This document shows positions 1 through 26,050 of a stretch of DNA of 26,050 nucleotides, in pieces (the first letter of the stretch is position 1; the number at the start of each line of letters is the position of its first letter). Under the pieces are notes generated by a model. That model was given only the letters and a program-made list of their open reading frames with translations. It was not told where the DNA came from and did not search any database. A program made the translations under genes and the position numbers. The DNA comes from a virus. The stretch lies in IMG/VR virus record IMGVR_UViG_3300046011_003628, positions 1 through 26,050 of that record. The stretch is one strand, 5' to 3'.

Positions 1-2
1 CA

Positions 3-3000
3 CGTGTTGAAAATGACAAGAAGACTTTAGCCGAAGCCACGGTTGGTGATGTGTCTGCCGCTGCTGGCGCTGCTGCGTTTGAAACATTATTTGAAAAATT
101 TGCTACTGGCAGATTGTTGCCTGGTGCTGGGGTAACAGGAAAAACGGCTCCCGGAAGAATTGCCAAAGAGACTGGGGTTCAAGCAGGCACAGAGTTTGCA
201 GAAGAGTTTGGTACCTATTCAGCAGAAACCGCTGGGACTCAAAGAGGATTTGATTTAGAAGAGGCTGCTCTAGCGGGGCTAGAAGGGGCGATTGTGGGCG
301 GTGGACTTGGATCTACTGTTCAAACAACGAAAGAAGCTATCGATGCTTATAAGGGGCCTCAGACACCAACCACCCCTGCCGCTGCTCCTACTACTACGCC
401 GCCCGCTGCTACCCCATCTGCTGCGCCAACTGCCGCTGCGCCCACTACGCCACCCGCAGGACAGCCTCCTGTAACACCTGTTACACCGTCGGCAGGAATC
501 CTGGGTGGATATACAAACCCCGCAGATCAGACAGAAACGCAGATCATCCCGGCTCCGAACGGTCAGTTCCAAGTCTTGATGATAGACACAGCAACAGGAC
601 AGACGCAGGATGGTGGAACATTTGGCACTTTCGATGAAGCCAATAACATAGCCGCCCAGATTGCTGGTGTCGCGCCTACTGTAACAAATGTTACAGTGCC
701 TCCTGCTGTTACACCTCCCGTAACTCCTACGGGCGTAAGCGTTACGCCACCAACACCACCGACTCCTCCTTCTGGGACAGTCACGCCTCCTACTCCCCCT
801 GCTGGTACGATCACGCCCCCTACGCCACCTGTTATTAAACCTGCTGGTCGTCCTGCAAAAGAGATACAAACGGACATTAACAAAGCCCGGCAGGAACTGA
901 AACGGGCCGAGACAGCGTTTAAAAAGAACAAGGTTGGCCAAGAAGCCGTTGACGTAGCAGCGGCTAAGCTCAACACTTTTGAGGCTGAGAAGATTGCCCT
1001 TACGACACCGCCAACACTTCCCCCAGAGGTCACTGCTCCCGAGGTCGAGGCTGTACCAGAGTTACCAGCGAAAGGTCCAAAGACAGTCTTTGAAGAGAAG
1101 ATGTTTGGCAAAGAGCCAATCCTGTCCGAGGAAGAGCTGACTGCACGCAAAGACATTAGCGACAAGCAGAGAGCGCTAAACATTCAGTACAACCGCATCA
1201 AGGGCACCAAGGGATTTAATAACCTTGCTGATCTGTTGTCTGGTAGAGCAGCTCAGCCTGCAAAGATTGAAGGCGCTGATCGCCCATTGCCAGATGGGAT
1301 GCTAACGCTCGATGAAGATCTGAAGCGTGTTGACTTTGGCCTGGGACGAGGAGCAACACTTCGGCGAAATAGTTTTGTTAGCAAGACAGGTCGCGGCAAG
1401 CCATTGCAGCAAATGATTGAGGACGAGCAGCTCAACGACTTCCTGCCTGACGACCTCAAAGTATTCGTGCGTGCAGAGGATGTTTACGATCCCAATGAAT
1501 TTTCAAAGGTTCGTAATGCTGTTGACTACATCATCGAGCGCATTGAGAACAATGACTTCTTGACCGAAGACGACAAGATGGCATTGCGGGTGATAGACGA
1601 GAAGATTGAGAACTTATCAAAGGAGCTGACCCTTGGACAAATCAACGCCCGACTCGCAGAAATCGCAGCAGAAGAACGCGCTGGAGAGGCTGAAGGAGTT
1701 GCCCCTACAATCTCAGAAGCGGATATTGGAAGAGCTGAAACGCCTCAAATTAGAGAGCCAAGCCCAGAAGAACGAAGAAGAGCGGAACTAGAGCGCGACT
1801 TCTTCAGTCTTACTCCGCCTACGCCACCAGAAAGAACGACGCCCCCTGGTGCTCAAAAAGATCTGTTTGGTGTTGAAGGGCTGGAGCAAGTCACCCCGGA
1901 GAAAGTTACCAAAAGGAAGAAAGAAAATGCAGAACAACTCTCCCTCTTTGCTAATAGCCAGTTACCGCCAAACGAAGACAATCAAGCCGGAAAAACTGCG
2001 AGACGGGAGGCCGTGTCCACCGTGGATGCTTTACAGTCCACCGACAACCCTCTCGCTCTGGCCCTCTCCACAGACTACGCAAGACGACAGCGGGTCAGCC
2101 TCGTTGGACAAAAAGTAACTGGGCATGATGATCTAGCAGTTCTGTCTCAGGTCTACCGGCATCCCCGGTTTGAGACCTTTCGTATGTTCTTTGTCAATGA
2201 CAAAAATGAAGTCGTTTCTCAACTCGGTGTAACAAGTCGTTTGCCAGCGGCAGCGGTTGCAATTGTTGGCGACAGCAGCATCGAGTACATGAAAAAGGTT
2301 CAAGAGGCGGCTGTGCAAGCTGGCGCTACTGGCGTGTGGATGTTGCACAACCACCCAAGCGGCAACGTGGAGGTTAGCAAAGCCGATCAATCTATGACTA
2401 AATCTTTTACCAATGCTTTTACAAAGCTAGCGTACAAAGGCCATATCGTTATAGACACAAATAAGTATTCAGTAATTGCTCCTGAAGGATACGTACAGAC
2501 TTATTCTAAGGATATGGGGCAGAAAGAACTTCTGCAAAAAAATCCTTTGACAGCGTCCGAGGCTTTTCACCCATTTGAGATAGCAAAACGCGTAGACGAA
2601 AATCCTGAGTCTATGGTCGTCATTGCTCTTGGTAACGATTTTAGCGTAACTGGTATCACAACTATTGACAATGATGCGTTTAAAAACAAAACGCCTGAAC
2701 AAGTCACACGAACACTATTTAGGTTAGCTATTTCACAAAGCGGCGGTCGTCTGTTGGTTGCATCGAGAGATAGGGATGCACTTAAGAAAGTTGGACCATC
2801 GGTCGAAGACGGCATTTGGATCAAACCAAATGGTCAGTACGAACGGTTCTCTCAGATGTTTAGTAGGAGAACAAAATTCCTTTTTCCAGATGATCGTCCG
2901 GGTGTAGTAACACCAGACACATCTAAGCTCTTTGATTTTTTACGGATACCCAAAGTACCGAGCCAACGTGGTTATCAATACTTTAGTTGGTCTGATATGC

Positions 3001-6000
3001 GTAAGTTGATGGAAGAGCAAGTAACCATCAAAGTACAAGAGCCTCAGTCTGACCTTTTTGGCGAAGATGCAAAGACCATCAAAGACCTCGATGAAAACCT
3101 GCCCAAAGCCAAGAAGAAGCTGCCTCCTGGCCGTTCGCCTGAGCTGGCTGCACTGGCAGAGCTTTTGCAAGAAGGCAAAGTAACCAAGGAAGAATACGAC
3201 CAAGCGGTCAATCGGTTCCGTCCTATTCCTTTGTACACAGAGCCATTGACGCCCGCAACAGAGGAACAGGTAGTCAATGCACTGTCGTCGGATAAGAAAC
3301 CCAAGGCTAACGTATCTATCCCCGATGGTACGAAGGTGGGCCTGCGTCTCGACATTCCCGCGTGGAACAATCACAAGACCTTTGTTGTGTCGATCCATGA
3401 AGGTCGCCCCAAAGTTACATCGCCAAAGCCTGGGCTGGCTATTGGATACCGTAGCGTAGCGCTTGCAAAGAATGTGACGTTTGCTCTGGGTAACCAGGCC
3501 AAAGCATTAGAGATTGCTGCCGGGTCTGCTAAAGATGCGCTTCAGACGATGGAGGGTGAGTATGTCAATGTGTCCCCGTCAACCGCATTTGAAATGGCAC
3601 AAAAGGCTATTAACGATCCTCGATATGTTCAGCTAGGATTTGATCCCACCCGTCATGCTTACTTCTATGACCGGCGCACTACGCTGCCCGTAGTCAAAGC
3701 TGATGCAATATTGCAGATTGGCAACATGATCCTTGCCCGCGGCGTTGAGTATGGGTCGAAAGAGAACTTCCTGTACAACATCGACACGGTGCCGCAGATA
3801 ACGGAACAAGAATCCACAATGATCCCGTCCCTCACCCGTGACGAGATCATCGCCCAGTACGCTGCGCTTCGTGCTCGTCGTGAACGTCTGGTCCAGGGGG
3901 TTATTGAAGGTGGCGCTACAGTAGATTTACAGCGGCGTCTGACCCTCGTTGATGAGTTGTCGAAGGAGCTGAAGTCTGAAATTGAAGCGGGCTATGCTCC
4001 TAGCACCTCCCCGGAGAACTTCTTGCGTCGCGCACTAGAGGCATACGACAAGGGCGACTTGAGCGCTGATGTCTTGGCATCTATTCAGGATGCATATAAC
4101 AAGACGCCGTGGCTACTCAATGGCCTGCGTTTGTCTGTACGGACTCCCAAGAAGCCTGGTCGTTCATCGGGTAACTTTAATCCGTTTGATCGCATCGTTA
4201 CCTTGTGGAACGGTACAAGCGGAGTTGAAGATCCTTCTTCAGTTCGCCATGAGATCATGCACTCGCTTGAACAGATGATGACTGAAGCGCAGCGCAAAGT
4301 TGTGATTGATGCGTGGCAGGATGCTCTGAAGAAAGCAGTCAAGGCCAACAAAGATCAACCATCGCAAGAATACTTTAGCAAGGTCTTAGGATTCCTCGAT
4401 GCGCCTAGTGAAGCAACATTTGCGGCAGCGGTCCAGGCTATGCCGTCCTATGAGTTCTATCAGTATCTAAACCCGTCCGAGTATTGGGCGATCAATGCTG
4501 AAACGCTCATGAAGTCTAAGCTAGGGACGGCTTGGGATCGGTTTGTCAAAGCAATCAAGAAATACTTTGACGGACTGAAGAACGTCTTTGGGTTTAACAA
4601 CAAATACGCAGTTCACAAAGTATTTGACCAGATCATGCGTGATGAGCCCAGGCCAATGGGTATTCAGTCATTGACTGACTATGTGACTGAGACGGGTGCT
4701 CGCCCTGTTCCATTAGAGAACATCAAGACCAACGTATTTGGCCAGCCCATACCAAAAGGATCATGGGACGCTCCGATTGAAAGCAAGATGGACAATGTCA
4801 TCTACACGTTGCAAGACAAGCAAATTGATACGAAACGTGTGGTAGAAAACATTCGCAAAGCCGGTAAGCAAATTGCTGACCGTTGGAATCCGTATCTTCA
4901 AGAAACGCTATTCCATGGGCGAACATCTAAACAGGTTCAAGACTTTTTAAAAGGTGACCTTGAGCCGCTGATTAAAGAGCTTGGTGCAAAAGGTCTTAAC
5001 ATTGAACAGTTTGAAGAGTATCTTCACAATCGTCATGCCGAGGCCCGCAATAAGTTCAATGCAAAGCGCGATCCAAATATGGCTGATGGTGGTTCTGGGA
5101 TCTTAACGAAAGACGCCCAGGCTTACCTCGCAGGTCTCACTCCTCAGCAAAAGAAAGTCTTTGAAGACCTTGCTAAGCGGGTAGATAAGATTGTTAAGGA
5201 TACGCAACAAATCCTCGTTAAGACGGGGCAAGAGTCACAACAAACAGTTGATTCGTGGAACAAGGCGCTACAGAACTATGTTCCATTGAAGCGCGAAGAA
5301 GGCGAATACGACATCACCAAGATTGGTACTGGTGTTGGTTCTGGTATTGCTGTCAAAGGTCCGTTCAGTCGCGCAGCAGTTGGTTCGTCACGAAAGGTTG
5401 TAGATATTCTTGCGAACCTTGCTGAGCAACGCGAGCGTGCAATTGTCCGTGGAGAAAAGCTCAGGGTTAGCAAAGCGCTTTATGGTCTCGTGGTCAGCAA
5501 TCCCAACCCAGGGTTCTGGTTAGCATATGACCCAGAGGTCATGAAAGATCCTCAAAAGGTTAGGGATGAGCTAAATGCGCTTGGACTTAACCCTGCGGAC
5601 ATCGACAACATAATTAAAGAACCAGTAATACGAAGTGTGGATGCGGCTACCAACAGGGTAGTTGAACGTCCGAACAAGACGCTACTTAACTCCGAGTACG
5701 TGATCCCTGTTCGTATCAACGGCAAAGAGAAATACGTCATCTTCAACGCGCAGGATGAACGCGCCAAGCGGATGGCCATGGCGTTAAAAAATCTTGATGC
5801 CGACAATCTTGGCCGAGTCATGGGGGCGATGCAGCAGTTCACCCAATACTTCGCAAAGATCAACACTCAGTACAACCCAATCTTTGGTGCAATCAACTTC
5901 TTGCGCGACGTTCAAGGCGCGATGATTCAGATCAACACCACGCCTTTGGCTGGTGACAAGATGAAGATTTTGGGCGATACCATAGCGGCGTTGCGCGGCA

Positions 6001-7526
6001 TCTATGCTGAGGAACGTAATCGTCGTGCTGGCAAACCTCCTCTTAAGGGCACATGGTCGCAACTCTGGGAAGAGTTCCAGAAAGAGGGTGGCCAGACAGG
6101 ATTCCGCGATCAGTTTAGTCGGATGCAAGAACGTGCTGATGCGTTACAAGCAATCCTAGATCCATCGTCCTGGACTAAGACTCCTCTTGGCAAAGTATTC
6201 ACTGCAAACGGTACGCTCAAAGTTCCGATGGAAACGGCACGCAAGATGGCTGCGCCGCTCTTTAATTGGTTGGAGGATTACAACCAGTCTATGGAGAATG
6301 CCATTCGTCTGGCTGCATACAAAGCAGCATTAGACAAAAAAGATGCCCAGGGAAATAACGTATTTACCACGGAGCAGGCTGCAAATCTTGCTAAAGATCT
6401 CACGGTGAACTTTAACCGCAAGGGTCAGATTGGTCGCCAGGCTGGCGCGCTCTACGCGTTCTTTAATGCTGCTGTCCAAGGTACAACGCGCATGGCCCAA
6501 ACCATGTTCCGGTTCAACGGAAAGCGGTACGAGCTTAGCCCTCTTGGCAAGAAGATTTTCTGGGGCGGAATCATCATGGGTTCTTCCCAGGCTGCGATGC
6601 TTGCCGCCATGGGCTTTGATGAAGATGAACCGCCAGAGTTTGTAAAAGAGCGAAACTTTATTATCCCGGTGAGTAGCACAACATACCTTACTGTTCCAAT
6701 GCCGCTTGGGTACAACGTCATTCCCAACACGGGACGCATCCTAACCGAGTGGGCGCTTTCTGGATTCAAAGAGACCCCGAAGCGTGTAGCGTCGTTGACT
6801 GGTTCTCTGTTGGATATGTTCAACCCTCTAGGTAACGCTGGCTGGTCGTTCCAAACATTCTCTCCGACGGTTGGCGATCCATTGGTGGCGCTCTTTGAGA
6901 ATAAGGACTGGACTGGTAAGCCGATTGCCAAGGAAGACTTCAGCTCCCTGTCTCCCACGCCAGGCTACACCCGCGCTAAGGAAGCCGCTAGTGCATTGAG
7001 CAAAGAGCTGGCCTACTACTTGAACGCAACCACCGGTGGCACAGACTACAAGCCTGGCATCATCAGCCCTACTCCAGATCAAATTGACTATCTTATTGGG
7101 CAGTTGACTGGCGGTGTTGGTCGTGAAATTCTCAAAGCCGAGCAGACTGTAACAAGTCAATTCACTGGCGAAGAGCTGCCGATCTACAAGGTGCCGCTCG
7201 TTGGCCGGTTCATTGGCGAAACCACAGGCATCTCGGCTGAGCGTAATCGTTTCTACAGCAACCTCATCGAACTCAACAAGCATGAGAATGAGATCAAGGG
7301 GCGGATCAAAGACAGGGTTCCCACCCGTGAGTACCTCATGGAGTTTCCCGAGGCCAGGCTATATGGTTACGCCAATCAGGTCGAGCGCAACATTCAGAAG
7401 CTGAAGAAGCGCCGGGATATGCTGATTGAGAAGGATGCCCCCAAGGAGCAAGTCAAGGCGGTTGAGAACCAGATGATGGTTCAGATGAAGCGGTTCAACG
7501 ACAGGGTCAGAGAGACTCAGCAGTAA
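3..7526 (+). CDS. Giant phage polyvalent (internal virion-type) protein with JAMM and HEXXH motifs, 5' partial
   Basis: The frame is open from the left edge (first whole codon at 3), so the GTG at 51 need not be the start; at least 2507 codons remain. Domains seen in order: a helical N-terminus rich in Gly/Ala; a Pro/Thr linker coded at about 355-850 with repeated TPPTPP; a RadC-like JAMM/MPN domain with HNHPSG at 2346-2363 followed by S and D of the motif; an RPxxGFDPTRHAYFYDRRT-type segment near 3600-3680; a metallopeptidase-like HEIMH at 4248-4262; a region resembling large-polyvalent-protein domain 38 (NTQYNPIFGAINFLRD, near 5862); a hydrophobic helix near 6560-6620; and a Lys/Arg-rich coiled-coil C-terminus. 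Such multi-enzyme proteins are known in podovirus-like phages and are thought to be carried in the virion and delivered into the host. The enzymatic roles are inferred from motifs only. Its end overlaps the convergent RuvC-like gene by 10 bp. Confidence 0.9.
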   Translation, partial: RVENDKKTLAEATVGDVSAAAGAAAFETLFEKFATGRLLPGAGVTGKTAPGRIAKETGVQAGTEFAEEFGTYSAETAGTQRGFDLEEAALAGLEGAIVGGGLGSTVQTTKEAIDAYKGPQTPTTPAAAPTTTPPAATPSAAPTAAAPTTPPAGQPPVTPVTPSAGILGGYTNPADQTETQIIPAPNGQFQVLMIDTATGQTQDGGTFGTFDEANNIAAQIAGVAPTVTNVTVPPAVTPPVTPTGVSVTPPTPPTPPSGTVTPPTPPAGTITPPTPPVIKPAGRPAKEIQTDINKARQELKRAETAFKKNKVGQEAVDVAAAKLNTFEAEKIALTTPPTLPPEVTAPEVEAVPELPAKGPKTVFEEKMFGKEPILSEEELTARKDISDKQRALNIQYNRIKGTKGFNNLADLLSGRAAQPAKIEGADRPLPDGMLTLDEDLKRVDFGLGRGATLRRNSFVSKTGRGKPLQQMIEDEQLNDFLPDDLKVFVRAEDVYDPNEFSKVRNAVDYIIERIENNDFLTEDDKMALRVIDEKIENLSKELTLGQINARLAEIAAEERAGEAEGVAPTISEADIGRAETPQIREPSPEERRRAELERDFFSLTPPTPPERTTPPGAQKDLFGVEGLEQVTPEKVTKRKKENAEQLSLFANSQLPPNEDNQAGKTARREAVSTVDALQSTDNPLALALSTDYARRQRVSLVGQKVTGHDDLAVLSQVYRHPRFETFRMFFVNDKNEVVSQLGVTSRLPAAAVAIVGDSSIEYMKKVQEAAVQAGATGVWMLHNHPSGNVEVSKADQSMTKSFTNAFTKLAYKGHIVIDTNKYSVIAPEGYVQTYSKDMGQKELLQKNPLTASEAFHPFEIAKRVDENPESMVVIALGNDFSVTGITTIDNDAFKNKTPEQVTRTLFRLAISQSGGRLLVASRDRDALKKVGPSVEDGIWIKPNGQYERFSQMFSRRTKFLFPDDRPGVVTPDTSKLFDFLRIPKVPSQRGYQYFSWSDMRKLMEEQVTIKVQEPQSDLFGEDAKTIKDLDENLPKAKKKLPPGRSPELAALAELLQEGKVTKEEYDQAVNRFRPIPLYTEPLTPATEEQVVNALSSDKKPKANVSIPDGTKVGLRLDIPAWNNHKTFVVSIHEGRPKVTSPKPGLAIGYRSVALAKNVTFALGNQAKALEIAAGSAKDALQTMEGEYVNVSPSTAFEMAQKAINDPRYVQLGFDPTRHAYFYDRRTTLPVVKADAILQIGNMILARGVEYGSKENFLYNIDTVPQITEQESTMIPSLTRDEIIAQYAALRARRERLVQGVIEGGATVDLQRRLTLVDELSKELKSEIEAGYAPSTSPENFLRRALEAYDKGDLSADVLASIQDAYNKTPWLLNGLRLSVRTPKKPGRSSGNFNPFDRIVTLWNGTSGVEDPSSVRHEIMHSLEQMMTEAQRKVVIDAWQDALKKAVKANKDQPSQEYFSKVLGFLDAPSEATFAAAVQAMPSYEFYQYLNPSEYWAINAETLMKSKLGTAWDRFVKAIKKYFDGLKNVFGFNNKYAVHKVFDQIMRDEPRPMGIQSLTDYVTETGARPVPLENIKTNVFGQPIPKGSWDAPIESKMDNVIYTLQDKQIDTKRVVENIRKAGKQIADRWNPYLQETLFHGRTSKQVQDFLKGDLEPLIKELGAKGLNIEQFEEYLHNRHAEARNKFNAKRDPNMADGGSGILTKDAQAYLAGLTPQQKKVFEDLAKRVDKIVKDTQQILVKTGQESQQTVDSWNKALQNYVPLKREEGEYDITKIGTGVGSGIAVKGPFSRAAVGSSRKVVDILANLAEQRERAIVRGEKLRVSKALYGLVVSNPNPGFWLAYDPEVMKDPQKVRDELNALGLNPADIDNIIKEPVIRSVDAATNRVVERPNKTLLNSEYVIPVRINGKEKYVIFNAQDERAKRMAMALKNLDADNLGRVMGAMQQFTQYFAKINTQYNPIFGAINFLRDVQGAMIQINTTPLAGDKMKILGDTIAALRGIYAEERNRRAGKPPLKGTWSQLWEEFQKEGGQTGFRDQFSRMQERADALQAILDPSSWTKTPLGKVFTANGTLKVPMETARKMAAPLFNWLEDYNQSMENAIRLAAYKAALDKKDAQGNNVFTTEQAANLAKDLTVNFNRKGQIGRQAGALYAFFNAAVQGTTRMAQTMFRFNGKRYELSPLGKKIFWGGIIMGSSQAAMLAAMGFDEDEPPEFVKERNFIIPVSSTTYLTVPMPLGYNVIPNTGRILTEWALSGFKETPKRVASLTGSLLDMFNPLGNAGWSFQTFSPTVGDPLVALFENKDWTGKPIAKEDFSSLSPTPGYTRAKEAASALSKELAYYLNATTGGTDYKPGIISPTPDQIDYLIGQLTGGVGREILKAEQTVTSQFTGEELPIYKVPLVGRFIGETTGISAERNRFYSNLIELNKHENEIKGRIKDRVPTREYLMEFPEARLYGYANQVERNIQKLKKRRDMLIEKDAPKEQVKAVENQMMVQMKRFNDRVRETQQ
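470..485. promoter_or_regulatory. Palindrome TGTAACA-CC-TGTTACA inside coding sequence
   Basis: This is a perfect 7-bp inverted repeat with a 2-bp spacer, matching the family found upstream of the recombination and replication operons. It lies in the Pro/Thr linker of the giant protein (codons for V-T-P-V-T). VT codons can produce half-sites by chance, so a binding role is uncertain. Confidence 0.4.
678..697. promoter_or_regulatory. Palindrome with 9-bp arms (ACTGTAACA / TGTTACAGT) inside coding sequence
   Basis: This is a perfect 9-bp inverted repeat around AA, as long as the best intergenic copies of the family. It lies in the same Pro/Thr linker of the giant protein. The flanking A/T and C/G of the arms also match the intergenic copies at 8003 and 17098, which chance codon choice does not readily explain. 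Confidence 0.45.
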
Positions 7527-7969
7527 GCCTGCCGCAGCCATTCAGCGAGCAGCAGAGCCTCTGCCCTTCCGTTGTCCTTTACGCGCTTTAGCGGGGCTTC
7601 TGGCCACTTCTGGCGGGCCATGTTCAGGCTGTCTGTCTTGTCGGCTGTGAGCCCCATGTCGCGCTTCCATACCCTAGGCTGCACTAGTTCCCACTGTTCC
7701 AGAAACCTTTGAGCCAGGCATAGCGCTGCGCCGTAGGACATACCAAACTTGAAGGAACTAGAGACGCCCTGCTTGGGCATGGCATGGACAGCCTCTACGA
7801 CAATCATCATGTCATCGTTTTCTCTTATCAAAGATATTTCTCGATAGACAGAATTTATGTCGATCCACTTTTCGTTGTGGATCATGTCTCCGCAGCCGAT
7901 GTAGTCCCCGTGGTGGTTGATCAACCCCCATGCGCCGGTGAACCCTGGATCAATTCCTAAATAGACCAT
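7517..7969 (-). CDS. RuvC-like Holliday junction resolvase (phage type)
   Basis: A 150-aa protein with the RNase H-fold RuvC signature: LGIDPG at residues 4-9 (catalytic D7), VVEAVHAMP with E59, and a C-terminal DNGRAEALLLAEW with acidic residues D132 and E137. The length suits a compact phage RuvC. It would cut branched DNA made during recombination or before packaging. The start is forced by the motif at residue 4; the GGAGG just upstream is only one base from the ATG, an odd spacing for a ribosome site. The gene runs opposite to its neighbours, shares the palindrome-rich upstream region with the recombination operon, and overlaps the 3' end of the giant gene by 10 bp. The RuvC-family call is firm; the exact substrate is inferred. 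Confidence 0.88.
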   Translation of the reverse strand: MVYLGIDPGFTGAWGLINHHGDYIGCGDMIHNEKWIDINSVYREISLIRENDDMMIVVEAVHAMPKQGVSSSFKFGMSYGAALCLAQRFLEQWELVQPRVWKRDMGLTADKTDSLNMARQKWPEAPLKRVKDNGRAEALLLAEWLRQAYC

Positions 7970-7976
7970 GCCTCCA

Positions 7977-8058
7977 CTGTAACATTTGTTACAGGGCAGT
8001 CAACTGTAACAGCCTGTTACAGTACGTAACATTGTTACAGTTTGTAACATTTGTTACA
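7977..8058. promoter_or_regulatory. Cluster of four TGTAACA/TGTTACA palindromes (putative operator array)
   Basis: Four inverted repeats are seen: 7977-7994 (8-bp arms, spacer TT), 8003-8023 (10-bp arms around one C), 8026-8038 (GTAACA-T-TGTTAC) and 8043-8058 (TGTAACA-TT-TGTTACA). Their centres are about 28, 19 and 18 bp apart. The cluster lies between the divergent ruvC-like gene and the recombination operon, upstream of the promoter at 8076-8105, and starts 8 bp from the ruvC-like ATG. This placement fits an operator or activator array controlling both directions. The binding protein is unknown; candidates in the window are the ParB-like protein (18119-18946), the ribbon-helix-helix-like protein (11079-11357) and the small winged-helix proteins. 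Confidence 0.7.
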
Positions 8059-8075
8059 CCAAGCAAAAAATTTAT

Positions 8076-8105
8076 TTGCAATTGGTGAACTTCTTGTTCT
8101 AATAT
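8076..8105 (+). promoter_or_regulatory. Sigma70-like promoter of the recombination operon
   Basis: TTGCAA at 8076-8081 and TAATAT at 8100-8105 are separated by 18 bp, in a locally A/T-rich stretch. They sit 17 bp downstream of the last palindrome and about 30 bp upstream of the first gene's start. The call rests on sequence match and position. Confidence 0.6.
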
Positions 8106-8137
8106 GTCTCCTAGGAACACTATATCAAGGAGAGAAC

Positions 8138-9037
8138 GTGAAGCTGACCAACAAACACAACATTCCTGAGACGTTCGTCAACGTACTCAAGCGCCCCACC
8201 TACTCCAAGGGAAAGGCGCATCTGTCTGCCACGCAGCTTCTCAACAGCCCCAAGATCGTAGCGCTGACCAAGAAGTTTGAAGACGAGCTGGAGCAGGATG
8301 TTGCTGACATGGTCTGGTCGATCTTTGGAACAGCGATCCACGGCGTGCTGGAGCATGGCAAGGATGATAACCACCAGGTAGAAGAGCGGCTCCATGCCAC
8401 CCTGGACGGATGGAGGATCTCTGGGGCCATCGACCTTCAGATCCTAGACGGGCGCGGCGGTGTGGCTATCCGTGACTACAAGACGACTTCTGCCTGGGCG
8501 GTGATGAACGAGAAGGTGGAGTGGGAGCAACAGTTAAACATCTATGCGTGGCTATTGGAGTCCGTCAAAAAGGATACGCACGTTACAGATCTGGGCATCG
8601 TGGCAATCATTAGAGACTGGTCACGGCGGGAGGCAGCTAAGAACCCAGACTATCCGCAGGCTCCAGTCAAGGAGATCCCTATTAAGCTGTGGCCGTACCA
8701 GGAGCGGGAGGAGTACATCTCCCATCGCCTGTCGCTGCACTCGGCCTGTGAGTTCGCCATCGAGGCGGGTGAGGATCTTCCAGACTGCACGCCAGATGAA
8801 ATGTGGGAGCGGCCCACGACCTACGCTATCAAGAAGAAGGGTGGCGTCAGGGCTATCAAGGTTTATGAAATTAAGGAGGAGGCTGAAGCGGCGTTAGATG
8901 CAAAGACGCAGGAGTTAGAAGTAAGGCCCGGCAGCAGAACTCGATGCGAGAACTTCTGTTCGGTGAACACGTACTGCCAGCAATGGCGGGATTACCAGGA
9001 GAGCATTAATGGAAACAAGACAGGATCTGCTGCTTAA
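8138..9037 (+). CDS. PD-(D/E)XK nuclease, RecB/Cas4-like
   Basis: A 299-aa protein beginning at GTG 8138, chosen because AGGAGAG lies seven bases upstream; the frame extends further 5' into the palindromes, but without a ribosome site. Motifs: GTAIHGVLEH (H68), GAIDL (D99), RDYKTT (D113 and K115) and QLNIYAWLLE (from Q132), the classic order of RecB-like exonucleases. The C-terminus has RCENFCSVNTYC (C270, C274, C280), which with an upstream Cys such as C217 resembles the iron-sulfur cluster of Cas4/AddB nucleases. It probably resects DNA ends so that the ERF protein encoded 127 bp downstream can anneal single strands. It is first in the operon, behind the palindrome array and promoter. The family call is firm; the Fe-S cluster is inference. 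Confidence 0.87.
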   Translation: MKLTNKHNIPETFVNVLKRPTYSKGKAHLSATQLLNSPKIVALTKKFEDELEQDVADMVWSIFGTAIHGVLEHGKDDNHQVEERLHATLDGWRISGAIDLQILDGRGGVAIRDYKTTSAWAVMNEKVEWEQQLNIYAWLLESVKKDTHVTDLGIVAIIRDWSRREAAKNPDYPQAPVKEIPIKLWPYQEREEYISHRLSLHSACEFAIEAGEDLPDCTPDEMWERPTTYAIKKKGGVRAIKVYEIKEEAEAALDAKTQELEVRPGSRTRCENFCSVNTYCQQWRDYQESINGNKTGSAA

Positions 9038-9161
9038 GTTCATGTTGGCGTTGGCTGCAAACGCTGATGTGCTGGATTGGATGGGCGACGAAGACTTCAC
9101 CAAAGACTTAGCCACCTGTGCCAATGCGTTGGTCGATGAGTATTACAAACACATAGGATAA
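9009..9161 (+). CDS. 50-aa hypothetical protein
   Basis: A short frame (METRQDLLLKFMLALAANAD at its start) overlaps the end of the nuclease gene by 29 bp and ends two bases before the ERF start. AGGAGAG five bases before the ATG, and the tight fit between two real genes, support translation. The product is acidic with helical character and no recognisable domain. Its place between nuclease and annealing protein suggests a small accessory factor, but no function can be read from the sequence. Confidence 0.6.
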   Translation: METRQDLLLKFMLALAANADVLDWMGDEDFTKDLATCANALVDEYYKHIG

Positions 9162-9163
9162 AT

Positions 9164-9856
9164 ATGACTGTCTACGCAAAACTACAACAGGCCCGGATCA
9201 AACTCCAAGGCCGCAAACTTACCAAGTCTGGCAAGAATAAATTTGCTGGCTATGAATACTTTGAACTAGGCGACTTCCTGCCTGCTATCCAGGAGATCTG
9301 TAACGAGTTGGGGCTCTGTGGTGTGGTGACCTACACCGAGACCGCAGCCTTCCTCAACATCTATGACACGACCAACAGCGAGTGTGTGGTCTTCAGTTCC
9401 CCCATGTCGTCGGCGGAGTTGAAAGGTTGCCACCCTGTCCAGAACTTGGGGGCGGTCCAGACTTACCTCAGACGGTATCTGTGGACGAACGCCTTTGAGA
9501 TCGTGGAGCACGACGCCCTGGATGCTACGACCGCAGTTGAACCAAAGGCTATGCCTAAGCCTGCGCCCAAGCCAGAGGTTAAGGAAGAAGCCAAGCCCCG
9601 CATCGTTGGTGTTGAAGGTGGCTGGCAGATCAATGCTCCTGCTGAACCAGAGGGAGATCCTACCGAGTGGCTAGCCCTAGTTCACAAGGCGGCTGGCATT
9701 GCGTTACAGGCGGCTACCTCGTCTGACGATGTGATGGCTATCTACAAGAAGAACAAGTCTCTCTTTGAGGCTGTGAAGAACACGGACGCGGTTTCCCACA
9801 AGGAACTCATGGGCGTCTTTACTGCGGCTAAGAACAAATTCCAGGAGGCAGCATGA
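9164..9856 (+). CDS. erf: ERF-family single-strand annealing recombinase
   Basis: A 230-aa protein with the ERF core in residues 1-120: KNKFAGYEYFELGDFLPAI near residue 25 and VQNLGAVQTYLRRYLWTNAF near residue 92, ending in EHDALD. ERF proteins form rings that anneal complementary single strands in phage recombination and genome circularisation. The second half is a Lys/Pro/Glu-rich linker followed by an Ala-rich helical C-terminus. The gene sits between the end-resecting nuclease and an SSB-like gene, the standard grouping for a phage annealing module, and its stop overlaps the next ATG (ATGA). The ribosome site is weak (AGGA), so translation may be coupled to the 50-aa gene. Confidence 0.88.
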   Translation: MTVYAKLQQARIKLQGRKLTKSGKNKFAGYEYFELGDFLPAIQEICNELGLCGVVTYTETAAFLNIYDTTNSECVVFSSPMSSAELKGCHPVQNLGAVQTYLRRYLWTNAFEIVEHDALDATTAVEPKAMPKPAPKPEVKEEAKPRIVGVEGGWQINAPAEPEGDPTEWLALVHKAAGIALQAATSSDDVMAIYKKNKSLFEAVKNTDAVSHKELMGVFTAAKNKFQEAA

Positions 9857-10158
9857 GTTATCAGCAGAAACCCAACACCGGAACACTGTTCCATAACACC
9901 GGCAAGCAGAGCGAGAAGCACCCTGACCGGCGTGGCCAGATCCATCTGTCTCGGGAGTTCCTAGAGAAGATGATGGAACAAGACGGGGAGTTGGTTGTGA
10001 TGGACATATCCGCCTGGGAGAACACCAGCGCCAAAGGGGTGGAGTATCTGAGCTTAGGCATTCAAGCGCCCTATGTGAAGCAGGCCAAACCCGAACCGAA
10101 ACCAGAGCCACCTAAGCAGGCGGACCTGGATGACGACTCGGACGATATACCATTTTAG
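9853..10158 (+). CDS. SSB-like protein with acidic DDIPF tail
   Basis: A 101-aa protein whose last residues (DLDDDSDDIPF) copy the acidic tip by which bacterial SSB recruits partner proteins. The rest (TGTLFHNTGKQSEKHPDRRG near the N-terminus, ISAWENTSAKGVEYLSLGI in the middle, then a Lys/Pro/Glu linker) is the pattern of a short phage family usually found beside recombination genes. It is too short for me to see a full OB fold. It probably binds single-stranded DNA or presents an SSB-type tail to host or phage enzymes. The start overlaps the erf stop as ATGA, indicating translational coupling. Its stop codon lies in the loop of an inverted repeat (10145-10168). Confidence 0.7.
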   Translation: MSYQQKPNTGTLFHNTGKQSEKHPDRRGQIHLSREFLEKMMEQDGELVVMDISAWENTSAKGVEYLSLGIQAPYVKQAKPEPKPEPPKQADLDDDSDDIPF

Positions 10159-10168
10159 AATGGTATAT
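10145..10168. repeat. Perfect 10-bp inverted repeat spanning a stop codon
   Basis: ATATACCATT and AATGGTATAT flank a TTAG loop that contains the stop of the SSB-like gene. It is A/T-rich and lacks a following T-run, so it is not a typical terminator. It may be an operator, an mRNA-stabilising hairpin, or the left junction of the inserted HNH gene. Confidence 0.6.
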
Positions 10169-10171
10169 AAT
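10166..10171 (+). promoter_or_regulatory. Candidate -10 box (TATAAT) before the HNH gene
   Basis: A consensus TATAAT overlaps the right arm of the inverted repeat, 27 bp before the HNH start codon. No good -35 box is visible at the usual distance. It could give the HNH gene its own transcription, as is common for inserted genes in phage operons. Confidence 0.35.
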
Positions 10172-10197
10172 TAGCATACCTTTTTAAGGAGATTCTT

Positions 10198-10671
10198 ATG
10201 AAGATATGCAGAGAGTGCAAACAAACAAAACCGCTGTCAGATTTTTATGCACACCCAATGATGAAAGACGGACACCTCAATAAGTGTGTTGAATGCGTTA
10301 AGAATCGAGTCAAAAAACATCGGGACAACAACTTAGACAAGATTCGCGCTTACGACAAACAAAGAAGCACACAACCGCATAGGGTGAAAGCAAGAAAAGA
10401 ATACATAAAAACTGAAGCTGGGAAAATTGCCAGAAAAAAAGCAAGCATAAAGTACAAAAAAAAGTATCCGATGGCTTATGCGGCACATGTAATTACTTGC
10501 AACGCTTTACGTGACGGCAAAATTCTTCGAAAAGAAGTTTGTTCTGTTTGTGGTTCAACTTACAACGTTGAAGGACATCACGATGATTACACCAAACCGC
10601 TTGAACTTAGATGGTTGTGTGAACCATGTCACAAAAAGTGGCACAGGCATAACACTCCAGTTTATGAGTAG
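10198..10671 (+). CDS. HNH endonuclease with N-terminal zinc finger
   Basis: A 157-aa basic protein. The N-terminus has CRECKQTKPLSDFY (C4, C7) and a later CVEC, a zinc finger often seen ahead of phage HNH domains. The middle is very Lys/Arg-rich. The C-terminus has VCSVCG, then GHHDDYTKPLELRWLCEPCH and a final HRH, a zinc-stabilised HNH core. AAGGAG before ATG 10198 fixes the start. The DNA is more A-rich than neighbouring genes, the gene interrupts a recombination operon, and it is preceded by its own hairpin and a TATAAT box. Together these suggest a free-standing homing-type endonuclease or a recently acquired gene (inference). The HNH assignment is firm; its target is unknown. Confidence 0.82.
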   Translation: MKICRECKQTKPLSDFYAHPMMKDGHLNKCVECVKNRVKKHRDNNLDKIRAYDKQRSTQPHRVKARKEYIKTEAGKIARKKASIKYKKKYPMAYAAHVITCNALRDGKILRKEVCSVCGSTYNVEGHHDDYTKPLELRWLCEPCHKKWHRHNTPVYE

Positions 10672-10674
10672 ATC

Positions 10675-11091
10675 ATGAAGACGCTTCAGTTTGAAGGGGT
10701 CAAGATCGCCTTAAAGCAGGACAAGAACGGTTATGTCCTGACGCTAGGTATGCACCCCGACGATGTTCCAGAAGAGCTGCTGCGCGACTTTATAGGTGCC
10801 CGGTATCAAGTTGTCATGGTGAGACTCAACCTGACCGAGGAACCTTTGGATCGGCAGCAAGAGTTTGAGGGCGACAGGGCCGTGCGTATCGCGGGGATGC
10901 TGTGCCGGAACTCTAAGTTCTGGGGGTATCTCTGCGATCAGGCTTTGATCCTTGAGGCATCCGAAGAAGAAGCGACCGAGTATCTGAGACATTACTTAGA
11001 GATTCAGTCTAGGTCCGAGCTGAAAACAAACGACCAGGCTCGCATCCGGCTGGACGCACTTTATAAGGAATTTCAAATATGGGAAGGCTAG
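10675..11091 (+). CDS. Conserved phage-type protein of unknown function (138 aa)
   Basis: The protein opens with a beta-rich segment (KIALKQDKNGYVLTLGMHPD), continues with PEELLRDFIGARYQVVMVRL, and ends in a helical part with SRSELKTNDQARIRLDALYKEF. It has no catalytic motif that I recognise. The overall style matches short proteins that accompany ERF/SSB modules in proteobacterial phages. It starts three bases after the HNH gene and its end overlaps the next gene by 13 bp. The ribosome site is weak, so coupling to upstream translation is likely. A role as a recombination or replication accessory is a guess from context. Confidence 0.6.
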   Translation: MKTLQFEGVKIALKQDKNGYVLTLGMHPDDVPEELLRDFIGARYQVVMVRLNLTEEPLDRQQEFEGDRAVRIAGMLCRNSKFWGYLCDQALILEASEEEATEYLRHYLEIQSRSELKTNDQARIRLDALYKEFQIWEG

Positions 11092-11357
11092 TGGCTTATT
11101 CAGTCTTCATCCCCGAGGAGCACTACAAGCGACTCAAAAAGGCCGCTAAAGATCGTAAGGCGGCTGGGATGGTTCGGGATGGTATTGCGATGGTCTTGGA
11201 TAACAAGAACGCCTTCGACACGGGATACGAGAAAGGAATTAAGGACGCAGCAAAGGTGGTCTATGAGTGTCCAGAGGCGCAGCTAGTGGCGGTCAAGGGC
11301 AAAGACATAGGCGTGTACCTCAAAGAACAGATCGAGCTCCTACTGGAGAAACCATGA
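11079..11357 (+). CDS. Small protein with a ribbon-helix-helix-like N-terminus
   Basis: A 92-aa protein. Residues 1-40 (LVAYSVFIPEEHYKRLKKAA, then an alternating helix ending GMVRDGIAMVLD) follow the beta-helix-helix pattern of small Arc/CopG-type DNA-binding proteins. The C-terminal half is helical and ends KEQIELLLEKP. The gene overlaps the preceding gene by 13 bp and the methyltransferase start by ATGA. If the DNA-binding reading is right, it is a candidate to bind the palindromes found upstream of the operon; no direct evidence shows this. Confidence 0.5.
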   Translation: MGRLVAYSVFIPEEHYKRLKKAAKDRKAAGMVRDGIAMVLDNKNAFDTGYEKGIKDAAKVVYECPEAQLVAVKGKDIGVYLKEQIELLLEKP

Positions 11358-11896
11358 ACCTAGACAGCACCCTTAAAAAGATTGAGCGGCGGTATGACAT
11401 TCCTCTCCTGATCCCCATGTTCGGAGTAAGCATCGAGCTGGGCGTGGCTGAAGGTGGGTTCTCTGAGGCGGTGCTGAACTATGGCCGTGGTGTCTTTCAC
11501 TACGGTGTGGATCGGTATAGCGGGGAGCGTAACCATACGGATGATGAGTACCTGACCGCGTTAAAGAGGTTGGAAAAGTATCGCAACAGGTTCAGTCTGA
11601 TTCGTGCTGACTTTTCTGTGGCACGGAAACTGTTTCCAGATGAATATTTTGACTTCATCTACATCGATGGGTATGCCCATACGGGACAAGAGAACGGGCG
11701 GACCCTGGCTGAGTGGTGGCCAAAAGTTAAGCCTGGTGGGTTCCTAGTGGGGGATGACTACTCATCGCATTGGCCGTTGGTGGTCGAGGTGGCTGATAAA
11801 TTCGCAGCGCACCAGCAAAGAAAGTTGCACGTTATTAGTTGTAAACCCGAGCACGATTGGGCTAGTCAAGAGCCTAGTTGGCTTATTCAGAAGTAA
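11354..11896 (+). CDS. Class I SAM-dependent methyltransferase
   Basis: A 180-aa protein starting at ATG 11354, which overlaps the previous stop as ATGA; the longer upstream frame is low-complexity out-of-frame sequence of the previous gene. Residues 28-37 (ELGVAEGGFS) form the SAM-binding Gly-rich loop. GVDRYSG near 51-57 fits motif II, DFIYIDGYAHT (residues 100-110) fits the motif IV region, and KPGGFLVGDDYSS follows. The pattern matches the small methyltransferase family 24, which usually acts on small molecules or sugars. No DNA-methyltransferase DPPY/NPPY motif is present, so DNA modification is less likely. Why it sits in a recombination operon is unclear. Confidence 0.75.
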   Translation: MNLDSTLKKIERRYDIPLLIPMFGVSIELGVAEGGFSEAVLNYGRGVFHYGVDRYSGERNHTDDEYLTALKRLEKYRNRFSLIRADFSVARKLFPDEYFDFIYIDGYAHTGQENGRTLAEWWPKVKPGGFLVGDDYSSHWPLVVEVADKFAAHQQRKLHVISCKPEHDWASQEPSWLIQK

Positions 11897-11914
11897 TCAA
11901 CCAAGGAGAGCATC

Positions 11915-12685
11915 ATGGCAACAAAGAAAGAAGTTAGTACGGAAATTTTTGTAACCGAGCAGCGTCGCGAGACATTGAACTTTTGTATCTTGGGCACCAC
12001 CCCGCTGATTCATAACCGAATGAGTCAGAAGGTATTGCAGACCCTACTCTTCCCGGCTCCAAGAAAGAACGCGGCAGAGAAGGCCAGCAGCCTGAAGCAC
12101 AACCCGCTTCAAGAGTACCGGGATAGCCCATACGTTACTTTGGATGACAGCGATCCAACGTTGATTACTGTCCTAGCTACAGGGTTTAAGGGCGGCATGA
12201 TGACGGCAGCGCTCGATATGCCTGGCGTAGCAAAGACCCAGATCAAGCGGCAGGTCTATGTTGACGGTCAGATCGTCCACATCTATGGAGTCCCGGAGAT
12301 GATGATGGCTGTTACCCGGTCGGCAGACATCAACAAGACGCCAGACGTTCGGACCCGTGCAGTTATGCGGAAGTGGGCTTGCTACCTTTCCATGTCCTAC
12401 ACCGTGCCCTTGCTGAATCAACAGTCGGTTTCCAATCTGTTGGCAGCAGCAGGCATCGTGTCTGGTCTGGGCGACTGGCGGCAGGAGAAGGGTTCTGGAA
12501 ACTTTGGTTGCTACAAGCTCACCACAGCAGATGATCCTGAGTTCTTGGAAGTGATTGCTAATGGCGGGCGTCAGGCTCAGAAGGATGCGCTAGAGAATCC
12601 TAAGTTCTACGATCAAGAGACTGAAGAGTTGTACTCCTGGTTTGAGACAGAAAGCAAACGCCGTGGGATCAAGGTGGCAGCATGA
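11915..12685 (+). CDS. Unknown 256-aa phage protein, possible RAMP-like fold
   Basis: AAGGAGAG before ATG 11915 marks a strong ribosome site, stronger than those of its neighbours. Visible features are FCILGTTPLIHNRMSQ at residues 23-38, a Lys/Asn-rich stretch, ATGFKGGMMTAALDM at 88-102, TRSADINKTPDVRTRAVM at 134-151, and a C-terminal Gly-rich segment GLGDWRQEKGSGNFGCYKL at 184-202. I recognise this as the kind of protein that recurs in siphovirus and podovirus recombination modules, but I know no function. Short beta strands, a KGG helix turn and a C-terminal glycine-rich loop are reminiscent of RAMP/Cas7 RNA-binding proteins; this is speculative. It is coupled by ATGA to the 154-aa gene, after which the GG-pentamer tract begins. 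Confidence 0.6.
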   Translation: MATKKEVSTEIFVTEQRRETLNFCILGTTPLIHNRMSQKVLQTLLFPAPRKNAAEKASSLKHNPLQEYRDSPYVTLDDSDPTLITVLATGFKGGMMTAALDMPGVAKTQIKRQVYVDGQIVHIYGVPEMMMAVTRSADINKTPDVRTRAVMRKWACYLSMSYTVPLLNQQSVSNLLAAAGIVSGLGDWRQEKGSGNFGCYKLTTADDPEFLEVIANGGRQAQKDALENPKFYDQETEELYSWFETESKRRGIKVAA

Positions 12686-13146
12686 AGCCATCACGCAAAG
12701 ACATCAACGCTGAAATTAGTCGTATCTACAAAGAGAACAATGGGATAACCCCCAACCTTTTGGTAGAAGAGGCTAAAAAGCCAGACAGCATCCTGCATCA
12801 TTTATTTGAGTGGGATGACGAGAAGGCTGGCCATGCGTACCGGCTAGACCAAGCGCGGCAGATCATAACCAGCGTAAAGATCAACATCATCAACGAAACG
12901 AAGATGATTAGCGCGGTGAGTTATGTGCGTGATCCAAGATTGCCAAGCGACCAGCAAGGGTATGTGTCTATCGAAACTCTCAAGACGGACAAAGATCTTG
13001 CAAGGGAATCTATTCAACTGGAGTTTGCCCGTGCATATGCCCATCTGCACAAGGCAAAGATTCATGCGGAGATTCTTGGGATGCAAGATCAAGTGAGCAC
13101 ATTAATCACCAATCTTCAGGAAACGCAGCAAACCGTAACAGCGTAG
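12682..13146 (+). CDS. Unknown 154-aa phage protein with helical C-terminus
   Basis: The start overlaps the previous stop (ATGA). The N-terminal part (PNLLVEEAKKPDSILHHLFE, then WDDEKAGHAYRLDQARQII) looks like a short helical motif found in a widespread phage family. The middle is beta-like (TKMISAVSYVRDPRLPSDQQ). The C-terminus is a long amphipathic helix likely to form a coiled coil. There is no catalytic motif. The tight coupling to the 256-aa gene suggests the two proteins act together. The stop lies immediately before the GG-pentamer tract. The function is unknown. Confidence 0.6.
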   Translation: MKPSRKDINAEISRIYKENNGITPNLLVEEAKKPDSILHHLFEWDDEKAGHAYRLDQARQIITSVKINIINETKMISAVSYVRDPRLPSDQQGYVSIETLKTDKDLARESIQLEFARAYAHLHKAKIHAEILGMQDQVSTLITNLQETQQTVTA

Positions 13147-13786
13147 TGTGCAAAGGTTAGGTTTTGGATTGGACGGGTCGTTATTGGTGTGGCTGTCAGG
13201 GTGGGGAACGGACGTGATGGGCTCGGTTGCTACGGGTGCGGTTTGGTATGGCTGTTCAGGTTCGGACATTTATGGAAAGGTTGGGTCGGGTCGTTATTGG
13301 TTCGGCTGTTACGGATGGGCACGGATGGTTTTGGAAGGGCCATAGTGGTCCGGTCAGATTCGGCTGTTCGGGTTCGGATCGTCATAGAAAGATTCTGACT
13401 GATTGGGAAGGGATAGGTAATTTACGGCTGTCCAGGTTCGGACGGGCAAGTTGTAACGAGTTCGGGTAAGGCCCGGTTGGGCAGGAAGTGTGCAAAGGAA
13501 AGGACTGATTCGTAGAGGTGTAAAGAGGTCCGACATGGTCAGTTTTGGCTGACACGGTTAGGTGGTGATAGTTAGAAAAAGGCCAGGTAGGGCGCGGTGT
13601 GGCTGTCGGGGAAAGGAGATCTACGGCGGGGCACGGAGTGGTCGGGTTTGGCGAGGCTGTCAAGGTTAGAAGTGGTTCGTTGCGTCGGGGTGAGTTTTGG
13701 CTGGAAGTGTGCAGAGGATAGATGAGGAACGGCCCTTTGAGGTCTGGACGGGTGAGGTTAGGAGTGCTGAGGCACGAAAGGAAATC
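13147..13786 (+). repeat. 640-bp noncoding tract with GG every 5 bp
   Basis: From just after one stop codon to the ribosome site of the next gene, GG dinucleotides recur on the + strand at 5-bp spacing (NNNGG units, roughly 125 slots). Between 13716 and 13771, for example, GG starts at 13716, 13726, 13731, 13741, 13746, 13751, 13756, 13761 and 13771. Between 13264 and 13304 it starts at 13264, 13274, 13279, 13284, 13289, 13299 and 13304. The register shifts by 1-2 bases only a few times. In 13201-13260, 28 of 60 bases are G and only 9 are C. A second layer of repetition is carried by GGCTGT, spaced about 54-64 bp. Frames through it read as low-complexity Gly/Trp/Arg sequence and are not convincing proteins. 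The function is unknown. Confidence 0.85.
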
Positions 13787-14113
13787 ATGAAAAAACTAAT
13801 AGCAGGTCTGTTGTTCGTGCCAGCAATGGCGCAGGCTGAGTTCATGTCAGGAAACAACCTTTACAAAGACATGCAAGGGGATGCTTTGGATAACATCCAT
13901 GCGCTGGGCTACGTGCTCGGCGCGGCGGACTCCGCGATCAACGTCACTGTCTGCCCACCAGAAGGAGTAAAGGCCGGGCAGGTCTACGACATTATCAAGA
14001 AGTTCCTGGAGGCCAATCCTGCTCTTCGTCACTATTCCGCAGACACCATAGTCAGGACAAGGCTAGAGGCGCTGTGGCCCTGTAAGCAGCAAGGCAAGGG
14101 GCGCGGGACATGA
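13787..14113 (+). CDS. Secreted Rap1a/Tai-like protein
   Basis: A 108-aa protein starting at ATG 13787 behind AAAGGAAATC. A longer upstream frame exists but would be translated from the repeat tract and would bury the signal peptide. Residues 1-18 (MKKLIAGLLFVPAMAQA then EF) are a textbook Sec signal peptide. The mature part reads MSGNNLYKDMQ, a LGYVLGAADSAIN segment, VCPPEGVKAGQVYDIIKKFL, and LEALWPC, which is the Rap1a/Tai immunity fold with its two cysteines (in VCPPEG and WPC). Known relatives neutralise periplasmic type VI amidase effectors; related proteins are common in phages without proven roles. It probably acts in the periplasm of a Gram-negative host. The stop overlaps the next gene (ATGA). 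Confidence 0.78.
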   Translation: MKKLIAGLLFVPAMAQAEFMSGNNLYKDMQGDALDNIHALGYVLGAADSAINVTVCPPEGVKAGQVYDIIKKFLEANPALRHYSADTIVRTRLEALWPCKQQGKGRGT

Positions 14114-14307
14114 TGACCATCAAAGACTTTGCCAAGAAGAAAAAGATCTCGATGAAAATGGCGCGGCATCGGTTGGAAAGGCAAGTGGAAGAAGGTCTGA
14201 TGCAGAGGAAAAAAGGGCCGTGCAACGTTTATTTGTATTACGAGATAACGCCCAGAACCTTTCGGTGGCATGACCCGTTTAACCTTGTTGAGAGGGAAAG
14301 GGCATGA
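14110..14307 (+). CDS. Small helix-turn-helix-like protein
   Basis: A 65-aa basic protein. TIKDFAKKKKISMKMARHRL followed by ERQVEEGLMQRKK resembles the helix-turn-helix and wing of small winged-helix regulators. The rest (PCNVYLYYEITPRTFRW) is consistent with a beta wing. The ATG overlaps the Rap1a-like stop, and a second in-frame ATG follows directly (14113). Its stop overlaps the next start (ATGA). DNA binding is inferred from the pattern; the target is unknown. Confidence 0.6.
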   Translation: MMTIKDFAKKKKISMKMARHRLERQVEEGLMQRKKGPCNVYLYYEITPRTFRWHDPFNLVERERA

Positions 14308-14546
14308 GAGACCTAGAAGACGAGAAACGTATTAAGGAATACATGGCGGCAAAGATGACGCACATAAAGATGTACAACGAGTGCATGAACCTTGCCGATG
14401 GTCTTGATGTTGCGAAGTTCGCTGAGTTGGTACGGGCTGATGAGCGTGAGGCGTGTGCGAAGGTGGTTGAAGAATGGTTGCATGGTGATTGGCATAACCA
14501 AGGAGTAGTAGCGGCGGCGATGATTCGAGCAAGGGGTGAGAAATGA
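14304..14546 (+). CDS. Small phage protein with RADEREACAKVVE motif
   Basis: An 80-aa acidic, mostly helical protein. The segment FAELVRADEREACAKVVEEW and the C-terminal AAAMIRARGEK are a recurrent pattern in small phage genes of unknown role. Both ends overlap neighbours by ATGA, placing it firmly in a coupled string of genes. No function is recognised. Confidence 0.65.
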   Translation: MRDLEDEKRIKEYMAAKMTHIKMYNECMNLADGLDVAKFAELVRADEREACAKVVEEWLHGDWHNQGVVAAAMIRARGEK

Positions 14547-14773
14547 ACAATATTGAAGTGCTACGTTTCCCTCCAACAGAGCACATGACTCCCGAGATGG
14601 CATTGCAGGCTGTGCTAACACGTTGTCAATTGGGTGAGGTGACTGACGTTCTGATTGTTGGTTACGACACGGACAACGACTTTATATCTTTCAGTAGCAA
14701 AATGACCCGAGCAGACGCCGTGTGGTTGCTGGAAAAGGCTAAGCAGTGGGCAATGGATGGAGGTGAGAAATGA
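14543..14773 (+). CDS. Small conserved phage protein (76 aa)
   Basis: The segment VTDVLIVGYDTDNDFISFSS followed by KMTRADAVWLLEKAK is typical of a widely spread short phage family with a beta-hairpin and a C-terminal helix; its function is not known to me. Start and stop overlap neighbours by ATGA. Confidence 0.65.
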   Translation: MNNIEVLRFPPTEHMTPEMALQAVLTRCQLGEVTDVLIVGYDTDNDFISFSSKMTRADAVWLLEKAKQWAMDGGEK

Positions 14774-15084
14774 CTGACCTACGCAAAGCTGCAGAGCAGG
14801 CGTTGGAGGCTTTGGAAACGCTATGGAACATCTTAGATGACATTGACACCGCATCGGACATGGCTAAGGAAAACGATGCTTGGTACAGGAAGCGTGTTGA
14901 AGCGTTACAAAAGAAGCGATGGGACACAATGATTACAACAGACGGTTACAAATTAAAAGGCGGCCCAGTAGAAGCACTACGCCAAGCACTAGCGCAACCT
15001 GTCGATAATGTATACATGTCCGAAGAACGTGTATACAAAACGGAAAAATCTATACATGAGCCTGAGGAGAAGAGCGATGGCTAA
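14770..15084 (+). CDS. Small helical phage protein (104 aa)
   Basis: The N-terminus (LRKAAEQALEALETLWNILD) and the later VEALRQALAQP are repeated-helix elements common in short phage proteins of unknown role. The C-terminal tail (from VDNVYMSEERVYKTEKSIHE) is coded by DNA carrying three TATACA-type motifs. The start is an ATGA overlap. The end overlaps the next gene by 8 bp. Confidence 0.6.
   Translation: MTDLRKAAEQALEALETLWNILDDIDTASDMAKENDAWYRKRVEALQKKRWDTMITTDGYKLKGGPVEALRQALAQPVDNVYMSEERVYKTEKSIHEPEEKSDG
15008..15060 (+). repeat. Three TATACA-type motifs in coding DNA
   Basis: TGTATACATG, GTGTATACAA and CTATACATG occur within about 50 bp in the 3' end of the 104-aa gene. The first contains the palindrome ATGTATACAT. 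They may be chance products of Val-Tyr codons or weak binding sites. Confidence 0.25.
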
Positions 15085-15325
15085 ACAGCAATCAAAAACA
15101 CCTGAACCTTTGTACAAACAAGTTGTTCCAGAGGAAGACCGTGGCAAGACTGTGGTAAGTAAATATTACCGAGTGCCACAAAACCAAAGTGGTCTTGGAC
15201 ATTCCATGCACCCGTATTTGATTGAGTGCAACCTACGTATCGACTTTGCTTTAGATGGTGGTATTTATAAAGTTGAGTGGTCAAACACCCCTATAAAGGA
15301 GGAGTCCAATGCAAACAACACTTGA
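15077..15325 (+). CDS. Hypothetical protein (82 aa)
   Basis: The start at ATG 15077 was chosen because GAGGAG lies upstream and the preceding gene ends just after it; an in-frame ATG at 15008 has no ribosome site. The protein has a short charged N-terminus, then KTVVSKYYRVPQN and IDFALDGGIYKVEWSNTP, which look beta-rich. No domain is recognised. Its end overlaps the next gene by 17 bp. Confidence 0.55.
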   Translation: MAKQQSKTPEPLYKQVVPEEDRGKTVVSKYYRVPQNQSGLGHSMHPYLIECNLRIDFALDGGIYKVEWSNTPIKEESNANNT

Positions 15326-15572
15326 GCAGAAGATACAGAACGGCACCTATTGGACTGGTGCTGCGCTCGGGGCCATGGTCATGCTGCTGGTGGTCCTGGT
15401 CTTTGACCGGCTGACCGCCTCCCCAGATCCGAGCTCGATCCGTATGCCGCGTGATGTAGTCGAGGCTTACCGCATGGGAGTCAAGGATGCGCTGAAGACT
15501 AACCCACCCAATGCTGAGTTAGAGAAGGTGTGTTTGGATCTATGGTCACAACGTCAACCAGTGAAGGAGTAG
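15309..15572 (+). CDS. Single-pass membrane protein (87 aa)
   Basis: AAGGAGGAG upstream gives an excellent ribosome site. Residues 14-32 (WTGAALGAMVMLLVVLVF) form one transmembrane helix after a short polar N-terminus. A soluble C-terminal part of about 50 residues follows (RMPRDVVEAYRMGVKDALKT near its middle). It could be a spanin-like, holin-associated or superinfection-related membrane protein, but nothing in the sequence decides this. Confidence 0.6.
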   Translation: MQTTLEQKIQNGTYWTGAALGAMVMLLVVLVFDRLTASPDPSSIRMPRDVVEAYRMGVKDALKTNPPNAELEKVCLDLWSQRQPVKE

Positions 15573-15574
15573 AT

Positions 15575-15820
15575 ATGCCAGCAAGAGATAGGCAAGTAGG
15601 TGGAGATCATTACAAACGGATGGACATTGAACCGTGGGACGTAGTCGATACCTGGCCGCTTGAGCAGCGGATCGGATACTACCGGGGCGGGGCGCTAAAG
15701 TATCTGATGCGGATGGGATCGAAAGACCAATCGGCAGAGGAGATTGGCAAAGGGCAGCACTACATGGAGAAGCTCTTGGAACTCCTGGTCATAGAGTCAA
15801 ACAGCAGGAAGCGGAAATGA
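15575..15820 (+). CDS. DUF3310 (SaV-like) protein
   Basis: An 81-aa protein with the family signature: VGGDHYKRMDIEPWDVVDTW near the N-terminus, then GYYRGGALKYLMRMGSKD and a helical end YMEKLLELL. AAGGAG before ATG 15575 sets the start. DUF3310 proteins are frequent in phages and are sometimes annotated as nucleotide-kinase-like; the biochemical role is unsettled. Its stop overlaps the next start by ATGA. Confidence 0.85.
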   Translation: MPARDRQVGGDHYKRMDIEPWDVVDTWPLEQRIGYYRGGALKYLMRMGSKDQSAEEIGKGQHYMEKLLELLVIESNSRKRK

Positions 15821-16008
15821 GAACGATAGACGAAAAGGTTTGGGACTATATGGTCGAGCACAAGCGCCCCGTAACATCTAAACAGTTGGCCAAGTATTTC
15901 ATCGTCTCTCAACAGTCTGTAGCCCGAGCCCTGGGCAAACTCGCTGAACGGCAAGTCGTGGATAAGTTTTACCAAGGCAATACTCTTCTCTACAAAATAA
16001 AGGACTAA
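15817..16008 (+). CDS. Winged-helix DNA-binding protein (63 aa)
   Basis: The whole protein is one winged-helix domain: KVWDYMVEHKRPVTSKQLAK, then YFIVSQQSVARALGKLAERQ as the recognition helix region, then VVDKFYQGNTLLYKIKD as the wing. It resembles MarR- or ArsR-like regulators reduced to the core. It is a candidate regulator of the palindrome-bearing promoters, without direct evidence. The start overlaps the DUF3310 stop (ATGA). Confidence 0.7.
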   Translation: MRTIDEKVWDYMVEHKRPVTSKQLAKYFIVSQQSVARALGKLAERQVVDKFYQGNTLLYKIKD

Positions 16009-16010
16009 TC

Positions 16011-16238
16011 ATGCAGATCACACCAACCACCGGTTCTTACCTGGCACAAGACACAATCACCATCGAACCCGTACGCCAAGACCCACCCTTTACCATGTAC
16101 GGTCTTCTGCCGGATGCCAAGGACGAGGCCATGAAGAAAGCTCTGACGGCTCTGCTCCTTTGGGAAGAGATGATGCCCAAGACTGCCGCACGACTAGTCC
16201 GTGAAGAGGCTATCGAAGCGCTCCAGAAGTATGTCTAA
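16011..16238 (+). CDS. Hypothetical protein (75 aa)
   Basis: It starts three bases after the winged-helix gene, behind AAAGGA. The N-terminus is polar and Thr-rich; the C-terminus is a helix (EAMKKALTALLLWEEMMPKT, then REEAIEALQKYV). No domain is recognised. Its end overlaps the nuclease gene by 8 bp. Confidence 0.55.
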   Translation: MQITPTTGSYLAQDTITIEPVRQDPPFTMYGLLPDAKDEAMKKALTALLLWEEMMPKTAARLVREEAIEALQKYV

Positions 16239-16527
16239 TTACCGGGACAAGAAGCTCCTGGAGGTGGTCAGGGAATCCCCATGCCAGATGTGCGGGATAA
16301 AAGACCAGACAATCTGCGCGGCACACAGCAACCAGCTCAGGGACGGGAAGGGTAAGGCCATCAAAGCCCATGACTTCCGCCTGGCAGCGCTCTGTTACAG
16401 GTGCCATTCCCGTATAGACCAGGGGGCGGACATGAGCAAAGAGGAAAGACTGGAGGCATGGGAGGCAGCGCACCGGGCGACCATAGGCTGGCTGTTCCTG
16501 AACGAAAAGCTAAAAGTATTGTCCTAG
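16231..16527 (+). CDS. DUF1364-like HNH-type nuclease
   Basis: A 98-aa protein starting at ATG 16231. SPCQMCG, AAHSNQLRDGKGKAIKAHD and ALCYRCHSRIDQG arrange two CxxC-type pairs and histidines as in the phage DUF1364/Ref-like small nucleases. EERLEAWEAAHRAT follows. Relatives in lambdoid phages sit near recombination genes and act on DNA. It is the last gene of the rightward run of small genes, followed by a hairpin (16532-16546) and an intrinsic terminator. Confidence 0.78.
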   Translation: MSNYRDKKLLEVVRESPCQMCGIKDQTICAAHSNQLRDGKGKAIKAHDFRLAALCYRCHSRIDQGADMSKEERLEAWEAAHRATIGWLFLNEKLKVLS

Positions 16528-16531
16528 GGGG

Positions 16532-16546
16532 GCGTAGGTGCTACGC
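16532..16546 (+). repeat. Small hairpin GCGTAG-GTG-CTACGC
   Basis: A perfect 6-bp stem with a 3-base loop lies five bases after the stop of the nuclease gene. It has no T-run, so it is not a terminator by itself; it may protect the mRNA 3' end or act with the true terminator downstream. Confidence 0.5.
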
Positions 16547-16587
16547 TGATGGTGTTTCATGGTTTTACTCTCCTCCCTCACAGGGTT

Positions 16588-16626
16588 AGATCCAGGTTGA
16601 TTCCCCTCGCCCTGGATCTTTTTTTT
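16588..16626 (+). terminator. Rho-independent terminator of the small-gene operon
   Basis: AGATCCAGG (16588-16596) pairs with CCTGGATCT (16611-16619), and the sequence continues as a run of eight T. The stem is perfect. It ends the rightward transcript that includes 13787-16527. Confidence 0.9.
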
Positions 16627-16640
16627 ACCTATCATAGGTA
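16626..16640. repeat. Palindrome TACCTA-TCA-TAGGTA
   Basis: A perfect 6-bp inverted repeat begins on the last T of the terminator. It could be an operator or part of the next RNA structure; no further copy was seen. Confidence 0.4.
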
Positions 16641-16641
16641 C

Positions 16642-16715
16642 GGGGCCAGGCGACGGCTCGGCGTCGTTAAACAGCCCGTATCCTTTGGCAAAAGGTGCAA
16701 ATGAATCCTGGCCCC
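16642..16715 (+). ncRNA. Structured element closed by a 9-bp stem with two inner hairpins
   Basis: GGGGCCAGG (16642-16650) is the exact complement of CCTGGCCCC (16707-16715). Inside are two more perfect hairpins: CGACG/CGTCG (16651-16666) and CCTTT/AAAGG (16682-16695). The result is a compact three-way-junction shape of 74 nt. It does not fit a tRNA cloverleaf. It lies after a terminator and before a promoter, so it may be an RNA processed from read-through, a DNA structure, or the leader of a longer transcript. Confidence 0.45.
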
Positions 16716-16723
16716 TCCTTCAC

Positions 16724-16738
16724 TGGTAAAATTTACCA
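16724..16738. promoter_or_regulatory. Palindrome TGGTAAA-A-TTTACCA (putative operator)
   Basis: A perfect 7-bp inverted repeat ends six bases before the -35 box of the small-RNA promoter, a usual place for an activator or repressor site. Confidence 0.5.
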
Positions 16739-16744
16739 CTCTGC

Positions 16745-16773
16745 TTGGAACTTTTCTCCAGCTTTGCTATCCT
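16745..16773 (+). promoter_or_regulatory. Sigma70-like promoter with extended -10
   Basis: TTGGAA at 16745-16750 and TATCCT at 16768-16773 are separated by 17 bp, with TGC directly before the -10 (extended -10). It precedes a structured noncoding segment rather than a gene. Confidence 0.6.
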
Positions 16774-16779
16774 ACGGTT

Positions 16780-16915
16780 GTCGGAAGTGACGCTCCGGCA
16801 TTTGGCGAACACCTTTAAGACCCAGAACCTCCTAGAGAGGGCTTGTAGTCATCGTTTGGTGTTCGCCCGATGCTGGCCTGTCAAGCCCAAGTCCTCCCTA
16901 GGGGGTTTTTCTTTT
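16780..16915 (+). ncRNA. Candidate ~135-nt structured small RNA
   Basis: A promoter (16745-16773) and a terminator bracket this segment. The core is a long interrupted stem: CCGGCAT (16795-16801) with ATGCTGG (16870-16876, one G-U), a 2x2 internal loop, and then GGCGAACACC (16804-16813) with GGTGTTCGCC (16858-16867). The 44-nt apical part holds a small CCTC/GAGG hairpin (16828-16840). The 3' end is CCTCC-CTA-GGGGG (16893-16905) followed by TTTTTCTTTT. Open frames here read as Arg/Cys-rich sequence without protein character. I do not recognise a known RNA family. The target or role (antisense, riboregulator, decoy) is unknown. Confidence 0.55.
16893..16915 (+). terminator. Intrinsic terminator of the small RNA
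   Basis: The stem CCTCC/GGGGG has a CTA loop and one T-G pair, and is followed by TTTTTCTTTT. An alternative outer pairing of GCCCAA (16885-16890) with TTGGGC (16914-16919) would sequester the T-run, so the site could switch between two folds. Confidence 0.55.
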
Positions 16916-17230
16916 GGGCGCTCCGACTGCGGTCTGTGTGGACGGGGTCTCAACGCCAGCGCACTGACCAAAGATCTGAAACTGGGGGAAAGCTGCGGAA
17001 GAATCAGAACGGGGTGGCGAAGCTAGTGCCCCAGCAGCGAACGACTGGCGAGTCAAAGCGGCTCCGGCGGACAGACTTTGTAAAGGCCACCAGATCAACT
17101 GTAACATCTGTTACAGTAAGACGATCTGGGATGGCTGAGTCTTGCCCACCAGCAGACAGGTGTCGTTAAGTAGTTCTACGAGATAGCTTAAAGATTAAAA
17201 ACAACAAAGGGGGGTAGCTCCCTCAAAATT
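16916..17230 (+). other. Noncoding leader-like region before the replication operon
   Basis: No convincing gene is seen in this ~315-bp stretch; two open frames crossing it are Arg/Ser-rich and lack ribosome sites. It contains a nested stem: GCTGC (16992-16996) with GCAGC (17034-17038) enclosing GGGGTG with GTGCCCC (17011-17032). It also has a GACT-GGCG-AGTC hairpin (17043-17054) and a TGTAACA palindrome framed by CCAGATC/GATCTGG (17090-17129). It may be the 5' leader of the operon or a further structured RNA. Confidence 0.45.
17098..17117. promoter_or_regulatory. Palindrome with 9-bp arms, TGTAACA family, nested in an outer repeat
   Basis: ACTGTAACA and TGTTACAGT flank TC. The site is enclosed by a second inverted repeat, CCAGATC at 17090-17096 and GATCTGG at 17123-17129, so either a large DNA cruciform or an RNA hairpin of two stacked stems can form. 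Confidence 0.6.
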
Positions 17231-17234
17231 ATGG

Positions 17235-17267
17235 TGTAACATTGTTACAGGGTGTAACATAGTTACA
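17235..17267. promoter_or_regulatory. Two tandem TGTAACA palindromes before the PP-loop gene
   Basis: TGTAACA-T-TGTTACA at 17235-17249 and TGTAAC-ATA-GTTACA at 17253-17267 lie just upstream of the ribosome site (AGGAGAG) and ATG at 17281. They match the cluster before the recombination operon, so the two operons probably share a regulator. I see no clear -35/-10 pair here. Confidence 0.65.
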
Positions 17268-17280
17268 GACAGGAGAGAAC

Positions 17281-18117
17281 ATGGATCCGTTTAAGATCTC
17301 AGAGCCGACCGTCATTTCATTTTCTGGCGGGCGTACCTCGGCCTACATGCTCTGGCGCGTGCTGCAAAGTAATGGCGGGCTTCCTTCTGAGAGCATTGTC
17401 TGCTTCGCCAACACGGGCAAAGAGATGGAAGAAACCCTGCGGTTCATCGACCGCTGCGGGCGTGAATGGGGCGTCGAGATCCACTGGCTGGAGTATCGAT
17501 ATCATGAAGAGCAGCGCCAAAGATTCAAGCGCGTAACCTTTGAGACGGCAAGCAGAGACGGCGAGCCCTTCTTTGAACTGATAGACCAGAACGGTAGCCC
17601 GTACCTTCCCAACCCTGTAGCCCGCATCTGCACGGCAAAGTTAAAGATCAGGACGATTCACAACTATGTCCGGTCTCTTGGGTGGGATCACACAGAGAAT
17701 GAAGACTGGGTCGGTATCCGAGCTGACGAGCAGCGACGCGCAGCCAAGATAGACCGCAGCCGCACCCCATTGGTCACGGCAGGTGTAACCAAAGAGACCG
17801 TATCAGAGTTCTGGAAGGCTCAGACTTTCGATCTTGAGCTGCCGAACATGAACGGCGTCACCATGCATGGGAACTGTGACCTGTGTTTTCTTAAGACCCC
17901 AAATCAAATCTTAAGCCTCATCAAAGAGAAGCCAGACCGAGCGCTCTGGTGGATCAAGATGGAGAACCACGCCCAGACCAGCAACAAAACCTTTGGAGAC
18001 GGGGCCAGGTTTAGAAAGGACATGCCAAGTTATAAAGAGTTACACCAGTACGCCTTAAACCAGCAAGACATGTTTGATAACAACCAAGAAGCTATTCCCT
18101 GTTACTGCGGAGATTAA
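17281..18117 (+). CDS. PAPS-reductase-like PP-loop protein (IbrA-like)
   Basis: A 278-aa protein with an N-terminal PP-loop, ISFSGGRTSAYM (residues 12-23), which binds and splits ATP in the adenine-nucleotide alpha-hydrolase superfamily. FANTGKEMEETLRFI (42-56) follows, as in PAPS reductases. Cysteines at C117 (ICTAKLKI), C199 and C202 (GNCDLCFLK), and C274 and C276 (CYCGD) could hold a metal or Fe-S cluster. AGGAGAG before ATG 17281 sets the start. The family includes true sulfate reductases, DndC of DNA phosphorothioation, and phage or prophage IbrA. The next gene encodes a ParB-like protein, the same partnership as IbrA/IbrB. A sulfate-assimilation role is unlikely in a phage; regulation or nucleic-acid modification is more plausible. 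Confidence 0.82.
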   Translation: MDPFKISEPTVISFSGGRTSAYMLWRVLQSNGGLPSESIVCFANTGKEMEETLRFIDRCGREWGVEIHWLEYRYHEEQRQRFKRVTFETASRDGEPFFELIDQNGSPYLPNPVARICTAKLKIRTIHNYVRSLGWDHTENEDWVGIRADEQRRAAKIDRSRTPLVTAGVTKETVSEFWKAQTFDLELPNMNGVTMHGNCDLCFLKTPNQILSLIKEKPDRALWWIKMENHAQTSNKTFGDGARFRKDMPSYKELHQYALNQQDMFDNNQEAIPCYCGD

Positions 18118-18118
18118 A

Positions 18119-18946
18119 ATGACCAAACTAAAACTTACCGAGATTCGTATCGATGGCGACACGCAGGCCCGCGCCAAGAACAATCAAGAGACCATTAACG
18201 AGTACGCGCAGCAGATGCAGGACGGGTCAGTCTTCCCGCCTGTCGTCGTCTTCAATGACGGCAAACATAACTGGCTGGCCGATGGGTTCCACCGCTACTT
18301 TGCAACCCGGCAGAACGGCGGATTAGAGATCGAAGTAGAGACGCACAAGGGAACCGTAGATGATGCCACCCTCTTTGCTTTGGGGGCGGGCGCACGACGC
18401 GGCCTGTCGTACACCAAAGACGATCTCAAAGAGATGATTACGCGGATGGTCAAACACTCTGTCTGGGGATCATGGTCTACCCGGAAGATGGCTGAGCATA
18501 TCGGCTGCTCACACATGACCGTGAGCCGTATCAAATCCTCCCTTGAGGAAGCCCCCAAAGAGGTCTCCTACACCCGCGCAGGGGTAGAAGCGACCATGGA
18601 TACCACAGCCATTGGCAAGACGCCCAGAGCGCCTAAAAAGGCCGATCCCGAGGAAGAGATAGAAGAAGACAATCAATCGGCAGAGCTGATAGACACAATC
18701 AATAAACTATCGGAAGAGAATGATCGATTGAAAGATGCTATCGCCGTGGGTCAGTTCGATGCCTCGGACATAGAGAAGGCCGATGTGGAGGAGACGATCA
18801 AAGACCTGCGGGAACAGATCCGATTGAAGGACATCGAGATTGATGCGCTGCGGGAATCTAGGGACATTCACCAACAAAAGGCGGCGGAGTTATTGAAGAC
18901 GGTAAACTCCTTGAAGGCCAAGATTAAAAAGATGGGTGGCGAATGA
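18119..18946 (+). CDS. ParB-like HTH protein with long coiled coil (IbrB-like)
   Basis: A 275-aa protein from ATG 18119, chosen because GGAG sits upstream and the previous gene stops at 18117. Residues 1-90 are a ParB/sulfiredoxin-type domain: TEIRIDGDTQAR, then PPVVVFNDGKHNWLADGFHR with the GxHRxxA-like box at 56-62. Residues 118-141 (SWSTRKMAEHIGCSHMTVSR) form a helix-turn-helix. After an acidic linker, residues about 186-271 make a strong coiled coil. The ParB-like domain binds CTP in well-studied relatives, and the HTH binds palindromic DNA. No ParA gene is seen, so plasmid-type partition is not implied. It is the strongest local candidate to bind the TGTAACA palindromes, a hypothesis from context. 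Confidence 0.82.
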   Translation: MTKLKLTEIRIDGDTQARAKNNQETINEYAQQMQDGSVFPPVVVFNDGKHNWLADGFHRYFATRQNGGLEIEVETHKGTVDDATLFALGAGARRGLSYTKDDLKEMITRMVKHSVWGSWSTRKMAEHIGCSHMTVSRIKSSLEEAPKEVSYTRAGVEATMDTTAIGKTPRAPKKADPEEEIEEDNQSAELIDTINKLSEENDRLKDAIAVGQFDASDIEKADVEETIKDLREQIRLKDIEIDALRESRDIHQQKAAELLKTVNSLKAKIKKMGGE

Positions 18947-19098
18947 GAGACTATTCCGAGGTGTACCAAGACATAAAGTTAGTGATGGTTGCCTTCTATC
19001 GGGAGGCGACAGAGGGCGATAAAGAGAAGGCATTGAAGCTCGCCGCTGATATTAAGATCCTATCGGCAGAACTCATACAGGCATTGATAGCCAAATAG
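18943..19098 (+). CDS. 51-aa hypothetical helical protein
   Basis: The ATG overlaps the ParB-like stop (ATGA). The product begins MRDYSEVYQDIKLVMVAFYR and ends in an amphipathic helix (ILSAELIQALIAK). It has no known domain. The coupling and the snug fit before the helicase leader support it as a gene. It may assist the ParB-like protein or the helicase. Confidence 0.55.
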   Translation: MRDYSEVYQDIKLVMVAFYREATEGDKEKALKLAADIKILSAELIQALIAK

Positions 19099-19114
19099 TT
19101 TTACCAAAGCCCAC

Positions 19115-19133
19115 GCCAGGGGGGAATCCTGGC
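19115..19133 (+). promoter_or_regulatory. Small hairpin before the helicase ribosome site
   Basis: GCCAGG pairs with CCTGGC around a GGGGAAT loop. It ends just before AGGAGAG, so it could tune helicase translation. Confidence 0.4.
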
Positions 19134-19146
19134 AGGAGAGAAAACC

Positions 19147-20622
19147 ATGGAACTGATGTTACGAGAGCATCAGATGAAAGCCATCGATCAGTTACGCGAA
19201 GGCTTCAAGAAGGGCCACCGCTGCCAGTTACTCTACGCCCCTACAGGCTATGGCAAGACGGAGTGCTCGATCTATCTGATGAAAGCCACGGCAGAGAACT
19301 ACAAGCGGGCCGTGATGTTGATGGATCGAATCGTTCTGGTCGATCAGACAAGCCAGAGGCTAGACAAGTACAAGCTAGATCACGGCGTCTACCAGGCTAA
19401 TCACTGGCGCTACCGTCCACTCGAAAGACTTCAGGTCTGTTCAGCTCAGACCCTTGAGCGCAGGGACAACTTCCCCGAGACAGATCTGCTCATCGTTGAC
19501 GAGTGTCATATCGCCCGGCGGCAGACCATAGAGTTCATAAAGTCTCGCCCGAACATGAAGGTCATTGGCCTGACTGCTACCCCATTCACAAAAGGTCTGG
19601 GGGATGTGTACACCCATGTCGTGACAGGTAGTCCGACTGAGTTCCTAGTCACCAACAAATGGCTGGCCCCCTTGAGGGTATTCATTGCCAAAGAGATCGA
19701 CATGACCGGCGCGAAGAAGGTAGCAGGCGAGTGGTCAACCGACGAAGTAACAGAGCGCGGCATCAAGCTGACCGGGGATATTGTCGAGACCTGGATCAAG
19801 AAAACGCATGAGATCTTTGGTGGCCCGCGCAAGACAATCGTTTTCTGTGCAGGCGTAGCCCACGGGTCTGACCTGGTGGAACAATTCGCCAGACATGGAT
19901 ACAACTTTGTGTCCATCAGTTACAAGGATGACGACGAGTTCAAGCGCGACGCCATCGCAGACTTCAGTAAACCAGACACGGAGATTCACGGGCTCATCGC
20001 CACGGACATACTAACTCGCGGTTTTGATGTTCCTGATGTGATGATCGGCGTGTCTGCCCGCCCCTTTTCCAAGTCTCTTTCCTCCCATGTCCAGCAGATG
20101 GGCCGCGTCATGCGTTCGTATCGGGACAAAGAGTTTGGCGTCTGGCTCGATCACTCGGGCAATTACCTTCGATTCCGTGACGACTGGGACAAGGTTTACG
20201 CGGAAGGCGTGGACGAGCTCGACAGCACGGTGGACAAGCCCCGCAAGGAACCGACCGAGAAGGAAAAGAAGGAAAGCAAATGCCCCGCGTGTGGGTTTCT
20301 CTGGCCAGCTAAGGCAGATGTATGCGCGGCGTGTGGTCATGTTCGGCAAAGACTCTCGGCCATTCAGTCAGTCCCCGGAGAGATGGAAGAGCTGGGGGCG
20401 GGCAACCGAGACGACAGGCAGGCGTTCTACAGTCAACTCCTCTACATTTCCAATGACCGGGGATATAACAGAGGGTGGGCAGCACACAAGTACAAAGAGC
20501 GTTTCGGCGTCTGGCCCCGCGGCCTCGAGGAAAAGACCCTGGTTCCCGATCTTAAGATCATGAACTGGATTCGTAGCCGACAGATTGCCTGGGCCAAGAG
20601 TCAGAGGAGGAAGACGGCGTGA
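19147..20622 (+). CDS. SF2 DEAD/DEAH-type helicase with zinc ribbon
   Basis: A 491-aa protein. Walker A is APTGYGKT (residues 31-38), motif II is VDECH (D118-E119-C120-H121, a DEAH variant), motif III is GLTATP (141-146), motif V is in ATDILTRGFD (285-294) and motif VI is QQMGRVMRS (316-324). C379, C382, C393 and C396 (CPACG and CAACG) form a zinc ribbon, followed by a basic C-terminal segment. AGGAGAG upstream fixes the start. The primase gene overlaps its end, so the two very likely form the phage replication unit, the helicase opening DNA for the primase. The C-terminal region resembles that of other phage replicative-type SF2 helicases. It acts in the cytoplasm. Confidence 0.92.
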   Translation: MELMLREHQMKAIDQLREGFKKGHRCQLLYAPTGYGKTECSIYLMKATAENYKRAVMLMDRIVLVDQTSQRLDKYKLDHGVYQANHWRYRPLERLQVCSAQTLERRDNFPETDLLIVDECHIARRQTIEFIKSRPNMKVIGLTATPFTKGLGDVYTHVVTGSPTEFLVTNKWLAPLRVFIAKEIDMTGAKKVAGEWSTDEVTERGIKLTGDIVETWIKKTHEIFGGPRKTIVFCAGVAHGSDLVEQFARHGYNFVSISYKDDDEFKRDAIADFSKPDTEIHGLIATDILTRGFDVPDVMIGVSARPFSKSLSSHVQQMGRVMRSYRDKEFGVWLDHSGNYLRFRDDWDKVYAEGVDELDSTVDKPRKEPTEKEKKESKCPACGFLWPAKADVCAACGHVRQRLSAIQSVPGEMEELGAGNRDDRQAFYSQLLYISNDRGYNRGWAAHKYKERFGVWPRGLEEKTLVPDLKIMNWIRSRQIAWAKSQRRKTA

Positions 20623-21443
20623 CATTTGAAGACTTTGCCAGGGCTCATGGTCTCATCATCAATCACACTATCCCGCATCGATGGGTGGCCGTGCCCACGA
20701 CAGACCACCCTCACAAGCGTAACGGGCGTTACAAAGTTATCGGGGATGTGGGCTGGGTTCAAAACTGGGCGACGATGGACAAGCCCGAGATGTGGAAGGG
20801 CCAGGCTCCGCTCACGATCAAGTCTTATGTCCAGAAGGATGACCGGGAAGAACTAGCCCAGAAGGCGGCGCAGAAGGCGGCATGGATTCTCAAGCAATGC
20901 ACGACCGAGACGCACCCATATCTGGAACGAAAGGGATTCCCCGAAGAACGGGGCAATGTCTGGCAGGGAAAGCTAGTTATACCGATGAGAAGGGCGGGCC
21001 GACTGGTCGGATGCCAACTCATAAGCGGTGATGGGGAAAAGAAGTTCCTGCACGGTCAGATCACGAAGGGCGCATCGTTCACAATCGATGCAAAAGGGAT
21101 TGACATATTCTGCGAGGGTTTCGCTACTGCTCTTTCGGTGCGTGCCGTTATGCAGGCTATAAAGATTCGATACCGAATCCATGTGGCGTTCTCGGCAGGA
21201 AACATGAAGGAAGTATGTCGGGCCTTCGATGGTGGAATCGTCATCGCAGACAATGACGCGTCCGGCGTGGGTGAGAGAACCGCTAGGGAAATAGGCAAGC
21301 CGTACTTTCTGCCACCCACAGTCGGGCACGATTTCAACGATCTGCACTTGGCCGTGGGTGTTTTTCATGCCTCACAATCACTTAAGAGAGTTTTGATAGA
21401 TGCCCGGCGAGAAGACGCTGAAACTTTGCCTCGATCTGCCTGA
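20619..21443 (+). CDS. Toprim-domain DNA primase
   Basis: A 274-aa protein starting at GTG 20619, overlapping the helicase stop as GTGA. The N-terminal 100 residues look like a degenerate zinc-binding or DNA-recognition part without clear cysteines. Residues 120-137 (VIPMRRAGRLVGCQLISG) lead to the Toprim core: FCEGFATALS (catalytic E166), IVIADNDASGVGERTA (D211 and D213), and DFNDLH (238-243). It would make RNA primers for phage replication together with the upstream helicase. The 3' end overlaps the convergent sigma-like gene by 62 bp, so transcripts of the two genes are complementary there. Confidence 0.87.
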   Translation: MTFEDFARAHGLIINHTIPHRWVAVPTTDHPHKRNGRYKVIGDVGWVQNWATMDKPEMWKGQAPLTIKSYVQKDDREELAQKAAQKAAWILKQCTTETHPYLERKGFPEERGNVWQGKLVIPMRRAGRLVGCQLISGDGEKKFLHGQITKGASFTIDAKGIDIFCEGFATALSVRAVMQAIKIRYRIHVAFSAGNMKEVCRAFDGGIVIADNDASGVGERTAREIGKPYFLPPTVGHDFNDLHLAVGVFHASQSLKRVLIDARREDAETLPRSA

Positions 21444-21660
21444 CCCGTTCGCGTGTTATTCCATGGGCTCGACCGCACTCCTCCAGCATCGCACCGCCTA
21501 GCCTCATGATCATGATCGAATGTAACCTATCCCGCTGGTCTGGGGTATGTCTGGGGTAAAGCGCATCAAAGGCCTCACGATCAGGCATGGGAACCAGTAG
21601 CCAGGGGGTTTCCCCCCGGCCTGGAACAGGTACGCGGCCACCGCCTTGCCGAAGATTCAT
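21382..21660 (-). CDS. Small protein with sigma70 region 4-like HTH
   Basis: A 92-aa protein. Its C-terminal half (LEECGRAHGITRERVRQIEA, then KFQRLL) is an almost consensus sigma70 region 4 helix-turn-helix, the part that binds -35 boxes. There is no region 2, so it is not a full sigma factor; it may act as an anti-sigma-like or promoter-recruiting protein, or as a repressor. The N-terminus (GGGRVPVPGRGETPWLLVPM) is Gly/Pro-rich. It is the last gene of the leftward operon: its ATG overlaps the stop of the 45-aa membrane gene, and its 3' end overlaps the primase gene on the other strand. Confidence 0.8.
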   Translation of the reverse strand: MNLRQGGGRVPVPGRGETPWLLVPMPDREAFDALYPRHTPDQRDRLHSIMIMRLGGAMLEECGRAHGITRERVRQIEAKFQRLLAGHLSKLS

Positions 21661-21794
21661 AGCGGGACCTCAAAGAAGATCATCACGGCCCACAGAAAAA
21701 CCCAGAGCCCGGCCAGCATCCCCGCACTCACAAACAGATTCGCCCAAAACTCAGCCCAGGAATCCGCAAAGAACAGATCTCTCAACCAGTTCAT
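21657..21794 (-). CDS. 45-aa membrane protein
   Basis: GGGGAGG four bases upstream of the ATG is a strong ribosome site, and both ends overlap neighbours by ATGA. The product (MNWLRDLFFADSWAEFWANL, then a hydrophobic helix) has one long Trp/Phe/Leu-rich transmembrane segment at about residues 19-42. The exact double coupling makes it very likely to be real. Its function is unknown; small phage membrane proteins can be lysis regulators or immunity factors. Confidence 0.7.
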   Translation of the reverse strand: MNWLRDLFFADSWAEFWANLFVSAGMLAGLWVFLWAVMIFFEVPL

Positions 21795-21952
21795 GATGCC
21801 TCCCCGTACAAGTAAGTTGATTCAACGACCCACCCGCTGGTGAGTGACCCGTCGCGCTCAAATTGGCGAGCGGCAGATTCGGCGGCGACAACCGATGGGT
21901 AAACCCCGTAAACATCGCTGCCGGACAACAAAACATAGACTCTTTTCTTCAT
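21791..21952 (-). CDS. 53-aa small protein
   Basis: The start at ATG 21952 has AGGGGAG close upstream, and an earlier in-frame ATG (21991) lies inside the upstream gene. The product MKKRVYVLLSGSDVYGVYPS continues with VVAAESAARQFERDGS and a short beta end, which looks like a small alpha/beta fold common in phage genomes. Its stop overlaps the next ATG. No function is known. Confidence 0.6.
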   Translation of the reverse strand: MKKRVYVLLSGSDVYGVYPSVVAAESAARQFERDGSLTSGWVVESTYLYGEAS

Positions 21953-22221
21953 GATCTCCCCTCGCAGGTCTGCATCGATTCGGCCAGGCATAGCATCGCG
22001 TCTGTAATATCTCGGTCGCTGGTTCGGTCAAATGGACTCCACCAGACAACCCCCAGAGCATCTACGACCCCTTCTAATTCATCGCACGTACACTTCAGCA
22101 AATAATCGAACGCAGCCGAAGCGGTAAACTCTTCATGGTTCCAATGGCTAACGAAATGCTCAAAGGCAAGCGCCTTCCATTTCGGTTTGATGGTGTCCAG
22201 CATATAAAGCGTTTCGTTCAT
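21949..22221 (-). CDS. Hypothetical phage protein (90 aa)
   Basis: The start at ATG 22221 follows AGGGG. The protein is helical (MNETLYMLDTIKPKWKALAF, then FVSHWNHEEFTASAAFDYLL) with two close cysteines (KCTCDE). An earlier in-frame ATG (22263) would cover the 27-aa gene and has no good ribosome site. Its stop overlaps the next start (ATGA). No domain is recognised. Confidence 0.55.
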   Translation of the reverse strand: MNETLYMLDTIKPKWKALAFEHFVSHWNHEEFTASAAFDYLLKCTCDELEGVVDALGVVWWSPFDRTSDRDITDAMLCLAESMQTCEGRS

Positions 22222-22223
22222 GA

Positions 22224-22307
22224 TCAGACCCCTAATATATTTAGATAAATCAACCCGGCGCATATCGTCAGGACGATGAAATAGAAGATAAAAATAATTT
22301 GGCCCAT
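22224..22307 (-). CDS. 27-aa single-pass membrane microprotein
   Basis: AGGAGGAAACC directly before the ATG is the best ribosome site of the leftward operon. The product is almost only a transmembrane helix (MGQIIFIFYFIVLTICAGLI, then YLNILGV). It fits exactly between two genes, ending three bases before the next ATG. Such microproteins occur in phages as regulators of membrane complexes; the role here is unknown. Confidence 0.55.
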   Translation of the reverse strand: MGQIIFIFYFIVLTICAGLIYLNILGV

Positions 22308-22316
22308 GGTTTCCTC

Positions 22317-22553
22317 CTAGTAGGGCGGCAGGGTCTCATAGCCCTTATGGGAGACGAGGAACAGGGCACCCGGAGCGTTGCCCTCACAATCAGCGGACGG
22401 GATAACCTGCGACCCGTCGTCGAGTTCCAGCACCAGGGCTCTACAGTCCCAGGCTAGATCGTTTTTCTCTCGTTCGGTCATGTATCGCACGCCCGTTATG
22501 CGTCGGCCCAGGAGCCGATCTGATGCCAGCGTTGCCCATTGCGTTATGTTCAT
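22317..22553 (-). CDS. Small conserved phage protein (78 aa)
   Basis: It starts at ATG 22553. MNITQWATLASDRLLGRRIT is followed by VRYMTEREKNDLAWDCRALV and LELDDGSQVIPSADCEGNAP, a recurrent short phage family with a beta-rich C-terminus. AGGA lies upstream at a loose spacing. Its function is not known to me. Confidence 0.65.
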   Translation of the reverse strand: MNITQWATLASDRLLGRRITGVRYMTEREKNDLAWDCRALVLELDDGSQVIPSADCEGNAPGALFLVSHKGYETLPPY

Positions 22554-22555
22554 TG

Positions 22556-22963
22556 TCAATCGTCCTTTGTGTTGATGGTGTGGGTGCCGAATCGTAAAAC
22601 CCCATTGCTGCAAGAACACTCGGTGTCTGTCTTAAACTCCACCAGGGTCGCCCCAAAGGGATGGCCATCGGTCAGTTCCACAGGCGTCAGGCCGATTAAT
22701 CCCGCGTCGACCGGGAAAGAATTCCCGGCTTGGTCACGGTACACCCCGTCCCCGTAAGCCGTTCTAAAGCCTAATACTTGGTACTTCTGGCCGTTTTTCT
22801 TCACGGTCCCGACCGGCAGATCGAATACCGCGCAAGAATCCAAAAGCGCGTCCCACAATTCGCTGTCCACGGCATAGCAGGGATCACAGAGCCAATACTT
22901 GCCCGCGGGTACTTCCACGGTGAAATCGGCGGCAATGGTGTACATGTAGTTTGTTTTGCTCAT
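22556..22963 (-). CDS. Conserved phage protein with WLCDPCY motif (135 aa)
   Basis: VPAGKYWLCDPCYAVDSELW is the hallmark of a widespread phage family in which a GDPCY-like loop follows a beta strand. YGDGVYRDQAGNSFPVDAGL further on is also typical. The protein is beta-rich with several cysteines (two in the motif, two in ECSCS). GGAGG lies upstream of ATG 22963, and the ATG overlaps the stop of the upstream gene. No function is known to me. Confidence 0.68.
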   Translation of the reverse strand: MSKTNYMYTIAADFTVEVPAGKYWLCDPCYAVDSELWDALLDSCAVFDLPVGTVKKNGQKYQVLGFRTAYGDGVYRDQAGNSFPVDAGLIGLTPVELTDGHPFGATLVEFKTDTECSCSNGVLRFGTHTINTKDD

Positions 22964-23232
22964 GACCGAACCTCCGCGCGATAGGACGGCAGCGACCGAA
23001 CGAAGGAATCAGAGCGGGGCTCGTTAACCTCTAGGGTTTTAAACTCACGGCCGGCGGCGCCCATTGCACGGGTAAACCTGAAAAGGTCGGAGTCCTCCTC
23101 TAGGAAAACGGTCTCCAGCCGTTGGCGCGAGCATCCGCTGATTTCGTCGGCGATGCCTAGTTCGTGCAGTAGTTCGCGCGGCACGGCCAGCCAGCCATGG
23201 CCAGGGTCAGAATAAAAAGTAAAAGTCTGCAT
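22960..23232 (-). CDS. Conserved phage protein with FYSDPGHGWLAVPR motif (90 aa)
   Basis: FYSDPGHGWLAVPRELLHEL near the N-terminus, followed by LEEDSDLFRFTRAMG, marks a common small phage family. GAGGAG upstream supports ATG 23232. Its stop overlaps the next gene (ATGA). Its cellular role is unknown. Confidence 0.68.
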   Translation of the reverse strand: MQTFTFYSDPGHGWLAVPRELLHELGIADEISGCSRQRLETVFLEEDSDLFRFTRAMGAAGREFKTLEVNEPRSDSFVRSLPSYRAEVRS

Positions 23233-23235
23233 GGT

Positions 23236-23571
23236 CTACTCCTCAGGGTTAAAAAATCGGTCTAGTTCGTCCCACTCCACCGGGCGCCCGTCTTGGCCTA
23301 GCACTCTCCAATCGACGGTTGTCCATGGTTCCTCGTCCGTATAATCCAGCGTGCCCGCGGTCGTTGGCGTCTCGATCATTCGATAAAAGATGGTTTGCGT
23401 TGCGTGGTTACATTCCAGCCAGGCATCGAGAGCCCATTTTTGGCCAGGGAATAGACACGGGCCGTCGAACCATTCCGAGCCCCGAGTGAAAGCGTTTTCC
23501 TTGCGTCGAATCGGCGTCAATAGTTTCCCCATGGGGGCGGACACTTCTAATATATAGGGTGTTTCGTACAT
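23236..23571 (-). CDS. Hypothetical protein (111 aa)
   Basis: AGGAGATC lies upstream of ATG 23571. The protein has ETPYILEVSAPMGKLLTPIR at the N-terminus and an acidic, Trp-rich C-terminus (DEEPWTTVDWRVLGQDGRPV). No domain is recognised. It sits three bases upstream of the next gene in the leftward operon. Confidence 0.55.
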   Translation of the reverse strand: MYETPYILEVSAPMGKLLTPIRRKENAFTRGSEWFDGPCLFPGQKWALDAWLECNHATQTIFYRMIETPTTAGTLDYTDEEPWTTVDWRVLGQDGRPVEWDELDRFFNPEE

Positions 23572-23588
23572 GCTATATGATCTCCTGG

Positions 23589-24281
23589 TTAAATTTCGGC
23601 GCCTAAATCCCCGGCGATATGGTGCCGCAGTAGACTGCCCGGGGGGAGCGAGCGGGCAAAGTTTCGCACGGTCTCCGCGTCATTGGGTGCCCCGGTTTTC
23701 CGGGTTCCGTGCCAGGCAATGGCCACCTTCCCGCCATCGCCATAGCATCCGCCCGGCGTGTCATAACCCACCTTCTTCGCTCCGGGCCCATGCGCTACAA
23801 AAACAATCACATAATCCCGCTCGGGTCGGGCGCATAGCGGGCGCCCGTTCCCGCATTGCATGCAAGTGAAGTTGTCGGACAGTTCGGCAGGGCACCGAAT
23901 AAAGCGCGTGCCCCGATAGGAAACCCCCTTCCACTCTGTACCCGTGGGAGCGGCCACTACGGCAGGGCGTCCGCTCTCCAGGGCATCGACCGCGGCGTCC
24001 ATGGTATCGCACGATACATTAACTACAGTTTTGCCAGGCGTGGGGCGTGGCAATTTGTCGGCGGGAAAGTGTGAATATGTCCAGGCTTGCCCGCGTGGGG
24101 GCACGGCGTCCAGGAGTGCGGCCAAGTATTCGGCGTCGATGGTTTCCGTTCCCGTCTCGGGTGCTGGGTGTAACCCGCAAGTCTTGGGGCATGTTCCGTA
24201 TGTGCTACGGTGCCCTGCGCGGTATGTTGTGGCAATCGGGCCGGTCTTTGAGTTTTGGGATATGCGGACGGTTTTTAGCAT
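23589..24281 (-). CDS. Cys-rich conserved phage protein (230 aa)
   Basis: The N-terminus SQNSKTGPIATTYRAGHRST followed by YGTCPKTCGLHP opens a phage family with a cysteine cluster. A second cluster, FTCMQCGNGRPLCARPERDY, lies in the C-terminal half, followed by VIVFVAHGPGAKKVGY. The spacing suggests a metal-binding fold. VNVSCDTMDAAVDALESGRP in the middle is alpha/beta-like. GGAGAG before ATG 24281 sets the start. I have seen this layout in phages near small accessory genes, but no activity is known to me. It is the longest gene of the leftward operon and so may hold its main enzyme. Confidence 0.65.
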   Translation of the reverse strand: MLKTVRISQNSKTGPIATTYRAGHRSTYGTCPKTCGLHPAPETGTETIDAEYLAALLDAVPPRGQAWTYSHFPADKLPRPTPGKTVVNVSCDTMDAAVDALESGRPAVVAAPTGTEWKGVSYRGTRFIRCPAELSDNFTCMQCGNGRPLCARPERDYVIVFVAHGPGAKKVGYDTPGGCYGDGGKVAIAWHGTRKTGAPNDAETVRNFARSLPPGSLLRHHIAGDLGAEI

Positions 24282-24320
24282 AAGACTCTCCAGAAAAGCC
24301 CGGTTTCCCGGGCGTGTGGT

Positions 24321-24680
24321 TTATACGGTGACGGTTCCCCAGCCGCGCGGCACGGTGTCGTAGCCGTTGGCGGCTAAATAGTTGCGGGCGTCCTCGTCCC
24401 AATGCGCGGGCATGTTCCCTTCGATTTCATACGCGGCGCGTGTTTCGGTTTCGTCTTCGTCGTTGTAACAAATGGCCACGGTGTAATAGGTGCCGAAATC
24501 GTGCGCGTGGCGGCGGGTCGTAAAGTAGACTCCCGCGTCAATCGCCTGGGGGAAAGTTCGCTCTAGTTGATCGATATACGCGCGGCATTCAAGGCGTGCG
24601 CGTTTTGCGTAGTCGTCGGCGCCCACGGCGGCGCATGGTTCGTCGGTGGGGGTTGAGTCAAGTTCAAAATAATCTCGCAT
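24321..24680 (-). CDS. Conserved phage protein (119 aa)
   Basis: AGGAGAAAACC precedes ATG 24680. The sequence (DYFELDSTPTDEPCAAVGAD, then YAKRARLECRAYIDQLERTF and AHDFGTYYTVAICYND) matches a small phage family with a helical N-terminus and a beta-sheet C-terminus. Its function is unknown. Confidence 0.65.
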   Translation of the reverse strand: MRDYFELDSTPTDEPCAAVGADDYAKRARLECRAYIDQLERTFPQAIDAGVYFTTRRHAHDFGTYYTVAICYNDEDETETRAAYEIEGNMPAHWDEDARNYLAANGYDTVPRGWGTVTV

Positions 24681-24697
24681 GGTTTTCTCCTGGGGGT

Positions 24698-24901
24698 TTA
24701 ATAATTGGCATCGGCCATATTGAAGGCGGCGCTAAACTCTAGGCCGCGCACGATTGAGGCGTGTTCGCTCTCGGCGTGGTATGCCTTTTTAGTGGCCGGG
24801 AAGTAGGCTATACGGTCGCCAATGCCGATTGCCTTGCCCGTCTCGGGGCAAACGCTATTGAAGCGGGCGGCGGTAAAGTAGGGCGGTCTGCGGTATTTCA
24901 T
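24698..24901 (-). CDS. Small phage protein (67 aa)
   Basis: AGGAGAGTAAACC precedes ATG 24901. SVCPETGKAIGIGDRIAYFP followed by AYHAES is the pattern of a short phage protein with a beta-barrel-like core, seen in many genomes. Its function is unknown. Confidence 0.62.
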   Translation of the reverse strand: MKYRRPPYFTAARFNSVCPETGKAIGIGDRIAYFPATKKAYHAESEHASIVRGLEFSAAFNMADANY

Positions 24902-24905
24902 TGGT

Positions 24906-25199
24906 TTACTCTCCTAAAAAATATTGTTCTGCCGCTTTTTTTGCGGCATCAAGTGACGCGTAAGCTTTTTCGATGGTGTTCGCAAGACCAGAGCGCCCAG
25001 GCTGATATACGCGCAAAATCCACTTGCGAACGCGTTTTTCGCTAGTCCATCGGCTGACCCATCGGTTTTCTTCGTAGGCAATCCAGGCGAACGATTCTTT
25101 GGAATGGCAAACGCTCTCCCATGCGGTCGCGTCTGGCTTATAGCCTAAAGCGCTGACCGCGGCGCTTAGTTGGCAAGTAGGGCTAAGGAATATATGCAC
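24906..25199 (-). CDS. Hypothetical protein (97 aa), GTG start
   Basis: It starts at GTG 25199 with AGGAGAG eight bases upstream. The N-terminus is LSPTCQLSAAVSALGYKPD; the middle is Trp-rich (EENRWVSRWTSEKRVRKWIL); the C-terminus is a helix (DAAKKAAEQYFLGE). No domain is recognised. Confidence 0.55.
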   Translation of the reverse strand: MHIFLSPTCQLSAAVSALGYKPDATAWESVCHSKESFAWIAYEENRWVSRWTSEKRVRKWILRVYQPGRSGLANTIEKAYASLDAAKKAAEQYFLGE

Positions 25200-25211
25200 G
25201 AGGGCGCTCTC

Positions 25212-25355
25212 CTATTTGTGAAGGGATAAAAGGGCAAAGAAAAACACGGTTGCAATGGTGAATCCTGCGACTGCACGCAAGGCAAACGGGCTAAAGTCTC
25301 CAGCCAGGGCAAAGGCGGCAATGCAGGCGATCAGTAGATAGAAGGCGGTTTTCAT
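25212..25355 (-). CDS. 47-aa two-helix membrane protein
   Basis: ATG 25355 opens the leftward operon. The product MKTAFYLLIACIAAFALAGD has a first hydrophobic helix or signal-like segment, and GFTIATVFFFALLSLH forms a second. GGAGAG lies upstream, with a long spacing. It may be a small membrane regulator; a holin role cannot be shown from this. Base composition fits coding sequence. Confidence 0.6.
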   Translation of the reverse strand: MKTAFYLLIACIAAFALAGDFSPFALRAVAGFTIATVFFFALLSLHK

Positions 25356-25545
25356 ATTGGTGATGCTCTCCGTTGTTTTGTGTCGGTGTTGCTATGATAT
25401 TGCAAGTCAAGCCCTAGTTCCCAGGTCGGTGCCATGATATTTTGCAATCGGTTGCGGTAATTGATAGGATTCGGCTATTCCCTATTTGTACCCGGGTGCG
25501 GCGGTGGTCGCGCGGGGTGTTTAGCCCGAAGGGCGGAAGGCTGAA
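25356..25545. promoter_or_regulatory. Divergent control region with a repeated TTGCAA-TATCAT element
   Basis: This 190-bp region separates the leftward operon from the terminase gene. Two similar elements lie 40 bp apart: 25391-25405 and 25431-25447 (minus-strand reading TTGCAA-TATCATAGC and TTGCAAAA-TATCATGGC). They could be promoter cores or operator copies for the leftward operon. On the + strand a weak pair, TTGCGG near 25451 and TATTCC about 18 bp on, may serve the terminase gene. Confidence 0.45.
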
Positions 25546-26050
25546 ATGAAACTCTCTCGCAAGTCTATTAAGGAAGCATTGGAGAATGTACCTATCGATG
25601 TCGTCCTACTGGGTTCGGCTGGTGCTACCGGTGAAATCAAGCTATCCGCGAAGGACAGAGAATTCGCCAGGGCTATTGCCATGGGGGAGAGTAAGGCCGG
25701 GGCATACCGTAAGAGCAGGCCAGGGAGCAAAGCAAAGCCGGAGACTCAGAGCAGAAGGGGCCAGGCACTAATGAAGCGGGACGCGGTGCAGGCGCAGGCG
25801 GAAGCGTTTAAGGCGGCTATTGAGGCGCAGAAGTATCAAACCCCTGCACACTTGCGTGCCCTAGTCATCCACCAGCTGACCCAGGCGGCGCTCAATGAGG
25901 ACTTCCCACCGGCCACGCGCGTCCAAGCATTAAAGGCTTTGGGGCAAGTGACTGAGGTCGCGGCATTCACTGAGAGACGAGAGATTGTGAAAGTTACAGA
26001 CGCGGCAGACGCCAAGGAGAAACTACTCGCTACGCTCAGGCTCGCCATCT
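25546..26050 (+). CDS. Terminase small subunit, 3' partial
   Basis: The frame is open to the right edge (168 codons). FARAIAMGESKAGAYRKSRP resembles the N-terminal HTH of terminase small subunits that recognise packaging sites. KRDAVQAQAEAFKAAIEAQK and the helical ALVIHQLTQAALNEDFPPAT follow, and the last part (EIVKVTDAADAKEKLLATLR) matches the usual end of the family, which contacts the large subunit. The ribosome site is modest (GGAAGG before GAAATG). It likely begins the packaging and head gene block to the right. Confidence 0.78.
   Translation, partial: MKLSRKSIKEALENVPIDVVLLGSAGATGEIKLSAKDREFARAIAMGESKAGAYRKSRPGSKAKPETQSRRGQALMKRDAVQAQAEAFKAAIEAQKYQTPAHLRALVIHQLTQAALNEDFPPATRVQALKALGQVTEVAAFTERREIVKVTDAADAKEKLLATLRLAI

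Follow-up and report, generated by a model that had tools for sequence, protein, structure and literature searches.

A GG-periodic intergenic tract beside a predicted Vipr gene as a probable VIPR guide array in a phage genome

Why would a 640-bp noncoding tract between two phage genes place GG at 5-nt steps along one strand? The question arises in the window, by which we mean the whole 26,050-nt stretch of viral DNA analyzed here. A sequence-only reading of the tract had offered three interpretations (tandem G-quadruplexes, an R-loop-prone origin, or an RNA on which a protein with a 5-nt footprint recognizes the GG marks) and knew of no described element with this design. The last statement is out of date. 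VIPR, for Viral Interference Programmable Repeat, was first described in a 2026 preprint (April 2026; PMC13142463), which pairs Vipr proteins, ancestral RAMPs with a G-rich loop, with vrRNAs of alternating GGY and NN. There, the NN of the vrRNA reads double-stranded DNA with one base skipped per step, and the system, a proposed forerunner of CRISPR, acts as a repressor in inter-phage conflict. We consider it highly probable that the window carries a VIPR system and that the tract is a guide array silencing genes of rival phages. The third of the earlier interpretations was right in essence, since a Vipr RAMP is predicted one gene upstream of the tract. Sequence alone had yielded the tract class, its partner family and the consensus GGYNN before PMC13142463 was consulted; units were parsed by NN, and targets sought, at a later stage and with the 1-nt-skip rule given there.

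The periodicity itself is real. The + strand of the tract contains 110 GG dinucleotides and 9 CC, and 49 pairs of GG stand at lag 5, with more peaks at 10, 15, 20 and 25 nt. The autocorrelation against shuffled and other DNA that had been proposed as a check bears out the NNNGG register: 5000 first-order Markov resamplings of the tract gave 18.8 ± 5.7 lag-5 pairs, with a maximum of 41, and the best 640-bp stretch elsewhere in the window has 11. A pattern of eight GG at 5-nt steps, with at most three mismatches, occurs at 20 places in the window (0.31 expected), and all 20 lie within the tract. The opposite strand of the tract has no GG periodicity. Although the tract fills the gap between the genes as described, its periodic part spans 13155–13762 and begins 8 bp, not 5 bp, past the stop codon (13144–13146). 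The three bases between GG pairs had been taken to vary freely. The first of them is biased in perfect GGxNNGG (T 51%, A 31%, C 18%); the Y position of GGY is thus 69% Y and 31% A in the window array, against 6% A in pooled tracts. As RNA, the tract folds no more strongly than shuffled sequence (z = +1.0), and it showed no conserved, structured tail at the 3′ end. An Rfam scan found no family within the tract, and a promoter and terminator scan gave nothing above chance. The G-rich, C-poor composition of the + strand (41% G, 14% C) and the GG at 5-nt steps are what one would look for in a DNA element made of tandem two-tier G-quadruplexes or in an R-loop-prone replication origin, and that alternative has to be weighed against what lies beside the tract and within it.

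The neighbor that matters most is a predicted Vipr (Table 1). The protein carries the motif I-x-G-x-x-P-L ... G-x-G-D-x-R-x ... G-x-F, and a profile of 68 of its homologs matches PDB entry 36pp_D, "SUSP1 Vipr protein," with an E value of 5e-41. Its AlphaFold model (pLDDT 93.5) has Csm3 and Csm complexes as top Foldseek matches (E 5e-6) and superimposes on Csm3 with a VIA Z of 10.1 and an rmsd of 3.9 Å over 153 residues. Sequence and model together thus identify this ORF as the putative Vipr of a VIPR system. In a tree of 73 Viprs, the window groups with L053, L004, L067 and an Aureimonas genome (support 100/100), among Viprs whose loci carry the accessory protein that we call B.

The association of Vipr with such tracts extends well beyond the window. 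An IMG/VR search for nine GG at 5-nt steps matched at least 120 contigs, many of them several times; most strong tracts are 100–1545 bp long, consist of highly diverse GG-pyrimidine-NN and share the strand of their flanking genes. When 66 strong viral tracts were picked by the DNA pattern only, Vipr lay within 1.5 kb of 56 of them, at a median gap of 38 bp and on the same strand in 55 cases; some of those lacking a nearby Vipr are cut by a contig edge. The converse selection, made by protein only and hence free of bias toward the GG pattern, used a Vipr sub-clade profile, since the profile of all 68 was too diverse. Of the 80 viral contigs so chosen, 78 carry B, and in 66 a tract lies no more than 1.5 kb from Vipr on the same strand; across their 264 kb, a single tract lies more than 1.5 kb from Vipr. 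Pattern matches in genome contigs behave differently: just 3 of 17 strong-tract loci have Vipr, and most of the matches cannot be called VIPR on this evidence. Vipr, B and tract also occur together in the named phages Mycobacterium Saal, Gordonia Ecliptus and cyanophage Cy-LDV1. A DNA element acting through quadruplexes or R-loops does not explain why many unrelated phages have such tracts beside the gene of a Cas7-like protein.

The second gene of the locus encodes B, which has the motif FEWDD..A..YR..QAR. It was at one point considered the primary partner of the tracts, an idea dropped in favor of B as second partner, since Vipr is nearly universal beside tracts; B is present at 21 of the 66 strong viral tract loci. 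Pfam, NCBIfam and PADLOC give B no confident name, the best Pfam match, GMIP-like_FCH, being below its cutoff. A fold search with its model (pLDDT 92.5) returned weak winged-helix matches (MecI/BlaI, Z-alpha and FoxO, Z 5–6) and long-helix matches with Z up to 7.3. With matches this weak, a DNA-binding role for B stays putative.

Within the tract, parsing by NN yields about ten units of 8–12 XNNGG pentamers each, with CTGT or CTGA between them (Table 1). The "few slips of phase" recognized earlier do exist; they are not random, being mostly this recurring 4-nt element after 8–12 pentamers. In homologous B-carrying arrays the 4-nt slip is CAGG, again every 8–12 pentamers (18 times in L090 and 11 times in L109). 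Three copies of a 17-nt element, AGTGTGCA[AG]AGG..., divide the guide array into sub-arrays. In the close relative L002 most units are nearly unchanged and the U3–U4 stretch is replaced and shortened, as guide turnover would predict. Some guides may be dead, since many GG have decayed (U4, U6) and the Y of GGY is relaxed. Arrays of another build exist as well: in those of L014 (640–1197) and L013 (3968–4636), unlike in the window array, the guides are separated by long repeated tails, such as GGCCTTATTGCGAGGAATAGGGCGGCTAAAAACCGCC in L014. Directly past the array, 13787–14113 (+) encodes a Rap1a-family immunity-like protein (Pfam PF18602, E 2.5e-15). Elsewhere in the window, 8015–8058 and 17233–17268 contain short tandem repeats whose GTAAC/GTTAC units resemble palindromes and which may be operator sites.

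Table 1. Features of the candidate VIPR locus (window coordinates)
Feature	Position	Strand	Basis
Predicted vipr gene, 256-aa RAMP (Csm3/Cas7-fold), phrog_4652	11915–12685	+	Profile, model and fold matches
Putative accessory gene B (vap-like), 154 aa, phrog_15946	12682–13146	+	Start overlaps vipr stop (ATGA)
Putative vrRNA guide array: XNNGG pentamers, about ten units split by 4-nt slips	13147–13786	+	GG periodicity, unit parsing
17-nt element copy 1, AGTGTGCAAAGGTTAGG, 5′ edge of array	13145–13161	+	Repeat family D3
CTGT separator	13193–13196	+	Unit parsing
Further CTGT separators	13252, 13306, 13364, 13428, 13603, 13657	+	Unit parsing
Variant separators	CTGA 13549, CTGG 13701	+	Unit parsing
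Candidate guide U1, 11 repeats	13197–13251	+	Parsing; no exact target
Candidate guide U2, 10 repeats	13256–13305	+	Parsing; no exact target
Candidate guide U3	13310–13363	+	Parsing; replaced in relative L002
Candidate guide U4, 12 repeats, GG partly decayed	13368–13427	+	Parsing; missing or replaced in L002
Candidate guide U5, 10 repeats	13432–13481	+	Parsing
17-nt element copy 2, AGTGTGCAAAGGAAAGG, inside array	13487–13503	+	Repeat family D3
Candidate guide U6, 11 repeats, GG partly decayed	13494–13548	+	Parsing; no exact target
Candidate guide U7, 10 repeats	13553–13602	+	Parsing
Candidate guide U8, 10 repeats, GGxAAxGAxACxGGxACxGTxCGxTTxGA	13607–13656	+	Parsing; exact targets in at least 120 viral contigs
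Candidate guide U9, 8 repeats	13661–13700	+	Parsing
17-nt element copy 3, AGTGTGCAGAGGATAGA, inside array	13706–13722	+	Repeat family D3
Candidate guide U10; target-matching part 13723–13767 (9 repeats)	13718–13777	+	Exact target in 6 viral contigs

A tandem 5-nt register with higher-order similarity between units could also arise in a degenerate pentanucleotide satellite, spread by slippage and without function. The units are almost all different, with a 10-mer diversity of 0.97, and GG is kept while NN varies. These observations, together with the strict association with strand and neighbors and the matches to coding sequence described below, make a satellite exceedingly improbable. Nor would a DNA element account for guide-length units between 4-nt slips. 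A guide array, by comparison, should have targets, and the units were examined accordingly.

Five of the guides (U1, U2, U6, U8 and U10) were converted to NNx patterns for an exact target search. All 20 fixed bases of U8 are matched in at least 120 viral contigs. Among the matches listed there are 67 different spellings at the DNA level. Essentially every one encodes GKDTGTVRF[DE], and all are open in the NNx frame, with the skipped base at the wobble position; the sequence given as the U8 target is GGNAANGANACNGGNACNGTNCGNTTNGA. The protein is phrog_2480, of unknown function, and the gene immediately downstream of its own in L402 is ATPase-like and carries a Walker-A motif. U10 matches 18 of 18 fixed bases in 6 viral contigs, again in the wobble frame, on the peptide DTPELR[DE]YV. 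Five of these 6 contigs are related and share one gene family at the target, a 383-aa protein with DUF2800/PD-(D/E)XK in L456. L456 also encodes a homolog of the C terminus of the window's large polyvalent protein, a virion-gene product (48% over 90 aa), and so the U10 target looks like a competing relative. That polyvalent protein, encoded at 51–7526 (+), has 2491 aa with RadC/JAB and LPD38 domains, and its C terminus is the part conserved in the U10-targeted contig.

How readily could such matches arise by chance? The other three of the five guides, U1, U2 and U6, have no exact target in viral contigs, which indicates a low background of exact matching. The U8 match taken alone could be luck at a level that we estimate, rather than compute, at a few per cent; for U8 and U10 together, in frame and in phage genes, chance is much less likely. 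At the level of sequence, both are candidate noncontiguous targets, matched with a 1-nt skip. Among bacterial genomes, neither U8 nor U10 has a match in 300 from Burkholderiales, and U8 has one in 289 from the class of Aureimonas. The window also contains a full-length match to the Rfam RNA RF02932, "Betaproteobacteria-1" (16931–17053, +; 91 bits), which hints at a betaproteobacterial host.

The skip rule was tested independently on other arrays, of which 420 guides were compared with all collected sequence after the arrays had been masked. At 90% identity or more, 8 guides match with a 1-nt skip, as compared with 0, 3 and 0 for skips of 0, 2 and 3, and shuffling the NN order leaves a mean of 0.6 matches with the 1-nt skip and a maximum of 1 in 15 shuffles. 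The 8 guides are not all independent, as one is common to L094 and L251 and one to L073 and L103. At a looser threshold of 85%, the excess is modest (19 matches versus 9.1 shuffled). The guide common to L094 and L251 reads a Walker-A motif (IGKTSLLW) in contigs retrieved through U8, and in L402 its target gene adjoins that of U8; thus, two different arrays appear to be aimed at one operon. In a separate case, 22 of 24 bases of a guide from L024 match a site in L453 that encodes TIAHEIGHLVF in its reverse frame, a peptide resembling an HExxH metalloprotease motif.

These results bear on the remaining alternatives. A 5-nt register beside a protein with an RNA-binding fold is also what would be expected of an RNA serving as a sponge, decoy or scaffold for a ring- or filament-forming RNA-binding protein, TRAP-like or CsrA-like, with spacer bases free. 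The NN are not free noise, since a single skip rule matches entire units to conserved coding motifs in other phages, at a rate above that of shuffled controls, and we regard a sponge or scaffold as very unlikely. The same constant GG with information-bearing NN and 1-nt-skip targets, added to the linkage with Vipr and the slips at guide boundaries, render the quadruplex and R-loop interpretations similarly implausible. A guide array of a VIPR system accounts for these features together.

It is useful to contrast the locus with systems already described. In PMC13142463, VIPR arrays are tandem YNNGG repeats with constant GGY and hypervariable NN, "a related consensus" being allowed, and guides have 9–16 repeats each; the window units have 8–12, U9 being the one with 8. 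The same preprint distinguishes seven VIPR types, with accessory genes vap1–6 beside vipr. Its type II examples, from Escherichia phage SUSP1 and a P. fulva prophage, resemble the window in their RAMP-fold Vipr, minimal two-gene phage locus and long intergenic tract, in pentamers of the form GG-Y-NN, where GG is constant and NN varies (8–12 repeats per guide in the window), and in targets that lie in rival phages and are matched with a 1-nt skip at the wobble base. Array architecture is said there to differ by type. The vrRNA of the SUSP1 clade has an invariable structured 3′ tail, whereas the window guides run contiguously, set off by 4-nt slips, with no tail evident, and have H in place of a strict Y. 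The preprint mentions overlapping vrRNAs in staggered arrays, and the window architecture may be of that kind. Felixounavirus wV8, a presumed SUSP1-like relative of type II, is placed elsewhere in the Vipr tree, and the window's B has no match to gene 94, which adjoins Vipr in wV8. In the original record of wV8 (L462), direct repeats "DR_4" at 2259–2316 and 3652–3709 overlap or adjoin its vrRNA tracts, parts of which were evidently annotated as plain repeats. Comparable loci are Saal gp51–52 and Ecliptus gp19–20, annotated as hypothetical, where Vipr, B and a GGYNN tract stand together; the separator is CAGG there and CTGT in the window, and Y is mostly C there. Class 1 CRISPR-Cas, through its type III Csm3/Cas7 backbone, offers a further likeness, that of a repeating RNA read by oligomerizing RAMPs, to judge from the match of the Vipr model to Csm3. 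Unlike CRISPR, the window array has no identical repeats and spacers, and its guide information would lie in NN steps every 5 nt rather than in a contiguous spacer. Indeed, no CRISPR-type array of identical repeats and unique spacers was found in the tract, and no cas gene was found among the subset of window genes scanned against Pfam.

How might the locus work? The tract would be transcribed on the + strand into an array of about ten guide RNAs, which would be expressed and processed, possibly at the CTGT slips. Vipr, encoded just upstream, would coat each guide, probably with one subunit per 5-nt XNNGG repeat, and present the two variable bases. The NN pairs would then read double-stranded DNA, skipping one target base per step, usually the wobble base of a codon, and the bound complex would repress its target gene, with early replication and recombination genes of competing phages as the likely targets. 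Protein B would assist, perhaps by binding DNA. The RNA binding, DNA binding and repression attributed to the Vipr complex are carried over by analogy from the related type in PMC13142463. A more specific proposal, which we offer tentatively and hold to be possible rather than probable, is that the window represents a B-type VIPR. Its array would be tail-less and contiguous, with a 4-nt slip (CAGG, here CTGT) in place of a 5-nt repeat ending each guide; its Vipr would tolerate GGA; and its guides would be aimed at conserved motifs (GKDTGTVRF, DTPELRDYV, Walker-A) in the replication operons of rival phages, the wobble base being the one skipped. In such a B-type system, guides on conserved peptide motifs that skip the wobble base would close off synonymous escape.

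The locus is relevant to VIPR in several ways. First, the phage to which it would extend the system has a Vipr and an accessory gene distinct from those of the type that has been studied by experiment. Second, U8 and U10 supply two concrete natural candidate targets, and the test of the skip rule with 420 guides backs the code. Finally, a scan for GG every 5 nt combined with a Vipr and B profile finds probable VIPR systems in many phages, among them named laboratory mycobacteriophages in which these loci are annotated only as hypothetical.

Follow-up and report, generated by a model that had tools for sequence, protein, structure and literature searches.

Genes and signals around the segment

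The window, by which we mean the whole analysed stretch of 26,050 bases, is an environmental virus record; the virus infects bacteria and is known solely from environmental DNA. The segment flagged by the initial annotation (16724–16915) has an HNH endonuclease gene upstream (16201–16527, phrog_131) and a phosphoadenosine-phosphosulfate-reductase-like gene downstream (17281–18117), and ParB-like, helicase and primase genes lie further downstream. The gap between the two neighbouring genes, 16528–17280, is without a convincing gene. Within it, an ordinary intrinsic terminator (AGATCCAGG...CCTGGATCT followed by T8, at about 16588–16627), folded here and kept with changes in two relatives (L092 and L105), probably closes the upstream operon. 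From the promoter to the 3′ end of the RNA described below, all features lie on the plus strand.

Directly 5′ of the promoter, positions 16651–16700 hold a hairpin, TAAA and, later, GGTGCAA, a layout that we take to be like the Pistol ribozyme motif. By its Rfam score (17.9 bits against a gathering threshold of 34.5) the segment falls outside the Pistol family; its hairpin is retained with both-sided changes in four relatives (L062, L092, L103 and L105). Further, an inverted repeat, TGTAACATNGTTACA, occurs at 8025–8039, 17235–17249 and 17253–17267 of the window, preceding two genes. It has six strand matches at no more than two mismatches, where 0.13 are expected, and is likely a phage operator. 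The unstranded palindrome TGGTAAAATTTACCA (16724–16738) had also been proposed as a possible operator. The sequence is present, but it is seen only in the window and its near relatives (L062, L097 and L236), and the operator idea was rejected.

The promoter (16745–16773) combines a −35 element, TTGGAA (16745–16750), a 17-nt spacer and an extended −10 element, TGC-TATCCT (16765–16773), as the initial annotation had described it, and it recurs in relatives. Of 68 distinct upstream regions, 59 reached a promoter score of at least 8, compared with 81 of 680 shuffles, and in 53 of those 59 the −10 element ends exactly 6 nt 5′ of the conserved RNA's first base. This fixed distance across relatives makes position 16780, where the conserved block and the H0 and P0 pairings described below begin, very probably +1.

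Recurrence and pairings of the 5′ domain

Viral loci were retrieved with exact words taken from the segment and from an Rfam RNA of the same predicted transcript, and with the product of the downstream gene as a protein query. Matching by regular expression identified 84 distinct copies of the segment, from which 40 copies under 0.9 similarity were drawn as the pairing set, the cut-off copy in L181 being omitted. A covariance model built from an alignment (A1) of 39 of these 40 gave 108 matches of at least 98.8 bits across 276 sources (11, 44 and 53 matches in three batches), a count that is no frequency, since the sources were largely picked for containing the words. The 276 sources were searched out of the window and 310 loci, with L001, L002, L109 (which shares a contig with L090) and 32 of the 39 cellular genome-contig loci left out. 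Counted without L090, a domain of about 130 nt starting at 16780 recurs in 107 loci, the window included, a few of which share one contig (e.g. L151 and L190). The covariation alignment was made from 85 sources chosen among those with matches and holds 82 distinct copies. One flagged hairpin has in this way led to a family of about 100 copies in the fetched loci, with precise and testable pairings.

Outside the fetched loci, blastn with four queries (the window segment, L172, L160 and L221) found no match in 50,697 phage records. The exact 17-mer GGCCTGTCAAGCCCRAG had 39 matches in cellular genome contigs, none of which (0/39) carried the module; because an exact word was used, this does not prove absence from cellular genomes. 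A scan of three cellular genomes for the Rfam RNA (RF02932) found none, but its control likewise gave nothing.

The predicted RNA opens with a local hairpin, H0 (16780–16799; GTCGG(A)/(T)CCGGC with TGAC in the loop), which was included in the model used to make the alignment; 99.5% of its cells are paired and three of its five pairs show both-sided changes. An outer stem, P0, pairs 16780–16785 with 16922–16927, the latter 3′ of the T-tract. Its cells are 93.4% paired, with both-sided changes at four of six pairs, and a clear partner is lacking in some copies (e.g. L148, L199, L235, L250 and L261). P1, formed by CCGG (16795–16798) and CTGG (16873–16876), is 100% paired and mostly invariant, with both-sided change at one pair, so its covariation support is thin. 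P3 is formed by CATCG (16850–16854) and CGATG (16868–16872), the latter adjoining the 3′ strand of P1; it is 95.9% paired, with both-sided changes at three of five pairs.

The remaining two stems are interleaved without a nucleotide in common. P2 is a hypervariable stem whose strands, 16804–16813 and 16858–16867, are both identified by covariation; the 3′ strand lies in the loop of P3. All eight counted pairs of P2 show both-sided changes, and its 7-mers pair at seven of seven positions in 38 of the 40 copies, compared with 36 of 1538 combinations in which strands were swapped between copies. P4, a 22-bp helix in the window, joins AGAACC...GCTTG (16824–16845), inside the P2 loop, to 16888–16909, which ends in the T-tract. 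In all 40 copies, 20–22 of its 21–22 positions pair, the strand lengths of 21 and 22 co-vary (a loop strand of 21 has a partner of 21), and 9 of the 22 pairs show both-sided changes. Bases are shared between H0 and both P0 and P1, and between an extended P1 and P3.

Taken together, P0, P2, P3 and P4 are paired in 94.2% of 3309 cells across the 82 distinct copies, while slid controls reach 31–53%. Both-sided changes occur at 24 pairs and in 430 cells, a level that none of 500 shuffles attained, and P2 and P0 were absent from the model used to make the alignment. The interrupted stem that the initial annotation had drawn at 16795–16876, the source of P2, was borne out: it is present, and relatives retain it through compensatory changes, the check that the initial annotation had itself set. 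Chance palindromes in a non-coding gap could find some encouragement in the folding of 16770–16925 alone, where the signal is modest (z = −2.9, with 1 of 200 shuffles folding equally well), but they are refuted by the covariation across the 82 copies (0/500 shuffles) and can be given hardly any credence. A coding reading of the segment was also rejected: the P2–P4 linkers differ in length by single bases, which argues against a protein. The reading as a structured phage RNA that has its own promoter and encodes no protein is well supported, and this part of the initial annotation stands.

The T-tract and the RNA beyond it

In 80 of the 82 distinct copies the T-tract, TTTTTCTTTT (16906–16915) in the window, contains five or more T. 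Together with the predicted P4 it has the shape of an intrinsic terminator, i.e. a stable, GC-containing helix with a T-tract directly behind it. The local terminator hairpin proposed earlier is not what recurs. A hairpin of at least 5 bp flush with the T-tract was found in only 14 of the 82 copies; the helix that is flush with it is the 20–22-bp P4, made with a strand from further upstream, which fits 40 of 40 copies. An earlier suggestion that the terminator could be locked by GCCCAA/TTGGGC pairing also failed, since a TTGGGC-like partner occurs in 16 of the 82 copies despite a nearly invariant GCCCAA. The hint of a switch was right in spirit, but the competitors would be P4 against P1 and P2, and H0 against P0 and P1.

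The flagged segment ends at 16915, and the predicted unit runs further, with the P0 partner at 16922–16927 and an Rfam RNA, RF02932 (Betaproteobacteria-1), at 16931–17053 (91.3 bits against a gathering threshold of 49.4; model positions 1–120 complete). The latter begins 4 nt past P0 and 16 bases beyond the end of the segment. Membership in RF02932 applies to this downstream portion of the predicted transcript. The family model has 120 positions and starts past P0, so that the 5′ domain lies outside it; the 5′ domain is found also before other RNAs. No Rfam match was obtained for the 5′ domain (16780–16915), even at E ≤ 5 in a scan of 16500–17300. P0 and the adjoining Betaproteobacteria-1 RNA imply that functional transcripts would read through the T-tract. 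A strict scan of 16400–17400 for a second promoter, ahead of the Rfam RNA, was empty, yet this is a weak argument against one, because the scan also missed the 16745–16773 promoter, whose score lies under its threshold.

Conservation among copies runs beyond the Rfam model to about 17160. This 3′ continuation (17054–17160; GGGATGGCTGAGTCTTGCCCACCA and repeats), outside the Rfam model, was delineated by a 13-copy alignment and a direct repeat test. The analysis as a whole suggests that Betaproteobacteria-1 as defined in Rfam may cover no more than part of a longer RNA. Following GGCTCC, a short variable word is repeated directly close to the 3′ end of the Betaproteobacteria-1 RNA. A common word of at least 6 nt was found in 34 of 44 distinct copies, compared with 121 of 1844 swapped pairs; the direct repeat of the window itself is just 5 nt (17070–17074 and 17155–17159). 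Among the papers searched, none mentions RF02932 by name or treats Betaproteobacteria-1 as an RNA, and no account of the present 5′ domain was found; a motif survey of 2017 may be the source of Betaproteobacteria-1.

These features bear on the view of the initial annotation that the segment is a complete unit encoding a small RNA. Put in terms of the present pairings, a stand-alone RNA of about 130 nt would end at P4 as its terminator, the P3 loop or the P2 strands would serve as a seed, and the downstream RNA would be a separate gene. The domain does have its own promoter and a terminator-like end, and in two relatives (L202 and L212) an ORF begins directly past the T-tract. Against it, P0 links +1 to bases past the T-tract, the downstream RNA begins within 4 nt of P0, and P2, being hypervariable, does not resemble a conserved seed. 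In L202 and L212 the small ORF lies between P4 and the 3′ strand of P0, and P0 still matches across it (GTTGG/CCAAC and GTCGG/CCGAC, respectively). Given P0 and the adjoining Rfam RNA, the words complete and small are probably wrong, and we rank the stand-alone small RNA third among the explanations and consider it unlikely.

The pairings can be sorted into two putatively competing nested folds of close predicted energy, T (P4, P3 and H0) and R (P1 and P2). By a calculation that ignores pseudoknots and co-transcriptional folding, T is lower in 33 of 40 copies, with a mean difference of −3.3 (sd 3.6) kcal/mol, and in the window itself R is predicted to be lower by 3.6 kcal/mol. We propose that the domain is a modular, bistable, terminator-like 5′ leader that gates a longer phage non-coding RNA, and we put the probability of this reading at roughly 0.5.

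P2 and P4, having no nucleotide in common, could also coexist as a pseudoknot without any switching. The main rival builds on this and takes the domain as the static, pseudoknotted 5′ part of one large, ornate phage RNA, with the T-tract a part of the fold and neither termination nor switching. It agrees with P0 spanning the T-tract and covarying, and there are precedents among large, pseudoknotted phage RNAs whose 5′ parts vary: GOLLD and ROOL are described as such (PMC12286853), and being phage-borne, large and pseudoknotted is what they have in common with the present RNA. It does not account for a P4 of 21–22 bp flush with at least five T in nearly all copies, a terminator signature without structural reason. 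In addition, the P2–P4 linkers are 0–3 nt in some copies, so that full coexistence with a two-turn P4 would be strained, and the bases shared between H0 and P0 and between P1 and P3 mean that not all pairings can form together. We regard a static domain as possible but doubtful.

A proposed gate, known systems and modularity

Under the gated-leader reading, transcription would start at 16780 and the nascent RNA would make H0 first. In fold T, 16824–16845 would pair with 16888–16909 to give the 22-bp P4 flush with the T-tract, and RNA polymerase would stop after about 130 nt, near 16910. P2 could close before the 3′ strand of P4 exists. In fold R, P2 and P1 would close first and trap the 5′ strand of P4 in a closed loop, around which the polymerase-bound 3′ strand could not wind fully (two turns), and read-through would result. 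The 5′ end could then pair past the T-tract as P0 and the Betaproteobacteria-1 RNA would be made, while failure of P2 would lead back to a stop near 16910. A gate is favoured by the position of the P4 5′ strand within the closed P2 loop, with polymerase on the 3′ end. We infer that P4 terminates, that P2 blocks P4 and that the choice is regulated, and a signal and a purpose likewise; nothing in the analysis suggests a ligand, an RNA or a protein as the signal for the leader. Whether an interleaved stem can restrain an intrinsic terminator by topology alone could be asked cleanly with single-molecule transcription.

Attenuators, and riboswitch expression platforms that contain an intrinsic terminator, use two rival folds early in a transcript, one of them a GC-rich helix with a U-tract. 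The present leader would likewise have two competing folds, one of the terminator type; here, however, the competitor would be an interleaved (pseudoknotted) stem instead of a shared antiterminator strand, and what follows is mostly non-coding RNA instead of coding sequence. We know of no ligand or antisense RNA for the present leader. The late leader of phage lambda (6S RNA, tR′) is also a short leader with an early terminator and a long transcript on read-through; it relies on the protein Q and has no such pseudoknot. The Rfam models of GOLLD and ROOL matched neither the window nor any of 34 further loci that were scanned over their full length at gathering. No function is known to us for either of these RNAs. 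If the switchable start is real and shared, it would offer an experimental handle on when and how large phage RNAs of the GOLLD/ROOL kind arise.

An element for processive antitermination or polymerase loading at the 5′ end of an operon, comparable to put- or nut-like elements, would act on polymerase and not on its own terminator. The leader position at +1, the strong structure and the varied downstream RNAs are in keeping with this; nothing points to a polymerase-binding loop, and the T-tract helix is located within the element itself. We consider such an element quite improbable.

The varied downstream RNAs are also what makes the proposed leader modular. Among the 107 copies, no fewer than five kinds of RNA follow the 5′ domain; by a rough assignment from short patterns, the downstream parts are RF02932-like (35), C (26), B (23), D (7), E (4), other (3) or too short to class (9). 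Rfam at gathering recognized only RF02932, in 3 of 20 loci, and nothing in 14 further loci. The analysis reveals further structured phage RNAs without an Rfam match. The type B downstream RNA is structured: 22 of 41 predicted pairs hold through both-sided changes in an alignment of 15 sequences, taken from the 17 listed references.

A similar layout is found with other 5′ modules. Among 43 Betaproteobacteria-1 loci, filtered for a true Betaproteobacteria-1 RNA and sufficient upstream sequence, 16 carry, immediately 5′ of this RNA, a helix of 17 bp or more that abuts a T-run, compared with 1 of 129 block shuffles, and in 11 of these 16 the module is unrelated in sequence but has the same layout. 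In a set of 14 unrelated modules, three of them chosen by eye, a P0 starts no more than 2 nt from the predicted +1 in 10 and a P2-like stem occurs in all 14, both stems being the best of many placements and counted with no shuffle control. The 5′ domain would then be a movable cassette set before different downstream RNAs. Tentatively, it may represent a class of interchangeable 5′ cassettes with an outer-stem strand at +1 and a long, terminator-type helix that an interleaved stem blocks topologically while polymerase holds the 3′ end; these cassettes would recombine freely with different downstream RNA bodies, several of which are outside Rfam. If true, this would mean RNA-only gating of phage non-coding RNA through knot topology.

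Type D downstream RNAs (L164, L166, L184, L209, L221, L243 and L249) carry strings like GAGCCGGTGCAAATCCG and AGTCCGG..AGACCGG, which resemble parts of cobalamin riboswitches; this identity was rejected, as the scan of L166 gave no such Rfam match. A further conserved RNA body, type F (L118, 1872–2280; L120, 1600–2000), for which Rfam gives no match in these two loci, is found behind a sequence-unrelated 5′ module and beside the same reductase-like gene.
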